Source: Gemmatimonadota bacterium
GTDB lineage: Bacteria > Latescibacterota > UBA2968 > UBA8231
DNA length: 64,000 nucleotides
Direction: 5' to 3'
NCBI GenBank assembly: GCA_018660835.1
Contig: JABJJN010000074.1
Location: forward strand, 124,001-188,000
The notes under the pieces are model-generated. The model ran no database searches. It had not been told where the DNA came from and saw only the letters and a program-made list of their open reading frames with translations. The position numbers and the translations under genes were made by a program. Within the stretch, counting starts at the first letter, position 1. Each line of letters starts with the position of its first letter. Of this stretch, positions 1 through 64,000 are shown piece after piece.

Positions 1-1
1 G

Positions 2-94
2 ATATGGTTCGCCCTCTACAGGGTTTACCACAAGCTCGAAGAGGTCACCGAGATTTGGAACGCCGTGGCCCCTCGAGCCGGGCGCGTGAAGTAG
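2..94 (+). CDS. C-terminal end of an unidentified protein (truncated by window edge)
   Basis: Frame 2 is open from the window start and ends at TAG (92-94), giving about 30 residues that read like a real protein tail (IWFALYRVYHKLEEVTEIWN...). It is followed 9 bases later by the ATG of the next gene on the same strand, which suggests an operon. I do not recognise the family. The rest lies outside the window, so function cannot be given. Confidence 0.5.
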   Translation: MWFALYRVYHKLEEVTEIWNAVAPRAGRVK

Positions 95-103
95 CCCATT
101 GTC

Positions 104-1207
104 ATGAAGCAGATCCGCCTGGGAATCGTCGGGTGCGGCGCCATCGCCCAGATTCAACATCTGCCAAATCTGCGAGCCCTGTCAGACGAATTTCGTCTTG
201 CCGCCGTCTGCGATGTCTCGGCTGTCCTGGCGCACCGGATGGCTGCGCAATACGCCGTCGAAGCGGCCTTCACAGACATCGACGAGATGCTTGCCGGGGC
301 GAATCTCGACGCCGTCTTATTGTGTCAGACCGATCCCAAGGTCGACGCGGCGCGCAAGGTTGTGGCTGCGGGCAAACATCTGTTCATCGAGAAACCGGTT
401 GCCTTCGTTCCGCAGGATGTCGACGAGTTGGTTGAGGCGGCGAGCCACGCCGGCGTTGTAGCCCAAGCGGGTTACATGAAGATCTTCGATCCAGCTTTTC
501 AACGGCTGGAAGCGGAGGTCGAACCATTGCGCGACTCGATTCGCTTTGTCCAGATCAATCACCTACACACAGACAACGCCCACCACCTGGCTGCTTATGA
601 CCTGGTGCGTCCCACGGATCTGCTCGGTCAGACACCAGAGCAGCAACCAGATGCGTCGAGTGATGCCGCAACGCCGTTACAGGCACGCGAAGCCGACGCA
701 ATGCGTGCCATTGGCGAAGTAAGCTCGGGAAGCAGGCGTGCCTTCTTCCATCTGGCAGGCAGCATGATCCACGACCTGTATGGATTGCGCCGACTCTTCG
801 GACCTGTACAAAAAGTGGTGAGTGCCGAAATCTGGAATGAGGGAGATGGTATCTCCACAATCTTTGATTGCGGTCATGGGATTCGTTGCGCAGCGACCTG
901 GGTCGAGTTGCGCGACATCCGCTATTTCCATGAGTCACTGGAAGTCTACGGCGACGATCGGGGCTTGATCCTCACCTACCCCACAGGCTTCGCACGCGAC
1001 ATGGCGACACTGACGATACGTGGTCCAGACGCCGCCGGCAGTGCAGCACAATGGCAGCCAGAGATCGAGGGCGAAATCGCCTTCGTCGCCGAGTTGCGTC
1101 ACTTCCACGCCTGCGTCACTTCAGGCGAGACCTGTCGCGCCAGTCTGGCCGATGCACGCCACGATGTTCAACTCGTCGTTGACGTGATCGGGGCAGCAGG
1201 TAGTTAG
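104..1207 (+). CDS. Gfo/Idh/MocA-family NAD(P)-dependent oxidoreductase
   Basis: The 367-residue protein opens with the Rossmann motif GIVGCGAIAQIQHLP (residues ~7-21). The typical family signature ending in EKPVA follows at ~95-99, with the catalytic-type Lys. The second half matches the alpha/beta substrate domain of the family, with about 70 extra residues around 170-215. Members oxidise or reduce sugars, inositols and related polyols; the substrate here is unknown. It follows the partial gene at 2-94 closely and converges with an amidohydrolase, so it probably belongs to the catabolic group in the first 5 kb. No clear ribosome binding site is visible. The ATG was chosen because the Rossmann motif begins five residues later. 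Confidence 0.85.
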   Translation: MKQIRLGIVGCGAIAQIQHLPNLRALSDEFRLAAVCDVSAVLAHRMAAQYAVEAAFTDIDEMLAGANLDAVLLCQTDPKVDAARKVVAAGKHLFIEKPVAFVPQDVDELVEAASHAGVVAQAGYMKIFDPAFQRLEAEVEPLRDSIRFVQINHLHTDNAHHLAAYDLVRPTDLLGQTPEQQPDASSDAATPLQAREADAMRAIGEVSSGSRRAFFHLAGSMIHDLYGLRRLFGPVQKVVSAEIWNEGDGISTIFDCGHGIRCAATWVELRDIRYFHESLEVYGDDRGLILTYPTGFARDMATLTIRGPDAAGSAAQWQPEIEGEIAFVAELRHFHACVTSGETCRASLADARHDVQLVVDVIGAAGS

Positions 1208-1219
1208 GTCTGCAAAGAC

Positions 1220-2056
1220 TCAGTCGCGGAAAAAGAACTCCCCCGCTGTCGTGCTTAGAATCTGCTGGCGATCATCTGAGCTCAGAAAGTCCAGACCCGT
1301 AGCAATCAGATCGACACTGGGGCGATACTCGTGCGGGGGCTGCACCTGGTATGGTGCGTCGCTTGCCCACATGAGTCGCTGCGGGCCAAAGGCATCCACG
1401 ATGCGCTTGATCAGGCCCCCCAGATCATCATACGGTGCCTTGCCTTCACCCAGGGCATAGAAGGCCGAGACTTTCACCATCACCTGCTCATGCTCAGCGA
1501 TCGCGCACAGGGCAGCCGTGTCAGCTGCATCAATCGATCCACCGCCTCCTACAAGGCACATGTGATCGATGATGACGGGTGTGTCCGGGAACTGCTCGCA
1601 ACGTCGGCGTAGCGCTGGCAAACCAGCCGGTCCTATGAGGGGGCAGATTGCGAGGCGATCGGTGGCGGCAGCAGCAAACATCCGCTCAAAACCCTCGCCA
1701 TCACACCAGGTTTCGATAGGCTGATCGCGGGCGGCTACACGAAAACCGCACACACCTTTTGCCGCCAGAGACTTCATCTGCTGTGCAGCCGCCTGATTTG
1801 TCGGATCCACAACACCGATGCCAGCGAAAACACCCGGATGATCTCCCATGACCTTGAGCATATAGCTGTTGTCATCGCCATAGAAGCTCATCTGCACCAG
1901 CACGACTCGATCCACGCCGCAGGCATTGGCGTGACCGAGGATGTCCTCGGCGTGGAAGGTGGTTGGTTTTGCTGCCGCTGGTTCGTGACCACTGGCGAAG
2001 GGAAACTGACCGTAATCATCGGTCCATACATGTACGTGTGCGTCGACATACCCCAT
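1220..2056 (-). CDS. Amidohydrolase family (amidohydrolase 2) metal-dependent hydrolase
   Basis: A 278-residue TIM-barrel protein starting MGYVDAHVHVW, which supplies the HxH metal-binding pair of the amidohydrolase superfamily in the first strand. Later elements fit the amidohydrolase-2 group (lactonases, decarboxylases and related enzymes): VIIDHM near residue 165 and LMWASDAPY near residue 230. An AGAGGA sequence sits about 9 bases upstream of the ATG. The gene lies 14 bases downstream of a sulfatase on the same strand, so the two are probably co-transcribed. A lactonase role next to Gfo/Idh dehydrogenases is plausible but inferred. There is no signal peptide, so it is cytoplasmic. Confidence 0.8.
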   Translation of the reverse strand: MGYVDAHVHVWTDDYGQFPFASGHEPAAAKPTTFHAEDILGHANACGVDRVVLVQMSFYGDDNSYMLKVMGDHPGVFAGIGVVDPTNQAAAQQMKSLAAKGVCGFRVAARDQPIETWCDGEGFERMFAAAATDRLAICPLIGPAGLPALRRRCEQFPDTPVIIDHMCLVGGGGSIDAADTAALCAIAEHEQVMVKVSAFYALGEGKAPYDDLGGLIKRIVDAFGPQRLMWASDAPYQVQPPHEYRPSVDLIATGLDFLSSDDRQQILSTTAGEFFFRD

Positions 2057-2070
2057 TGTTATCTATCCTC

Positions 2071-3534
2071 TCAGCGAGTTGCAAAGGCACCGTCTTGGTC
2101 AGCACCATAGGGGCCGACGACAGGGCGAAGTTGCCCACCACCACTGACTGGATACTGCCGGCCATCGACGGTGGAATCCTTCACGCGCGCAGCAAACCAA
2201 TCCTGCAGAAGTGTGTGGAGCTCGTCACGACGGCGACCATAGCCAATGTCATCGACGAGATTGGTCCGTTCGTCCGGATCTTCCTTGAGGTGGTAGAGTT
2301 CACCCGGTTGATCCGTTCCACGATCAACGTATTTCCAACAGCCCGTGCGCACCATCCGCGACGCACCATACTCACTGTATTCAGGTCGACCTGGTTCACC
2401 ACCATCGACGACGACCGCCTCGTGTCCACTGGGGTCGTCAGGTCGTGATCCATCGATGGTGTCTGCAAAGGACCTGCCGGGACGATCGATCCCGTCGTCA
2501 GGCGGTGAAAGTTCAAGATAGTCGAGTAGTGTGGGAAACAGATCGAAGGCGTTGTGTAGTCCATCAACGCATTGCCCCGGTGCGATCCTGCCCGGTTGAC
2601 TGACAAGGAAGGGAACGGTCACCGAGTTCTCAAACATATTCAGTGGGAACGTGCCATTGCCCTTGCCCCAGAAACCATGATGACCACAACTGAAACCGTT
2701 GTCGCTGACGAAGACGACGAGTGTGTCCTGGCGCAGACCGCGTTCGTCGAGTTTGTCGAGTAGGCGACCTACATCTGCATCCATCGCCGTCACAGCCGCG
2801 AAGTATCCTTGTAGATGTTCGCGATTGCCGAGGGAACCCTCCGTGAGGCCATGGCCCACGGACCATGGATGAATCGGTTCCTGTGGGCAGCTTTCAAAGG
2901 GGCAATCGTCGTAGGAGTCGACGATGGATTTGGGGTGTCCTGTCCATGGACTGTGGGGCGCTGTGTAGTGCACGCCCAGGTAGAAAGGAGGTGGCTCGTG
3001 GTTGGTGGGCGCCGATGTGAGGGCGTCGGCGTAGCGATCGAGACAGGCAAGCGCGTCATCTGTGATCAGATTCGTCACATACCCTTGTTCGGCGATCAGT
3101 TCGCCAGCGCGAATCATCTCGGGGTTGTTGTACTCTCCACCACCGCGGGGATGTACGTACCAGTGGCTGAACCCATGCTGCTGTAATTGGCTGTGTCCCA
3201 GATGCCACTTACCTGACAAGGCGCAGTCCCAGCCATTGGCAGCCAGCACGTCAGTGTAGGCCACCTCTGACGCCAGATAGGCGGCTGCATCAGCACCCAC
3301 ATTCCCTTGGCGAATCCAGTCGTGAACACCATGCTGCGACGGCATCCTGCCCGTGAGCAAACTCGCCCGTGACGGAGAACAGACCGGGGATGAGCAGAAG
3401 AAATGACTGAAACGGGCACCACTGGCAGCGAGTCGATCCAGATGCGGTGTGCGAATCTCCGCATTGCCAGCACAGCCCATCGCCCACGGACCCTGATCGT
3501 CCGTGAGGATGAATAGAACATTTGTTCGAGGCAT
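2071..3534 (-). CDS. Sulfatase (arylsulfatase family, formylglycine type)
   Basis: 487 residues with an N-terminal alkaline-phosphatase-like fold: NVLFILTDDQG at 5-15 supplies the two metal-binding Asp residues. The sulfatase signature C52-S-P-S-R56 follows, where Cys52 would be converted to formylglycine. HLGHSQ and the GHHGFWGKG segment are typical downstream landmarks. The protein begins directly at the fold with no signal peptide, unusual for sulfatases of polysaccharide degraders and pointing to cytosolic hydrolysis of a small sulfate ester. No sulfatase-maturing enzyme is encoded in the window. It is upstream of the amidohydrolase and downstream of a Gfo/Idh gene on the same strand. Confidence 0.9.
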   Translation of the reverse strand: MPRTNVLFILTDDQGPWAMGCAGNAEIRTPHLDRLAASGARFSHFFCSSPVCSPSRASLLTGRMPSQHGVHDWIRQGNVGADAAAYLASEVAYTDVLAANGWDCALSGKWHLGHSQLQQHGFSHWYVHPRGGGEYNNPEMIRAGELIAEQGYVTNLITDDALACLDRYADALTSAPTNHEPPPFYLGVHYTAPHSPWTGHPKSIVDSYDDCPFESCPQEPIHPWSVGHGLTEGSLGNREHLQGYFAAVTAMDADVGRLLDKLDERGLRQDTLVVFVSDNGFSCGHHGFWGKGNGTFPLNMFENSVTVPFLVSQPGRIAPGQCVDGLHNAFDLFPTLLDYLELSPPDDGIDRPGRSFADTIDGSRPDDPSGHEAVVVDGGEPGRPEYSEYGASRMVRTGCWKYVDRGTDQPGELYHLKEDPDERTNLVDDIGYGRRRDELHTLLQDWFAARVKDSTVDGRQYPVSGGGQLRPVVGPYGADQDGAFATR

Positions 3535-3594
3535 TACATGCAGACCTGCCGCAGCATGCAGTCCAGACGCAACGCGCAGTCCTGAGGCACAGGT

Positions 3595-4593
3595 TCACGC
3601 ATTCTTTTGTTCTACGTCGACCTGGCTGCCACTGGCCGACGATGCCCTCGCCGCGTCGCAGACCGCTTGTACTCGATACCCCATGGCACCATCGCAGATG
3701 GGTTGACGGTCCTGAGCGACGGCCTCGACGAGATCTTCGATCATGGGTTGATCGAAGTACGGAGCCTGCAATGGCGTCACGGCGACTCGCTCGACACCCT
3801 CAACCGTCTCCAACTCGAGATGATCGGCACCGTATTCCAAGCTCTGGATAATGACCCTGCCGTCGGCGCCATCAATCTGGGCAAAGTCCCGTCGCGGTTT
3901 AGATGTCATGATCGTCGAATGAATACCGATCCGTCCATCGGCAAAGCGGATCAGGAGGGCGTCTGTGTCGTCTACCTCCCAGTCGTGGTGGACCGTGTCG
4001 ATCATCGCACTCACCGCGACAGGTTCTGCATCTGCGAGATTCAGCAGGACTTCCAGTCGATGCACGGCCATTTCCATCAGCGCACCGCCTATACCAGGTT
4101 CCTTTTGCCACGCACCCGATCGAAGGTCTCCCCAGCCACTATAGTGCGTACGGGCGCAGACAGGTGTACCGATCGCACCTGCGGCGATCAATCGCTTCGC
4201 CTCTACGACCTGCGGGAACATGCGACGGCGATAGGCGACAGCCAATTTCACGCCTGCCTGATCACAGGCGTCGATCATCTGTGCGCACTCGCCTCGATCG
4301 CGCGCCATGGGCTTCTCGCACAACACGTGTTTGCCCGCTTTGGCAGCAGCTACCGTATAGTCGCGATGTGTATCCGTTGGCGTCGAGACAATCACAGCTT
4401 CTACATCGGGATCGTCGATCAACGCCTGCGTGTCGCTGTAGGCTCGGCAGCCACCGAAGTCCGCAGCGAAACTCTGCGCCGCGGCCAGATCACGACGACT
4501 AACAGCGACAAGCTCTGTCTTCTCTGAGTTGAGCAGACTGGGCGCGAAGGAACTGCGCGCAATTGATCCACAGCCAATGATGCCAAATTTCAT
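3595..4593 (-). CDS. Gfo/Idh/MocA-family oxidoreductase
   Basis: About 332 residues starting MKFGIIGCGSIARSSFAPS, a standard Rossmann NAD(P)-binding motif. The catalytic-type CEKPMARD segment lies near residue 95 and GGALMEMAVHRLE near 175. I chose the internal ATG at 4593 over the one 27 bases upstream for two reasons: GAGG lies 7 bases ahead of it, and it places the Rossmann fold at the N-terminus as usual. It appears to head a minus-strand unit with the sulfatase and amidohydrolase (61-base gap to the sulfatase). The family acts on sugars and cyclitols; specificity is not visible. Confidence 0.88.
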   Translation of the reverse strand: MKFGIIGCGSIARSSFAPSLLNSEKTELVAVSRRDLAAAQSFAADFGGCRAYSDTQALIDDPDVEAVIVSTPTDTHRDYTVAAAKAGKHVLCEKPMARDRGECAQMIDACDQAGVKLAVAYRRRMFPQVVEAKRLIAAGAIGTPVCARTHYSGWGDLRSGAWQKEPGIGGALMEMAVHRLEVLLNLADAEPVAVSAMIDTVHHDWEVDDTDALLIRFADGRIGIHSTIMTSKPRRDFAQIDGADGRVIIQSLEYGADHLELETVEGVERVAVTPLQAPYFDQPMIEDLVEAVAQDRQPICDGAMGYRVQAVCDAARASSASGSQVDVEQKNA

Positions 4594-4690
4594 TGCAATG
4601 CCTCGTTTCCTGGAATCCATTCACTGCGTGACCTAGGTTGCTCGGATGCACCCACCGACTCATCCTCCCCTTACATACAAGGAGTCTTCT

Positions 4691-5362
4691 GTGCCAAAGT
4701 CCATTCTGATGCTGCGTCATTCTGCTGGATATGAACACAGTTATCTACCCGATGCAGAGGTCGCCCTCAAGGCGATCGGGGAAGTTGAAGGTTGGAAGGT
4801 TACGACGACTCACCAGTTGCAGAAAGTGACAGCCCAGACGCTGGCTGAAACAGATCTTCTCATCTTCGCCACGACGGGGAATCTTGCCTTCGAACCGGAC
4901 CAGAAGAAAGCCATCATCTCATACGTCGAGGCTGGCGGTTCATTCTTCGGCATTCACAATGCCACCGACACTGGGTATGACTGGCCGGAGTACGGGCAGA
5001 TGATTGGCGGCTACTTCGATGGACATCCATGGCATCAGCAGGTCGGTGTGATCGTTGAAGACCAGCAGCACCCGGCGACGCGCATGTTAGGGGAGCGATT
5101 TGACGTAGTGGATGAGATCTACACGTTCAAAGAATGGGATCGGCAACGAACCCATGTACTGATGCGCATCGACAATGAGACGGTGGATACGAGTAAAGCG
5201 AGTCGCGACGACGCCGACTACGCCATGGGCTGGTGCCATGATTTTGGCCAGGGGCGGGTGATCTATTCCGCTCTGGGGCATCCCGACGAACTTTGGTCAC
5301 AGTCCTGGTTTCGCCAGCACATTCGCGGCTGCATGAGCTGGTCCCTGCGGCTGGAGGACTGA
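4691..5362 (+). CDS. ThuA-like domain protein (glutamine-amidotransferase-like fold)
   Basis: About 223 residues. I place the start at GTG 4691 because a strong AAGGAG (4679-4684) sits 6 bases upstream; a longer reading from ATG 4646 adds a low-complexity leader. The sequence matches the ThuA family: GNLAFEPDQKKAIISYVEAGG, then FFGIHNATDT, DWPEYGQMIGGYFDGHPW, and a C-terminal GRVIYSALGHPDELW. ThuA-like proteins occur with sugar dehydrogenases and are linked to trehalose or other sugar utilisation, though their reaction is poorly defined. It is divergent from the Gfo/Idh gene, leaving about 97 bases for shared regulation. Confidence 0.85.
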   Translation: MPKSILMLRHSAGYEHSYLPDAEVALKAIGEVEGWKVTTTHQLQKVTAQTLAETDLLIFATTGNLAFEPDQKKAIISYVEAGGSFFGIHNATDTGYDWPEYGQMIGGYFDGHPWHQQVGVIVEDQQHPATRMLGERFDVVDEIYTFKEWDRQRTHVLMRIDNETVDTSKASRDDADYAMGWCHDFGQGRVIYSALGHPDELWSQSWFRQHIRGCMSWSLRLED

Positions 5363-5390
5363 CCCCGATGCTTAGGGCGGCAGCGCCGCA

Positions 5391-8300
5391 TCAGTTCAGT
5401 GCTTCTGCCAGGGCCTGTGCCATTTGATCCATGACATAGGGCTTGCGCACAACGCCGCGGAAGCCGTGCTCCGCGAAACGAGCCATGACCGGATCATTCG
5501 AATACCCACTCGAGACCACTGCCCGCACATCCGGGTCTAATTCCTGCAAAGCGCTGAGTGTCTGTGCACCCCCCATCCCGCCAGGTACCGTGAGATCCAG
5601 GACGACGACGTCGAAGGGGTCGCTTTTGATCGCCTCTTGAAATAACTGGACCGCCTCGTCGCCAGACTGGGCAAAGGCCGTTCGGTAGCCAAGATGACCG
5701 AGCATCCGCTCCAGCAGAATGCAGATCTCTTCCTCATCATCCATCACCAGAACGCGCCCTTGGCCGACGGCCGCGACCTTGGCAACGGCTTGCCGAGGCT
5801 CGGGGACAGCCTGCAACATGATGGGCAATTGCAGTGTGAAGGTTGTGCCTTCCCCGAGGACGGAGTCGACGGATAGGTGGCCACCGTGTTGGTCGATGAT
5901 GGCGTAGGCCGTGGCCAAGCCGAGGCCACTGCCCTTTTCCTTCGTCGTGAAGTAGGGCTCGAAAATTCGCTGCACAACTTCCGCTGGCATACCTCTGCCG
6001 ACGTCGCGAATATCGATACGGACATAACCATCATCACCCGTTGGCGATGAATTGGCCGCGGTGATCCACAGTTTGCCGCCCTCCTCCATCGCCTGATCGG
6101 CGTTGATGACCAAATTCTGCACGACCTGAGCCAACTGACCCGGATCGCCATGGACGCCATGCAGATCGGCTGGCAGGTCAAAGTCCACACTGACATTGGA
6201 GCCGCGCAGGACAAAGGTGGCTGCTTCTTCCAGCAACTCACCCATGTCGACGTATTGCCGCACCGGTTCTCCGCCACGGGAGAATGTCAGCAATTGCTGC
6301 GTAAGCCTCGCCGCCTGCATCGCCGCTTTCTCTGCCTGTTTGACCAGATGGCGGAGAGATTCTGAGCCACTCGCTTCAAGTCCCGCCAAGGACAGATGCC
6401 CGGTGATCGCCGTCAGAATGTTATTGAAGTCGTGGGCGATTCCACCGGCCAAGACACCGAGAGATTCGAGTTTCTCGGCGTGCGCAAGATCCTGTTCCGT
6501 CTTGCGCTGATCTGTCACATCCTGGAAAACCAGAACGGCACCAATGATCACCCCTTCCTGATCTCGCATCGGTGCACTGCTGTCAGCCAGAAGTCGTTCG
6601 GATCCGTCCCGAGACAGTAGCAGGACATCTTCTCCTGGCGCGACGAGGTGTCCATCTTTTACAACCCGCTGCACCGGACTTGAACATGGCTGTCTCGTCG
6701 TCGCATCGACGATGCGGAAAATCGTCTCTAGTGGCTCCCCCTGCGCTTCTTCTTGTGACCAACCTGTGAGAGCTTCCGCCGCCTCGTTGAGTAGCTCGAC
6801 GCAACCGTCGGCGTCCGTGGAGATGACCCCGTCGCCGATACTACGCAGGGTCACCATCAGGTGTTCACGCTGTGCCGCCAGTCGAGCAAGATCGTCGGTT
6901 CGGCGAAAGGCATCTGATAGAGCCGTCGCCAGTTCGGAGACCAAAGCGATGTCGTCATCGGAAAATGCGTGCGGTCGCAGACTGTTGACGGCGACAGTGC
7001 CGTGAGAAAACGGCACGTCGAGGACGGCCCGAATCCTCATGCCGTAGTTAGTCTGGATGATCTCGCATTCATCGTAGGGATCCTCCTGTTCCAGATCCGC
7101 TCGATAGACAGGTTCACCCCCAGTCCAGAACTGTAGTAGAACCTGGTCGGCACGCACTCGCGGCATCCGAACCCGGTTCGTGAGCGTCTGTGCATACACA
7201 CGGAAGTGGTCGCGCGTTCGAACATCGATCAGATTCATACCGAAGTGATCGAAGGCGACACCCAGGCTGCGCAGACTCGTTCGTGCCAGATCGATGAGTG
7301 TCTCGATTTCGCGGCCCGTCTGCATGCGCCACACTTCCTCGCGCAATCGTTCCATCACCTGCCGCCGGCGCTCGCGCCGCTTGCGATCGCCAATGTCGCG
7401 CGCTACGACGCAAGATGTTTCACGATTGCCATATTCGATCAACGTAAGACTCACATCGACATCGATGAGATGGCCATCACGATGTCGGAAGCGGCGTTCG
7501 CCAACCATCGTGCTCCTTTCCTTCAGGAGTCTGGCTTCATTCGCGTCGATACTGGCCTTGTCGTGGGCTACGACGTCGTAGACCGACTCCCCCTCGATCT
7601 GTCCCTCGTCGTAACCGAGCAATTCGCGGGAAGCGCGATTTGATTCGACGATGCAATGTGTCTCCAGATCGATGAGCAGGACCGCTTCAGCAATCTGACT
7701 CACCATGGCACGATAGCGCCCTTCGCTTTGCCGCAGTGCCTCGATCGCGCTGAGACGGTCGAAGGCTTCCGACAGTGCTTGCGCCATCTCCGTCAGAATA
7801 TCTAGGTCTGTCTCACTGAAAGCATTAGGTCGAGGACTGTTGACGGCCAGTGTGCCGTGGGCGAAGGGAACATCGATGACACTGCGGACCGAACGCTGAA
7901 ATAGTCCTTCGATCTGCGGCGCCTCTCCATGTTCGTCCTCTGCCATCAGGTCTCGACGATAGGCGATCTCACCTTGGCGCCAGATATGCAGGATGATCTT
8001 GGATCCCTCGCCGTGGCCGGTAGGACGCCAGGTGCCCTCTGCAGTCATGCTGTGGAACTGCACCACAGGTGGATCCACGCTGTCGTCCACGAGATTGACG
8101 CCGCAGTCATCCATCGGAATACCCAGACTGCGTAGACCATCCTGCACAGCGACCATAACCTGCTGCGTATCGTGGGCATCGCGCATTCGCAGGATCTCAT
8201 CTCGCAAACGATGCAGGAGCAGTTGCCGCCGCTCCTGGAGTACTTCCTCCGTCACATCCTCCCGCAGAATCACGGCACCAACGAGGTTGCCATCACCATC

Positions 8301-8606
8301 GCTCACGACCTGGCCACGTATGTCACCCCATATCAGATGGCCATCTTCAACACGTCCCTCCCAACGCAGGTGCTGTGCACCCTTCCCCTCCAGCAGATCG
8401 TTGATAAAAACCACGAGCTGACGTTGCTCCTCGAAAACTCCGGAGAAATCCGTGATCTGGTGACCGATGCGGTCTTGTTTGCGCAGATCATGCCCCATCC
8501 CTCTCGCCCACTCGAGAAATGCGTCGTTGACGTCGACGATCCTGCCCTGCATATCGATGAGCGTCGCCGGCATGGGGATGGAGGAGAAGACGCTTTGGTA
8601 GTCCAT
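5391..8606 (-). CDS. Hybrid sensor histidine kinase (PAS-GAF-PAS-GAF-PAS-HisKA-HATPase-REC)
   Basis: 1071 residues without membrane segments, so a soluble sensor. Order: PAS (1-125), GAF (~140-290), PAS (~300-415), GAF (~435-580), PAS (~590-705), then HisKA with phospho-His in GIAHDFNN (H725). The ATPase domain has NADQA, RDVGRG and GSGLGLATAY, and a C-terminal receiver carries Asp1004 (VVLDLTVPGG) and Lys1055. The two GAF blocks share VIDVPF.HGT.AVNS.RP.AFS, showing an internal PAS-GAF duplication. There is no output domain, so phosphotransfer to another protein is expected. Its ATG lies one base after the TGA of the epimerase gene, implying translational coupling. Confidence 0.93.
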   Translation of the reverse strand: MDYQSVFSSIPMPATLIDMQGRIVDVNDAFLEWARGMGHDLRKQDRIGHQITDFSGVFEEQRQLVVFINDLLEGKGAQHLRWEGRVEDGHLIWGDIRGQVVSDGDGNLVGAVILREDVTEEVLQERRQLLLHRLRDEILRMRDAHDTQQVMVAVQDGLRSLGIPMDDCGVNLVDDSVDPPVVQFHSMTAEGTWRPTGHGEGSKIILHIWRQGEIAYRRDLMAEDEHGEAPQIEGLFQRSVRSVIDVPFAHGTLAVNSPRPNAFSETDLDILTEMAQALSEAFDRLSAIEALRQSEGRYRAMVSQIAEAVLLIDLETHCIVESNRASRELLGYDEGQIEGESVYDVVAHDKASIDANEARLLKERSTMVGERRFRHRDGHLIDVDVSLTLIEYGNRETSCVVARDIGDRKRRERRRQVMERLREEVWRMQTGREIETLIDLARTSLRSLGVAFDHFGMNLIDVRTRDHFRVYAQTLTNRVRMPRVRADQVLLQFWTGGEPVYRADLEQEDPYDECEIIQTNYGMRIRAVLDVPFSHGTVAVNSLRPHAFSDDDIALVSELATALSDAFRRTDDLARLAAQREHLMVTLRSIGDGVISTDADGCVELLNEAAEALTGWSQEEAQGEPLETIFRIVDATTRQPCSSPVQRVVKDGHLVAPGEDVLLLSRDGSERLLADSSAPMRDQEGVIIGAVLVFQDVTDQRKTEQDLAHAEKLESLGVLAGGIAHDFNNILTAITGHLSLAGLEASGSESLRHLVKQAEKAAMQAARLTQQLLTFSRGGEPVRQYVDMGELLEEAATFVLRGSNVSVDFDLPADLHGVHGDPGQLAQVVQNLVINADQAMEEGGKLWITAANSSPTGDDGYVRIDIRDVGRGMPAEVVQRIFEPYFTTKEKGSGLGLATAYAIIDQHGGHLSVDSVLGEGTTFTLQLPIMLQAVPEPRQAVAKVAAVGQGRVLVMDDEEEICILLERMLGHLGYRTAFAQSGDEAVQLFQEAIKSDPFDVVVLDLTVPGGMGGAQTLSALQELDPDVRAVVSSGYSNDPVMARFAEHGFRGVVRKPYVMDQMAQALAEALN

Positions 8607-8607
8607 G

Positions 8608-9447
8608 TCAGTTCTCCGGGAATTGTCGGGTCACAGACCAATCAAACACCGGGTCGTAGCCGAATGCGGCTTGAGCACGCGCACAGGACATGGGCGAGAT
8701 GCGGCCGGCGACAGCGGTGTGCACCTGCACCTTGGGAAAAAACCGGGCAATTAACTCCTGAGTTGGATGATCGACCACGACGTTGGGAGCCGTGATGTTG
8801 TAGAGACCAGCAGGAGCATCCGACTCAAGAGCCAGACGAAACGCCGTGGCCGCATCGCGTGCATCTGTGCGCGTCCAAAGAAGCCCTGTGTCGGCGGCCG
8901 GATCATCCTGCAATCGTTGAATCTGCTCGGGCATTTCCTCCGGTGTGCGTACACCCATGATGCGGAAACAGAGGATCGGCAAGCCATAGCGATCGGTGAT
9001 ATAGGCCGCCGCCGCCTCACCGGCCGTTTTGGACAAAGCGTAACTGTTGAGAGGCCGCAGAGGATGATCTTCGTCAACGAGAAGATACTCCGGGGGATGG
9101 CCGAAGAAGCCATAGACCTGGGCGCTGGAAGCGGACACGACACGCCGCACGCCCAACTCGGCGCAGGCTTGCAGGATATGAAAGGTGCCACGGACATTGT
9201 CGCCGTAGGTTTGCGGATCCGGCACAACACCCGCATTGGCCCAGGCCCCAAGGTGGGCGACGGCCTCTACACCTGCCAGACTGGCATAAACCTGGCCCGC
9301 ATCTGTGAGATCGACGAACAGGTGTTGGGCGCCAGGCACATCTGTCTGCCTCACGTCAGCGCCGATCACGTCATGCCCGGCGGCAACCAGATCACGCACC
9401 ACATAGCGCCCGATCCGTCCCGCGCTTCCCGTGACGAGAATTCTCAT
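8608..9447 (-). CDS. NAD-dependent epimerase/dehydratase (extended SDR)
   Basis: About 279 residues beginning MRILVTGSAGRIGRYV, the TGxxGxxG cofactor motif of extended short-chain dehydrogenases. The catalytic region is SSAQVYGF with a Tyr-x-x-x-Lys in SYALSKTAGE near residue 155. Substrate is probably a nucleotide sugar or free sugar acid, not determinable. ATG 9447 is preferred because GAGG lies 7 bases upstream. The stop codon is one base before the start of the hybrid kinase gene, and the ferritin gene begins just upstream, so the three may form a transcript. Confidence 0.87.
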   Translation of the reverse strand: MRILVTGSAGRIGRYVVRDLVAAGHDVIGADVRQTDVPGAQHLFVDLTDAGQVYASLAGVEAVAHLGAWANAGVVPDPQTYGDNVRGTFHILQACAELGVRRVVSASSAQVYGFFGHPPEYLLVDEDHPLRPLNSYALSKTAGEAAAAYITDRYGLPILCFRIMGVRTPEEMPEQIQRLQDDPAADTGLLWTRTDARDAATAFRLALESDAPAGLYNITAPNVVVDHPTQELIARFFPKVQVHTAVAGRISPMSCARAQAAFGYDPVFDWSVTRQFPEN

Positions 9448-9457
9448 CACTCGACCT

Positions 9458-9976
9458 CTATCCTTGTTCGGCGTCGATCTCCGGAGGGGGCGTGCGTTGG
9501 CCCAATTCCTGATCGATCATGAACTGGCCCGTCCGATCGTCACCGACGAAACTGAGTTTGTCGACGATCTCTTTCGCCGTCGCCTCCTCTTCGACCTGCT
9601 CGTTGACGAACCATTGCATGAAAGCATGCGTTGAGTGATCACTCTCTGCGGTGGCCAGTTCGACGAGTTTGCCAATTTGCTTGCTGTTGTTGCGCTCGCT
9701 GGCAAGAGCAGCCGCAAAGGCCTCTTGTGGCGAGCCCCACATCGTCTCGGGTGCGTCGATCGCCTGCATCGTCACGTCACCGTCACGATCATGGATGTAG
9801 TCGAAGATCTTCATCGCATGAGCAACTTCTTCATCGTGTTGGATCCGCATCCAGTGGGCGCAGCCCTTCATGTTGATCCGCTCGAAGAACGCCGACAGCG
9901 ACAGATATTCATTTGCTGAGGCAAGCTCAACATGGATCTGACGATTCAACGCATCCTGCATTGGCGGACTTAGCAT
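9458..9976 (-). CDS. Ferritin (non-haem, FtnA-like)
   Basis: 172 residues, the normal length for bacterial ferritin. Ferroxidase ligands are visible: Glu in HVELASANEYL (~17), Glu and His in HDEEVAHAMK (~50-54), Glu near 94 (ASERNNSKQI), and the NEQVEEE segment near 130. The protein stores iron by oxidising Fe(II) inside a 24-mer shell. AAGGAGA about 8 bases upstream supports the first ATG. It lies between the NagB/PIG-L fusion and the epimerase on the same strand with 10-15 base gaps. Confidence 0.93.
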   Translation of the reverse strand: MLSPPMQDALNRQIHVELASANEYLSLSAFFERINMKGCAHWMRIQHDEEVAHAMKIFDYIHDRDGDVTMQAIDAPETMWGSPQEAFAAALASERNNSKQIGKLVELATAESDHSTHAFMQWFVNEQVEEEATAKEIVDKLSFVGDDRTGQFMIDQELGQRTPPPEIDAEQG

Positions 9977-9991
9977 GTCAGACGTCTCCTT

Positions 9992-12334
9992 TTACGTGTT
10001 CTCGGCTGCCTGGCGCAACTGGCGGCTGCGCTGGTAGAACTCATCAAGTTTCAATTCCCGCAGGAACACGAGTCCCCGCGTCCCACGTATCAGTGGACTT
10101 GGATGATTGTGGAACCATTCTCTTCCAAGACAAGTTTTTACTCGCTGGTATTGGTCGACCTGTACTCGCTGCGCGAGCTCTGAAAAGGGGCCATCGTGTT
10201 CCGGACTCGGAAAAGAAGCCTCTGCTTGAGATATGAAGCTATTGATAAATGCGTTATGCATAATGGCAAACATGTTCAGTGATACTGGAACGAAGATATT
10301 CGCCTCACTTGGATGGAACCGGTACCACACATTTCGGTAGCCCCAGATCTTGATATCGGATCGGCCCGAGCTCTGCTCATATTGCCGCAGACCCTCGGCG
10401 ATAGACTGCAGCACCTTGTAGTGGGTATCGGGACCGCTGGCTTCCGGATCAAGGGCGACACTGACCACATCAGGTTCGGTCTGTTTGAGTAGACCGAGCA
10501 CGGGCAGCGCATCCTCTTCCAGCGTCGGTTCGGGTGTAAAGATATCCCCCGTGTAGAAGCCGAGACGCAGGTGCAGAACCCGAGAACAATCCCAGCCAAA
10601 GTACCCCCAGATGCACTCTGCCTCCCATTCGCGACACATGCCCTTGAGACGCTGGACATCTTCTGTGTCTTTCTGGCCCGGATACTGACCGGCAAAATAC
10701 GCTGTCAGCGAATCGATCCTTGCATTGAGCGCCTCCTGCTCACGATCACCGTAAATGGCAATGAGATTGCGCAGGAATCGGCGTGCCGCGCCTTCCGCCT
10801 TCATGTCTTCGTCTGCAGCGGCGACACCATCAAGATATTGCCACACATCACGATTGCGACCCTGTAGAAACTCTGGCTCGAAATAGCCGTCCAGCAACCA
10901 GCGTTCGAAGTCGGCCGTCGGCAGAAACTGCTGCAATCGTTGCAGGTGCCCGCAGATAAAATCGTTGGTCACTGCCGTGAAACCACCTGTCAGGCAGGCG
11001 AAGGTGTGCGTGTTGTTTGCGTCTCGCACATGCCGCACGATGTAGGGCAAATAGCCCAGCATCAGATCATCGTGATGTGGCTCTGTATGTAGAAACTTCG
11101 TGTTCGACAGCGTCTGCCCACCACGTTCAATCTTGGCGATCAGACCATCCCGAACCTGGGTTGCCAGTTGGGGCAGGTCGGCGGTGTGTTTTTTCAACAT
11201 AGCCGATGCTTCCGCGTCAGCAGCAGCATCAGCGGCAGTCAGATCTGTCAGCCGCTTGCGACACTTCACCGACAGATCTACAAGGACGCGCTCGACCAAC
11301 TCGTCATCGACTTGTGTAACCTGTTCAACGGCGACACGACGTCGCTCACCCAAGTGTTTCGCGGCACCCGTTGTGATGTAGAAACGAGCGTTGGGAAGTT
11401 GCTGCAGGGCCGTAGCCGGAAACTCGATATCGGGCGAATGTTGTATTGCTTCTGCGACGATGTGGGCCTTCGCCTCACCCGCTGCAACAATCAACGCACA
11501 GGCGTCCGGCTTTGCCGTGATCGTACCCAATCCAATGGTGACGACGAGTCTGCGGCGCGAGATCTCCATCCCACCCAGATCACCGGCTGCCGCTGCCTGA
11601 GTTTCGTAGTTCACCTGGGTCAATCTCGTCGTCGAACGATGATCCGAGCCGCGGACATTGAAGCCAATATGTCCATCCGGACCAATGCCGCCGAGAAAAA
11701 AGCCGATGCCTCCAAGCTGCCTGATCCGCTCCTCGTATTCCTGGCACCATTGATCGATACGTCCCAGAGTCTGCTGCTGCTCCCTCTCCAAATGCCCGCT
11801 GGCAGCACGGTAGCGGAGACTCAGATCGACTTCACCTGACTCTCCCCAGACACTTCGCAGTGTTTGCCCTGGGCGCAGTCCCATCTCATGACAATTCATC
11901 AGCAGCGCGCGCTCAGCATCGAGCCCGAAGCCCTTGAGGTAGAATCGGTTTACATAGGCATAAAAGCTGTTGGATTGGACCGGTTCGATGGGATAGAACT
12001 CGTCGATCTGCACGAAGTGCAGGCCATCGAGTCGTGGCTCGCGAGTCGGGTCGATGCCCGCTGCTGCAAGCTCTGACTGCGTCTCTGTCTGGCCCCATGT
12101 CTGCAACAGATGCTGAACCCACTTGATGAAGTGTTCGGGTGTCTTGCCTGTGGGCAAGCTGATCACACCCTCCGGGTGATCCTGCACCCACTCCACAAAA
12201 CGCATGGCCGCGAGGCGTCCGAGGGCAGGGAAGTTGTCGACCATGACGGTCGGAATCTTCTCTGCTGGTTCGTAGAGGGCATCGAAGGCAGAGGCAGTTA
12301 CCGCTACCTGCTCGACGGGGGTCAGTCGGTCCAT
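9992..12334 (-). CDS. NagB-like sugar-phosphate isomerase fused to PIG-L (LmbE-like) deacetylase domain
   Basis: 780 residues. The N-terminal ~350 resemble glucosamine-6-phosphate deaminase: PTGKTPEHF (~61-69), IDEFYP (Asp111) and GGIGPDGHIGFN (Asp220, His222). The C-terminal part begins at TEPHHDDLMLGY (418-428), the zinc-binding motif of PIG-L/LmbE deacetylases. This two-domain arrangement is known from Bacteroidetes NagB proteins. The usual NEP after HIAF is NVR here, replacing the conserved catalytic-loop Glu by Val227, so deaminase activity is uncertain. A normal NagB is encoded at 14205-15017, which fits divergence of this copy. Likely role is amino-sugar phosphate processing in the cytoplasm. 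Confidence 0.82.
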   Translation of the reverse strand: MDRLTPVEQVAVTASAFDALYEPAEKIPTVMVDNFPALGRLAAMRFVEWVQDHPEGVISLPTGKTPEHFIKWVQHLLQTWGQTETQSELAAAGIDPTREPRLDGLHFVQIDEFYPIEPVQSNSFYAYVNRFYLKGFGLDAERALLMNCHEMGLRPGQTLRSVWGESGEVDLSLRYRAASGHLEREQQQTLGRIDQWCQEYEERIRQLGGIGFFLGGIGPDGHIGFNVRGSDHRSTTRLTQVNYETQAAAAGDLGGMEISRRRLVVTIGLGTITAKPDACALIVAAGEAKAHIVAEAIQHSPDIEFPATALQQLPNARFYITTGAAKHLGERRRVAVEQVTQVDDELVERVLVDLSVKCRKRLTDLTAADAAADAEASAMLKKHTADLPQLATQVRDGLIAKIERGGQTLSNTKFLHTEPHHDDLMLGYLPYIVRHVRDANNTHTFACLTGGFTAVTNDFICGHLQRLQQFLPTADFERWLLDGYFEPEFLQGRNRDVWQYLDGVAAADEDMKAEGAARRFLRNLIAIYGDREQEALNARIDSLTAYFAGQYPGQKDTEDVQRLKGMCREWEAECIWGYFGWDCSRVLHLRLGFYTGDIFTPEPTLEEDALPVLGLLKQTEPDVVSVALDPEASGPDTHYKVLQSIAEGLRQYEQSSGRSDIKIWGYRNVWYRFHPSEANIFVPVSLNMFAIMHNAFINSFISQAEASFPSPEHDGPFSELAQRVQVDQYQRVKTCLGREWFHNHPSPLIRGTRGLVFLRELKLDEFYQRSRQLRQAAENT

Positions 12335-12371
12335 ATGAGGTCAGAGTCTCAAGCTGGCTGGGGGGAAATAC

Positions 12372-12407
12372 GACGGCGCCGACCCCGCTGCTCGGGGATC
12401 GGCGCCG
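12372..12407 (-). terminator. Strong GC-rich hairpin, probable terminator after the Re-citrate-synthase-like gene
   Basis: ACGGCGCCGA (12372-12381) pairs perfectly with 12398-12407, and the stem continues with five more pairs (CCCCG/CGGGG) after one bulged A, around a 5-base loop. On the minus strand it follows the stop at 12432 and is trailed only by a short T run (ATTT), so it may be an imperfect intrinsic terminator or a processing structure ahead of the NagB/PIG-L gene. Confidence 0.6.
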
Positions 12408-12431
12408 TAGGTACTGTTCAAGGACGATCGA

Positions 12432-13817
12432 TCAACTGGCCTTGCGATTGGCGTAATGATCCGGCAGATGCTCCTGGACCTGTTGCGCCAATTCCTCGTC
12501 GGTGATGGCACTCATACGAGAATGGACTTCGTACTGATCCATCACCCAACGTGCCACTTTGTGAACCTTGATTTTCGACAGCTTCTTGTCGCCTTCAAGA
12601 CCCAGATAGGTGTTCACCCACAGGGCGACGCCGTCCACACCCGACTTGTCAGTGATGGAGACCCTCGGTGGACGACCGAACAACTCGGTTGTATCGAAAA
12701 TGTTGTAGATACGCTCATCTGAGCGCAGACCGCCGGCGTGAATGCCGGCACGGGTCGTATTGAAATCGCGACCAATGAAAGGATAGTTGGGCGCAATGTC
12801 GACGCCGATGGAACGCATATAGTCGGCCATCTCCTGAATCATCATGGTATCGATTCCACACAGGTCGCCGTGTAGGGAGATATACTCGATCAGCGCTCCT
12901 TCCAGAGGCGGATTGCCCGTGCGCTCACCAAAGCCGAAGAGGGTCGTATTCACCGCGTTGCAGCCATACATCCATGCCGTTGCACCATTGATGTGCACCT
13001 TGTGGAAGTCATTGTGACCATGCCACTCGATGCACTCATGTGGCATCCCCAACTCATGCGTCATCGTATGCACAAGTTTTGGAATGGATCGTGGCAGGGC
13101 TACGCCAGGAGTCGACACACCAAAACCCATCGTGTCGCACAGACGAATTTTCACATGCAGATCTGGTGACACCTGCTCAGAGAGTCGCACGAGTTCACCG
13201 ACGTAAGGCTTTACGAATCCGTCGATATCGGCACGCGTGACATCTTCGAGATGTACTCGCGGCCGAATACCGGCCTCCCAGGCGGCTTCGACGATCTCGA
13301 TATAGTCGTCGAAGGCCTTCTTCCGGTCCTTCTTCAGTTTGTAGAAAATGTGATAATCAGAAGAGGGCGTCAGTAGTCCTGTCTCTTTGACCTGGGCCTC
13401 TTTAACGAGACGAAAATCGCCCTTGTCGGCGCGAATCCACGAGGTCACTTCCGGATACTTGTGCCCCAGCGCCCGACACTCATCCAACGCACGCCGGTCA
13501 TTGGCCGTGTAGAGAAAGAACTCGGTCTGTCGGATGACACCATTAGGGCCGCCGAGCTTGGCCATCATGTCGAAGAGCTTCACCTGCTGCTCTACGGTAT
13601 AGGGCGGTCGCGCTTGTTGTCCGTCACGGAAGGTCGTATCGGTGATCACAAGGTCGCGCTTGAGCGCTTCCTGTGGATCAAACTTCACGATCTCACCATT
13701 GATCTCTTCGTAGATCGGCGATTCGTAGACGATCCTGGGGGGACGACTGTAGTCGAACATGTCGTCGAGCGTATTGGGCTCGCTGACTTCTTCTAGTGGT
13801 TTGACCTCGATGGCCAT
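12432..13817 (-). CDS. Re-citrate-synthase-like DRE-TIM metallolyase (isopropylmalate/homocitrate synthase superfamily)
   Basis: 461 residues. ITDTTFRDGQQARPPYT (58-74) carries the DRE-TIM Arg64-Asp65, and EWHGHNDFHK gives the metal-binding HxH. The segments GVIRQTEFFLY, SSDYHIFYKL, NYPFIGRDFN and TRAGIHAGG resemble, from memory, the ~450-residue proteins of anaerobes characterised as (R)-citrate (Re-citrate) synthase and often misannotated. Expected reaction: acetyl-CoA plus oxaloacetate to citrate. It lacks the regulatory C-terminal domain of isopropylmalate synthase. GGGAG 5 bases upstream supports the start. It lies downstream of an acyl carrier protein gene, an unusual pairing. Homocitrate or citramalate synthase remain alternatives. 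Confidence 0.7.
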   Translation of the reverse strand: MAIEVKPLEEVSEPNTLDDMFDYSRPPRIVYESPIYEEINGEIVKFDPQEALKRDLVITDTTFRDGQQARPPYTVEQQVKLFDMMAKLGGPNGVIRQTEFFLYTANDRRALDECRALGHKYPEVTSWIRADKGDFRLVKEAQVKETGLLTPSSDYHIFYKLKKDRKKAFDDYIEIVEAAWEAGIRPRVHLEDVTRADIDGFVKPYVGELVRLSEQVSPDLHVKIRLCDTMGFGVSTPGVALPRSIPKLVHTMTHELGMPHECIEWHGHNDFHKVHINGATAWMYGCNAVNTTLFGFGERTGNPPLEGALIEYISLHGDLCGIDTMMIQEMADYMRSIGVDIAPNYPFIGRDFNTTRAGIHAGGLRSDERIYNIFDTTELFGRPPRVSITDKSGVDGVALWVNTYLGLEGDKKLSKIKVHKVARWVMDQYEVHSRMSAITDEELAQQVQEHLPDHYANRKAS

Positions 13818-13867
13818 ATCTGCTCCCTATTTCTCACGGTAACTCAGTGGTGGCTGTGTCTGCTGAT

Positions 13868-13945
13868 CAGTCTAGATAATCAGTCCAGATCCAGATGATT
13901 AGTCCAGATGATCCAGATAATTAGTCCAGATCAATTAGTCCAGAT
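13868..13945. repeat. Degenerate short tandem repeat derived from the 3' end of the ACP gene
   Basis: The core TAGTCCAGAT (or CAGTCYAGAT) occurs at 13868, 13881, 13900, 13922 and 13936, with two half copies CCAGAT at 13891 and 13913. The copy at 13936-13945 is the last codons and stop of the ACP gene. The others lie in the 117-base gap to the next gene, so the C-terminal codons appear to have been serially duplicated beyond the stop codon. Confidence 0.8.
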
Positions 13946-14177
13946 AACGACCGATGAAATCGATCGCGCCCCCTACATCCTGAACCTCGAGGGCCTCATC
14001 CTCTTCCATTTCGATATCGAATTCCTCTTCGAAACCAGCCATCAGCTCCACTGATTGGACTGACTCAGCGCCGAGATCTGTGGTGAAGGAATTCGTCTCT
14101 TCGATCTGGCTCTCTTCGATCTTGAGAACCTGAGCGATGACCTTGTAGACACGAGCTTTGACGTCGTCACGATTCAT
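13935..14177 (-). CDS. Acyl carrier protein
   Basis: 80 residues, acidic and helical, the size of AcpP. The phosphopantetheine attachment site is the Ser in DLGAESVQSVELM (about residue 40), close to the canonical DSLDxVE, and is followed by the conserved FEEEFDIEM helix. AAAGGA 7 bases upstream of ATG fixes the start. It carries acyl chains as thioesters. No fatty acid synthesis genes surround it; the neighbours are NagB and the Re-citrate-synthase-like gene, so it may be a second, specialised carrier. Its last codons are duplicated downstream. Confidence 0.93.
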   Translation of the reverse strand: MNRDDVKARVYKVIAQVLKIEESQIEETNSFTTDLGAESVQSVELMAGFEEEFDIEMEEDEALEVQDVGGAIDFIGRYLD

Positions 14178-14204
14178 GATGGGATCCTTTTCTCTGGCGG
14201 CGTT

Positions 14205-15017
14205 TTAGGACAACTTCGACGCCGCATCGCGGTCGACGATGAAGGTGCAGTCGGCATGATCTTGCAGAAGGCTGGCGGGACAGTCCTCACTGAATGGCCC
14301 ATCTACCGCAGCGGCGATGGCATCGGCCTTCTTGGAACCAGTCGCCAGCAAGACCAGACGCCGCGCCTCGCGGATGGTGCCGATTCCCGCAGAAAGGGCG
14401 CAGCGCGGGACCTCGGATGCATCCGAGAAGAAACGACCGTCGCTATTGCTTTCGATGGTCTCCTGTGTCAGGCTGACCAAACGGGTGCGACTATCGACGC
14501 CTGAGCCGGGCTCGTTAAAGGCGATGTGGCCATTGCCACCGATACCCAGAAGCCACATATCAATACCGCCTGCAGCAAGAATCCTCTGTTCAAAGCCTTC
14601 ACACTCCAGCTGTGGAAAGCGAGCCTTACCATTGAGAACGTGCGTATTGAAAGGCAGGATATCGACATGTTTGAACAGGTTTTCGTGCATGAAGTAGCGA
14701 TAACTCTGGTCGTGATCGCCGCCCAGACCCCAATACTCGTCTAGATTGAAGGAGCTGACGCCAGCCAGGCTCAGCCCATCTTCTCTATGTCGTCGGGCCA
14801 TCTCAGCATACGTCGCTTCAGGCGTTGATCCCGTCGCCAGCCCGATGACACTCTCGGGGGTGGCGCGGATGAGTTCGTCGAACATGGCGGCCGCTTCAAT
14901 GGCCACCTGTGCTGCATCGTCACAGATCTTGACTTGTATGTTGCCTGCCATCACTCGTATCGCGGGAATGCTCGCCTCGGCGAGTCGTGTAACGTGCTGA
15001 ATCAGAGGGTGATTCAT
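14205..15017 (-). CDS. nagB: Glucosamine-6-phosphate deaminase
   Basis: Up to 270 residues. Landmarks: IGLATGSTPE (~58-67), NLDEYWGL (Asp93, general base), and GIGGNGHIAFNEPGS (~158-172) with the catalytic His164 and Glu169 intact. SRTRLVSLTQET follows as in true NagB. It converts glucosamine-6-phosphate to fructose-6-phosphate plus ammonia. The start is uncertain: the first ATG has no good ribosome site, and an internal ATG at 14951 would give a 248-residue protein beginning MAGNIQVKI. It is divergent from the DUF4954 gene and 27 bases upstream of the ACP gene on the same strand. Confidence 0.9.
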   Translation of the reverse strand: MNHPLIQHVTRLAEASIPAIRVMAGNIQVKICDDAAQVAIEAAAMFDELIRATPESVIGLATGSTPEATYAEMARRHREDGLSLAGVSSFNLDEYWGLGGDHDQSYRYFMHENLFKHVDILPFNTHVLNGKARFPQLECEGFEQRILAAGGIDMWLLGIGGNGHIAFNEPGSGVDSRTRLVSLTQETIESNSDGRFFSDASEVPRCALSAGIGTIREARRLVLLATGSKKADAIAAAVDGPFSEDCPASLLQDHADCTFIVDRDAASKLS

Positions 15018-15089
15018 CGTTGAATCCAGCCGGTGAACTTAGGGAAATGCCCCTGGAGTGTAAAGGTGACTGCATGTGGGGGATTGCGG

Positions 15090-15119
15090 TTGACGATCCG
15101 CGAGACTGGCCGCTATACT
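15090..15119 (+). promoter_or_regulatory. Sigma70-like promoter for the DUF4954-to-kinase block
   Basis: TTGACG (15090-15095) and TATACT (15114-15119) are separated by 18 bases, close to the consensus -35/-10 arrangement. Transcription would begin near 15126. That makes the GTG at 15130 almost leaderless, so the ATG at 15184 is the better start for the downstream gene. Confidence 0.6.
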
Positions 15120-15183
15120 TTCCTTCTTCGTGTCATTTAACCGCAACGTTTTCAGCAAGATAGACGAATTGGGATCGCTCTCT

Positions 15184-17133
15184 ATGACCACCTCCTCACC
15201 TATTGGTGCCGCCGCAATCGAGTCGCTCACGCTGCAGGGCTGCTCAGCCGGCGATTGGGCCAGTGTTCTTGTCACCTCTGATTTTGACCCTCAACGCGTC
15301 CACAATACGCGCTTCGACGGCACTGTCCATCTTGGGGCACTGACGGGGAAGGTGAGAGTCGCTGGCGGGATCGATGTGGACTGCGGCATCCGTGACGTGC
15401 ACCTGATCGACTGCGAAATCGCTGAGAATGTCCTCATCTCCCGCGTCGGAGGCCACATTGCCCGCACCCGGATCGGTGCCGGTGCGGTGATCACCGATGT
15501 CGGCACGATCGCCACACATGTGGGAGCTACATTCGGCAATGGCGTCGAGGCGGAAACGATCAACGAAGGTGGTGGTCGGGAAATTGAGCTGTTTGCCGAA
15601 ATATCGAGTCAGTTCGCCTATCTGATGGCCATGCATCGGCACCGAGCCGACGTGACCGAGCGCCTGCAGGCGATGGTGGCAGACTACACCGCTACGGCCA
15701 AAGCCGACATGGGTCGCATCGGTGCTGGTGCACGGATCTCCCACGTGGGTGAGATCATCGACGTCGAGATCGGGCCTGCAGCGCAGGTGGTGGGGGCAGC
15801 TCGACTACACAATGGCACCATCCTGTCGGAAGCGGATGCGGCGACCCTCGTGGGCGCCGGCGTCATGGCGGAAGATTTCATTATCGCCGAGGGCGCCGAA
15901 GTCGTTGATGGTGTCGTCCTGCACAGTTGCTTCGTTGGCCAGGGCACCAAGATGGGAAAGCAGTTTTCTGCCGAGAATTCCTTGTTCTTCGCCAATTGTG
16001 AAGGTTTCCACGGCGAGGCATGCTCCATCTTCGCCGGACCCTACACCGTGACGCACCACAAAAGCACGTTGTTGATTGCCGGCATCTATTCCTTCTACAA
16101 CGCCGGATCCGGTACCAATCAAAGCAATCACATGTACAAGTTGGGCCCAGTGCACCAGGGCGTTATTCAGCGTGGTACGAAGAATGGCTCCTTCTCCTAT
16201 ATGCGCTGGCCCACCGTCGTGGGGCCCTTCTGCGTCATCATTGGCAAGCATCTGAACAATTTCGACATCGGTGATCTGCCCTTTTCCTACGTCACCGAAG
16301 AGGAAGGCGATTCACTGCTGACGCCGGCGATGAACATGTTCACAGTTGGCACCATGCGTGACGGCGAAAAATGGCCGACTCGCGACCGGCGCTCGGCAAC
16401 CACCAAGCGCGACCAGATCTGCTTTGACGTCTACAGTCCCTACACGGTTGGCAAGATGGTTCGCGCCGAGGCGGCCCTTACCGCACTCTACGACGAAACG
16501 GACCGCGCCGTAGAACAGATTCGCTACAAAGGCGTACTTGTGAAGCGGTTGATGCTGCGCAAGGGCGCCCGCAACTACCGTGACGGTGTCGATGTATATC
16601 TGCAGGGCAAGATCCTCGCCCGAGCCGCAGCGGCTCGTGCGACTGCAGACGAAGCGAAAACGCGTACATCACTGGCCGCGGGTGATGGTGTAGGCAATGG
16701 CGACTGGAGCGATGTGGGAGGACAGTTGATCCCCCTGGCACGACTCAGGCAGATCGAAGACGACATCGCCGTGGGCAAGCTGGCAAATCCAGCACAGGTG
16801 GATGCCGCTTTTGCTGATGCCGCCGCCGCCTACGCCGAGGATGAATGGGCGTGGGTCTGTCGTGTATTTGAACAACGTACCGGGCAACCACCCGAGGCGC
16901 TGAGCCTGGCGGATCTCGACAAGATCCAGGCGAGCTGTACGAAGATGTCGAACTCAACCATCAAGAAGATCCTCGCCGACGCGGAGAAGGAATTCGATCC
17001 CATTGCCCGCTACGGCTATGGTGCCGAAGGCGGTGATGCCGCTCGCGATGCCGATTTTGCCTCCGTTCGTGGCACCTTCGCCGACAATTCCTTTGTACAA
17101 CAGATGCAAGACCGACTGCAAGATGACGGATGA
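15184..17133 (+). CDS. DUF4954 family protein (left-handed beta-helix, hexapeptide repeats)
   Basis: About 649 residues from ATG 15184; a GTG at 15130 would add 18 residues but lies almost on the predicted transcription start. Residues ~20-380 are hexapeptide-like repeats (e.g. GAVITDVGTIATHVGATFG, GARISHVGEIIDVEIG, AEVVDGVVLHSCFVG) typical of LpxA-type acyltransferases and sugar-1-phosphate nucleotidylyltransferase tails. The overall length matches DUF4954, seen mainly in Bacteroidetes and relatives, often annotated as sugar-nucleotide-related. The C-terminal third is helical. It overlaps the response regulator gene by 11 bases and heads the signalling block. Exact reaction unknown. Confidence 0.82.
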   Translation: MTTSSPIGAAAIESLTLQGCSAGDWASVLVTSDFDPQRVHNTRFDGTVHLGALTGKVRVAGGIDVDCGIRDVHLIDCEIAENVLISRVGGHIARTRIGAGAVITDVGTIATHVGATFGNGVEAETINEGGGREIELFAEISSQFAYLMAMHRHRADVTERLQAMVADYTATAKADMGRIGAGARISHVGEIIDVEIGPAAQVVGAARLHNGTILSEADAATLVGAGVMAEDFIIAEGAEVVDGVVLHSCFVGQGTKMGKQFSAENSLFFANCEGFHGEACSIFAGPYTVTHHKSTLLIAGIYSFYNAGSGTNQSNHMYKLGPVHQGVIQRGTKNGSFSYMRWPTVVGPFCVIIGKHLNNFDIGDLPFSYVTEEEGDSLLTPAMNMFTVGTMRDGEKWPTRDRRSATTKRDQICFDVYSPYTVGKMVRAEAALTALYDETDRAVEQIRYKGVLVKRLMLRKGARNYRDGVDVYLQGKILARAAAARATADEAKTRTSLAAGDGVGNGDWSDVGGQLIPLARLRQIEDDIAVGKLANPAQVDAAFADAAAAYAEDEWAWVCRVFEQRTGQPPEALSLADLDKIQASCTKMSNSTIKKILADAEKEFDPIARYGYGAEGGDAARDADFASVRGTFADNSFVQQMQDRLQDDG

Positions 17134-17755
17134 CGCAGGCCCTCCCCCTGCAGAGGTAATCGATGTCCTCGTCGTGGAGGACAGCCGCGTTCAGTCTGAA
17201 GCCTTGCGGCTGGGACTTGAACGACGGGGTTATCGTGTGCGCGTCGCTGCTGATGGCGCGGAAGGCCTTGTCGCCGTGCGCGAACAGGCACCGGATCTCA
17301 TCATTACAGATATCGATATGCCGAACATGGATGGCTATCAATTGTGCGAAGAGATCAAGAACGACTCTCAGCTGCGCTCAATTCCCGTCATCCTGCTGAC
17401 ATCCCTTGGCGAACCGGAAGACATCTTCCGCGGACTCGAGGTTCGAGCGGACAACTATCTGACCAAACCATTTGACGAGGAAATTCTCGATTCGCGCATA
17501 GAACATGTCCTCGCCAATCGACAGTTGCGCAGCCGGCATCGCGCCAAGCGTGGTGTCGAAGTGATCTATTCTCGGCGACGCCGAAGAATTGATTCAGACC
17601 GTGAACAGATCCTCGATCTGTTAATGTCATCTCTCGACAATGCAATGCATCGATATGCACACCTTGAGTCACGGGTGGAGGAACTGGAAGCCGAACGTCG
17701 GCAATTGATCGAAGAGGTGAATCGACTACGTACACCGCCTGACGAAATTTCCTGA
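17123..17755 (+). CDS. Single-domain-type response regulator with C-terminal coiled coil
   Basis: 210 residues from ATG 17123. Receiver domain 12-135: acidic pair E19-D20 (VVEDS), phospho-acceptor Asp63 (ITDIDMPNMDG), Thr93 and Lys115 (TKPFDEE). The last 80 residues contain a charged helix (ESRVEELEAERRQLIEEV) predicted to be a coiled coil, with no DNA-binding or enzymatic domain. The gene starts inside the end of the DUF4954 gene (11-base overlap), implying translational coupling, and is 11 bases from the REC-GDH gene. It likely relays phosphoryl groups or acts through protein contacts. Confidence 0.9.
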   Translation: MTDDAGPPPAEVIDVLVVEDSRVQSEALRLGLERRGYRVRVAADGAEGLVAVREQAPDLIITDIDMPNMDGYQLCEEIKNDSQLRSIPVILLTSLGEPEDIFRGLEVRADNYLTKPFDEEILDSRIEHVLANRQLRSRHRAKRGVEVIYSRRRRRIDSDREQILDLLMSSLDNAMHRYAHLESRVEELEAERRQLIEEVNRLRTPPDEIS

Positions 17756-17766
17756 GGACGACGACC

Positions 17767-19419
17767 ATGTCCGGCAAACCCTTGCGTGCCCTGCTCATTG
17801 AAGACAATCCCATTCATGCTCGCCTGATCGAAAAGCTGCTGGAGGAAGTCGGCAGCTACGACGTGGCCCTGCAGACAGGTGGAACCCTGGCGACGGGTCT
17901 GGAAATGCTGGGTCGGGGCGAAGACTTTGATGTGGTGCTCCTCGACCTGGTATTGCCTGACAGTCAGGAAATGGACACCTACTTCCGTGTGCGGGCTGCC
18001 GTGCCGGAACTGCCTGTCCTGATTCTGTCGGGCATCGATGACGTAACCCTTGCCTCCCGCGCCGTCGAAGCAGGCGCCCAGGACTACCTGGTAAAGACCA
18101 GCCTCGATGCGCAGACCCTCGGACGATCGATTCGATACGCACGCGAGATTACCCACGCACAGCGATCAGAGTGGAATTCGCCCAGTTTTCGCCTCGCGCA
18201 ACAGCAATTCCTCAAGGCCGCGGAGTTGATGAGTCTTGACGACAACCTGCGCCAGCGACTGCTATTCCCGCAACGCACACAGATCGTCTCCTTTCCCTTT
18301 CGGCGTGACAACGAGCAAGAGGTGGAGACCGTCTTCGGCTATCGTGTTCAGCACGTTTTGTCCATGGGCCCCACCAAGGGCGGCATCCGCTACCATCCAG
18401 ATGTGAACCTCGGCGAGACAGGCGCACTGGCCATGTGGATGACGTGGAAATGCGCTCTCATGCAATTGCCATTCGGCGGCGCCAAAGGGGGCGTGCGTTT
18501 TGATCCCACCGACTTCTCCCGCAGTGAGTTGCAACGCCTGACCAGACGCTACACCTCCGAGATCATTGGCATGATCGGTCCCGACAAGGACATCCCCGCA
18601 CCTGATATGGGCACGGACGAGCAGACAATGGCGTGGATCATGGATACCTACAGCCAGCAAGTCGGTTATGCCGTGCCCGCCGTCGTCACCGGTAAACCTG
18701 TTGTGTTGGGAGGCTCTGAAGGACGCAGTGAAGCAACGGGCCGGGGCCTCGTGTATGTCGTGGAGGAAGCAGCACGGCGTCTTGAAATCGATCTGCCTCA
18801 GACCACCGCCGTCGTTCAGGGGTTTGGCAATGTCGGAAGAAATGCGGCACGCTTTTTCTCCGAACTTGGCGTCACGGTTCTCGGCGTCAGCGATGTGACG
18901 GGAGGCATCTTCAACCCTCGTGGTCTCCATCTCGACGATGTGATCGACTACACGCGTCGGCACCGATTTCTTGAGGGCTATCCCGAGGCGGAGGCTGTCA
19001 CCAATGAGGAATTGCTGGAACTACAGTGTGACATACTTGCGCCCTGCGCTCTGCAGGGACAGATCCATGGCGGCAATGCGAATCAGATTCAATGTCGGAT
19101 CCTCGCCGAAGGTGCCAATGGCCCCACGACATTGGATGCGGATGAGATCCTGCAGGATCGAGGCATCTACGTCCTGCCGGACATCCTTGCCAATGCCGGC
19201 GGTGTGACCGTGTCGTATTTCGAGTGGGTCCAGGATACCCAGAACTACATGTGGACCCTTGAGCAAATCAATGAACGACTGCGACGCATTCTTGCCGACG
19301 CGTATGAACGTCTGGCAGGTCGTGCCGAGAATGAGGGGTACGATCTGCGCACAGCAGCCCTTGTCGAGGGCATCAGCCGGGTGCGCGAAGCCAAACTCGC
19401 ACGCGGATTGTTTCCGTGA
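17767..19419 (+). CDS. Receiver domain fused to complete glutamate dehydrogenase (REC-GDH)
   Basis: 550 residues in one uninterrupted frame. Residues 5-128 are a receiver domain: E12-D13, phospho-acceptor Asp60 (VVLLDLVLPD), Ser88 and Lys110. Residues ~137-550 are a full-length Glu/Leu/Phe/Val dehydrogenase: GPTKGGIRYHP (Lys204), MTWKCAL (Lys228), the catalytic GGAKGG (Lys240), PAPDMGT (Asp280), the Rossmann GFGNVG (352-357) and ILANAGGVTVSYFEW. The expected reaction is 2-oxoglutarate plus ammonia plus NAD(P)H to glutamate, or the reverse. Both domains keep their active residues. It lies between a response regulator and a hybrid kinase, suggesting control by phosphorylation. I know of no standard family with this architecture. 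Confidence 0.92.
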   Translation: MSGKPLRALLIEDNPIHARLIEKLLEEVGSYDVALQTGGTLATGLEMLGRGEDFDVVLLDLVLPDSQEMDTYFRVRAAVPELPVLILSGIDDVTLASRAVEAGAQDYLVKTSLDAQTLGRSIRYAREITHAQRSEWNSPSFRLAQQQFLKAAELMSLDDNLRQRLLFPQRTQIVSFPFRRDNEQEVETVFGYRVQHVLSMGPTKGGIRYHPDVNLGETGALAMWMTWKCALMQLPFGGAKGGVRFDPTDFSRSELQRLTRRYTSEIIGMIGPDKDIPAPDMGTDEQTMAWIMDTYSQQVGYAVPAVVTGKPVVLGGSEGRSEATGRGLVYVVEEAARRLEIDLPQTTAVVQGFGNVGRNAARFFSELGVTVLGVSDVTGGIFNPRGLHLDDVIDYTRRHRFLEGYPEAEAVTNEELLELQCDILAPCALQGQIHGGNANQIQCRILAEGANGPTTLDADEILQDRGIYVLPDILANAGGVTVSYFEWVQDTQNYMWTLEQINERLRRILADAYERLAGRAENEGYDLRTAALVEGISRVREAKLARGLFP

Positions 19420-19477
19420 TCATATTGCCACGGCCTTGATCCGCACAGTTCTTGATCTACACAGCTAGAGCGTAGCC

Positions 19478-22426
19478 ATGCCTCCAACACTGCGCACCGA
19501 ATACTACCATCCTGGTTACGTGAGACTTCTGGGCTGGGTCTCGCTGACCGTCGGACTTGGCGTGGTTGCCGCTGCGTGTGTCGTCCTGATTGGCTGGCAG
19601 TTCGAGTTGCCTCTGCTCAAACGCGTCCTGCAGCCGGGACGCGTCGCCGTCAATCCTGCCACGGCCGTGTGTTTCCTGCTGTGCGGGCTGGCCCTGCTGC
19701 TGGAACGACCCGGGAGCCGTCGAGGACGGCGTGTGGGCGTAGTACTTGCCGGTCTGGTGGCATTGCTGGCGTTGCTGAAGCTGTGGTCCTACGACAGCGG
19801 TGCGAGCTGGTCTATTGATCAATTGATGTATGCCCAGCGGCTGGCTGGTAGTCATATGTCACCGCATGTGGCGGCGACATTCCTGATCGCCGCAGCGGCA
19901 TTGATGAGTCTCGACCTGTCGATCCGCGGCCGACTGTGGTTCAGTCAACTGTGTGCTATTCTGCTCGGCGTGAGTGCGATCCTATCGGTCAGCGACTATC
20001 TGTACAATATCCTGCTACTGTCCGGTTGGTCGACGTATTTCCCTCTCGCCCTAGACGCCCATCTTGAATTCGGTCTGCTCTGCATGGGTCTGTTGGCATC
20101 TCGCCCTCTACGGGAGCCAGCGGCGACCCTCGTGTCGACGACGGCGGGTGGGATCATGGCCCGTCGGGTGTTGCCCGCGGCCTTCCTGATACCGCTCAGC
20201 TTTGACCTGCTGCGGCTGCAACTGGTCGGTCAATTCGGTATCGAATACGACCTGTCCCTGTTCGCTTTGATCTCGATCGTTGCGCTGAATCTGCTGATCT
20301 GGTGGAATGCCTCATCACTGGTGGCCGTTGATCGTGAGCGCATCGACTCAGACCGACAGCTCATACAGAAGAATGACTTGCTCGAAGCAGGCGCACGGGA
20401 ATTAGAGCGCTCCCAGGGGCAGCTGAGTCAGGCGAAGGACACAGCGGAGAGAGCGAATCGCGCCAAGAGTGAGTTTCTCGCCAACATGAGCCATGAAATT
20501 CGAACACCAATGAATGGCGTCATTGGCATGACGGAACTTCTGCTCAATACACGACTCAGTGACCAGCAGCGGGAGTATCTGCGCATTGTCGATCAGAGTG
20601 CAGACTCCCTGTTGCGACTGCTGAATGATATCCTCGATTTCTCCAAGATCGAGGCGGGGCGGCTCGAGTTGGAGGAGATCCCCTTCGGTCTGCGCGACAC
20701 TCTTGGCGATACGCTGCAGACCCTGGCGATGCGCGCCTCCGAAAAGGACCTGGAACTGGCATTCCACATCGCACCTGATATCCCTGATGCCCTCATCGGC
20801 GATCCGGTCAGATTTCGCCAGATCATCGTCAATCTCGTGGGCAATGCGCTCAAGTTCACCGAAGTGGGGGAAGTCGTCGTCGACGCTCATGTAGAGGAGC
20901 TGGTCGTTGGCGAATATGTGCGACTTCGATTCGCCGTGTCTGACACGGGCATCGGCATTCCCTCTGAGAAGCAGGCACTCATCTTCGGTGCCTTTGGTCA
21001 GGCAGACACATCGACGACGCGTAGATATGGAGGCACGGGGCTGGGGCTGGCCATATCCCGACAACTGGCACGGATGATGGGTGGTCGCATGTGGTTGGAA
21101 AGTGAGGGGTCCGGACACGGCAGCACCTTCTTTTTCACGACACAATTCTCTCTGCAACTGGGTGTCCCCCTGCAACCGCGCCGAGGTCCTTTATCGCTGT
21201 CCGGGTTGCGGGTCCTCATCGTCGATGACAATCAGACGAATCTGAGAATCCTTGAAGAGATGGTCGGCAGCTGGGGCATGATGCCCCAAACGATCAACAG
21301 CAGCCCCGGTGCCGTCGACGAATTGCTACGTGCCTTTGATTCCCCTTCACCCTACGCGCTGGTTCTACTGGATGGCTGGATGCCGGACATGGATGGCTTC
21401 GATCTGGCAGAGAGGATTCGGGAAGAGCCGAAATTGGCACAGCTGCCACTACTGATCCTCACATCGGCTGGGCGTCCGGAAGACGCGGAACGCAACAAGC
21501 GACTGCGCATTGAACGGATTCTGACCAAACCTGTGAAACAGTCCGACCTGCTCGACGCCATGGCGGAAACACTTGATGCCGCCGAGGCACAGACCGAACC
21601 AGCTGAGGTGATCTACACACCACAGCAGACCTACCATATCCTGCTCGCCGAGGACGGCTTGGTCAATCAGCGAGTCGCCATGGAATTGCTGCAGCAGCGC
21701 GGCCATCAGGTCACCGTCGCCGCCGACGGACATGAGGCCCTGGCCACCCTCGCAGCGAACCACTTCGACCTGATTCTGATGGACGTTTCAATGCCCGAAA
21801 TGGATGGCTACGAGGCGACGGCCGCCATTCGTGCGCATGAAGCAGAGAGTGATGCCGCACCAATGCCGATCATCGCGATGACGGCCCATGTGATGAAGGG
21901 TGATCGCGAGCGCTGTCTGGAGGCGGGGATGAACGAATACATACCCAAACCGATTCGCGCCCGACGACTCTACGAGATGATCGACACTGTCATGGCCGGA
22001 TGGCCAGCGACGAAGATCAACACTACGTCGCAGACGGCTGATCCTGCGCCAACATCGGCAGATACGATTGACGCGATGCTCGCCGCCGATGCTACCGCCT
22101 TTGTCTGGGAAGAGGCCCTCAGTGGTGTCGGTGGAAATGAGGAGACTCTGCGGGAACTGCTCAGTCTGTTCATGGAGGAGGCGACGAAGCTGACGACACA
22201 GATGGACACTGCACTGGCAGCAGGAAATGCCGATGATTTGCGCCGGGCGGCACACACGCTCAAGGGGAGTGCTCGACTTTTTTCTGCCCATCCCGTCGGT
22301 GACGCAGCGCAAGAGTTGGAGTCATGTGCCCGCGACGGCCTCGGCGAGGATGCGACCTCTCTTCTGGCTCAGGTGACGGCACGCCTCAACACGCTTACAG
22401 AACAGATCCAGCAGCGCCTCGGCTGA
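19478..22426 (+). CDS. Membrane hybrid sensor kinase (7-8 TM, HisKA, HATPase, REC, REC, HPt)
   Basis: 982 residues. The first ~280 hold seven or eight hydrophobic helices (e.g. 18-40, 60-76, 86-103, 130-146, 156-172, 230-245, 258-278), an integral membrane sensor. A coiled linker leads to HisKA with phospho-His339 ([12 protein letters not shown]), then the ATPase domain ([17 protein letters not shown]). REC1 (~570-690, [11 protein letters not shown]) and REC2 (~708-835, [11 protein letters not shown]) follow, then an HPt with AAHTLKGSA (His926). This is the BarA/ArcB-like phosphorelay layout, able to deliver phosphoryl groups to separate receivers. The candidates next door are the response regulator at 17123 and REC-GDH. 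It starts 58 bases after the REC-GDH gene. Confidence 0.95.
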
Positions 22427-22433
22427 TTGGTCC

Positions 22434-23006
22434 TCATATGGATCGCTGTGCTTCGTTCCATGCCGCCTTCAGCGCCGCCTTCCCGACAGCCGTACGCAGG
22501 CGAGTCTGGTCAAGGAAGCGCCGCACCTGGCGCGGCGTATGCAGGACGTGAAGATCTGTCGCCGCCGGTAAACGCTCGAGCAGCCGTTTGACCTGCGGCC
22601 GCTGACGACGACGGTAGGTGGCGATCCAAGCGAGGAATTCGCGATCTGGCAACTGCTCCCGGCAGCCCGGTCCCATGTCGGGGCGACTCTGTCCGTGAAA
22701 ACGCAAAGATCGCGAGATCACTCGCCACATACAGCGCCAGGGATGCACATCGAGGAAGATGATGGTGTCGGACGCTTCGAGTCTCGCCGCCATGGTGCTG
22801 GCGTAGTTGCCATCGATGATCCAGCGCTCACCAGCGACCATCTCTGCCTGCAGACGAGATCGAGCCTCGAGAGGAGTCATCACCCATCCGGGCTGCCAGA
22901 ATTCACGATCGAGACACAGGACGGGCAGCTCCAGAACCGCGCCCAACTGGCGAGCGAGGGTGGATTTTCCCGCCCCGCCAGAACCAATGATGGCCACCCG
23001 GTTCAT
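22434..23006 (-). CDS. Small P-loop kinase (adenylate-kinase-like / topology-modulation FlaR type)
   Basis: 190 residues opening MNRVAIIGSGGAGKSTLA, a Walker A motif at the extreme N-terminus. LCLDREFWQPGW and ERWIIDGNYAST follow, both landmarks of the FlaR-like DNA topology modulation or adenylate-kinase-related family, with LDVHPWRCMWR as a lid-like region. The true substrate of this family is not well established. It converges with the hybrid kinase gene with only 7 bases between stops, and is separated by 88 bases from the SMP-30 gene. Confidence 0.82.
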   Translation of the reverse strand: MNRVAIIGSGGAGKSTLARQLGAVLELPVLCLDREFWQPGWVMTPLEARSRLQAEMVAGERWIIDGNYASTMAARLEASDTIIFLDVHPWRCMWRVISRSLRFHGQSRPDMGPGCREQLPDREFLAWIATYRRRQRPQVKRLLERLPAATDLHVLHTPRQVRRFLDQTRLRTAVGKAALKAAWNEAQRSI

Positions 23007-23094
23007 TCAACAATCCGTCTGGTCGAGTACGAGATTGTGATTGTCCACAATGGGGGGCTCCCCCGCCGGTGCCGATAGTGGCAACCCGATACCC

Positions 23095-24159
23095 CTACGG
23101 TAGCTGGTAGCCGCGGTTGACCACCTGTATCCTGGCTAGAACAGCGCCTCCTTCAGTGGTGTTGTCCCCATAGGTGATGTAGAGAGTCCTGGCGTCCGCA
23201 CCGCGACCAAAGGCAACATTGGTCGGCAGAGCAGGTGTGGGGATATAGGCGCGCTCCTCGCCTTTCGGTGAATAGACGTAGATACCCATGCGCGTCTGGT
23301 CGCGAACGGCGACGTAGAGATTGCCCGCTTCATCGCAGACCAGTCCATCCGGGCCATCCTGAGGCGCATAGTCGACGAGGGTTTCACGGAATGTCGCCGC
23401 ACCCTCTGCAGATAAATCGTACGCCGAGAGGGTCATCCGCCCCTTTGCCAACCGCTGCGCCGCCTCGGGTGACAAGCGGTCAAAGGCGTGTGAGCCATTG
23501 TCGTTGCTCACCACATACAAGCTGCGCTGATCGGGAGATACTGAGATGCCGTTGGGCTTGCCCGCGTCGGCAATGATCCGTGTCAGACGTCCATCTGGAT
23601 CGATGCGATAGACGCCGAAGACTTCCTGCCCCATGGGCTCGTGACCCAGATACTTTGGATCTGAGAAGTAGATCCTGCCGCTCTCGTCCAGACTCAGATC
23701 GTTTGGTGCATTGAGGCGCTGGCCATTGTAGTGCGTCGCAAGGATGACGGTCTTTCCCGTTGTCAGATCGGTACGCGTCACGCGACGCCCACCATGATCA
23801 GCGCCTTCGCAAGCGACGAGGCGCCCTTGGGCGTCAAATTTGAGCCCATTCGACATACCACTGGGTGATCGATAGACCGTCGTCTCGCCACGGGCCGGAT
23901 CGTAACGCAGGATGTGCCCCGCTTCCGGTGGCCATGAGGCACCGCCTGTAAAGGTGATGTCAGAGAAGTAGATACTACCGTCCAGGGCGGCTGCAGGACC
24001 TTCGGTGAAGAATGCACCCGCATGAACGACCTCCATCTGCGCATTGGCGTCGATGATCTGTGGGTCGCCTTGTACAACGGCAGATGGCACAGCGGCCGAC
24101 AAGAGGGCAGGAAAGGTGCTGACCATAACTGCAACGAAAATGAAACGGAACCTGCTCAT
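23095..24159 (-). CDS. Secreted SMP-30/gluconolactonase-like beta-propeller
   Basis: 354 residues with a signal peptide (SRFRFIFVAVMVSTFPALLSAA, positively charged then hydrophobic). The body matches SMP-30/gluconolactonase/LRE: metal ligand Glu in FFTEGPAA, then ISVSPDQRSLYVV, APNDLSLDESGRIYFSDP and DGPDGLVCDEAGNLYVAV, the repeated propeller strands with the Asn/Asp calcium ligands. Likely hydrolyses a sugar lactone in the periplasm. AGGAGG 6 bases upstream is a strong ribosome site. Its ATG overlaps the TGA of the propeller kinase (ATGA), so the sensor and the secreted lactonase are translated together, suggesting they serve the same sugar-derived signal. Confidence 0.87.
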   Translation of the reverse strand: MSRFRFIFVAVMVSTFPALLSAAVPSAVVQGDPQIIDANAQMEVVHAGAFFTEGPAAALDGSIYFSDITFTGGASWPPEAGHILRYDPARGETTVYRSPSGMSNGLKFDAQGRLVACEGADHGGRRVTRTDLTTGKTVILATHYNGQRLNAPNDLSLDESGRIYFSDPKYLGHEPMGQEVFGVYRIDPDGRLTRIIADAGKPNGISVSPDQRSLYVVSNDNGSHAFDRLSPEAAQRLAKGRMTLSAYDLSAEGAATFRETLVDYAPQDGPDGLVCDEAGNLYVAVRDQTRMGIYVYSPKGEERAYIPTPALPTNVAFGRGADARTLYITYGDNTTEGGAVLARIQVVNRGYQLP

Positions 24160-27100
24160 GTCTTTCCTCCTGTTCGCGTTGAAGACCGGCGCAAAGGGGG
24201 CGGTCCACGACGTTTGGGTTCGCTTGTTGGCAAGCGCACGGTCACCGTCGTGCCATGCCCTGGCTCGCTCTCGATCTCGAGTGTTCCTGCGTGTTTGCGC
24301 ACAATATTGTAACTGGTTGGTAATCCGAGACCCATCGCCACACGGTGCTCTTTGCGGGCGAAGGTGGGATCGAAAATATGCGCCAAACGCTCAGGCTCAA
24401 TACCTCTGCCATCATCAGCAAAGATGATTTCCACATGCGGTTCATCCAGCCTCGTGCGTACTCGTATCGTGCCAGTACTCTCATTCTCCAGTGCCTGCCT
24501 GGCATTCATCAGCAAGTTCATGTACACCTGATTGAGTTCCTGCGGATAACAATAGATGAGAGGCAATTCAGAAAACGTCCGCTCGACAGTCACCCCCGGA
24601 GTCAGTTGTGGTTCCATCAGCGTGACCGCTGAGTCAAGACCGTCATGGATGTCGACCCGCTCGTATTCTGCGCGGTCCAGATGCGCGAAGGTCTTGAGAC
24701 TATCGACGATACGCGCGAGACGTTCGATGGCAGTGCCCGTGGCGCCATTGCTATTCGACAGGGCTTTGAGCACGCGCTCAAGCTGTTTGCCCTGGTCAAT
24801 GCCTTCGTCCTCGGTGGTGATCAGCTGACGGAGTCGATCGATGCCACGCGACAATACATCTGCCGAGCTTCGCACGGTGCCAAGGGGTGTATTGAGCTCA
24901 TGTGCAATGCCGGCTACAAGACTACCAAGGGCCGCCATCTTCTCCTGCACAATCAACTGACCCTGCGTTTCGCGCAGATCGCCCAGTGCCTGTTCAAGGA
25001 CACGATTCTGCTCCTGCAATGTTTCTGTACGAGCCTGAACGTGACGCTCAAGTTCGTCAATGCGCTCATCCCGTGTGTCAGGTAAAACGGTCAACGCCAG
25101 CGTCGCAGGCATCGAATAATTCAGGTCGCGATCTATGACGACGACCTGAAACTGATAGTCACCCGGCGACAACCCCTCATATTCGACACGACGCTCCAGA
25201 GTTGTGTGCCAGCTCTCGTCGACACCCTCGAGTCGGTAGCGATAGACCATGCGACCTCGGCGTGTCTTGAAGCTCACGCTGGCATACTCGAAGGTCGTTA
25301 GGGACGACGTTGTCAATTCTACAGGCGCAGCAAGATCCTCATAGCGCTTGTCAGCGATGACGGCGCGAATGTAGACAGGTGGTGCAGATGCGGGAGGGGG
25401 TTGAAAGACAGTGAGCCCGGCACTGGTGCCAAACCACATGCGACCTTCATCATCCTGGTCGATGGCCATCGCGATACTGCTGGCGAGACCGTCCTCGGCG
25501 GTGAGGGTCTGACAGATCTGTCCATCGAATCGACTCACACCACCCCATGTCGACATCCACAGATAACCAAGAAGATCTTCGAACAGACGCAGAACCTGAT
25601 CGTTGCCCAAACCATCTGCCTGTGTCCAGGTGTGCATCTCGCCTTCACGCCACTGCCAGACGCCACCACTGGTAGCGACCCACACACTACCTTCGCGATC
25701 GACGAGAATATCGTGACAATGTGCGTGTGGCAGGACGTCAGTGAAGTTTGTAAAGCTCGTACCATCGAAGCGACTGACGCCGCCCTCCGTGGCGATCCAG
25801 AGCCGGTCCTTCGGATCTTCGGCGAAGGCGTTGACGTCGTCGTCTACCAGACCCTCAGCGGTCGTCCAACAGTCAAAGTGACCATTCTCACGACGACGAC
25901 TGATGCCGCCTTCAGTAGCCAACCAAAGATCGCCCTGGCGATCCTCGTAGAGCTTGTAGACGCGGTTGTGAACCAAGCCATCTGCTGTCGTCCACGTCTC
26001 GAATTTTTGCTGCGACACGTCCCAACGAGCCAACCCAGCCTCGGTGCCAATCCAGATATGGCCGTCTTGTGTTTCGCACACACTGAACACCCGGCGATCC
26101 GGCAGACCATCCTTCTCGTCATATACGTGCAGATACTCGCCATCGAATCGTGTCAAGCCATCGATGGACGCGAACCAACGATCACCATTGCGATCCTGCA
26201 GGACCGTGCGCATGTCGTCGCCAGCCAGTCCATCGCGACGATCGAGGCTTGTGAAAGATTGGCTGTACTGACTGACGCCGCCGAAGCTGCCAAACCAGAT
26301 GTCACCAGCCTGATCGCAAGCGAGAGAAGTCAACTGAGTATTTACCAGACCATCGGCGACGGTAAAGTTGATCACACCGGTGCCACTGAGAAGACTGGCG
26401 CCGCCACGTGCCGCGGCCCACACATTGCCATCGTTGTCGACACACAGCGCCCGGATCACATCCTGGACAAGTCCATCCTGTTCACGCAGCCGCTGCACAC
26501 TTCCATCAGGCGACAGGACGAAGAGTCCTTTGGTGGTGCCAAGAAACACGCGATCCTCATCGTCGACGCAGGCTGTCTCCACATGACCCAACTGTTCACC
26601 AGCCAGCGACGTGAAGACTTCAAAGCGTTCGCCATCATATCTGGCGGCGCCACCGATGCCGGCGAACCAGAGATTCCCCTGCCCGTCTTCTGTGATGTGT
26701 TGAATGCTGGCAACACTCAGCCCCTGGGCCGCGTCGAAGCTCTCGAAGCGTTTGCCATCGAAGGCGCCAACACCGCTCTCCGTGGCGACCCAAATGCGCC
26801 CTTGGCGATCCGCATGCACATAGTTGCTCTGCCAGTGCGGTAGACCATCGTCAACGCCAAAGGACTGGAAGCGCTCACCGTCCCACATGGACACACCGTC
26901 CGTCGCCGCATACCAGATATGACCGCTTGCGTCTTGAGTGATACCCCAGACCGTATCACCGGATAGCCCATCTGCTACACCAAACGTGCGCAGGGCATCG
27001 CCATCATAGCGCACCGCTCCGCATCCCCATGTGCCCATCCAAAGGAAACCGTGACTGTCTTGGAACAGACTGATCACCGGACCAGGCAGACCATTGGTGC

Positions 27101-27164
27101 CGTCGAGGTTGCGCCACGTTCCGCGGGCGCGGATACGATGATGGTCACACAGCGTTTTGCGCAT
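24156..27164 (-). CDS. Soluble two-component regulator-propeller histidine kinase
   Basis: 1002 residues. The first ~590 hold 14 propeller repeats of about 41 residues, each with a pattern such as D..G.(I/L)W(I/F)AT..GVS.(F/W)DG and ending in ADGL, giving two seven-bladed propellers. A Y_Y_Y domain follows (RYRLEGVDESW..., LSPGDYQFQV), then a coiled coil (RIDELERHVQARTETLQEQ), HisKA with His755 (GIAHELN) and an ATPase domain (NLLMNARQAL, FADDGRGIEP, GLGLPTSYNI). Normally this family has a signal peptide and a membrane helix between Y_Y_Y and HisKA. Neither is visible here, and an in-frame TAG 18 bases upstream excludes a longer start. No receiver or AraC domain is attached. Confidence 0.9.
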   Translation of the reverse strand: MRKTLCDHHRIRARGTWRNLDGTNGLPGPVISLFQDSHGFLWMGTWGCGAVRYDGDALRTFGVADGLSGDTVWGITQDASGHIWYAATDGVSMWDGERFQSFGVDDGLPHWQSNYVHADRQGRIWVATESGVGAFDGKRFESFDAAQGLSVASIQHITEDGQGNLWFAGIGGAARYDGERFEVFTSLAGEQLGHVETACVDDEDRVFLGTTKGLFVLSPDGSVQRLREQDGLVQDVIRALCVDNDGNVWAAARGGASLLSGTGVINFTVADGLVNTQLTSLACDQAGDIWFGSFGGVSQYSQSFTSLDRRDGLAGDDMRTVLQDRNGDRWFASIDGLTRFDGEYLHVYDEKDGLPDRRVFSVCETQDGHIWIGTEAGLARWDVSQQKFETWTTADGLVHNRVYKLYEDRQGDLWLATEGGISRRRENGHFDCWTTAEGLVDDDVNAFAEDPKDRLWIATEGGVSRFDGTSFTNFTDVLPHAHCHDILVDREGSVWVATSGGVWQWREGEMHTWTQADGLGNDQVLRLFEDLLGYLWMSTWGGVSRFDGQICQTLTAEDGLASSIAMAIDQDDEGRMWFGTSAGLTVFQPPPASAPPVYIRAVIADKRYEDLAAPVELTTSSLTTFEYASVSFKTRRGRMVYRYRLEGVDESWHTTLERRVEYEGLSPGDYQFQVVVIDRDLNYSMPATLALTVLPDTRDERIDELERHVQARTETLQEQNRVLEQALGDLRETQGQLIVQEKMAALGSLVAGIAHELNTPLGTVRSSADVLSRGIDRLRQLITTEDEGIDQGKQLERVLKALSNSNGATGTAIERLARIVDSLKTFAHLDRAEYERVDIHDGLDSAVTLMEPQLTPGVTVERTFSELPLIYCYPQELNQVYMNLLMNARQALENESTGTIRVRTRLDEPHVEIIFADDGRGIEPERLAHIFDPTFARKEHRVAMGLGLPTSYNIVRKHAGTLEIESEPGHGTTVTVRLPTSEPKRRGPPPLRRSSTRTGGKT

Positions 27165-27232
27165 CAGGTGCTCACGGGCCTAAGGATCGATGCGACCCAG
27201 CAACACAGCAATGGCCGCACACCTGCAGACCA

Positions 27233-28438
27233 TCAGCCCTGCTCAGGTGGGAAGGCGTCGAGACTGACGCCACTTGGGGAGGGGCCCGTCGGCCGCCAAC
27301 GTAGTTGATCGTATGAACGATAATTCACATTGAGCCACGGCGTCTCAAGGCGTATGTGCCCCTGGTGGCGCGATGTCAGCGCCGCTTCGAGGACGCCGGA
27401 AGTCAGCAGCGTCCGCTCCACCGGATATTGGGGCTGACCGGTAACGAACATCTCTTCCACATTGAGGCCGAGATAACTGAAGTGCGCATAGGCACCTGGA
27501 ATCCCCCCGTGCCCCTGGCATTTGAACCAGGTCGCCTGCGTGTCTCGGTTCGCATCGCGCGACGCATAGGCGAGTTCGGTGAGATAGCCGTTGAGCATCA
27601 CCACAGCACCGCGGAATCCGTCCTGGTATTCCAACAAAAAGAGTGCCGGATTATCACAGTGTTCCTCCATCGCCCCCGCTTGTCGACCCGTCTCGTCCAC
27701 CGTTGCACAGGCAGCCTCGGCCAGCTCACGCCACCAGCTGCCTTCCGCCTGACCATGAGCCCATGCTTGCTCGCCCTCCAGACAGGTGACGGCGACGATA
27801 CCCGTCTCACCACCTGCACGCCTCTCGGCCATGCACTGCAGGACCTCCAGCGTGTGGAAACCATAGATATCCAAACCGGAGAACCCCACGGCGACGGCCT
27901 CTTTCAGGGGTGTATCGAGGTCATGTTCCAGATAGGGATCGCGCCAACATACGGGCAGAGACGAACCGGCCATGAAGGGCGCCTGCAGCTCTTCGGCCCG
28001 TTCCGTCATCCAGCAGGCATCCTCCCAACGCCATGACAAGTGTTTGTCATTGTAGATGGGCACGCCTCTACCGGAAGTGGCCATGACACCGGCGATCTGC
28101 TCCATGAAATACCGTCGCGGATACAGGTGTTGTTCTTTCTCATTCCAGGCATAGTCGCCGTGTTCACCAATCAGCAACACACCGTCGACGGCCAATTCCT
28201 TCCCACCCAGGGTCAGCGCCCCCACGATACTCTGATAGATCGGCACATTGAAGCGCTCGGAAAGTTCGCGGCTCATGTCATCGTCGAAGGTCTGATCGAT
28301 ATAGAATGAGGCGATCTCCACGCGCGGTTCGTGCAAAGCGTCGTCCGTCGGAAATCCCTGCAGGTATTTGCCGACAAGCACGTCAGCATGAGAACCCGGT
28401 CGATACACGGTGATGATGGCAGCAATTTTTTTGGTCAT
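27233..28438 (-). CDS. Uncharacterised protein, possibly Gfo/Idh-like Rossmann fold
   Basis: 401 residues, not confidently recognised. It opens with AAIITVYRPGSHADVLVGKYL and contains DGVLLIGEHGDYAWNEKEQ, APFMAGSSLPVCWRDP and a C-terminal TPWLNVNYRSYDQLRW. The N-terminal part reads like a Rossmann alpha/beta fold (hydrophobic strand, then a helix, with a species-like VDGVLLIGEHG strand in place of the usual EKP region), so a divergent oxidoreductase is possible. It overlaps the upstream UxuA-like gene by 4 bases (ATGA), so both act in the same process. No signal peptide. Confidence 0.65.
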   Translation of the reverse strand: MTKKIAAIITVYRPGSHADVLVGKYLQGFPTDDALHEPRVEIASFYIDQTFDDDMSRELSERFNVPIYQSIVGALTLGGKELAVDGVLLIGEHGDYAWNEKEQHLYPRRYFMEQIAGVMATSGRGVPIYNDKHLSWRWEDACWMTERAEELQAPFMAGSSLPVCWRDPYLEHDLDTPLKEAVAVGFSGLDIYGFHTLEVLQCMAERRAGGETGIVAVTCLEGEQAWAHGQAEGSWWRELAEAACATVDETGRQAGAMEEHCDNPALFLLEYQDGFRGAVVMLNGYLTELAYASRDANRDTQATWFKCQGHGGIPGAYAHFSYLGLNVEEMFVTGQPQYPVERTLLTSGVLEAALTSRHQGHIRLETPWLNVNYRSYDQLRWRPTGPSPSGVSLDAFPPEQG

Positions 28439-29397
28439 CGAGAGGCTGCCTCCGCAGCCAGCAGCGCTTTGAGATATCCAATGGAGTACGACAATCCCTG
28501 ATGGACGCCGTCGCCATCACCTTCCACGGCAGGGATGTGATCGGGGTTGATGCAGCCAGAGAACCCGACGCGGTGCAGCTCCTGCAGAACCTTGAACATG
28601 TTGATATCGCCATCATCCAACAGCGTTTCTTCAAAGGCGCCCGCCGTCGCCAGCGAACCACGGACATTGCGCATGTGCAGCGTGAAAATGCGCCCCTTGC
28701 GACCGTAGTTGTGGATCTCATCCATGATCAGCGCGCTGCCACCCGCCTCAGCACGGGTACCGCAGCAGTAGAGATAGCCCACCTGACTGGAAGGGAAGGC
28801 GTCGATGATGCGGTGGTAGCCTAGGGCGCCAAAGGGTGTGTCCGTATGGGGAGAGTCGGAGGGATGCATGGCCAGGCGAATGTCCTGCTCCTCCGCGATC
28901 GGGACGAGTTTGCCGTAGACCTGTAGAAATCGCTCCCACCAGGCGTCCAGTTCATCCTGCGTAGGTGTCGGCACCGGCTCCTTCACGAGGCCCATCGACT
29001 CGCCACGCGAGCGATAGCCGCCCCTGTGAACGGCACGGTAGCGGACGGCCTGACCGGGAAAGGTGTCACCGGAAAAACGTTGGCGGGCAATCGGCACCCC
29101 TGCGGCGGCAAAGGCTTCCAGCGCGCGACAGCTGTTGTCAATGGCCGCCTCGGCACCGGCATCACCCTCCATGAAAGACTGCGGGACGTCTGGCAGCGTG
29201 ACCCGATTGATATCAAGGCCGAAGTCACGAATCCGTCGCCGGATCGCCTTGACCTGCTCAACATCTGGATACCCTTGCTCTTTCACGCCAGGCCAGAAAT
29301 CACCCCGGCCAAAGTCGATGCAATCGGCGCCCAATTGCGTTACAAGTCGCAGATATTCGTCAGAGAGGTCGCCGTGCCACACAGAGATGCGTATCAT
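28435..29397 (-). CDS. Mannonate dehydratase (UxuA)-like TIM-barrel protein
   Basis: About 320 residues beginning MIRISVWHGDLSDEYL. RLAMHPSDSPH, TLHMRNVRG and the C-terminal NPDHIP with neighbouring Asp/Glu are landmarks of the mannonate dehydratase family (D-mannonate to 2-keto-3-deoxygluconate). UxuA itself is ~390 residues, so this is a shorter relative and its substrate may differ. I use ATG 29397; a GTG 33 bases upstream is possible. It overlaps the next gene by 4 bases. Divergent from the C45 peptidase gene, with ~100 bases between. Confidence 0.78.
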   Translation of the reverse strand: MIRISVWHGDLSDEYLRLVTQLGADCIDFGRGDFWPGVKEQGYPDVEQVKAIRRRIRDFGLDINRVTLPDVPQSFMEGDAGAEAAIDNSCRALEAFAAAGVPIARQRFSGDTFPGQAVRYRAVHRGGYRSRGESMGLVKEPVPTPTQDELDAWWERFLQVYGKLVPIAEEQDIRLAMHPSDSPHTDTPFGALGYHRIIDAFPSSQVGYLYCCGTRAEAGGSALIMDEIHNYGRKGRIFTLHMRNVRGSLATAGAFEETLLDDGDINMFKVLQELHRVGFSGCINPDHIPAVEGDGDGVHQGLSYSIGYLKALLAAEAASR

Positions 29398-29499
29398 CGG
29401 TGCCGTTCGTCCTTTGGTTTCGAGGTCCACTTGAACCGGGACCCATGGCGGCGAACATAGCCGTCCACTAGAGCATGAACAAGATCGGATTGTGATCAG

Positions 29500-30618
29500 A
29501 TGCGCCTGATCGAGTGCAGAGGCACGCCACGGCAGATTGGTGAAAGCACGGGCGAAGCGCTACGCGACGAGATTTCCCAGAACATTGCCTTCCTCACTGA
29601 CACCTCGCGTCAGGCACTGAACATTCGGCTGCCGCTCTTTCTTGCCACACTGCAACGGCGGTTGCCAGCGGTTCTGGAGGAGATGCGCGCCACAGCTCGC
29701 GCCGCGAATGTCAGTGAGACCGACCTGTTGGCACTAAATCTGCCTCTGGTTCCCGGCAGCCTGGATCGAGTCTTCGCAGAGCCGTCCGACCTGCCATCTA
29801 TCGACGGCTGCACCAATTTCGTGTTTCGCAGTGGCCCCGATGGTCCGATCTGGGGCAAGAACAATGATGGTTGTGAGCCACATCGCGCCGCCGTCGCCAG
29901 ATGGGTGCGTCCTGCTGAAGGCATTCCCCAGGTCACATTTACCTTCGCCGGCATGGTCGCCACCACAGATGGAATGAACGCTGAGGGTGTCGCTGTGGGT
30001 CATTCATCGGTGGGTAGTGTATTTCAACAATCCGATCGCTGGGTGCCGATCCGGTTGCAGGCGTACGAGGTGATGTCTCGCGCCCGTACAACGGCCGAAT
30101 TTGTGCGCGGCATGGCCGAACAGCCCTTGCGCGGTAAGGGCTACAGCATTGTATGCGTAGACCGCCTCGGCGATGCAGTGTCGATCGATGCAGCCTGTCC
30201 GGTGCTCATGGTTTCCGAGCAAGTCGAGGGCGCCGCCGGGCTGCATTGCGTCAATTGCTATCAGCATGAAGCAGTCGCACATGCCGATCGCCGTACGCCG
30301 GAAGGTAAGATCGATGCGCACAAACGTTGGCACCTTCTCGACCGAGCGTTGAATGCTGGCGAGGGACCCAAGCCGTCAATCGATGTCAGCGGCGGTTGGC
30401 CAGAGGGCATGACACCTCCTCGACCAGGCCCCAGTGGCTACGACTTGTCCTTTGCCGAACAGCTGTTGCACACGCACGGAGAGATTCCCCTCTGTCGTCA
30501 TGGGGCGCCTCTGGACTATCATACCGAGTATTCGATGATCGCCTTGCCAGCGTCTGGCAGAGTGCGTTTTTGTGGGATTCATCCATGCAAGCAGCAATAC
30601 ACGCAGATCAATCTTTAG
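29500..30618 (+). CDS. C45-family Ntn hydrolase (acyl-coenzyme A:6-APA acyltransferase-like)
   Basis: 372 residues. The nucleophile is probably Cys104 in IDGCTNFVFR, the site where C45 precursors self-cleave to expose an N-terminal Cys. WGKNNDGCEP and VAVGHSSVGS follow as in the family. C45 enzymes hydrolyse or transfer acyl groups on linear amides, peptides or lactones; the substrate here is unknown. No signal peptide. It is 35 bases upstream of the REC-HDOD gene and on the same strand. Confidence 0.83.
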   Translation: MRLIECRGTPRQIGESTGEALRDEISQNIAFLTDTSRQALNIRLPLFLATLQRRLPAVLEEMRATARAANVSETDLLALNLPLVPGSLDRVFAEPSDLPSIDGCTNFVFRSGPDGPIWGKNNDGCEPHRAAVARWVRPAEGIPQVTFTFAGMVATTDGMNAEGVAVGHSSVGSVFQQSDRWVPIRLQAYEVMSRARTTAEFVRGMAEQPLRGKGYSIVCVDRLGDAVSIDAACPVLMVSEQVEGAAGLHCVNCYQHEAVAHADRRTPEGKIDAHKRWHLLDRALNAGEGPKPSIDVSGGWPEGMTPPRPGPSGYDLSFAEQLLHTHGEIPLCRHGAPLDYHTEYSMIALPASGRVRFCGIHPCKQQYTQINL

Positions 30619-30653
30619 ATGGACGTGATGGGAAGAAAAGCAGGTAGGGTCAG

Positions 30654-32597
30654 ATGATTCTGTTGCTGGTGGAAGATCAGCCAAGTATGCGCAAGGTCGT
30701 GGCCAGTATGCTCGCTAAAATGGGCTTCACCGATGTCGTGCAGGCGTCAGATGGTGAAGAGGCCCTGGAGGCTCTGCGCATGCGCCATGTCGACCTGGTA
30801 CTCACAGATTGGATCATGCCAAATCTGGACGGTGGTGACTTGATCCGTCAGATCCGCGACACACCCAGCTATGAAGATCTGCCCGTCGTCGTCTTCAGCG
30901 CCCTCTCTGAGCCTGAGAACGTACGCGCCGCACAAGACGCGGGCTGCGATGCCTTTCTGTCCAAGCCATTTTCTCGAGAGCAACTGCAGCAGAAAATGGG
31001 CGAGGCCCTGGCGCGGCGCACGACGAGCCAGATTCAGCAGATCATTCTGCAGGCTGATCCTGTGCGCTCATCCGATGAGCATCCATTGGTGGTGATTGGC
31101 GTCAAAGAGATCACTGCCGTCCAGCTGGCACGCAAGGATCAACGCGGACATTTACGCTACCTGGGGTCTATGTGCTCCGCCGTCATGGCCATCAATGGTG
31201 GCAGCGACACAACCCTGGCTGGCTACACGCTGGATTCCGACGGCAATATGATCGCCAAACGCGTTAGGGGTCTGACACAGCGAGTGCGCGCAACGATGCT
31301 CTCAAACCGCCTGCCTACGGCTGTCACGACGGCTCGTCTGCTGAGCATCAATCGGCCCTCCGCTCTGACAATTTTCCTGATCATAGACGAGGTGTACGGG
31401 GTCGAGCCGGCGATGCGCCGCAATCTGGAACGGATGGGCGTCGTCATTCTTGAACAGCACCGACTCGACGCAGAAACCTTGATCAAGCTGCTACGCGAAC
31501 ACGGTGTTGACTCCTCCGAGGTCAGTTCGGTCCTCCCAACGCCGGAAGAATTGCAGCAGCGTCTGGATGAGGATGTGAAAGCCACAGGCGAGTTGCCCGT
31601 CCTCGCTCACGTATTTCAGAAGATCACACTCCTCGATCGCGATCCCGACAGCAACATGCAGGACTGGGTCGATGTGATCAAGACGGACCCCTTGTCGAGT
31701 GCGCAAGTCATCAAGCGCTCCCGGTCTCCCGCCTTCGGTTTCCAGGGAGAGGTCAATGATGTGGATCGAGCTGTTGTTCTGCTGGGCAAGAATGAGGTCA
31801 AGCAGATCGTGATTTCCGGCGCCGTGAAACGATCCATGGAGCGCGTCACAGAAAAGGGTTTCTCCATCGACGACTACTGGATTCACTCCGTCGCCGTCGC
31901 CGTCGCCGTCACAGCTCAGCTGCTGAGTTTTCCTCTCGAGGAATCGGCGTGGAAACCGGGTGACAAGAAGACCTACGAAGACATGGCTCTGGAAGAGGAC
32001 GAGTTGCATGCTCTTACAGAAGCAGGTCTGTGGCAGCGATTCGAACTGCGCGACGATGACGACGCATTCGTTGGCGGCATCATGCACGACGTAGGCAAGG
32101 TCGTGCTCGCGCACTCCTATCCTGGACTCTTCCCATCCGTCATCGAGGAGATGGAGAAGATTCAGTGGCAAAAACCGATGTCAGCGATCGAAACTGACTT
32201 CACCGGTGGGTCCGATCACACCGTCGTCGGCAGTACACTGGCTAGTGAATGGGATCTTGGGCAGTCGACGACGGCCTGTATCATGCAGCATCATGCGCCA
32301 CATCCCAATAGTGCTCTGGCACGACTGATCGCCGTCGCCAACTTCGTCGCCTCGGCGCTCTATCCCTTCCCGGCGCAGGCGAAGTATCCGCATGTAAAGA
32401 TTCTGGGTGATCTCAATCATGCACGGAAACAGGGTGACGAGGAGGCCCATGCTGATATGCCCGAGGGGATGAGCATTTTTCTCTCTGATGCCATTTCTGA
32501 TGAACTCAAGACCAGTCGTGGCGAACTGATGGATCTGGCCAGCAGGATTACCACGGCGATCCACCGCCAGGTGCAGGGCATTCAGAACAGCGTATGA
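30654..32597 (+). CDS. Response regulator with unknown middle region and HDOD domain
   Basis: 647 residues. Receiver 1-120 with Asp52 (LVLTDWIMPN) and Lys104 (SKPFSREQ). Residues ~135-295 contain an unrecognised region (VIGVKEITAVQLARKDQRG..., LIIDEVYGVEPAMRRNLERMG). The HDOD domain starts about residue 310 (LPVLAHVFQKITLLDRDP, KTDPLSSAQVIKRSRSP) and extends through GGIMHDVGKVVLAHSYP (~480), an HD-like pair that HDOD proteins often lose. HDOD proteins act in regulation of cell signalling and stress. A GCC-GTC microrepeat at ~31889-31915 encodes VAVAVAV. It overlaps the thioesterase gene by 4 bases (ATGA). Confidence 0.88.
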   Translation: MILLLVEDQPSMRKVVASMLAKMGFTDVVQASDGEEALEALRMRHVDLVLTDWIMPNLDGGDLIRQIRDTPSYEDLPVVVFSALSEPENVRAAQDAGCDAFLSKPFSREQLQQKMGEALARRTTSQIQQIILQADPVRSSDEHPLVVIGVKEITAVQLARKDQRGHLRYLGSMCSAVMAINGGSDTTLAGYTLDSDGNMIAKRVRGLTQRVRATMLSNRLPTAVTTARLLSINRPSALTIFLIIDEVYGVEPAMRRNLERMGVVILEQHRLDAETLIKLLREHGVDSSEVSSVLPTPEELQQRLDEDVKATGELPVLAHVFQKITLLDRDPDSNMQDWVDVIKTDPLSSAQVIKRSRSPAFGFQGEVNDVDRAVVLLGKNEVKQIVISGAVKRSMERVTEKGFSIDDYWIHSVAVAVAVTAQLLSFPLEESAWKPGDKKTYEDMALEEDELHALTEAGLWQRFELRDDDDAFVGGIMHDVGKVVLAHSYPGLFPSVIEEMEKIQWQKPMSAIETDFTGGSDHTVVGSTLASEWDLGQSTTACIMQHHAPHPNSALARLIAVANFVASALYPFPAQAKYPHVKILGDLNHARKQGDEEAHADMPEGMSIFLSDAISDELKTSRGELMDLASRITTAIHRQVQGIQNSV

Positions 32598-33028
32598 GCG
32601 AACCGATGACGTATCATGTGGGCCCACTCGACGTGCGCGACTACGAGTGTGACTTGCAAGGCGTCGTCAATAACGCCGTGTATCTGAATTATCTCGAGCA
32701 CGCGCGGCATCAATGCTTGCTGGATCTGGGCCTGGACTTCGCTGCACTACACGACAGTGGCTGTGATCTGGTCGTGACCCGTGCCGAGGTGGACTATCGC
32801 CAGTCACTCAAGTCAGGCGACCAGTTCTTTGTGCGTACACATGTGCGCCGTGCCAGCAAGATTCGCTTCGCTTTTGATCAGATCATTCTGCGCGCAGCGG
32901 ACGAGCAGGTGATGGTAGAAGCCCTCATCATCGGCACAGGAATTGTGCAGACCGACAACGGGCGTCGACCGGGCCTGCCGCAGCTGCTGCAAGACAAGCT
33001 CGATCAGTTTAATACCGCGGCTGAGTGA
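32594..33028 (+). CDS. 4HBT-fold acyl-CoA thioesterase (YbgC-like)
   Basis: 144 residues, the usual hot-dog-fold size. The signature VRDYECDLQGVVNNAVYLNYLEHAR (given here in parts: catalytic Asp in ECDLQG, VNNAVYLNY, EHAR) fits YbgC/4-hydroxybenzoyl-CoA thioesterases, followed by the sheet strand IRFAFDQII. Hydrolyses an acyl-CoA; chain specificity unknown. ATG overlaps the TGA of the HDOD gene, and its own stop overlaps the next start, so the three are one tight operon. Confidence 0.88.
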   Translation: MSEPMTYHVGPLDVRDYECDLQGVVNNAVYLNYLEHARHQCLLDLGLDFAALHDSGCDLVVTRAEVDYRQSLKSGDQFFVRTHVRRASKIRFAFDQIILRAADEQVMVEALIIGTGIVQTDNGRRPGLPQLLQDKLDQFNTAAE

Positions 33029-33621
33029 TGCAGTTGCAGGACACCCTCATTGTCTGGCGACGGACGGGCAAAGAGCATGGAGAGAGTTCAGGATTTCAGC
33101 TGAATCCACCGGACGTCGTCGAGGCCAGTTTGCAAACGAAGGTCGCCATCGCTCGCAACGTCCCTGCTGACACGTGGTCGTGGTGGCAGGCGAGCGACGA
33201 ACTGTTGATCGAAAAGAATCGCCCTGAGGTGGATTGGCCACGAGCCGAGGAAGTCCTCTACTACCACCTGCCCCAGCAGCACTGCCTCATCGTCGAGAAT
33301 GCCTACAATCGTCGCCTGGGCCGCGAGTGGAGCTGGTATGTCCATCTCGGCGAGCACGAATGGCGACCTGACCTGAATGCCTGGGTCTTCACCGATCTAT
33401 TCGCCGATGTCCTCATCCACCAGGATTGCAGGCAGCACACCGTCGTCGACCTCGACGATCTTGCACAGGCGGTTCAGCTGCAGATCATTTCCACCGAGCA
33501 AGCCACCGCGACCCTGCGGCACACGCAGGCCCTCATCGATTCGGTGACTGCGGGCGAGTTTCCACCGGAGCAGATCCGTCCGTGGCGTGGCCACCTGCAG
33601 GAACACGGTCTGATCGGCTAA
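33028..33621 (+). CDS. DUF402 domain protein (FomD-like nucleotide phosphatase fold)
   Basis: About 197 residues. EWSWYVHLGEHEWRPDLNAWVFTD and VVDLDDLAQAVQLQIIS (in parts) match the DUF402 pattern of W-Y-hxLG followed by DxxLDh. The acidic cluster W.FTDLFADV would bind metal. Members include FomD, which hydrolyses nucleotide esters, and Ntdp-type nucleoside di/triphosphatases. The ATG overlaps the preceding TGA (TGATG); a GTG three bases earlier is also possible. Its place after a response regulator and a thioesterase gives no clear function. Confidence 0.78.
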   Translation: MQLQDTLIVWRRTGKEHGESSGFQLNPPDVVEASLQTKVAIARNVPADTWSWWQASDELLIEKNRPEVDWPRAEEVLYYHLPQQHCLIVENAYNRRLGREWSWYVHLGEHEWRPDLNAWVFTDLFADVLIHQDCRQHTVVDLDDLAQAVQLQIISTEQATATLRHTQALIDSVTAGEFPPEQIRPWRGHLQEHGLIG

Positions 33622-33632
33622 GGAGTCCGAAT

Positions 33633-33651
33633 GACTGGAAGCCGGCCAGTC
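33633..33651. terminator. Hairpin between convergent genes, possible bidirectional terminator
   Basis: GACTGG (33633-33638) pairs with CCAGTC (33646-33651), with partial outer pairing TCC/GGA. It lies in the 56-base gap between the DUF402 gene and the convergent PhyH gene. There is no T tract, so the call is weak. Confidence 0.35.
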
Positions 33652-33677
33652 GGATGGATAGACCGTTGGATCGCAGG

Positions 33678-35285
33678 TCAGACGAAGCCGACGATACTTC
33701 TCGCTTCATTCAAGGCAGCTATCGTGTTCAGTTCTCGCAACATAGGCGACTCTTCACTCCAATCGATACAACCCCAGAAGAGGCGTTGCTGATAGGCAGC
33801 GGCGCCCTTGATGGCAGCTGCACGCACATACGTCACGAGCCAATAATTGCGTGCACGATTCACGATGCGCAGTCGACTCGGTGTCGTCGGTGCATCATGC
33901 TCGAGCGGCTGCAGTGGTTGATCTGCTACGGCAACGTCCGCGGGTTGGACGAACCACGGCTGCGACGAGTCTTCATGCTTCTGTGTCAGGTCGACGACGA
34001 GGGTGCATGTCGAATCGCCCACATGAGCGGCGATCGTTACATCATCAATACTCGCTTGATCTGCGCTACACAACGCCACAGATGCCGTTTCCCAGGCCTC
34101 GGCCTGGGACCATTCATCACCCCAGCGACAGCGCAGATGATCTGGCCGCTCCGATGTGACTTCGAACAGGGCACGTCCGGCGGCGACCTTACTCGGATAG
34201 TTGGCGTAGACGAACCACGGCGTCGACACGGACGTATCCGCTATCTCGGTGACGACTTGCCATCTATACATGTCCGTAGAGCAGAGCAATTTCGTGAGGC
34301 CACCACTGCCGGTGACTGCGAGCATGACGTCCAGGTCATATTGATGCAGATGCATCGACGTGATGGGCTGGTCACTGGTCAGCACCTGTTCGCCTTCTGA
34401 CCAGGTCAGTCCCGTGTCACTCGTCCAATGGCGAAGGCGCGTTGGTTCATCGCAGGAGACGGCCAACAGGTGCAGGCAGCCACCCTGATGGAGGATGGCA
34501 TAGGCACCGAGACGGAACCCGAGATCCAACCCTTCTTCCAGAGCCGTCGACGTGGCCACCGCCGATTCAACCGGTGGCGACAGAGAGAAACGCTGCGCCA
34601 GATAACGCGCCGAGTTCACCTTCTCGATCGTCGTCATGTGGTCGAAGGGTTTGGCGCCGGGCACAATGCGCTGTTCAGGGTACCAGCGACTGAGCAGGGC
34701 GTGACGAGTGCTTGGATCCGCAAGATTGTCTGAGCCCGTATGTCCCGCCAGATGGTGGAAGAGCAGTACGTCACCGGGCTCTGCCAGGAAGGGCTGACCC
34801 GCGCCGGAATTCTCTACAATGGCCGCAGCGCCTTTGATACAGTGACAGCTGCCATTGAGAAGCTCGCGGTAGCGCCGATAGGAGCCGGGGAAAACGACAA
34901 AGGCGCCTCCCCGCGGTCTTACACGGGTCAGGAAGATGAATGCCCCTACAGCCCAGCCATTGGGCATCGTCGTGGGGTAGCTGTCATCCACATGGGCGAC
35001 CGGTGCCGTCCACTCCCTGTCGGGTTGGTAGGGCCGCGGCATATCGCTGCCACCGCGGCGACGAGCCAGGGTATAGGTAGGTGCGCCGAACAATTCTGCG
35101 ATCCCGTCCAACATCTTATCCGTTGTGCATGCTGTAACCACATCGGCCCCAATCCCCCGATCGTCAGGACCGGCCTCCAGGTACGCCACGGCAGCTTCGA
35201 TCGTGTCTGCGGGCACGACCTCGCGCAACACGACGTAGCCGTGCTCGATAAAGTGCTCGTGATCGGCGGCGGACAGGGTCGGCAT
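33678..35285 (-). CDS. Phytanoyl-CoA dioxygenase-like enzyme fused to a C-terminal beta-propeller-like domain
   Basis: About 535 residues from ATG 35285. Residues 1-230 are a PhyH-type Fe(II)/2-oxoglutarate oxygenase: iron ligands His98 and Asp100 (VAHVDDSY), distal His182 (LAGHTGSDN), and Arg194/200 for 2-oxoglutarate. Residues ~270-535 contain repeats such as LHLLAVSCDEP, HWTSDTGLTWSEG and CSTDMYRWQVV that look like BNR/glycosidase propeller blades. The fusion suggests hydroxylation of a sugar-like compound. The start ATG overlaps the TGA of the upstream PhyH gene (TGATG), so the two oxygenases are co-translated. I rejected a start 150 bases upstream because its leader is inside the neighbouring gene. 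Confidence 0.83.
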   Translation of the reverse strand: MPTLSAADHEHFIEHGYVVLREVVPADTIEAAVAYLEAGPDDRGIGADVVTACTTDKMLDGIAELFGAPTYTLARRRGGSDMPRPYQPDREWTAPVAHVDDSYPTTMPNGWAVGAFIFLTRVRPRGGAFVVFPGSYRRYRELLNGSCHCIKGAAAIVENSGAGQPFLAEPGDVLLFHHLAGHTGSDNLADPSTRHALLSRWYPEQRIVPGAKPFDHMTTIEKVNSARYLAQRFSLSPPVESAVATSTALEEGLDLGFRLGAYAILHQGGCLHLLAVSCDEPTRLRHWTSDTGLTWSEGEQVLTSDQPITSMHLHQYDLDVMLAVTGSGGLTKLLCSTDMYRWQVVTEIADTSVSTPWFVYANYPSKVAAGRALFEVTSERPDHLRCRWGDEWSQAEAWETASVALCSADQASIDDVTIAAHVGDSTCTLVVDLTQKHEDSSQPWFVQPADVAVADQPLQPLEHDAPTTPSRLRIVNRARNYWLVTYVRAAAIKGAAAYQQRLFWGCIDWSEESPMLRELNTIAALNEARSIVGFV

Positions 35286-36034
35286 CAGGTGTGATCTCGA
35301 TTGCGCAACGCATCGGCATTGCGCAACGCATCTGGCGCATAGATATGCAGATCCCCCGGTTGCCGCATCCCGAGCAACTGCAGTCGCTGTTCGTCGGCAG
35401 TCACCAGGGCTTGCCAGGGAATCGCCTGCTGCCACTCATAACGCTTCAACCACCAATGACCATAGTAGAGGTAGATCCCGCGTCGCAGACCGGCGCTGTG
35501 ATTGATTCCGCCTGAATGCCAGATGGCGCTGTTGATGAATGCTGCATCACCCGGTTCGGCAAGAATCGCCACCTCGCCCGCCAATGGTTGATTTCGCTCG
35601 TCCTCGGTTGGCGGTTGTTGCCAGCCCCGATGCGAACCGGGCAGCACGTGCGTCGGGCCCTTCTCGTGGCTCATCTGGTCGAGATAGACAATGGTGTTGA
35701 TCGACAGTGGGTAGTCTCCGGGGAAGCTGAAGTCCCGATGCCAGGAACGCGGTGGGCCCTCCTGGTGCGGTTCCTGTCGCAATAGATCGTATTGTAGCAG
35801 CTGAATCTGCGAACCGAAAATGGCACGGTGGTTCTCCAGAATCGGCGGGTGTTCGAACAATTCGATGAAGGCTTGGTGCTTGAGCAACTTGTGCTGATTT
35901 CGCGGTGCCGCCTCGGTTTCCCACACATGTTCGAAGCTGTCCTGAATACGCTGCAGGTGCTCACCCTGCAGGACCCCCTTGACCAGGACATAACCATGCT
36001 CGTCAAAGTGCGACCAATCCTTGTCGTCGATCAT
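35285..36034 (-). CDS. Phytanoyl-CoA dioxygenase (PhyH) family protein, canonical HxD
   Basis: About 249 residues from ATG 36034, chosen because GGAG lies 9 bases upstream; a GTG 24 bases earlier is less likely. Iron ligands His99 and Asp101 (SWHRDFSFP), distal His173 (AIWHSGG) and Arg184 for 2-oxoglutarate are present. LPGSHRGWQQP is the family landmark between them. Such enzymes hydroxylate small organics with O2 and 2-oxoglutarate. The C-terminus carries an 18-base in-frame duplication (ADALRNADALRN). Divergent from the SDR gene by ~200 bases. Confidence 0.87.
   Translation of the reverse strand: MIDDKDWSHFDEHGYVLVKGVLQGEHLQRIQDSFEHVWETEAAPRNQHKLLKHQAFIELFEHPPILENHRAIFGSQIQLLQYDLLRQEPHQEGPPRSWHRDFSFPGDYPLSINTIVYLDQMSHEKGPTHVLPGSHRGWQQPPTEDERNQPLAGEVAILAEPGDAAFINSAIWHSGGINHSAGLRRGIYLYYGHWWLKRYEWQQAIPWQALVTADEQRLQLLGMRQPGDLHIYAPDALRNADALRNRDHT
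35300..35332. repeat. In-frame direct repeat at the 3' end of a PhyH gene
   Basis: The 15-base word ATTGCGCAACGCATC occurs at 35300-35314 and 35318-35332, separated by 3 bases. It duplicates codons for DALRN near the C-terminus of the PhyH protein without breaking the frame. Confidence 0.85.
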
Positions 36035-36153
36035 TCCTATTCTCTCCGAGCTCTGCACTCAGTCTGCCAGCAGCGGGAAGAAAGCACGTGAGGTCAGAGT
36101 CGACAATCGTCAGCTGCGATTGCTGTGGCCGGTCGCGCTCAACTGCTCGGCAT

Positions 36154-36159
36154 TATACT
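36154..36159 (+). promoter_or_regulatory. Possible -10 element upstream of the SDR gene
   Basis: TATACT within CATTATACTG matches five of six -10 consensus bases, 72 bases ahead of the SDR start, in a ~200-base divergent gap. No convincing -35 lies at 16-18 bases, so only the -10 is proposed. Confidence 0.25.
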
Positions 36160-36231
36160 GTATCCGCTGAAATCTGAAAGACAAGTCAACGTCCACCCGT
36201 ACCACGTAAGCGTCCTGTGAAAGAGAATCCC

Positions 36232-36984
36232 ATGAGCTCGAGTGAACGCGTTGCCCTCATCACCGGTGCCGGCAGTGGCATCGGTCAGCATTCCGCCTGG
36301 GCCCTTGGCGAGGCGGGGTATGACCTTGTGCTGGCAGGTCGTCGACAGGACGCCCTCGAACAGACCGCCGCCGATGCAAAGGGTGTGCAGACACTGGTCG
36401 TCCCCACCGATGTGGGTGATCCAGAGGCAGTAGATTCGCTGTTTTCGAAAGTTCTGGAGCGTTTCGGTCGGCTTGATGTGCTGTTCAACAATGCCGGCAT
36501 GGGCGCCCCGGCGATTCCTCTGGAGGAACTCACCTTCGAGCAGTGGTCAGCCGTGGTCGGCGTCAATCTGACAGGTGCTTTCCTCTGCACCCAGGCCGCA
36601 TTCCGCTTGATGAAATCTCAGGATCCACACGGCGGCCGCATCATCAACAATGGTTCCGTATCGGCACAGATGCCGAGACCTTTTTCGGCACCCTACACGG
36701 CGACGAAACATGCGATCACCGGGTTGACGAAGGCGACGTCACTCGATGGCAGGGAACACGACATCGCCTGCGGTCAGATCGACATCGGCAATGCGGCGAC
36801 GAACATGACGCAGCGCATGACCGATGGTGTGCCACAGGCGAATGGCACGAAGATGGTGGAGCCGAGAATGGATGTGAAGTGCGTCTCTGACGCCGTCGTC
36901 CATATGGCTTCCCTGCCGTTGGACGCGAACATCCTGTTCATGACGGTTATGGCGACGAATATGCCTTACGTGGGCCGTGGTTGA
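36232..36984 (+). CDS. Short-chain dehydrogenase/reductase (classical SDR)
   Basis: About 250 residues from ATG 36232. The cofactor motif is ITGAGSGIG (~9-17) and NNAG follows near residue 85. The catalytic Ser is in NNGSVSAQM, and Tyr-x-x-x-Lys in PYTATKHA. GHxx-specific substrate hints are absent. It probably oxidises a sugar or secondary alcohol using NAD(P). It is divergent from the paired PhyH genes and may share their pathway. Confidence 0.88.
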
Positions 36985-36996
36985 TCTGATGGGGGT

Positions 36997-38319
36997 TCAG
37001 ATTACCAGGTCCAGTTGTTGTACGGTGCCGACACCTGCCGGCTGGCCATCCTCTTCCTTGAGGTAAATCCCTGAACTGCGAACAACACCCTGCAGCTCGT
37101 TTTCATCATCCTTGACTTGGAAAGGAGTCGTCGTCGATCCAAGATAGATGGCGCCGACGCCTGCCTCCCCGAGTGCAATCAACCGGTCGTTCCCGGCTGT
37201 ATCTTTTTGCCAGACGCGTAGACTCTCATACACAGAATCTCCCTCATCGATGAAGTCGTTGCCGTCTTCGTCATAGAGGGCCAACTCGCCAAAGCCATTG
37301 CCCGTGGCCGGACCAAATAACTCTGAACCATTGTCGATCTGACCATTGTCGTTGGCATCAAGGGCGAGAAATCCTGAGTTGGCGCCGGTGAAATGGATTT
37401 GATCCGACTCGCCATCATTGTCCAGATCGAAAGCGAAGGTTCGCTCTGTCAGTTCCGCGGCAGTTCCTTCGAAATTGATCACGAGAGGATCCTGCAACTC
37501 GGCACCGACACGCACCTCTCCTGCCTCCTCGGAAATGAACTGCCGTCCCATCGTCAATTCGACGCTGATGTCGAGTTGCTGACCATCCGCCGTGTGCACG
37601 ACGCCCGCCGCTGAGAAACTCGTCGTCTCGCGCTCCACGTGACGCTCCAGATAGGAGTAGACGAGGGTTGCCCTTGCCGAATCGCTCTGTGATTCTGTCT
37701 CTTGCGAGGAGGTGTGTGGCGTCGTCCCTGACGCCGGCGTGGTCATCCCTGACGAATCAGCTTGCGTGCCTGGAGGGCCAGATACTGCATCTGGCTGCGA
37801 CATGGCACCTAGATCGAGACTGGCTGGGTCGAGGAGATTGAACTCACGCCCGGAGAAGGCGCTGACGGCGGCACTGATCAACTGCATCTTGAGGCGATCT
37901 GCCGGATCGACTGCTGTATCGATGGGCATAGATCCCATGACGCCGAGACCGGTCAGATCGAGTCCGAAGCTACTGAGGGTATTATTCAACGTGTTCCTGA
38001 GTAGCTCAGGGGACGGCACACTCAATCCGGCAAGGTCGGCTCGTTCAAGGAGTGTCGCATTGAGACCCTCGCCATCGACTTCACCTTGGTCGAGTTGCGT
38101 TCGCAGCTCGGGGTCCAGACGGGCGATTTCCTGCTCGAGTAGACCAGGAGAGTGAGAAAATCCTGTCGAAGAAGCCAGGGCTTGTTCCCGGATATCCAGG
38201 ACCTTGGTCCTCGTTGTGCCATTGGCCTGTACGGCAATCGCCAATTGTTCCTGGCGCGTGTGCTGTTCTGTCAGTGAATGCTGCGCCGACAGATCGATTT
38301 GGGCGCTCGTGACTCGCAC
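36997..38319 (-). CDS. EF-hand/calcium-binding protein with RTX-type C-terminal module
   Basis: 440 residues. The first ~200 are polar and low in recognisable motifs, with a Ser/Thr/Gln-rich stretch around 185-215. LVYSYLERHVERE and GVVHTADGQQLDISVEL form a conserved-looking beta region, followed by three calcium loops (DLDNDGESD, DANDNGQID, DEDGNDFID). LFGPATGNGFGELALYDEDG and YESLRVWQKD resemble the C-terminal part of large RTX toxins and haemolysin-type calcium proteins. The protein lacks their RTX nonapeptide stack and a signal peptide. Start GTG has CGGAG about 9 bases upstream. Function unknown; a surface or secreted calcium protein is possible. Confidence 0.72.
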   Translation of the reverse strand: MRVTSAQIDLSAQHSLTEQHTRQEQLAIAVQANGTTRTKVLDIREQALASSTGFSHSPGLLEQEIARLDPELRTQLDQGEVDGEGLNATLLERADLAGLSVPSPELLRNTLNNTLSSFGLDLTGLGVMGSMPIDTAVDPADRLKMQLISAAVSAFSGREFNLLDPASLDLGAMSQPDAVSGPPGTQADSSGMTTPASGTTPHTSSQETESQSDSARATLVYSYLERHVERETTSFSAAGVVHTADGQQLDISVELTMGRQFISEEAGEVRVGAELQDPLVINFEGTAAELTERTFAFDLDNDGESDQIHFTGANSGFLALDANDNGQIDNGSELFGPATGNGFGELALYDEDGNDFIDEGDSVYESLRVWQKDTAGNDRLIALGEAGVGAIYLGSTTTPFQVKDDENELQGVVRSSGIYLKEEDGQPAGVGTVQQLDLVI

Positions 38320-38675
38320 GATACCATGCTCCGTATGAGTGGTTTGCCGGTGACCGGAGGTGGTTGGGGACCTCGGGATCTACATCATCCGCTCGGTTGC
38401 CGGGCAGGCCTGGCGGCCTGCAAATGTCAGCCAGGGGAGGCTGACGACTACCCGCACCCTTCCTATCGGCGAATGGGAAAATTCCTCCATCGAACGGTCG
38501 ATTCTCTCTGAGGAGTGGTGTTGAAACGCCCTCTGACCCCCCGAATCCCCTGGCCTGCGCCAAGGCGGCAGATGCAGACTCCTGCCCTCTAGGGATCACC
38601 CCTCATCCTGACGCCTGGCGACAAGCAGTAACTGGATCGGTATCTTCTGTCGCTTCCCGAAACCGGAGATCTTCA
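38320..38675. other. 356-base divergent gap with two adjacent perfect hairpins
   Basis: No gene is apparent between the EF-hand gene (minus) and the epimerase (plus). It contains GCAGGCC-TGGC-GGCCTGC (38404-38421) and GTCAGCC-AGGGGA-GGCTGAC (38426-38445), both perfect 7-base stems only 4 bases apart. A GGAG ribosome site (38665-38668) lies near its end. I see no confident promoter. Confidence 0.5.
38404..38445. promoter_or_regulatory. Tandem hairpin pair, possible structured leader element
   Basis: Two perfect 7-base stems sit 4 bases apart, about 230 bases ahead of the epimerase start and 85 bases ahead of the EF-hand gene start on the other strand. The compact paired-hairpin layout is compatible with a structured RNA element, but no known riboswitch fits. 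It might also be an operator or attenuator. Confidence 0.35.
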
Positions 38676-39476
38676 TTGCCCAACGTTCTTCTCGTAGGTG
38701 GTCGCGGCCAGATTGGCGCCGGTCTGCGCACTTATATGCCGCGCCTCGACCCTGACTATCGCATTACCTCCGTGGATCTGCCTGATTCACCCGATCGCGC
38801 CACCGATCCGGATGCCCAGCGCAATTTCGTCGACCTCGATATCAGTCAACACCCGGACGAACTTGCCAAGTTGATGGCCAACCGTGATCTGGTTGTCTAT
38901 CTGGCACGTATGGGTGGGCTGGAGCAGATGAATGACCTGTCCGATCTCGTTTTTGAGGCGGCCCTGGCACAAGAGCGCGTGCCGATGGTCGTCGCATCCA
39001 GTTCCGTCCATGCTTGCGACGGTGCCTACTCGGTCCATGAGGGCGTCTGGTCGACTTGGGCGGAGCGTCGCTTCGACGAACTGGATCCGCCACCGGAGCG
39101 CGTGTCCTCCAGCATCCCTGCCTGCCCGATGGACGACTACGGTCGCGAGAAGGAACATGTCGAGCAGTGGTGTCAGAAAATGGCCGATGCCGGTCATATG
39201 GCCATCGCTGCGCGCTGGGGCGGAATCAATGCCGCAAATAATGTGAATGTGAAGGAGAAGGGCTACTTCGCGCTGTGGTGCCATCAGCAGGACGCTGCCG
39301 CCTTCGTGCATGCATGCTACCACAGCCACTGCAATGGCGGCGCCCCGTCAGGGGCCCACTACTTTGTCACATCGAACAACAAATACAACATCTTCGATCT
39401 GGAACTGCCCCGCGCTGAAATCGGCTATGCGCCAACCTTCGATGCAGAAGACTTCTACCGCAGCGAACCGTCCTAG
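38676..39476 (+). CDS. NAD(P)-dependent epimerase/dehydratase-like protein
   Basis: 266 residues. It opens PNVLLVGGRGQIGAGL, an extended-SDR cofactor motif. PMVVASSSVHACDG supplies the catalytic Ser region, and the SYK region is degenerate: MDDYGREKEHVEQW provides Tyr-x-x-x-Lys. The start is a TTG at 38676 with GGAG 7 bases upstream. It converges on a glycosidase-like gene with overlapping stops: the palindrome CTAG (39473-39476) ends both genes. Confidence 0.8.
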   Translation: MPNVLLVGGRGQIGAGLRTYMPRLDPDYRITSVDLPDSPDRATDPDAQRNFVDLDISQHPDELAKLMANRDLVVYLARMGGLEQMNDLSDLVFEAALAQERVPMVVASSSVHACDGAYSVHEGVWSTWAERRFDELDPPPERVSSSIPACPMDDYGREKEHVEQWCQKMADAGHMAIAARWGGINAANNVNVKEKGYFALWCHQQDAAAFVHACYHSHCNGGAPSGAHYFVTSNNKYNIFDLELPRAEIGYAPTFDAEDFYRSEPS

Positions 39477-41023
39477 TCGATTCGACCCGGCACGGGAGCG
39501 CCCCATATCGCCACCTGGGGTGGGGCAATCGTCAACGAATACAGTTTCGCCCCGGGACCCAGGTGGAAGCGCAGCTTGATATAGAATTCTCCCACGGGCA
39601 GATCTTCCAGACCCGGCGTCCGACGCTCCTCGCCAACGGCGGGCCAACGACGCTGGCCCTGCCACGACAGCTGGGCCTGTGGCGCGTCGCCGCGAATCGG
39701 ATCGCAGTCCTGGATACCATATCCCGGGATCGGTTCGCCCGTATCCTTCAATAGTTCATATCGCAGCTGACCCGCGGTGGCATCGACATTTACGTGCACT
39801 GTACCGCCGGCAGCCTGCTTGAAGCGATGTGTCGTCAGTTGTCCTGGAACGGACGATGCCGTTTCCACGTGCACATACCCATCGGCACGCAACGTGGCCA
39901 GGCCCTTGCCCCAACTCTTGGCGACGGGATAACGTCCTTCAGAAGGATATGCGGTGCGACCATTGTGTGTCTGCGGGCCCGCATTGTAGAAGAAGTAGAG
40001 TTTCTCGTCGTGCAGAATGGGTGCGTCGCCATAGAGCATGCCCCAATCCCACGCGCCCGCTGCTCCGCGCTGGATGAAAGGTTCACGCCAGCGCGTCCAG
40101 CTCACGCTGTCACGGCTCACGGCCAACTGCGTATCGACCGGTCCATCGACACGGGCAGGAATCGCCGCACTGCCTGCTTCCTCCCCCCAGTACTGTTTGG
40201 GTTCGTGAATGTGATAGGGTTCATTCAGATCTGTATGAAATGTGTGCAACATGAGCATGCGCAGACCCGCATTCGTGCGATTCGCCAGATCTGCCGCGGC
40301 CGAATAGAACTCCGTCCCTGGTGGATCTTCCAGGTCTTGGTCAATGACGGTTCGCAGACCTGACCAGCTCAGAAAATCGTCGCTGTCACGTCGCCCCAAT
40401 ACCCGCGTGCGCCTACCGGATCCACGCTGCGAGTAGAAGACATACGCTGCGTCAGGGTCGATTGTGCCACCAAAGCCTGTAGGTGGCGCACCAAAGTTGA
40501 AGAGCATCGGCTGCGAGGAGTGTTCGCCGATGGGGATTTGCTGCCAGTCGTATCCATCAGCGGAACTGTGGGCGCGCCATTGAGGCTTCCCCTCCGCATC
40601 GGTACCGGTCGGTTTGTTGTCGATCCGTTTCCATCGCCGGCGTGGATCCCTTTCGTGCGGATCCCATACCATGGTCAATTCACCAGCAGGACAGTTTGTG
40701 ATGTTGTTGTCTGTCGAGCCTTCGAATTCGACCAGTCCAAGAGACGGCTTCGTCCAAGTGACGCCATCGTCGGATTCAAGAGCACAGACCAGGGCGAGTC
40801 CGTGGATCCAGCTGGTGTAGTAGAGTCTGAAACGCCGCTCATCTTCGATATAGATCACTCGTTGGAAACGCGGCGACCCCGCCTCCCATGCGCAGTCCAT
40901 GGGGATCGCAAGGGGCGCATCGACTGTCAATTTTTGCGGGTGATTCAATACACGCCGCGTGCCCTGCATTGATTCGATGAAGAAGTCATCGATGAATAGG
41001 TGTTTGCCCGGATGGCTTTCCAT
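39473..41023 (-). CDS. GH32/GH43-type beta-propeller glycosidase-like protein
   Basis: About 516 residues from ATG 41023 (AGGAGA upstream). HLFIDDFFIESMQGTRRVLNHP is the typical opening of a subfamily of five-bladed-propeller proteins found beside sulfatases. FRLYYTSWIHG, ALESDDGVTWTKPSLG and DAPILHDEKLYFFYNAGP carry the propeller-blade motifs. The catalytic acids of GH43 cannot be assigned with certainty. No signal peptide, so cytoplasmic. It shares its stop with the convergent epimerase gene and lies ~77 bases downstream of a sulfatase on the same strand, suggesting action on the desulfated product. Confidence 0.7.
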   Translation of the reverse strand: MESHPGKHLFIDDFFIESMQGTRRVLNHPQKLTVDAPLAIPMDCAWEAGSPRFQRVIYIEDERRFRLYYTSWIHGLALVCALESDDGVTWTKPSLGLVEFEGSTDNNITNCPAGELTMVWDPHERDPRRRWKRIDNKPTGTDAEGKPQWRAHSSADGYDWQQIPIGEHSSQPMLFNFGAPPTGFGGTIDPDAAYVFYSQRGSGRRTRVLGRRDSDDFLSWSGLRTVIDQDLEDPPGTEFYSAAADLANRTNAGLRMLMLHTFHTDLNEPYHIHEPKQYWGEEAGSAAIPARVDGPVDTQLAVSRDSVSWTRWREPFIQRGAAGAWDWGMLYGDAPILHDEKLYFFYNAGPQTHNGRTAYPSEGRYPVAKSWGKGLATLRADGYVHVETASSVPGQLTTHRFKQAAGGTVHVNVDATAGQLRYELLKDTGEPIPGYGIQDCDPIRGDAPQAQLSWQGQRRWPAVGEERRTPGLEDLPVGEFYIKLRFHLGPGAKLYSLTIAPPQVAIWGAPVPGRID

Positions 41024-41100
41024 CAAGCTCTCCTGATAGGGGCCGAAGATCTGCTACCGAAGATGAGCCTCGTTAGGGGCGTTGCCCATGAGGACAATGG

Positions 41101-42462
41101 CTAACTCAGACGCCCGGCTTTTGTGCCGCCCTCACGCCACAGATCCCAGCGTGGATCGGCGTATTGATTGAAGAAGCGCTCAATTCTAGCCCGATGATCC
41201 TCGATGACCTCCTGGCAGGCGGGGTCACTTACTCGATTCCAGCGCTCTCCCGGATCCTCCACCATGTCATAGAGTTCATCGGGGCCGTCCGGGAAGCGCC
41301 AACTGTATTTCCACCGTTGGGTGCGAACGGTGCGCACCATCTCGAATTCGTGGAAGAATTCCTCTTCGTCCCACGACTCGGTGTCACCCGTCAGTTGGCT
41401 CGCATAGCTGCGACCCGGTAATGCTGGGTGATCCTCAGGTCTGTCTACCTTCAAATCGAGTAGATCCAGAATACTTGGCAAGAAATCGTAGTTGCACGTG
41501 CGGCCCTCAAACACGCCACCCGTCGTGACACGATCGGGATGACGGAAGATCAGAGGAATGTGCATCGCTTCTTCGAAGGTGTGAATGGGACGAGAATGAT
41601 CGCCCATGCCCCACATCCCGTGGTGGCCACCACACAGACCCTGGTCCGCCGTGAAGATGACGAGGGTGTCATCCGTCAGTCCACGCGCTTCGAGGGACGC
41701 GAGAATCGCACCGACGCCGTCGTCGACAGCACTCACGGCGCTGGCGTAGCCGCGCATACTGACAGGATTGCCGATACAATCACGGAATTGACGCAGCCAC
41801 GGATGTACAGACTCGCGTGGAAAGCAGGTCAGTTCTTTGTCAGCATAGTGTTCGGTGTGTCGATTTTCATGCGTGTAGTACATGTGTTCGCCGAGCCCGT
41901 AGGGGCCATTGTAGCCAACAAAGAGAAAGAAGGGTTCGTCTTCCGCAGCCGTCTGGCCGAGAAATTCCAGCGCGTGTTCTGTGATCACCTCTGTCGCGTA
42001 ACGCGGCTCTTCGTAGACCTCACCCTGCCAGATCGCCTCGGCATTGTAGAAGGTGCTCGTGTGTCCCTTCGGTTTCGTGAACCAGTAGTCGAAGCCCTGC
42101 TGTGGACGCAGGCTGTCACCCAGATGCCACTTGCCGGCGAGCCCACAGTGGTAGCCAGAATCATGCAGCAATTGCGGCAAGGTGACGAATTCATCGATCG
42201 TGCAGTATGCTTCTGGGCCCATCTGCGAATCGGGTTTCTCGCTACCCAGGTAGCAGTGCACGCCGTGTTGTGAGGGAATCAGACCCGTGAAGAAGGTCGC
42301 TCGACTTGGCGAGCAGACGGAGTTCACGGCGTAGGCGTTGGCACAGCGCACGCCGTCTGCGGCGAGCGCGTCGATATTGGGTGTACGGATCTCTTCATTG
42401 CCGTAGCAGCCCAGACTCCAGGCGCCTTGGTTGTCCGTCATGATGAAGACGACGTTGGTCAT
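41101..42462 (-). CDS. Sulfatase (formylglycine type)
   Basis: 453 residues beginning NVVFIMTDNQGAWSLG; Asp10 and Asn11 take the usual metal positions. The signature C50-S-P-S-R54 precedes ATFFTG. LAGKWHLGDS and GGHHGMWGMGDHS are later landmarks. There is no signal peptide, as for the other sulfatase at 2071-3534. Substrate could be a sulfated monosaccharide or choline-sulfate-like ester. The downstream glycosidase-like gene on the same strand suggests carbohydrate sulfate. Confidence 0.9.
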   Translation of the reverse strand: MTNVVFIMTDNQGAWSLGCYGNEEIRTPNIDALAADGVRCANAYAVNSVCSPSRATFFTGLIPSQHGVHCYLGSEKPDSQMGPEAYCTIDEFVTLPQLLHDSGYHCGLAGKWHLGDSLRPQQGFDYWFTKPKGHTSTFYNAEAIWQGEVYEEPRYATEVITEHALEFLGQTAAEDEPFFLFVGYNGPYGLGEHMYYTHENRHTEHYADKELTCFPRESVHPWLRQFRDCIGNPVSMRGYASAVSAVDDGVGAILASLEARGLTDDTLVIFTADQGLCGGHHGMWGMGDHSRPIHTFEEAMHIPLIFRHPDRVTTGGVFEGRTCNYDFLPSILDLLDLKVDRPEDHPALPGRSYASQLTGDTESWDEEEFFHEFEMVRTVRTQRWKYSWRFPDGPDELYDMVEDPGERWNRVSDPACQEVIEDHRARIERFFNQYADPRWDLWREGGTKAGRLS

Positions 42463-42491
42463 ATGTACCGTGCGGGCTGGAGACTCTTCGT

Positions 42492-43889
42492 CTAGCGAAA
42501 GACAAGCATGGTTGACGTCTGATTCACGTGCCCGATGTATTGCTCGCCATAGGTACCGAATCCGATCGTGGGCAAATCAGCGAAGACCGCCTCGTAGCCT
42601 GCCATCTGGCCGCGGTGGGTCAACTCGAGGGTTCTGTATTCACAGTGGAAATTCACCAGACCCGAGACAGGACCCCGCGCAAGCACATCGTCAATGACCG
42701 ATCGCGTCCCCTCCACAGTATTGCTTGCCTCACACACTCTGAGTCGCATGCCTTCTGAGATTTGGCATGCCATCCGCATACTCTGACCGGAGAATCCCAT
42801 CGGACTTCGCAAAAAAGGCTCGTCACCAACCATGAGGCCGAGAGGATGCAGAACAGCTCGCTGTTCTGCATCCTCGACGGAACATCCCAGTGCCTGGGCG
42901 TATGCCTCTGTCGCGGGTTGGCCATTGAATTCGAGAACCTCTCGGCCACCCTCGGTCACTTTCGTCGCCGTCAGGACTGAATCGCTGACGGTGACACTCT
43001 GCGTCTTAACAATCTCGAAACCAACAGCTGGTCTGAGCAGCACGAGAACAGCCGCGTCCGTGTAATGCGCCCCATTGGCGAAGACATGGGTGGTTTCAAA
43101 GCGCATGTCATCGCCGGCCGAAGCACCTACAAAGGGCACATTCGTGCGGTTGCCGATATCAGCCATAATCCGTTCTTCGGATCCGCTGAGGCCATCAATG
43201 AGGATCAGTCCCACATACTCGTCCCGACTCATCTGCATAATGGGCTGACCGAAATTGCCCTGAAACTGCTCGATCGCACCCGTCACATCCGCGCCCTTCG
43301 ATAGTTCCTCCACGACGGCGACAGACAGGTCAGGGACGGCCGAGGCGCCAAACATCATGGCAACGACGGAATCTTCATGAAAACCGGTACGCGTCTGCTC
43401 TCCGGCAGTCGTGCAGCCAAAGACCTCGGCCTGTGGAAACATTTCCTTCATACCCGCACTCACCCACTGCGGATCGCGTTTTGAAGAGGCGAAGAAGAGT
43501 ACCGCCGATGCCTCAAATCCCGCATGATCAGCCTGGGACGAAAGGGACGCCAACAGATCGTCCAGATCCTGGGCCTCAGAATGGATGACGTGAATGTCGC
43601 GAGAGCCTGCCGTGAGATCACTGACTTGGCCCTCGAAGTCGTCGATGGCAGAAGAAATATCCTGGACATTGCTCGCGTCCTGGGGTGCCTCCAGATCCAC
43701 GTCCATCAATGTGGCGATCGCTTTCGCCTTTGCTACCTTCGAGGCGCTGTCCTCACTGGTTAGCGAGAATTCCTGCGGATCCATGCCTGCCATAACAAGC
43801 TTTGCCTCGACATCCCAGGCGATCAGATCGCTACCTTCTGACCTGGACTCAATCAGATGATCGAGGATTTTTTTCACTTCCCCTGGCAT
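42492..43889 (-). CDS. FIST-domain sensory protein
   Basis: 465 residues. After an acidic ~110-residue N-terminal region, the FIST_N domain begins near VLFFASSKRDPQW (about residue 130), with AEVFGCTTAGEQT, VPFVGASAGDDMRFE and FANGAHYTDAAVLVLL. The FIST_C part follows from ~300 (GFGTYGEQYIGHVNQTSTMLVFR at the end). FIST domains are proposed small-ligand sensors in signal transduction, often fused to kinases or receivers; here it stands alone. A perfect 15-base hairpin lies inside the gene (42842-42875). Divergent from the PhyH gene at 44051 by ~160 bases. Confidence 0.83.
   Translation of the reverse strand: MPGEVKKILDHLIESRSEGSDLIAWDVEAKLVMAGMDPQEFSLTSEDSASKVAKAKAIATLMDVDLEAPQDASNVQDISSAIDDFEGQVSDLTAGSRDIHVIHSEAQDLDDLLASLSSQADHAGFEASAVLFFASSKRDPQWVSAGMKEMFPQAEVFGCTTAGEQTRTGFHEDSVVAMMFGASAVPDLSVAVVEELSKGADVTGAIEQFQGNFGQPIMQMSRDEYVGLILIDGLSGSEERIMADIGNRTNVPFVGASAGDDMRFETTHVFANGAHYTDAAVLVLLRPAVGFEIVKTQSVTVSDSVLTATKVTEGGREVLEFNGQPATEAYAQALGCSVEDAEQRAVLHPLGLMVGDEPFLRSPMGFSGQSMRMACQISEGMRLRVCEASNTVEGTRSVIDDVLARGPVSGLVNFHCEYRTLELTHRGQMAGYEAVFADLPTIGFGTYGEQYIGHVNQTSTMLVFR
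42842..42875. repeat. Perfect inverted repeat inside the FIST coding sequence
   Basis: GAGGATGCAGAACAG (42842-42856) is exactly complementary to 42861-42875, with a 4-base CTCG loop, giving a 15-bp perfect stem. It lies within codons for EDAEQRAVLHPL. Perfect stems of this length are rare in coding sequence and are not expected by chance here. Confidence 0.85.
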
Positions 43890-44050
43890 CGAGTTCTCTC
43901 GCTGGTTGGAATGACGGGGAAAGGAAAGTTTAGGTAGATCAGCAGATCGGGGAAAACCATCGACCTCTGGCCGTCAGCATCTCGTGCTTCTACCATAACA
44001 GGCAGACCTACATTGCTTTGTTCAATCTCAGTTGCCCGTAGGGGGATTTC

Positions 44051-44878
44051 GTGGCGGACGTACCGATCGCTGACACATTCCAGTTTGATGCACAGGGTTT
44101 TTTCATCCTGAGGGGTGCTTTCGACGCTGAACGATGTCGTCGCTACGTCGAAGAACTCGATCGACTCTTCGAGCAGGAATACGACGACCCGTGGTTGCAG
44201 GTCGAAGGCGTGAAGGGTCAGACGACGGTGCAGTTCACCGAGGGACAAAGACGCATCAATGGACTGCCCCTGTGGACGAATGTCTTCGATGAGGTCATCA
44301 GCTTTACGCCTGTAGTGGATCGGCTCCGCGCCTGGATGCAGGCACCGCAATTGGTCAATACATGGGCAATCGACAAAACCGTCGGCACGCCTTGGGGAGG
44401 CTGGCATCGAGGCTTGAACCCCGATGATTATTCGGTGCGCAATGGCAAGGTGCGCTCACGCATGCTCAATTGTGTGTTCATGCTAACTGACAACGACGAA
44501 GATGATGGTTGTCTTGCTGTTGTTCCGGGGGCGCACAAGTCGCAGATCGATCTGCCCATGGCCGACTACAAGGGCAAGGCACTGCCTGGCATGGTGCCCG
44601 TTCTCGGCAAGGCGGGAGACATCGTCATGTTTACGGAGACCCTGTTGCATACGGGAGCGCCTAAGACGAGTGAGCGTCGACGTACAAATCTCTATTTCAA
44701 TTACATCGATGCCACCTACAATCCCGCCATGCGCGAGCTACTCGCCGATCATGCGGGCAACATCAACCACTATGTCTTTCCCCCACAGGTGCGCTCCCGT
44801 TTTGACGAGACGCAGCGTGAACTGACAGCGTGGATGGAGTGGCAGAGAACCTCACCCGCAGAGGCGCCGGAGGCCTGA
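44051..44878 (+). CDS. PhyH-family oxygenase variant with HxG instead of HxD
   Basis: 275 residues from GTG 44051 (GGGGGA close upstream). The fold is PhyH-like: LTDNDEDDGCLAVVPGAHKSQ is the landmark, distal His200 (LLHTGAP) and a following Arg cluster (209-211) are present. The first iron motif reads W-H119-R-G121, so the acidic ligand is replaced by Gly. Halogenases of this superfamily leave the same position open for halide, but the subfamily may be uncharacterised, so halogenation is only inferred. Its TGA overlaps the ATG of the next gene (TGATG), giving co-translation with an NAD epimerase. Confidence 0.8.
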   Translation: MADVPIADTFQFDAQGFFILRGAFDAERCRRYVEELDRLFEQEYDDPWLQVEGVKGQTTVQFTEGQRRINGLPLWTNVFDEVISFTPVVDRLRAWMQAPQLVNTWAIDKTVGTPWGGWHRGLNPDDYSVRNGKVRSRMLNCVFMLTDNDEDDGCLAVVPGAHKSQIDLPMADYKGKALPGMVPVLGKAGDIVMFTETLLHTGAPKTSERRRTNLYFNYIDATYNPAMRELLADHAGNINHYVFPPQVRSRFDETQRELTAWMEWQRTSPAEAPEA

Positions 44879-45975
44879 TGGACATACTCGTAGTCGGTGG
44901 AACACGCTTTTTCGGTCGCTGCACGGTCGAGCTACTGCTGGCGGCAGGGCACAAGGTCACCATCTTCAGTCGTGGCAACATACGTCCATCCTTCTGGGAT
45001 GACATCGAGCACATCGCCGGTGATCGCGAAGACGCAGAAGGCCTTCGCCAGCTGCTGGCAGGGCGTCAGTTCGACAGCGTTCTGGATAACCAGTGTTATG
45101 ATGAGCAGGAAGCACGCAGTATCATCGACGCTCTCCAGGGTCGCATCGGGCGCTACGTCGTGGCCAGCACGGTCTCCGTTTACGGCGAAGGCGGGCACGC
45201 CACAGGCCGGCATACAGTCCGTCAGCCATTGACGGATCAAGAGCGTTTCGCCGTCGACTATCGCCCCCTGGAACCGGTTCGCGAGACGGATCTGGACAAC
45301 CACGATCAGCCATGGGATCTGCGCTCGAATCTGTCGGGGTATGGCGAGGGCAAACGCCAGGTAGAACGGGTCATGCTCGAGTCCGAAGACTGGCCGTGGA
45401 TCGTGGTGCGGGTGCCATCCACCCTGGGCCCGGACGATCCGTCTGGACGATTCGCCTGGTGGCTGACACGAATTCTCGACGGCGAGCCGATCCTACTGCC
45501 CGATGGCGGCACGCATGCGATTCAGCTCGGATACTCCCACGACCTTGCACAATTCCTGGTCAGATTGCTGGAGGGTGGTCCCGCGGGCAACATCTACAAT
45601 TACGCCCAGCATGAGACGCCACAACTGGCCAATTGGCTGCAGGTCATCGCCGATGCAGCACATAAGCCACTGCACACGGTAGCCGTTCCTTCCTCCATCC
45701 TGCAGCAAGCGACCGAGTTGCCCTGGGAGGATTGGTCTTATGCGTCCTTCTGCTACTGTCCCCTGTTGATGTCCGTCGCCAAAGCGGAGGCAGACATTGG
45801 CCTGGACTTTCGCACGAGTCTGCGCGATTGGGTCCAAACGACGGTCGACGCCTATCTGCAGAATCCGGAGACGTTGTCGTCAGCGGATCATTCTGAGCAG
45901 CGGCCGGCGGAGATCGACTTCGCCAGGCGGTGGACTGGCGCCCGCGAGCAGCTACTGCGGACCCTCGCGGACTAG
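44878..45975 (+). CDS. NAD-dependent epimerase/dehydratase
   Basis: About 365 residues from ATG 44878. MDILVVGGTRFFGRCTVELL is the cofactor motif of the extended SDR class often linked to sugar modification. VVASTVSVYGEG provides the Ser region and SGYGEGKRQVERV the Tyr-x-x-x-Lys. The gene overlaps the HxG PhyH gene by one base. It may epimerise or oxidise the product of that oxygenase; the substrate is unknown. Confidence 0.85.
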   Translation: MDILVVGGTRFFGRCTVELLLAAGHKVTIFSRGNIRPSFWDDIEHIAGDREDAEGLRQLLAGRQFDSVLDNQCYDEQEARSIIDALQGRIGRYVVASTVSVYGEGGHATGRHTVRQPLTDQERFAVDYRPLEPVRETDLDNHDQPWDLRSNLSGYGEGKRQVERVMLESEDWPWIVVRVPSTLGPDDPSGRFAWWLTRILDGEPILLPDGGTHAIQLGYSHDLAQFLVRLLEGGPAGNIYNYAQHETPQLANWLQVIADAAHKPLHTVAVPSSILQQATELPWEDWSYASFCYCPLLMSVAKAEADIGLDFRTSLRDWVQTTVDAYLQNPETLSSADHSEQRPAEIDFARRWTGAREQLLRTLAD

Positions 45976-46044
45976 GTTAGTCAGTGGCGAGTCGTCGCCG
46001 CGTATCCACTCGGTCTGCAGTGAGCATTCTTTGCGCCCAGTGTC

Positions 46045-46857
46045 TCAGTCGTAGTTGCTCTTCTTGTGATCCCCCAGCAAGCGTCGCTGACGGGGATTGG
46101 CCTGGGCAAGAATCTTGTCGTCAAAACGAAAGCCGTGGGGATAGGGCGGGAATTTCTGCGTGATCATCCGCTGGGCGTAGTGGACCTGTAACAGATATCT
46201 CATCCGATCGCTCGTATTGGCCGTGCCCCGGTGCCACACCTCAGATCGAAACAACAGACCATCTCCGGCGTTGCACATGATCGCCTGTTCCCCTCTGCCC
46301 TGGAAGGTCGTGTCCCCTTCCGGGGGACGACCGGCACGGTGGCTGCCAGGTACGAAATGCGTCGGCCCCAGGTCCGTCGTGATATCATCGAGATAGTAGT
46401 GCATCGTCGAGATGTACATGGGGATCTGAACTCGATCGTCTTCCATGACATTTTCGGGAAGTCTCAGAGGCTGCCAGTCTGCGTGTAGTGTCTGCTCGGG
46501 TCGTCCTGGTCCTGTCAGCCAAATCGTCATGCCTATGACATGGGCATCCTCACCATGGATCGCTTCCACAAGGTCAATCACTCCTGGTCGGTCGAGATAA
46601 CTCAACAGCAGTGGATGACGATTGAAGGCATTGTTGAGAACCTTCGTCGGAAACTCACCCTCTCCCTTGCGGCGTGACGAATCGAAGTACTCATCCACAG
46701 GATCAAGTCGATCCATCAGTTGCCGAAGCTCAGCGACTTGCTCGGCAGCCAGGATTCCTGGGAAATAGGCGAAGCCATCTTCCCTCATAGCCTGTGCCTG
46801 GCGTTCAACGCCCGGATGCTGAATCAGAGGCAGAGGCTCAGTCACGATCAGGACCAC
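46045..46857 (-). CDS. PhyH-family Fe(II)/2-oxoglutarate oxygenase, canonical HxD
   Basis: Up to 270 residues. Iron ligands His125 and Asp127 (LHADWQP), distal His in VWHRGTANTSD (~211) and Arg in DRMRYLLQ. VPGSHRAGRPP is the family landmark. It hydroxylates a small organic molecule using O2 and 2-oxoglutarate. The GTG start at 46857 has GAAGAG upstream and overlaps the previous stop by 10 bases; an alternative GTG 12 bases later is possible. It follows a second 2-oxoglutarate oxygenase on the same strand. Confidence 0.85.
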   Translation of the reverse strand: MVLIVTEPLPLIQHPGVERQAQAMREDGFAYFPGILAAEQVAELRQLMDRLDPVDEYFDSSRRKGEGEFPTKVLNNAFNRHPLLLSYLDRPGVIDLVEAIHGEDAHVIGMTIWLTGPGRPEQTLHADWQPLRLPENVMEDDRVQIPMYISTMHYYLDDITTDLGPTHFVPGSHRAGRPPEGDTTFQGRGEQAIMCNAGDGLLFRSEVWHRGTANTSDRMRYLLQVHYAQRMITQKFPPYPHGFRFDDKILAQANPRQRRLLGDHKKSNYD

Positions 46858-47669
46858 ACATAGATCTCTTCACGATCTTCGCTCATGGCGAAGAAGATCG
46901 CCAGCACCGCACGAGGTCGATCGCCACTCACCGCCGGCACCTCGTGGTAGTTCTCGGAGAAGAAGAAGTAGAGATCACCAGGATCCAGGTGAATCTGCAC
47001 GCGCTCGGTGTCGTGAACCTGGGCGTAGTCGGCAAAGGTCGTGTCCGTGAGGGACTCTTGCAGTTGCGGTGTCCAGGGACAGTTGTACAGCGTCGGTTCG
47101 CCACTCCGACCAGCATCTTCTGAATTCTGCAGACAAAGCACTGCAGCGAATTGGTGGTCGAAGTGAGCCACTTCGTAGTCGAATGACTTGCTGCGTTTTC
47201 GCACCGAATCGTAGTGTGGACCGTGCCCAAGGTCTTCGTGGTAGATGCGAAAGATGGCGGGGCCATACTTGCGTCCATCCTTCTCCCTCGCAGTCATCAC
47301 CTTCTTGTTCGGTGCCAGTGCAGCGAGGGTGTCGTAGATCATCTTGACGGGGTCAGCGTAGCCGTCGAAAAGTGTCGCGAACAATTCGATCGTCTGCGCC
47401 GAGTGCTCATGGAACTTGTCACGATCGGCTCTGTGGGAGCCAAAGCTGGTGCCAATGTCGACGCGTTTTGGTTTGCCATCGTCCTTCTGACGTGGGTCAT
47501 AGAGCAATTCGCGTTGTCGAAATCGCTCCATCAGCGCCTCGCAGTGGCTTGCATCGTAGGCGCCCCGCAGAACAAAGGCAGGTGTCTCACCGCGCGCCAA
47601 GGCCATCAGCGGATTCGGATGGCGTGCAAGAATTCCGTCGACGTCAGCCTCGATGGGCGTCCATGTCAT
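46848..47669 (-). CDS. 2OG-Fe(II) oxygenase of prolyl-4-hydroxylase-like type
   Basis: 273 residues. Iron ligands His152 and Asp154 (GPHYDSV), distal His242 (ENYHEVP) and Arg253 (RPRAVL) for 2-oxoglutarate. The spacing and the LDPGDLYFFFSENYHEVP strand look like prolyl-4-hydroxylase/DIOX folds and not PhyH. The N-terminal ~100 residues are helical. It overlaps the next oxygenase gene by 10 bases and follows an amidohydrolase with a 2-base gap, so the three form an operon. Confidence 0.78.
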   Translation of the reverse strand: MTWTPIEADVDGILARHPNPLMALARGETPAFVLRGAYDASHCEALMERFRQRELLYDPRQKDDGKPKRVDIGTSFGSHRADRDKFHEHSAQTIELFATLFDGYADPVKMIYDTLAALAPNKKVMTAREKDGRKYGPAIFRIYHEDLGHGPHYDSVRKRSKSFDYEVAHFDHQFAAVLCLQNSEDAGRSGEPTLYNCPWTPQLQESLTDTTFADYAQVHDTERVQIHLDPGDLYFFFSENYHEVPAVSGDRPRAVLAIFFAMSEDREEIYVWS

Positions 47670-47671
47670 GG

Positions 47672-48610
47672 TCAGTCGATCCGGTAGGCACGCACCGCCG
47701 TGTCATGGAAAAGAGCGGCGCGACCGGTGGCTGGTAGATTCTTCGTCCATTCGACGAAGTGGCCATAGAGTGTCGGGATGTCGAATCCCTGGAGTTGATC
47801 GACAGGATAGTTGCTGGCAAACATGCAACGATCAGTACCGAAGATCTCGATTGCTTCCAGCACCAGATCTCTCACCTTACCCCCGCGCGCCGCGTCTTCA
47901 TGGTAGGCACCGGCGCAGAAAAACAGCATGGACAACTTCAGATATACATGGGGAAGTGCGGCGATTGCCTGCAGACCATCACGCCACATCTGCGTGTAGT
48001 CATCGTCTTCACCATCGTGAAAGGATGCCAGATGGTCGATGATGATCGGTGTCTTGGGATAATCTGCAAAGGTGCGGGCAGCATCGGGCAACTGGTGCGG
48101 ATTGCACTGTAGATCAAAGGACAGTCCGCGCTCACCCATGAGGGCGATGCTTTCAGCGAACACGGCATCCCGCACGAAATCGCCGCGCTCAACCTGCGGC
48201 CAGGTGAGATCCGGGTTGTCGGGATGATGATTGAGGATCATGCGGACCCCACGCAGATGGCCATTGGCAGCTGCTGCATGCTGATCGAGAACCTGTGCCG
48301 TGTGCTCGACGTCGCGGGCCAGGTGTACGTAGCCCACGATGGCAAATGGATGCCCCGTGGGTGTCATCTGCTGGTAGACAAACTCGGTTTCCGCCACACT
48401 GTCGATGATAGCTCCACCTTGGGCCTGGCCCACGACGGTCTCCACGTGGACACTCGACGTCAACTCCAGGGTTGCAGGGAGTTGCGCCATATCTGCGAGA
48501 TAGTCCTCAGCCAGGTAGACGGGCAGATGCTCTTCGACAGCGGCACCCAGATTCGGATTTGGCCGTTGGTTGATATCCCATAGATGGAAGTGAGGATCGC
48601 ACAGTCGCAT
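47672..48610 (-). CDS. Amidohydrolase-2 family metal-dependent hydrolase
   Basis: About 312 residues from ATG 48610. MRLCDPHFHLWD gives the HxH metal pair of the amidohydrolase superfamily. IIIDHLASF near 200 and RCMFASNYPVD near 265 are typical of the lactonase-like amidohydrolase-2 group. A GTG 33 bases upstream is a weaker start. It is the first gene of a minus-strand operon with two 2-oxoglutarate oxygenases. Confidence 0.8.
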   Translation of the reverse strand: MRLCDPHFHLWDINQRPNPNLGAAVEEHLPVYLAEDYLADMAQLPATLELTSSVHVETVVGQAQGGAIIDSVAETEFVYQQMTPTGHPFAIVGYVHLARDVEHTAQVLDQHAAAANGHLRGVRMILNHHPDNPDLTWPQVERGDFVRDAVFAESIALMGERGLSFDLQCNPHQLPDAARTFADYPKTPIIIDHLASFHDGEDDDYTQMWRDGLQAIAALPHVYLKLSMLFFCAGAYHEDAARGGKVRDLVLEAIEIFGTDRCMFASNYPVDQLQGFDIPTLYGHFVEWTKNLPATGRAALFHDTAVRAYRID

Positions 48611-48794
48611 TGATTTCTGATTCCCGAAAGGAGGATGGATCACACTGTATCAACAGCTTAGGGGCCCAACGCCTAAGAGAAACGCACAGAGGCGTGTCTT
48701 GCAACGGCTCCTCGAATGCTATTACTGTCTGCCATGCCGTGAGACAACCGGTATCGTCGACTACGACAGACACCCTAATCGAAGAGTGCAAAGC

Positions 48795-49772
48795 GTGACA
48801 ACCAACAAGCCCCTGGGTATCGGATTCTTTGGAGCTGGCGACGTGTCAGACCTGCACGCCGCCGGCGTCGACCGCTGTAGAGATACTTCTCTGGTCGGCT
48901 TGTGGAATCGAACCGCCGCGGCAGGGCGCACCAAGGCGAAGTCCTTCGGCTGTCGTACGTACGACACACCGGAGGAATTGCTTGCCGATCCTGCCATCGA
49001 TGCCGTGTCCGTCCTGACGAATCTGGAAACACATCTGGAATACGTCACCATGGCCCTGGAGGCGGGCAAACATGTGTTGATTGAGAAACCCGTGGGTGTG
49101 ACGATCGCCGAGATCGAAGCGATGAAGGTACTTGCCCAACGCCAGGGACTTGTGTGTATGCCAGGGCACAACTTCATCCATGAAGAAGGCATCATGCGCA
49201 CGAAGGAACTGATCGATGCGGGCGATCTCGGGAAACTGGTTGCCGTGTATGTGATGTATCACATCCATCACCCAGAGGACGTCGCCGCCCGCTATCCAGG
49301 CGTCATCCGGCAGATTCTGACACACAATTCCTACATGCTGCTCTATCTTGCCGGTCGCCCAGCCAGGGTCTCAGCTATGAAGTCTCGTCTGCACTACGAG
49401 GAAATCCCCCAGGAAGACATCGCCACCGTGAATCTGACGATGCAGAACGGTGCCCTCGCCCACCTGTGCGCAAGTTTTGCCGCCGACGATCATAGTGCGG
49501 ACCCGTGGACGATGATGGTGAAGGTCATCGGCACGGCCGGATCCGCCCGCTATAGCTACCGAGACTGGGTGGAGATCAAACCCGCCGTCGTACACTCACA
49601 GACCTACACAGCCTATCGCGGTTCGATCATCCATGAGATAGAGCGCTTCGCCCAGGTCTGCCGTGGCCACGTCGAGCCCCTGTCGAATCTCGATGACGCC
49701 ATCGATGCCCAACGCATCATCGAGGGAATCGAACGCTCTATCGACGAAGGCATCACGGTCGATTTGAGCTGA
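48795..49772 (+). CDS. Gfo/Idh/MocA-family oxidoreductase
   Basis: About 325 residues. I start at GTG 48795 because a GAAGAG lies 9-14 bases upstream and the Rossmann motif GIGFFGAGDVSDLHA follows within 8 residues; an ATG at 48699 adds 32 unconvincing residues. GKHVLIEKPVGV (~90-101) is the family catalytic signature. The C-terminal half fits the substrate domain. It is divergent from the amidohydrolase gene by ~185 bases. Confidence 0.87.
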   Translation: MTTNKPLGIGFFGAGDVSDLHAAGVDRCRDTSLVGLWNRTAAAGRTKAKSFGCRTYDTPEELLADPAIDAVSVLTNLETHLEYVTMALEAGKHVLIEKPVGVTIAEIEAMKVLAQRQGLVCMPGHNFIHEEGIMRTKELIDAGDLGKLVAVYVMYHIHHPEDVAARYPGVIRQILTHNSYMLLYLAGRPARVSAMKSRLHYEEIPQEDIATVNLTMQNGALAHLCASFAADDHSADPWTMMVKVIGTAGSARYSYRDWVEIKPAVVHSQTYTAYRGSIIHEIERFAQVCRGHVEPLSNLDDAIDAQRIIEGIERSIDEGITVDLS

Positions 49773-49786
49773 TCAGTTGCAGCGTC

Positions 49787-49821
49787 GGCACCGCCGCACA
49801 GAGACTGCCGCTGCCGGTGCC
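49787..49821. terminator. Hairpin between convergent genes, possible bidirectional terminator
   Basis: GGCACCG (49787-49793) pairs with CGGTGCC (49815-49821), followed on the plus strand by CTTTGGTTCC. It sits in the 61-base gap between the Gfo/Idh gene and the convergent PhyH gene. The stem is short and the loop long, so the call is moderate. Confidence 0.4.
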
Positions 49822-49833
49822 CTTTGGTTCCTC

Positions 49834-50565
49834 CTAGACCAGTTCAGCAACAGAGGGGCGTCTGCCGATCGAAGGTGGCAACAGCATGCGACGCTGCCTC
49901 TCCGTCACCTCTCCATAGTTGCTCACATCAGGGTAGTTGCCATTCCAAGCTGAATGACCCGGGCTGTATTTGAAGAGCAACGCGCGCCGCTCATGGGCGG
50001 CATTCCATGGAATCGTGCCGTGCACGAGAGCTTCGGTGAAGAAGATCACATCCCCTGCTTTTGCCACAGGCTGTCGGACATAGTGTGGCCTCTCGTCGTA
50101 GCTGCGCACCGCAGCGGGGATGTTGCCGACGAAGTTGCTCTTGTGGCTGCCTGGGATGCAGGCAAAACCACCGGCCCCTTCACCTGCGTCAGCCAGTTGA
50201 TACGAAAAGACACACAGACCATTCCTGATCACACCATCTCGATACTTGTACCAATGGTCGCACTCGGATAGACTCGGTCCACCATCCGTCCCGCCGTGCA
50301 GACCCCCCTTGTGATCTCCGCGCTCCATGAAAATGGCGTAATCGTGGTCCAGTCGAACAGAGGGACCCAGCAAATCCAGCAGGTAGGGCAGGATCTTGGG
50401 ATGATCGATCAGCTTCTTGAAAGGCTCTCCCCACAGACTTGGCGACCCCTGACGATCGCCTGCGTCAACCGCTTCATTCAGTTGGGCAACTTCTGCGGCA
50501 CTTAGCACATTCTTCAGCAGGATGTAGCCGTCGAGATCGACGATGAATTCCTCTTCAGGTGTCAC
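49834..50565 (-). CDS. PhyH-family oxygenase variant of the LHGG type
   Basis: About 243 residues from GTG 50565, where AGAGGA lies 7 bases upstream. The first iron motif is GGLH90-G-G92, lacking the usual Asp. Distal His182 (ALVHGTIP) and Arg193/194 are intact, and AGGFACIPGSHKSNF is the landmark of a large subfamily common in planctomycetes and related phyla. Whether the metal binds only two His, as in halogenases, or takes a ligand elsewhere is unknown. It is the last gene of the DUF362 / ATP-grasp / DUF4832 minus-strand operon, 68 bases after the lipoprotein gene. Confidence 0.82.
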   Translation of the reverse strand: MTPEEEFIVDLDGYILLKNVLSAAEVAQLNEAVDAGDRQGSPSLWGEPFKKLIDHPKILPYLLDLLGPSVRLDHDYAIFMERGDHKGGLHGGTDGGPSLSECDHWYKYRDGVIRNGLCVFSYQLADAGEGAGGFACIPGSHKSNFVGNIPAAVRSYDERPHYVRQPVAKAGDVIFFTEALVHGTIPWNAAHERRALLFKYSPGHSAWNGNYPDVSNYGEVTERQRRMLLPPSIGRRPSVAELV

Positions 50566-50633
50566 GATCGTTTCCTCTGTGTCAGATGTCGTGTGGATTG
50601 ATTCAGATCTCTTGCCGGAAGATATCTTGCGTG

Positions 50634-52040
50634 TCAGGGTACCATGTCGATGGTGAAATCGTCGACCAGTCTGTTCCATCCCGTCGCCTCATCCCAGATC
50701 CCCGCAGAAGCCAGCCGGTAGGCGTATCTGGCGTCATCGTGTAATGCGGGTGACGGGTCAGCCAGGTGCAGATGAAGACTGTAGGTCCCTGGTGGGATGT
50801 CGTCTGGGAGCTGAATCACGACATCCAGATCCTGACGCTCTGACGGTTTCCAGGTTCGAGGATCAAGGCCCGTGGCAATACGCCAGGTGCCGCCTGTCGC
50901 ACTGTGCAGGACGATGTTCGCCTCCCGAGCATTGTAGAGCGAAGCGAAACCTTCGTTTTCCAGCACGAGAGTGATCTGCAGCCCGTCTCCGGCCCGGCCC
51001 TGAGCAGGAATCCGACTCTCATGCAAAACGAGGTGCGCGCCCAGCCGACGTTGCACATCCTCAAGGCAGCCGTCTCGCGCCCACTTCTTCATTACATCCG
51101 GGTGCCAGCCACTGTTGAGATACGACGTGTGCAGTGTCGCCAACTCCTCGAGTGCCGGCGCACAATCGTTGAGTTCAAAGTCAGCACACGTTTCGCCGCC
51201 AAAAACGGTGTGTAGCGTTTCCTCTGCCAGGTAAGCTACTTCTCCCGCTCGATCCATGCCGCCGCGGTCGTACGTACCCACGTCGTCTGCCGATGACAGC
51301 AAGCAGTCATTGTGATGGCCGACACGGGCGACGGGTTCACCTGAATAGGCGTTGGCCAACCTCACCTGCTCGAAGCCACTTCCCGTGGCAAAAATCTGCT
51401 GCTTCAACAGGGGGTAACGCACCAGAACCATACTCTGTCGCGGTGTGTGGTCGAGAAGGTGATGGAGGAAGGTGCGGCTCTGGTCCATGTCATTGGCCAG
51501 TTGCGTCGAATGCCACTCCCCCCACGGTCCGATGAATCCGGCTTCGAAGAGAGCGATGATGTCCGCATGGGCCGCGAAGATGGGTGCCAACTGCTCAATA
51601 TGGCGACGCATGTTCGCAAGGGGCGGATCTTCGTAGGTCGTGTAGTCCCCTCCGGGACCCCGAAATCCGTAGGAGCCTCGAACAATGACTTTCATGCCCT
51701 GGTCGCGGGCCGTCTGGAAGCCGCGCTCCACATCTACAAGGAACTCCTGGGGCAATTGCTCCTGCTCCCGATAGGACTCCATCATGATCCGACCCCATAC
51801 GAGGGTGATCAATTCCTCGTCGCGGATCGCGCCGATGTTGGAATCCAGTTCAGCAAGATTTGTGTAGCGGTAGAAACCGCGTTCTGGATTGGGGAAGAGA
51901 CCCTTGTCGGCCTGGTAGACAGTGATGATCGTAGAATCCACCGTGACAGACTGCATCGCCCTGCCCGCCTGCGTCGTCTGGCAGGCACTGCAGACCATCA
52001 GAATCATCGCCGCGAGTAATGCGAATAGAACGCGGATCAT
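50634..52040 (-). CDS. DUF4874/DUF4832 lipoprotein
   Basis: About 468 residues from ATG 52040. The N-terminus is a lipoprotein-like signal (MIRVLFALLAAMILMVC with Cys at 17 and 20). LFPNPERGFYRYTNLAELD and ITLVWGRIMMESYRE match DUF4874, a TIM-barrel-like region, and DECTMGPWGEWH-like motifs (here FIGPWGEWHSTQ) continue into DUF4832. The C-terminal ~120 residues form a beta domain. Such proteins are membrane-anchored and possibly polysaccharide-active. The start ATG overlaps the TGA of the ATP-grasp gene (ATGA). Confidence 0.8.
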   Translation of the reverse strand: MIRVLFALLAAMILMVCSACQTTQAGRAMQSVTVDSTIITVYQADKGLFPNPERGFYRYTNLAELDSNIGAIRDEELITLVWGRIMMESYREQEQLPQEFLVDVERGFQTARDQGMKVIVRGSYGFRGPGGDYTTYEDPPLANMRRHIEQLAPIFAAHADIIALFEAGFIGPWGEWHSTQLANDMDQSRTFLHHLLDHTPRQSMVLVRYPLLKQQIFATGSGFEQVRLANAYSGEPVARVGHHNDCLLSSADDVGTYDRGGMDRAGEVAYLAEETLHTVFGGETCADFELNDCAPALEELATLHTSYLNSGWHPDVMKKWARDGCLEDVQRRLGAHLVLHESRIPAQGRAGDGLQITLVLENEGFASLYNAREANIVLHSATGGTWRIATGLDPRTWKPSERQDLDVVIQLPDDIPPGTYSLHLHLADPSPALHDDARYAYRLASAGIWDEATGWNRLVDDFTIDMVP

Positions 52041-54199
52041 GTCGTTTTCCCACTCCAGCCATTGAGCATCTGCTGGTCCGTTTGTTCTGCGACGATGAGC
52101 ATGCCTACCGAGGCACGCGCCTGTTCGGGTTCGTTGGTGAACACAACTCCTTTGGCGACCTGGTGTCCATCTGCCGTCATCTCGAGCGGACGATTTGCTT
52201 GCACTTCTGCCGCCCAGGTCTCGCCATCCGTATTGAGATCTTTCAGACGCTGGATGCGCCAGACCGCTGTGCGTGAGGTCAACACACGTTTGCGCAGCGC
52301 GCAACCGACACGACCCATCGTAAAACGCGGGTTCACCTCGACGACCGGTTTCAGATGCAGGATCCCGTCGGCATCGCGATAGACAAAGGTGTCGATCCCA
52401 ATGGGGCCACGATAGTCGCGTGGGAGTCGCTGCAGAAGCAGATCTCCGAGTCGAGCGAAGAGGCGCTGCAGCCGATGTGTGTCCCGGCCATCGCCATAGA
52501 GGAAACGTCGCAGTTGTGGATCAAGATCACCCACCATGTTGGAGACAAAGACACCTTGAAAATGACCCCGTTCATCCGTCAGGAAACGCGTGATCCCCAC
52601 GAGGCGAATCGTGCCGTCTGCCTCGACTTCGTATTGGCCGGAGAGATCCAGCACGCGATCCAGCCAGGGCTCCACGACAATGGCACCTGCGTCACGAAGC
52701 TGACCCCGCAACCAACCCCGTTGATGGTCTAGGAGGGGCGAGGTTGCTTGCGCATCTGGCGTGTCGACCTGCATCAGTTGCCCACCGGCTGTGCCGAAGT
52801 CGGCCTTCATGACAGCCTGCGTCCAACCGCTGGCAAAGCCGGCCCGCAGAACCACCTCCACGGCATCGATGTCGCCACAGACGGTTCCGACCATGTGCCG
52901 ATCACCGATCCAGTCACCTTCAGCAGCATGCAGCGAGTCGATGATGTCATCGAGCCAGCGGACACTCCAACTCTTGCGATACAGATCGCGCCGTACTGGA
53001 GTCCAGGTTTCGCTTGGCGATGGCTGCCCTGCGGGTAGTTGGTCGGCCAGTGACTGCAGAGCCAACACACTGTCAGGCGCCCACCCCCACGGGCAAAGGC
53101 GTGTAAGGCGTCTGTCGACGATGCCCGATGGCGGCGGAGCCGAGGAGGGGTCAATCGCCGCAGCCAGTGGGTCCCACTCGACAAGCTGTGGCAAAGCCAG
53201 CCCTGCCCGTTTCCATTGCTGCATGAAGCGGACAGAGGGTCGAGACCCAACGACGACAAGATCATCGTTCGCTGCCAACAAAGCAGGCACCATCGCCAGA
53301 TCGTGGACGACATCGATGAGGGCCGCTGTTGGTGTAAAGAGCGCATCCCTGCCGGCGACCAGATCGCACAGCGGATTAAACCAATACAGGTCAGGACAGC
53401 GACCATGGGAATGGGCGAAGATGTCGAGTTCGTCGATGAAGTCGGGCGAGAATCCCGCCTGCAGTCGACCCTCTCGATTGAAGCCGATGCCCTTGGCGCG
53501 ACTCGGACTCAAGGGAAATCCCAGGGTCTGCTGAAAAGAGTCCCACTCGGACTGCGCCGGCGAGCGCCACGTATTGAACCAGTTCAGCCCGTATTTTACG
53601 TGGCCGATCTCGTCCTTGTAGATGCGGCCCAGCAGGGCCGCCGTGTCGGCATCGCCCAGTTCACCAAACAGCTGCTGATAGTGTGGGGCGTAATCGAGGT
53701 TCGCCTGCTCAAGAGTCAGCGACAGACGGGTGACATAATCCATCGGTGACGGCATCGGTGCGATGGCGCGCCAGAAGAAGTCACTCACCGGGATCTGGCC
53801 GAAGGTGACGCCCGCATCCTTCATGCGATCCAGATAGAGCCGCACGTGTTCCTGCTCATCCTTCATCGTCTGCGCTACACCACGACGAAAGCGCTCGGGT
53901 GCATCGGGAAACTTCAGCAGCACCAGCGCCATCAGCTCGGCAGCGAGCAATTCGTGGTTGGCGAAAAAATGCAGCACCAGGCCGCGGTCTTCGTCGCGCT
54001 CGAGGGCGCGCACATCCCCGAAGGGCACGCGCTGGGACTCGCTCCAGCGATCCAGCGCCAGCTCTGCTGGACGCCCAGGTGCGTCCGGTGTCGTGTGCGC
54101 TCTGCCAGGACTCGTGTCTACGAGTCGGCCGCTGCTGACGAGCTTCTCTTCGAGGGTCGTGCCAAACAGAATGTGTTCGGCCAGTTCACGGATCTCCAT
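52037..54199 (-). CDS. DUF455 ferritin-like domain fused to ATP-grasp ligase
   Basis: 720 residues. The N-terminal ~270 are DUF455, a ferritin-like diiron domain: Glu83/Glu88 (NHELLAAE), E115-x-x-H118 (DEQEHVR) and E197-x-x-H200 (KDEIGHVKYG). The C-terminal part, from ~440 on, resembles ATP-grasp: VMKADFGTAGG supplies the ATP-binding Lys, IVVEPWLD the hinge Glu, and PVVEVNPRFTMG the metal-binding Asn/Glu near residue 640. A linked oxidase and carboxylate ligase in one chain suggests synthesis of a small peptide or modified metabolite. It overlaps the DUF4832 lipoprotein gene by 4 bases and follows the DUF362 gene after 42 bases. Confidence 0.82.
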   Translation of the reverse strand: MEIRELAEHILFGTTLEEKLVSSGRLVDTSPGRAHTTPDAPGRPAELALDRWSESQRVPFGDVRALERDEDRGLVLHFFANHELLAAELMALVLLKFPDAPERFRRGVAQTMKDEQEHVRLYLDRMKDAGVTFGQIPVSDFFWRAIAPMPSPMDYVTRLSLTLEQANLDYAPHYQQLFGELGDADTAALLGRIYKDEIGHVKYGLNWFNTWRSPAQSEWDSFQQTLGFPLSPSRAKGIGFNREGRLQAGFSPDFIDELDIFAHSHGRCPDLYWFNPLCDLVAGRDALFTPTAALIDVVHDLAMVPALLAANDDLVVVGSRPSVRFMQQWKRAGLALPQLVEWDPLAAAIDPSSAPPPSGIVDRRLTRLCPWGWAPDSVLALQSLADQLPAGQPSPSETWTPVRRDLYRKSWSVRWLDDIIDSLHAAEGDWIGDRHMVGTVCGDIDAVEVVLRAGFASGWTQAVMKADFGTAGGQLMQVDTPDAQATSPLLDHQRGWLRGQLRDAGAIVVEPWLDRVLDLSGQYEVEADGTIRLVGITRFLTDERGHFQGVFVSNMVGDLDPQLRRFLYGDGRDTHRLQRLFARLGDLLLQRLPRDYRGPIGIDTFVYRDADGILHLKPVVEVNPRFTMGRVGCALRKRVLTSRTAVWRIQRLKDLNTDGETWAAEVQANRPLEMTADGHQVAKGVVFTNEPEQARASVGMLIVAEQTDQQMLNGWSGKTT

Positions 54200-54241
54200 A
54201 TGAGGGAACTTACTCGATTGAGTGTCTGAGAGCAGATGCCT

Positions 54242-57200
54242 CTATTGTGTCGGCACCTCCCAGATGACGAGTTGCGTCGAATTGTCGAAGGGTGTCCACT
54301 CGTCATCCACACGCACCACAAGTGTCCAATCATTGTCCGCACTCGGTTGCTGAGCAACGTGAGGGAATCCTTCGCCGTCGACGATCTCAATGGCGACCAT
54401 CCATCCCGGCTCGCGCCGGCAACGATTCTCGACGTTGTGCTGCTCCCGTTGTGTGTCGCGGCCATTGACGATGGAACGCGTCAATTGCGACTTCTGCAGA
54501 GTCAGGTCGTAGACGCCCTTACTGAACCCTGCCTGCCAGCGGTACAACACTCGACCCCGATCACGACGCAGTAGTGGATCTTCCTGCACCGGTGGCAGAG
54601 GCTGGGCACCGACCAGTTCCTCTAACGCGGCCAACGCTCGACGTTCCGCATCTCGCACGCCGCGTGCCAGTGGCTTCAATTCTGAAATCCGTTCCTGTAG
54701 CAGGGAATCCGCCTCAGACAATTCTCCCGAACGTGATTTCGGTAGACCTTGATGAAGCTGCAGCATCATGGCGGAGGTCTGCCCATATGCGTTGGACGCC
54801 CGCGCAAGAAGCCCTTTGCGTGCACCCTGATTGCGTTCGGCGGCGATGGCAAAGAAGTCGGCAATCAGTTGCCGGTCCTGTGATCGCCCTTCGTAGTAGC
54901 CGCGGCCCATGCGACCCAGGCGGTCTCTGATCTGGGTCTCACGAGCCCATTCGGTCGTCCACGACCTGCGTTCCCAATCGTGAACCCAACTGTCCCAACC
55001 GGCGACACCCGCTGGACAGCCACGCAGACCCCACAACTCCACGGACTCAGCCCTCGGCTTACGAGCAAATTCCAATGCGACGACGGCAGCACTGTCGACC
55101 CACGCATCGAATGTGAGTGGCTCATGTGATGCCTGGACAACAAGGACGGGCATCTCGAGCCAGTCTCTTCCCGGCAATCGACCCCACGAATTGCGACCGT
55201 AGTCGGTCCACAGGGTGGTGTCTGGCCGAAGACTGTGCACGCGAGCACCACGCCCCTGTTTGCGATAGCCATTCAACTGCTTCCAGCCATCTGCATAACC
55301 TGTGAGGGGGATTCGGCCCTGGGCAATCCATCCAGCGATCGCCTTGCTGGATTCATGGACACCATTGGCACTCGACAACCAGTAGGATAGACCAGCCCAC
55401 TCTAACAGTCTGCCCAGTTCCATGCCGAACTCGGGCTGCCACCCTTCCCTGCCGAAGGCCTTGTGTCCCATGGTGAAGGGCATTCGACTCAAGACAATCG
55501 GCGTGACCGTGTCCGTCTTCGACCACACAGCCATATTCGGGATCTGCGCGGCGATGACGTCGAGGAGTGCCAACGACCTGGCTGCCGGCGCATCGAGCAG
55601 CAGTGAATCGGGTGCCTGACGAAATGTCGCCAGTGGATCCTCATCCGGCTCGAAGGTCTGCTCCGTGCCACCGACTCTCCACGGATCCCAGGCTTCCTGA
55701 GCGCGCACCTGCACATCATCTGTGGGGGGACCACCACCTCGTTGGTAGTAGCGGACCCCAGGATAACGATTGCCAGCGTAGCGTAGATCGTCGATCGGCT
55801 CGCAGATGTTGAAGGAGAAGTCGAAGCGGCCTCGGCCCTGCCCCGAGCGGACCAGCAATCGGTGTTCGCCAGCCTCGACGAAGCCGGGCACTTTGTCACC
55901 ACCCATGACGTGGCGGCGACGACCCTCGTGTTCATAGATCAGTTCGCCATCGATCCACACGGAGACTTCCTCGTCGGATCCGATCCAGAAACGAACGGAG
56001 TCTGATGTGGCCATGGTGAAATGGGAGAAGGCGTAGACAGATTTCTGCACCGGATCATCGTAGTGGGTGTCGAGATCGATCTTGTCGAAGCCGAACCACA
56101 CAACCTCTGACCAGTCATCTTCCCCGGGCACGGGCGACAGTTCTACAATGTCTTCGTCGCTGAATTTGTGATCTCGCTCCAAGGGTCCCAGCAACGTCCA
56201 GCGTCGCGGGCCCATTCCAGTCTGCGCGTGTTCACCCCAATCGCCATCGTCGGCAGCTGACTTTGCAAAACGACTGCGCAGCACCATCGGGTCGCCGCCG
56301 CGCACATCTACCCGGTCGATCGATCCAGGACCAATGCCGCGCTGGGCACCGAGATCGGCAAATTCGAAGTCATCCGGGTTGAAACCCATCAATTGCGCCA
56401 CAACCAGATCCGTGGCGATGGGATCGGCGCCGGCAAGAATGAGATTGGATCGTTTCGGTTCGCCCTCGAAGGCGCCGCCCTCGGTTCCCTGGATCATGTC
56501 GACGACATTGAGATCGACCTGGGAAATCAACACCAGATCGACCCAGGTCTCATCCATCAGCCGAGGCCAATGTGGAATGGGGCCGTGGGTCTCGGTGCCC
56601 CTCGCTTTGTTCCAGCCATAAACGGTTCCAGGGAACAGACCGAAGTGATTCTTCATACAGCACGTGATCTTCGCACCGTGGGTCTTGGCGACGGGGACAT
56701 TGATCCACACATCGGCGTCGATGATACTGGACGCCAACTCGTATTCGTCCCAAAGCAGGCCGCCGCCAGGCACCTGCAGTTTGTAGGCGAGATCGAAATT
56801 GAGATCGTGCACGTCGATATCGATGCCCATGCCCTGCAATTCGGTGACCGTCGCCCGATGACCGGCGATCTCAAAACCATCCTGTAACACCTCGGTTCGA
56901 TCTGCACCGGAGCGTATGTTGACGAGACTACAATCCGCCAGCGCCGGTGACACCCAACCACCAGCGCCTTCGGCGATCAGAATTCGCGCCTGCGGTGACG
57001 CTTCATGTACGAGCAGCGCCACAGCACGCACGACGCGTGCATCGGCGATGATCCCCGTGCCTGATGCGCGGGCGATGGAGATGTTGGGTTTGATCACTAC
57101 GAGCCGGGCCGTGTCCGACACGACCGATCCCATACCACCGATCAGATCCAGAGCACGCGCCGTCATGTGAAAGACCTGGTCCGTCGTCAACATCTGATCG

Positions 57201-57331
57201 CGCTCGATCGGTGTGGGCAACTCCGGGTCATTCGAGGACACCACACTGACGGGAAATTGGGCGTATCCGCGAGTGGGGGCCAGAAGAAGGCACAGCACGA
57301 GGGTCGCAAGTAGTCGGTGAGCCATGGTCAT
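54242..57331 (-). CDS. Secreted DUF362 protein with C-terminal beta-sandwich-like regions
   Basis: 1029 residues. Signal peptide 1-25 ending RGYAQ. DUF362 spans ~75-345: LVVIKPNISI, VPVAKTHGAKITCCMKNHFG (213-230, in parts) with a Cys pair, and ADPIATDLVVAQLMG. Residues ~395-530 resemble a PA14/carbohydrate-binding-like domain (TSDSVRFWIGSDEEVSVWIDGELIYE in parts, LLVRSGQGRGRF). The last ~450 residues are unrecognised, including a helical section ~835-900 and a beta C-terminus. DUF362 proteins are often iron-sulfur associated and of unknown role. It heads the minus-strand operon and may supply the exported partner of the ATP-grasp product. Confidence 0.75.
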   Translation of the reverse strand: MTMAHRLLATLVLCLLLAPTRGYAQFPVSVVSSNDPELPTPIERDQMLTTDQVFHMTARALDLIGGMGSVVSDTARLVVIKPNISIARASGTGIIADARVVRAVALLVHEASPQARILIAEGAGGWVSPALADCSLVNIRSGADRTEVLQDGFEIAGHRATVTELQGMGIDIDVHDLNFDLAYKLQVPGGGLLWDEYELASSIIDADVWINVPVAKTHGAKITCCMKNHFGLFPGTVYGWNKARGTETHGPIPHWPRLMDETWVDLVLISQVDLNVVDMIQGTEGGAFEGEPKRSNLILAGADPIATDLVVAQLMGFNPDDFEFADLGAQRGIGPGSIDRVDVRGGDPMVLRSRFAKSAADDGDWGEHAQTGMGPRRWTLLGPLERDHKFSDEDIVELSPVPGEDDWSEVVWFGFDKIDLDTHYDDPVQKSVYAFSHFTMATSDSVRFWIGSDEEVSVWIDGELIYEHEGRRRHVMGGDKVPGFVEAGEHRLLVRSGQGRGRFDFSFNICEPIDDLRYAGNRYPGVRYYQRGGGPPTDDVQVRAQEAWDPWRVGGTEQTFEPDEDPLATFRQAPDSLLLDAPAARSLALLDVIAAQIPNMAVWSKTDTVTPIVLSRMPFTMGHKAFGREGWQPEFGMELGRLLEWAGLSYWLSSANGVHESSKAIAGWIAQGRIPLTGYADGWKQLNGYRKQGRGARVHSLRPDTTLWTDYGRNSWGRLPGRDWLEMPVLVVQASHEPLTFDAWVDSAAVVALEFARKPRAESVELWGLRGCPAGVAGWDSWVHDWERRSWTTEWARETQIRDRLGRMGRGYYEGRSQDRQLIADFFAIAAERNQGARKGLLARASNAYGQTSAMMLQLHQGLPKSRSGELSEADSLLQERISELKPLARGVRDAERRALAALEELVGAQPLPPVQEDPLLRRDRGRVLYRWQAGFSKGVYDLTLQKSQLTRSIVNGRDTQREQHNVENRCRREPGWMVAIEIVDGEGFPHVAQQPSADNDWTLVVRVDDEWTPFDNSTQLVIWEVPTQ

Positions 57332-57676
57332 CAGATCTCCTGAGACAGGTCGCAGTTACGGTAAGCAGGGCCTATTCATGTCACGTTGTCAACGTGGACT
57401 TTCGTGCCATCTGCGGTATCTGCCCCCATGTGCATGAGCCCTATTTGTCTGCCCGACTTGTATGGCCTGATGGCGAGTGTGTAGGCCTCGGCGGCGATTG
57501 GCGCAACCGGCTCCTGTGTGCATCTTCCCCGCGACTGCACATCTGCGGCTGCCCTTCAGGAGCATCGAGAAGCTGCTGCTATGCTCGAGCAACCCAGACC
57601 AAACTCGATCGCGCGCCGGGCAGCCGTGTCGCCTAGGCTGTATCGAATAGGCCGTATCAACAAGGGGAGAACAGTG
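57332..57676. other. 345-base divergent gap with one small inverted repeat
   Basis: No gene or RNA is evident between the DUF362 gene and the BNR-type gene. An imperfect inverted repeat, GTCACGTT-GTC-AACGTGGAC (57380-57399), lies ~50-70 bases upstream of the DUF362 start and could be an operator. The end of the gap holds an AGGGGA ribosome site for the plus-strand gene. Confidence 0.4.
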
Positions 57677-59002
57677 ATGACCCTGCAGGTTCACGTCGAG
57701 GTGGAAGAGCAGATCGATACGTACGAGCCGGCCAACAATGGCGCCGGGCCTCTGTGGTGCCACGGTTGTACCGTGATCACGCGTCATCAGGACGGCGTGT
57801 TTGCCGTAGGCCTCGAAACACTCCCCAACGAAGTCCCCCTGAACAACACCCGGTGGGTCCTCTATCACCGCCACGATGATGGTGACTGGAAGGCCATTCA
57901 CCGGAATGTCGGTCGCACGCGTGAACCATCCCCTATTGCCCTGCTCGGAACCGACCTGCTGGTCTCAGCCAATCCGACCCTGGCCGCCACCGGTGAGTAC
58001 GGTGGCAACGCAGAGGCAGTTGTCTTTCGCTTCGATGTCACAGATCTGGAGCAAGAGCCCACCTCACGACAGCCAGACTGGGTGGGAGATCCCCCCTTTC
58101 GTGACCACTCCTATCGCACCTTCATCGGCGACGCGGCCACCGGTCAGGCCCTCTATATGCAGAACGAAGGCTACGATGTGGCGCACCTGTCCTTCTTGGA
58201 TGGTGGACAGTGGCACGGAAGGGGCGTGATTCGCTGGCCTTTCGGCGATGGCTATGCGAAACCTCAGCCCCTGCGGCTGTGTTATCCGAATGTCCAGTTG
58301 CGCGATGGTGTCGCCCACTTCCTCGGTGTCGGCGACATCGTCGAGCCCGTCGAGGCGTGGCGTGAGGCCAAGAAGAAGATCACGGGCCGTGACTGGGACT
58401 ACGTTTTCCGACGACTCTTTTACAGTCGATCGCGACCTCTCACCCAGAAGACAGCGGATCCCTTTGGCTCCTGGTTGGAACTGGCCAATCGCGATGAGAC
58501 GGCGGGCGCTACACGCAACTGCGATCTGTGGGTCGATCCGCAGGGCAGGACTCATGTGATGTGGGTCGAGACCAGCACGGATCATCGGATCCGAGATCAG
58601 TTTTTCCCGGGCGTGGAGATCCGACACAGTCTGGAATACGCCGTCATCGTCGACGAACAGATCCAACTTCAACGGACCCTGGCAACCCTCGGCGAGGACG
58701 AAGAGGGCCCAACACCCCACGTCGCCCGGTTTCATGAGATCGCACCGGGGCACGTGGTCGTCGTGGCTCAGTTTTCCACCGATCAGGGTGCCGAATACCG
58801 AGTTGGTGAACTCCCCGATTCCGAGCAGATCGATTCCGAGCAGATAACCTGGACGCCGATCCGGTTTGCCAGACCCATGTCAGGAACATTCCTCACCAAT
58901 ACCGTGCGCAGTGGCTGTATACCGTCGAACACTCTCGACATGGTGGGCAGTATCGATGGGCCTGCCCTGGGCTACGCGCGTATCCGCATCGAGGCCACAT
59001 GA
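57677..59002 (+). CDS. BNR-repeat-like beta-propeller protein
   Basis: About 441 residues from ATG 57677, where AGGGGA lies ~8 bases upstream. GPLWCHGCTVITRHQDGVFAVG (in parts), RWVLYHRHDDGDWKAIHR, PSPIALLGTDLLVSANP and DLWVDPQGRTHVMWVET are blade-like strands of a sialidase/BNR-type propeller. No catalytic triad can be assigned, and there is no signal peptide. A 15-base in-frame duplication gives DSEQIDSEQI near residue 380. It overlaps the next gene by 4 bases (ATGA), implying a joint role with the TIM-barrel protein. Confidence 0.72.
   Translation: MTLQVHVEVEEQIDTYEPANNGAGPLWCHGCTVITRHQDGVFAVGLETLPNEVPLNNTRWVLYHRHDDGDWKAIHRNVGRTREPSPIALLGTDLLVSANPTLAATGEYGGNAEAVVFRFDVTDLEQEPTSRQPDWVGDPPFRDHSYRTFIGDAATGQALYMQNEGYDVAHLSFLDGGQWHGRGVIRWPFGDGYAKPQPLRLCYPNVQLRDGVAHFLGVGDIVEPVEAWREAKKKITGRDWDYVFRRLFYSRSRPLTQKTADPFGSWLELANRDETAGATRNCDLWVDPQGRTHVMWVETSTDHRIRDQFFPGVEIRHSLEYAVIVDEQIQLQRTLATLGEDEEGPTPHVARFHEIAPGHVVVVAQFSTDQGAEYRVGELPDSEQIDSEQITWTPIRFARPMSGTFLTNTVRSGCIPSNTLDMVGSIDGPALGYARIRIEAT
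58817..58845. repeat. In-frame direct repeat in the BNR-type gene
   Basis: GATTCCGAGCAGAT occurs at 58817-58830 and 58832-58845, a 15-base period that encodes two DSEQI units. The frame is kept, so it looks like a recent replication-slippage duplication. Confidence 0.8.
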
Positions 59003-61422
59003 ATCCCTCCTTCGAGAAAGAGTGGCGGACAAAGGTCAAGGCCGTTCGCGCCTCGACCTTCTGGCAACATGTGTCGGCACCGCCCACGACACCGATCCCT
59101 CCCGCTCGGCTTCGGCCGCGGCCGGGCGAGGTAGCCGTTGACGCCACGTGGTCACTGTGTCTGGAGGGTGACGTCGCCGCAAAGGGACCTGCGCAAGCAG
59201 GGTGCGACGATCTGCACCTGTTCCTGCGTCGACTGGGACTGCGCTTGCGACGGGAGATGCGGCTGCCTTCGGCGGCTGGTTCGAGCGCGCGTCCGCAGGC
59301 GTCGACCGAGAGCCGGGTGCCCGTCCTCCTGCTGCGGTTGCGCTCAAGCAAGGAGTCGGCAAACCGCTGGTGCAGCCGCTTTCAACTTGATGTGCGGCGT
59401 GATGGTATCACCGTCACTGCACCCAACGAACCGGCTCTGCTACGCGCCTGTCTCTGGTTGTCCAACTACTGGAGTCTGCGCCGCAATGCGCATTTGAGAC
59501 TCGGTCGACGCACGGTGAAAGCCAGCGTCGAAGTACACACGGGAGCCGATCTGTGGGGTGGCTTCTCTACCACCCAGGCCTGGCCTTTCGGACGAGAGAC
59601 AGACGACAACTTCATCGAACTGGCACGAGTTGGTTTGACGGCGACGCCCGTCATGACAGTGCTCGAAGACTATCTGCTGCCCACGGGTGGGCCCTTCGAC
59701 CATCTGGCCCATCCACAGGCCAAACAGAATCGACGGCGTCTGCAGCGTCTGGCTCGCGCCGCCGCGCAGCGCGGCGTGCACATCATGCTCATGGGATACA
59801 ATCCCAAGTTGGCCCCCGACGACCCCTTCTTTCGCCGTCGACCTCGTTCGCGGGGGGCACTGCAGGCAACGGGTGCCTTCCGCTGTCTGTGCACGAGCGA
59901 TCCGGCGACACGTCGATTCCTTGCTGACAGTTGGGCTTCACTATTTGAGCAGATTCCCGAGTTGGGTGGCATCATCGCCATCACCGGTGGCGAGGGTTTC
60001 TACCACTGTTTCATGCGCTCCGCGACACAAGCTGCTGACTGCCCACGTTGCGGCAAGCGTCCCGGGTCTGAAGTCGTGGCCGAGTTCGTCAATGACGTGG
60101 CGCGCCGAATCCGGCAGGTTCAGCCCGAGGCCCGACTCGTCACGTGGCCGTACTCCGCCGGTCACTGGTCGGGTGATCGTGATCAGGATGCCTACATTGC
60201 GGCGCTGGATCCCGAACATGTCATCTTTCAGACGGAAATCGACAAGGATTCCGTTGATTGGCGTGAGGCGGGCTACGCCAAGGACTGCTGGGACTATTCG
60301 ATGAGCAAGGTCACCGTGAGCGAGCGCTGCCGTCGACAGCGGCAGTTGTGTCGTGACGCAGGACTGCCCTTCAGCACGAAGCTCGAAATCAACACCTCCA
60401 TCGAGTGTCTGAATGTCCCCTATCTGCCAGCGCTGGAGAATCAGCGGGCCATCTGGACCAATGCGCGTGCCCTTCGTCCCGCCGCCATCCATTCTCGCTG
60501 GATGTTCGATGGCGCCTGCAAGTCGGCGTCAGAGGAGGTGGGTTATTGGTCGATCTGGGGGAAAGGCACAGAGTATGCCGATCTGGATCAGACCTTGAGT
60601 GCGATCGCTGCACGCGACTTTGGCAGCCAACCTGCAGCGACGGCCGTGCGCCGTGCGTGGAGTGATTTCTCCGAGGGCCTGCGGCATCACCCACAGCTCG
60701 ACTACTACAAGGGATCCTTCTTCATCGGCCCAGGTCAGCCTTTGGTTCTTGATACAGCGTCGGCAACGCAGCCGGACCAACAGCCCTCGCAGCTGGACCC
60801 AGCCTTCTTCGGCGCTTTCTACTGGCATTGGGAGAATTCGGTCTCCGACAACGCCCAGTTCCTGGTGCAGCGAGACCCACTCTTCTACTACCGACCCGCC
60901 TTTCGCGCCATGGCGCGCCGGGGACCCAATCGCGGACACGATGTGGCCCTCGACGAATTGCAGGAACAGGCCCGACTATGGGAGCGTGGATTGCGTTCCC
61001 TGGAACAGGCGGGCAAACACGTACCCCGTCACTGTCGGGCGCGTTATCGACGTGAGCTCGATCTGAGTCGATGGCTGACCTGGACGTGGCGGTCAGCGGC
61101 TCGTGTCGAGGAATTTCTGCGCTTGCGCGACACGATCGGTGAATTCTCCGCACGTCGGTGGGTCAGAAGTGGCCATCTGGCGGAGAATCTGCGGGATCTG
61201 CAGCAGATGACGACCCTGGCTCAGCAGGAGCTGGAGATGACCCAGGCCGCCCTGAAGCTCATCACCGACCGGGGCGCTGCCCTCGACTTCCTCGATCTGC
61301 GTCTGCGCCTGGATATGGGCACCGCATCGACGCCACAGATCCTGACGGCGAAGATCAAGCAGCTTCAGCGTCTTCTGCACGAACAGTTACCCGCGTGGCG
61401 AGACGAACTGCACGTGTGGTAG
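58999..61422 (+). CDS. GH20-like TIM-barrel glycosidase-related protein
   Basis: 807 residues. Residues ~108-165 (VPVLLLRLRSS..., DGITVTAPNEPALLRACLWL) look like the GH20b domain that precedes beta-N-acetylhexosaminidase barrels. The barrel region from ~170 contains VGLTATPVMTVLEDY, HIMLMGYNPKL, ELGGIIAITGGEGF (possible catalytic Glu) and AADCPRCGKRPG (a CxxC pair). The C-terminal ~250 residues are helical. I cannot name the substrate; hexosaminidase-like activity on a GlcNAc or uronate glycoside is only a suggestion. It overlaps the BNR gene by 4 bases. No signal peptide. Confidence 0.62.
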   Translation: MNPSFEKEWRTKVKAVRASTFWQHVSAPPTTPIPPARLRPRPGEVAVDATWSLCLEGDVAAKGPAQAGCDDLHLFLRRLGLRLRREMRLPSAAGSSARPQASTESRVPVLLLRLRSSKESANRWCSRFQLDVRRDGITVTAPNEPALLRACLWLSNYWSLRRNAHLRLGRRTVKASVEVHTGADLWGGFSTTQAWPFGRETDDNFIELARVGLTATPVMTVLEDYLLPTGGPFDHLAHPQAKQNRRRLQRLARAAAQRGVHIMLMGYNPKLAPDDPFFRRRPRSRGALQATGAFRCLCTSDPATRRFLADSWASLFEQIPELGGIIAITGGEGFYHCFMRSATQAADCPRCGKRPGSEVVAEFVNDVARRIRQVQPEARLVTWPYSAGHWSGDRDQDAYIAALDPEHVIFQTEIDKDSVDWREAGYAKDCWDYSMSKVTVSERCRRQRQLCRDAGLPFSTKLEINTSIECLNVPYLPALENQRAIWTNARALRPAAIHSRWMFDGACKSASEEVGYWSIWGKGTEYADLDQTLSAIAARDFGSQPAATAVRRAWSDFSEGLRHHPQLDYYKGSFFIGPGQPLVLDTASATQPDQQPSQLDPAFFGAFYWHWENSVSDNAQFLVQRDPLFYYRPAFRAMARRGPNRGHDVALDELQEQARLWERGLRSLEQAGKHVPRHCRARYRRELDLSRWLTWTWRSAARVEEFLRLRDTIGEFSARRWVRSGHLAENLRDLQQMTTLAQQELEMTQAALKLITDRGAALDFLDLRLRLDMGTASTPQILTAKIKQLQRLLHEQLPAWRDELHVW

Positions 61423-61538
61423 CGGACGCTCAACAGCCACCTTGCTACTTGCCGCTTGATCCTTCGGCTACGATCCACCACATTGCGGCCGCCGGCCCTC
61501 CTTTGCCTCACTGTTTACCTCACTGAAGAGCGAATCAC

Positions 61539-62819
61539 ATGAAGATCAAGTCTGTCGACCTCACCTACCTGAACGTCCCTTTCACGCCACATACTGACAA
61601 ACATCTGAAATACTGGCTGCCCCATTGGCACATTACGCAGGTCTGCCGCCTGACAATGGACAATGGCATCGTCGGTATTGGTGAGACGATTCCCAATTAC
61701 ACGTGGTCGAGAGTCCCCGATGATATCGAGGATCAGATTCTCGGCGAGGAAGCAGCCTCGTTGATGTGGAATGACGGCATCGGTGCGGGGGTGCAGATGG
61801 CGATCTTCGACGCCATCGGCAAACATGAAAATGTACCCGCCCATCAGTTGCTGGGGAATCAGGTGCGCGACTACGTGCCCTTGTCGTGGTGGAACATGGA
61901 CATGCCCGCCGCCGACTGGGCGCGGCAATGTGCCGACGCGCACAAGGCTGGCTACACGTCGGCAAAGCTCAAGGCACGTTCATGGCAGGATGTCCGGGGC
62001 GCAGTGGAAGCGATCCTCAAAGTCGTACCCGAACACTTCCACCTCGACTTCGACTACAATGGCACGCTGGACAATGCCGCCAATGCCGTGGCCCATCTCA
62101 AAGCGATGGAAGCCTACCCACAGGTGGCGATGATCGAGTCACCGATTCCGCAGGGCGATGTCGCCGGTTCGAAGCAGATCCGCCAGAGGATCAACAAAGC
62201 CGTCGCCATGCACTACGGCTCGCCTCCCATCCTGACGACGCTGGCCGAGGATGTGACCGATGGATTCGTCGTCTCCGGCGGCGCCAGGGCCATCTCTGAG
62301 CAGACGGCCATCGCCGATGCGGCAAACAAGCCCTACTGGTTGCAGTTGGTGGGCACGGGAATCACCACCACGTGGGCTGCCCATCTCGGGGCCGTCCACA
62401 AAGCGGCCAAGTGGCCCGCCATTACCTGTATGAATATCTGGAAGGAGCAGCTGATCCGTGACAAGATTGTGATGCGCGGTGGATATCATCAGGTGCTGGA
62501 CAAACCAGGGCTCGGCATCGAGTTGGACGAGAAGACGATCAAGAAACTGACCGTCGACTACCACTGGATCGACAAGGTCCGCCACGTCTATCGCTACGCG
62601 CGCAAGTCTGGCGAGGTGGTCTACATGGGTGCCAGCAAGGAGGATCTGCAACGTGTGTATCCCGCCGCCGCCCTGCCCGTTTGTGAGCGCGGCTCGGTAA
62701 CCTTGCCCTATGAGGATGATGGCTCGAAGAGGTTCAAAGAGATCTGGGAAGCGGTTCAGGATGGCAAAACGCTGCGACGCTTCGAGGGCCGCAAACGTGC
62801 GCCGGCGAAGCGCAAGTAG
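61539..62819 (+). CDS. Enolase-superfamily sugar-acid dehydratase (mandelate racemase/MLE type)
   Basis: 426 residues. The catalytic Lys-x-Lys is in YTSAKLKAR (~142-150). Metal ligands follow in HLDFDYNG (Asp) and VAMIESPIP (Glu). The N-terminal capping domain (IKSVDLTYLNVPF...) and the C-terminal VYPAAALPVCERG complete the fold. Members dehydrate sugar acids or racemise carboxylates. GAAGAG about 8 bases upstream of ATG supports the start. It stands 116 bases after the GH20-like gene and converges on a Gfo/Idh gene, a common catabolic pairing. Confidence 0.87.
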   Translation: MKIKSVDLTYLNVPFTPHTDKHLKYWLPHWHITQVCRLTMDNGIVGIGETIPNYTWSRVPDDIEDQILGEEAASLMWNDGIGAGVQMAIFDAIGKHENVPAHQLLGNQVRDYVPLSWWNMDMPAADWARQCADAHKAGYTSAKLKARSWQDVRGAVEAILKVVPEHFHLDFDYNGTLDNAANAVAHLKAMEAYPQVAMIESPIPQGDVAGSKQIRQRINKAVAMHYGSPPILTTLAEDVTDGFVVSGGARAISEQTAIADAANKPYWLQLVGTGITTTWAAHLGAVHKAAKWPAITCMNIWKEQLIRDKIVMRGGYHQVLDKPGLGIELDEKTIKKLTVDYHWIDKVRHVYRYARKSGEVVYMGASKEDLQRVYPAAALPVCERGSVTLPYEDDGSKRFKEIWEAVQDGKTLRRFEGRKRAPAKRK

Positions 62820-62892
62820 CGCCAGTTTTCACCAGACTGGGATTCCGGCTTTGCGCTGGAGGTGGGATTGAGAATACGGAGTCGGGCCGACC

Positions 62893-63984
62893 TCAAGTCG
62901 ACGCGGATCCGAGCTGTATCGCCCCGCCACGCTTGATCGCTTCGGCACCGGCGGCAACGATTTCCATGGCTTTGAGCCCTTCGTGGTGCGTCACCGCGAA
63001 GGGCTCTTTCTTGATACACCCTTCAACAAAGTCAGCCGCTTCCGCTTTGTACGCAGGCCCGAAACGTCGGATGAAGACAGGCACGGGGCGTTCGTAGTCG
63101 CGCAGATCGTATGTCTGCTGCTCAAGGACTTCGTGATCGAGACCCACCGCTTCCAGGCGAACCCGCAAGGGGTCCTCGTCGAAGTGACCTACATGGATGC
63201 GACCACGTCGCCCGAAGAGCAGACACTCATTCCGATAACCCGCCACGTGATTGCGACTCACCTGTAGTTGCGCTGTCAGGTCCTGCTCAAACCACATCTG
63301 CACGAAGGCATCATCGAAATCTTCCACCGTCACATCGGGGATTTGCTGATTGTGCAATCGCGCCCCAAAGCCGGCGATCTGCGTCGGATAGCGCTTCGCC
63401 ATCCAAAGAATCTCATCCGCATTGTGGACGCCCATGTCCGACAGCAGTCCGGCACTCTGGTAACCGACCGGAGGTGGTTCCGGATCTTCGAGGATGGACA
63501 CGATCTTGAACAACTCGCCGATGATCCCCTCTCGGAGCAGCTCGTGTGCTCGTAGCATGGCCGCATCGTATCGGCGTTGGAAAGCGAGCATCACCGCTCG
63601 CGACCGGGTCTCGTCTTCCTCAAGCCAGACGGCCAGTTGTCGCGCCTCGTCGAGGGTGTCGCCGAGAGGTTTTTCCAGTAACACGCGCATGCCGGCCTCG
63701 ACCATCACCTGCGTGTCGCGTCGATGGTCGATCGTGCGCGAGGCAATAATGGCCGCATCGGCAATACCCGATGCGACAAGGGCTTCAGTGGAATCGAAGG
63801 ACGTGATGGGGGTTTCCTGCTGAGCACTCAATCGCTCGGCGACACGCATCGCCGTGTCCTGATGACGATCGACGACAGCAACCAGCTCGCAGTCTTCTCT
63901 TTCCGCAGCCAGCTCCTGCAGATGTTGAGCGTGGAAGACACCGATACGCCCCACGCCGACGACCGCAAGTCTCAGCCCAGTCAC
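62893..63984 (-). CDS. Gfo/Idh/MocA-family oxidoreductase (inositol-dehydrogenase-like)
   Basis: 363 residues. GLRLAVVGVGRIGVFHAQHL is the Rossmann motif and MRVLLEKPLGDTLD (~100-113) the catalytic signature. GLLSDMGVHNADEILWM near 185 carries the His used by inositol 2-dehydrogenase-like enzymes. The start is a GTG at 63984, 16 bases from the window end. The gene converges with the enolase-superfamily dehydratase, and the two may act on consecutive sugar-acid intermediates. Confidence 0.88.
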   Translation of the reverse strand: MTGLRLAVVGVGRIGVFHAQHLQELAAEREDCELVAVVDRHQDTAMRVAERLSAQQETPITSFDSTEALVASGIADAAIIASRTIDHRRDTQVMVEAGMRVLLEKPLGDTLDEARQLAVWLEEDETRSRAVMLAFQRRYDAAMLRAHELLREGIIGELFKIVSILEDPEPPPVGYQSAGLLSDMGVHNADEILWMAKRYPTQIAGFGARLHNQQIPDVTVEDFDDAFVQMWFEQDLTAQLQVSRNHVAGYRNECLLFGRRGRIHVGHFDEDPLRVRLEAVGLDHEVLEQQTYDLRDYERPVPVFIRRFGPAYKAEAADFVEGCIKKEPFAVTHHEGLKAMEIVAAGAEAIKRGGAIQLGSAST

Positions 63985-64000
63985 GGTAGTCGCGGCACAA

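Follow-up and report, generated by a model that had tools for sequence, protein, structure and literature searches.

Organization of the REC-GDH Locus

The window, i.e., the whole stretch of 64,000 nucleotides that was analyzed, contains on the plus strand (17767–19419) a single open frame encoding a 550-amino-acid protein, in which a receiver domain (REC) is fused to a glutamate dehydrogenase (GDH); the two parts are kept as one gene in relatives. The frame starts with ATG at 17767, ends with TGA at 19417–19419, and has no internal stop codon. The receiver domain occupies residues 9–112 (17791–18102, plus strand; Pfam PF00072, Response_reg, E-value 8.9e-15, above the curated cut-off), and according to the Pfam match and the alignment its response-regulator site is complete, comprising E12, D13, the phospho-acceptor D60, S88, and K110. 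The N-terminal domain of GDH corresponds to residues 168–296 (18268–18654, plus strand; ELFV_dehydrog_N, PF02812, E-value 1e-52, 177.7 bits, above the curated cut-off), and the C-terminal nucleotide-binding domain, with the GFGNVG motif at 352–357, to residues 315–547 (18709–19407, plus strand; ELFV_dehydrog, PF00208, E-value 1.2e-79, 267.9 bits, above the curated cut-off). The substrate and catalytic residues of ELFV-type GDHs, namely, K204, K228, K240, and D280 according to the alignment, are all present in the N-terminal domain; their individual roles are assumed here to be those in studied GDHs. The protein scores below the equivalog thresholds of the NCBIfam models GluDhGdhB_Halo (489.8 bits vs. 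620) and GdhA_Arch (474 bits vs. 750). The original prediction, that one frame joins an intact receiver (D60, K110) to a full-length GDH (K204, K228, K240, D280), is thus confirmed, with every residue present as named.

The possibility that two neighboring genes were fused by an assembly error or a frameshift has a practically negligible probability and is refuted by full-length relatives in many assemblies: the full-length architecture is shared by separate assemblies from several phyla, complete plasmid records among them, and hence the junction, for which a frameshift had originally been considered, is neither a frameshift nor a chimera.

In the AlphaFold2 model (80 alignment rows, mean pLDDT 91, pTM 0.78), which replaced an earlier one built from 11 rows (pLDDT 70, pTM 0.63), helix α5 of the receiver continues as a linker helix, residues 115–134 (18109–18168, plus strand), and the GDH helix 139–154 begins four residues after its end. 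The stretch from K110 to E135 has a length of 25 residues in 61 out of 61 genes with a visible REC; one relative (L139), whose N-terminal extension contains no receiver by Pfam, was left out of this count. Such a fixed-length helical joint is what a mechanical coupler would look like. Residues 141–550 align end to end with PDB:1b26 (469 bits, the best among the solved structures listed). The chain of 1b26/1b3b, which we take to be a GDH of the Thermotoga maritima type, resembles this part of the protein but has no receiver domain. No solved structure was found for the whole fusion, the best stretch never starting before residue 135 in the best 60 out of 166 structure matches.

On the same strand, 58 bases downstream of the REC-GDH gene, lies a gene encoding a hybrid histidine kinase of 982 amino acids (19478–22426), the probable phosphodonor. 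Its domain composition according to Pfam, HisKA-HATPase-REC-REC-HPt, bears out the hybrid kinase with an HPt domain that had been proposed next to the fusion. The HPt domain comprises residues 893–973 (22154–22396, plus strand; PF01627) with the phospho-acceptor H926, and the N-terminal part of the kinase, judged by eye, resembles membrane helices. The window kinase shares the HisKA-HATPase-REC-HPt relay logic with unorthodox hybrid kinases of the BarA/ArcB type, but it has two receivers, and its presumed target is an enzyme, whereas the target of BarA/ArcB-type kinases is a DNA-binding regulator.

Immediately upstream, a gene at 17123–17755 (plus strand; start codon selected by us) encodes a receiver domain (PF00072) with a tail that by eye resembles a coiled coil. 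It was considered as a part of the module and rejected, as the closest relatives, L118 (with 1.5 kb of upstream sequence only) and L119, show no counterpart next to REC-GDH. Other genes of the window include one for a DUF4954 and DUF6819 protein (15130–17133, plus strand), a separate Glucosamine_iso gene (14205–15017), a 780-residue frame on the minus strand (9992–12334) with no Pfam match at 1e-5, whose N-terminal part is similar by eye to glucosamine-6-phosphate isomerase, and, also on the minus strand (24156–27164), a histidine kinase with two-component-regulator propeller and Y_Y_Y domains, in which Pfam detects no receiver.

Distribution and Phylogeny of the Fusion

Full-length relatives of REC-GDH, mostly 60–75% identical to the window protein, are found in several phyla and on megaplasmids of Sinorhizobium/Ensifer. 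Among the best 80 genome-contig loci, at least 10 are full-length fusions with 62–68% identity (L009–L017 and L020), and the names of their records cover Planctomycetaceae, Gemmatimonadota/Gemmatimonadetes, Latescibacterota, Aestuariicella, Rhodopirellula, Myxococcales, Halomonas, Gammaproteobacteria, and Lujinxingia. In the window's own phylum, the fusion is found in nine out of 64 genomes (the window's genome included). The further counts were made at an E-value of 1e-150 and give 10 out of 201 sampled genomes of a Halomonas family, two of them with identity near 50%. In the Rhodopirellula family, 23 out of 241 genomes have a match (18 of full length, one over residues 53–550, and four to the GDH part only), and in the order of Aestuariicella, two out of 390 sampled genomes, one of which is shared with the Halomonas sample. 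The highest proportion is seen in the phylum of locus L012, with full-length fusions in 14 out of 16 genomes and one more interrupted by a contig end.

Nine megaplasmid records carry the fusion, from Sinorhizobium fredii (seven, including pNGR234b of strain NGR234), S. chiapasense, and Ensifer adhaerens; the product, wherever it is named, is called “Glu/Leu/Phe/Val dehydrogenase dimerization domain-containing protein.” On one Ensifer plasmid (L099, 1–7275), genes annotated as methylaspartate mutase, methylaspartate ammonia-lyase, CoA-transferase, CoA ester lyase, and fumarate hydratase lie upstream of REC-GDH, i.e., a glutamate-breakdown route is encoded beside it.

Two further candidates were rejected. 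The 22 matches in phage collections are all below 60% identity, and the best five of the 22 start at least at residue 109 and miss the receiver site, so that a phage origin was dismissed. A Nitrospira frame of 550 amino acids (L029), fusion-like by its length, has no receiver by Pfam.

For the comparative analysis we used 68 fetched loci of the clade (69 with the window), of which seven have no REC and one, L185, ends before it. L185, whose receiver part falls past the contig end, was excluded from the receiver counts and the kinase alignment, and L124 was dropped as a duplicate, being the same gene as L010. In a careful tree of 70 GDH domains, the fusion clade, including its REC-less members, is separated from stand-alone GDHs with support of 100/97. 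The REC label changes three times on this tree, which we read from the branching as one gain and two losses. The tree leaves out the long rows L125, L002, L051, L052, L057, and L082, as well as L088, which contains stops; L173–L185 are absent from both this tree and a fuller quick tree. In the latter, the rhizobial plasmid genes cluster with those of Aestuariicella and Halomonas, and several phyla are intermixed, which we take as a sign of horizontal movement. Since the labels are clustered on the tree, the counts of intact receivers and GDHs given below do not represent independent events.

Conservation and Loss of the Receiver

The receiver site, E/D/D/(S or T)/K, is intact in 58 out of 61 REC-bearing genes, the window included, and in all 37 genes (36 loci and the window) for which both the REC and a neighboring hybrid kinase can be seen. 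The three eroded receivers (L135, L136, L137), all from the Rhodopirellula family and all with no adjacent kinase, keep D60 and K110 and have lost residues of the acid pair or the Ser/Thr residue. Seven relatives have no REC (L018, L019, L021, and L138–L141); their GDH parts are 67–71% identical to that of the window and keep the four GDH residues, and no kinase is seen beside any of them. Some of the genes with no kinase beside them thus have an eroded (three) or missing (seven) REC, with the GDH residues kept.

These observations bear on a reading that we consider quite improbable, namely, that the receiver does not control GDH and acts as a phosphate sink or as a passive dimerization arm. 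Its absence from the seven nested relatives and its erosion in the three Pirellulaceae genes, with GDH residues kept in both cases, are compatible with such a role, as are the retention of REC in Pirellulaceae fusions that have no close kinase and its lower conservation relative to GDH (43–60% vs. 66–79% identity to the window, with eroded and catalytically dead rows left aside). A passive arm is, however, difficult to reconcile with the invariant length of the linker, with the intact receiver site wherever a kinase adjoins, and with the low dN/dS of REC, 0.05–0.21 in seven pairs (Nei–Gojobori).

The Adjacent Hybrid Kinase

An adjacent kinase was counted if its core was more than 55% identical, HPt was present, and the gene lay on the same fetched stretch. 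By this definition, the hybrid kinase adjoins REC-GDH in 37 out of 68 fetched loci, and in the window: 35 of the 37 lie downstream on the same strand, one lies upstream (L013), and one is on the opposite strand (L017), with gaps between the two genes mostly below 100 bases; the L101 kinase is annotated as two separate genes. The relay residues H339, D632, D769, and H926 are kept in 37 out of 37 aligned kinases (36 loci and the window). The HPt kinase noted beside the fusion is a frequent companion of it. The relay part is constant, whereas the sensor ends of the eight kinases scanned vary, containing PAS, GAF, or YfiR/HmsC-like domains or no Pfam domain.

The REC distances correlate with those of the kinase core (r = 0.94 for 34 loci and the window, with L133 and L134 left out; 0 out of 999 permutations as high), and the corresponding values are 0.90 for GDH vs. 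kinase core and 0.79 for REC vs. HPt. As far as can be told from such distances, the REC–kinase correlation shows common inheritance rather than contact, being also expected from mere co-inheritance.

Twenty loci with an intact REC have no adjacent kinase; two of them (L015, L182) are near contig ends. The other 18, of which 16 belong to the Rhodopirellula family, have 5 kb or more of sequence downstream. In a further locus that ends near the gene, L175, a cut kinase is visible. A search of 25 genomes with the relay part gave matches of at least 65% only in G000, G005, and G009; the best match was 53% in Planctomycetota genomes and 42% in G003, and seven out of 25 genomes had no match at 1e-100. 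Thus, with no kinase closer than these, the donor in the Planctomycetota genomes scanned and in G003 would have to be either another kinase or none. In the window's genome, the next kinases of the same type are only 47–48% identical.

Catalytic Residues of the Dehydrogenase Part

The four catalytic residues of GDH are intact in 58 out of 61 REC-bearing genes. The exceptions retain both Pfam GDH domains and an intact receiver despite the catalytic loss, whereas the window protein keeps its catalytic residues. L125 (5099–6748) has the substitutions K204L and K240M, and no adjacent kinase was seen on its contig stretch. L133 (6866–8494) and L134 (6168–7796) have K204L, K228Q, and D280G, a stretch from D280 to G352 that is nine residues shorter, and an intact adjacent kinase. 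The latter two are placed among Halomonadaceae on a long stem branch (1.95 in the fuller quick tree) and represent a genus of which two species were sampled, and L125 stands apart; beyond K204, the lost residues differ. The exact places of all three are unsure, as their rows were flagged for length or odd composition. Between L133 and L134, dN/dS is 0.135 for the dead GDH domain and 0.052 for REC, compared to 0.04–0.13 and 0.06–0.21, respectively, in six intact pairs (Nei–Gojobori), so that the dead domain is still under purifying selection. The genomes with a dead GDH (G003, G084, and G108) contain a separate PF00208 dehydrogenase. Since L125, L133, and L134 have lost GDH catalytic residues yet kept REC, catalysis is not the sole selected function; judged by its residues, REC-GDH in these two lineages has turned into something else.

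The opposite situation is seen where REC-GDH is the only PF00208 gene found, i.e., in the L012 phylum (13 out of 16 genomes, and one more in which a contig end cuts the copy), as well as in G038, G040, G041, G043, and G068; genomes may be incomplete. These counts cover the PF00208 family, GDHs of other families, e.g., the large NAD-GDH, lying outside them. In the L012 phylum, being the only member found, the fusion is probably a working GDH, and the same is probably true of most lineages. The originally proposed catalytic output is complicated by the two lineages where catalytic residues are lost and the receiver is intact.

The dead-enzyme branch, the unexpected part of our results, raises the alternative that the GDH part is mainly a ligand-sensing or scaffolding signal domain, in which REC phosphorylation or a protein contact would respond to bound glutamate, 2-oxoglutarate, ammonium, or NAD(P)(H), with catalysis secondary and dispensable. 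We consider this unlikely. It would explain an intact REC on a dead GDH in two lineages, one of them with an intact kinase, the maintenance of the dead domain in L133/L134 (dN/dS 0.135), and the presence of another dehydrogenase in all three genomes; besides, a review reports a direct interaction of GDH with the transcription factor GltC (PMC6978683). It fits poorly with all four catalytic residues being kept in 58 out of 61 REC-bearing genes and in the seven REC-less relatives as well, and with the fusion being the sole PF00208 gene in the L012 phylum (13 out of 16). Moreover, the genus of L133/L134 comprises two sampled species only, and L125 comes from a MAG with no cognate-level kinase (best match 42%), and its GDH may be decaying.

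Discussion

Direct phosphorelay control of GDH by a two-gene system appears to be the best reading of the sequence data, with a probability of roughly 0.63. It is supported by the intact receiver, GDH, and relay residues, the frequent pairing with the kinase, the fixed linker, the common clade, and the status of the fusion as the sole PF00208 gene in the L012 phylum; the Pirellulaceae fusions with no close kinase and the erosion or loss of REC in some relatives speak against it. The route of phosphotransfer, as well as the allosteric effect on GDH and the direction in which it acts, are inferred as follows. The hybrid kinase would sense a signal through its variable N-terminal region and autophosphorylate at H339; the phosphoryl group would then pass via the kinase receivers (D632, D769) to H926 of HPt and on to D60 of REC-GDH. 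Phosphorylation of D60 would alter the α4-β5-α5 face of the receiver, and the fixed-length α5-helix would relay this change into the first GDH helix, altering GDH activity. As for the sign of the effect, activation is our guess, at about 60:40.

Response regulators with enzymatic output domains, such as CheB, PleD, and similar proteins, are well known. Like them, REC-GDH carries an N-terminal receiver with the full phosphorylation site on an enzyme, and the kinase is often encoded nearby; the difference is in the output, which here is a dehydrogenase of central metabolism rather than a methylesterase or a second-messenger enzyme. Receivers on standard metabolic enzymes have been described as putting enzyme activity under environmental control (PMC5847659). 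The architecture itself is not wholly unrecorded: in Table 1 of the 2009 P2CS paper, on enzymes of two-component proteins, glutamate dehydrogenase (EC 1.4.1.3) is entered as “Probable” (PMC2716373), and hence the combination of REC and GDH had probably been seen by then. That record is a single table line, in a section that is silent on the gene and organism concerned, on a kinase partner, and on conservation and mechanism. The original prediction took phospho-control of GDH for a new mechanism unless the architecture proved to be a widespread and well-described family; widespread it is, while for the description the open-access literature yielded this one line (PMC2716373) and no experimental study, phosphorylation data, or kinetic data on the fusion.

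Thermus thermophilus offers an earlier example of a GDH subunit retained for regulation in a catalytically dead form, comparable to L125 and L133/L134: its hetero-hexameric GDH contains the catalytically inactive regulatory subunit GdhA and is regulated by leucine (PMC9570180). GdhA is a leucine-regulated partner subunit, for which the passages concerned in that paper mention no receiver, whereas L125 and L133/L134 carry one (PMC9570180).

A broader interpretation, which we put forward tentatively and regard as possible rather than probable, is that the phosphorelay module is mobile and its GDH assembly both an enzyme and a phospho-gated signaling device. The kinase and REC-GDH together would tie outside signals to the glutamate/2-oxoglutarate status, and some lineages would retain the GDH fold for signaling only, as a pure pseudo-enzyme sensor or output.

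GDH, which stands at the meeting point of carbon and nitrogen metabolism, is an enzyme whose regulation by small ligands is well known. If direct phosphorelay control of GDH is true, a His-Asp phosphorelay would subject this central enzyme to direct sensory control that bypasses transcription. The module is amenable to study in rhizobia, namely, in Sinorhizobium fredii NGR234 with its plasmid pNGR234b, and in Halomonas, and the natural dead-enzyme variants would offer a route to separating catalysis from signaling.
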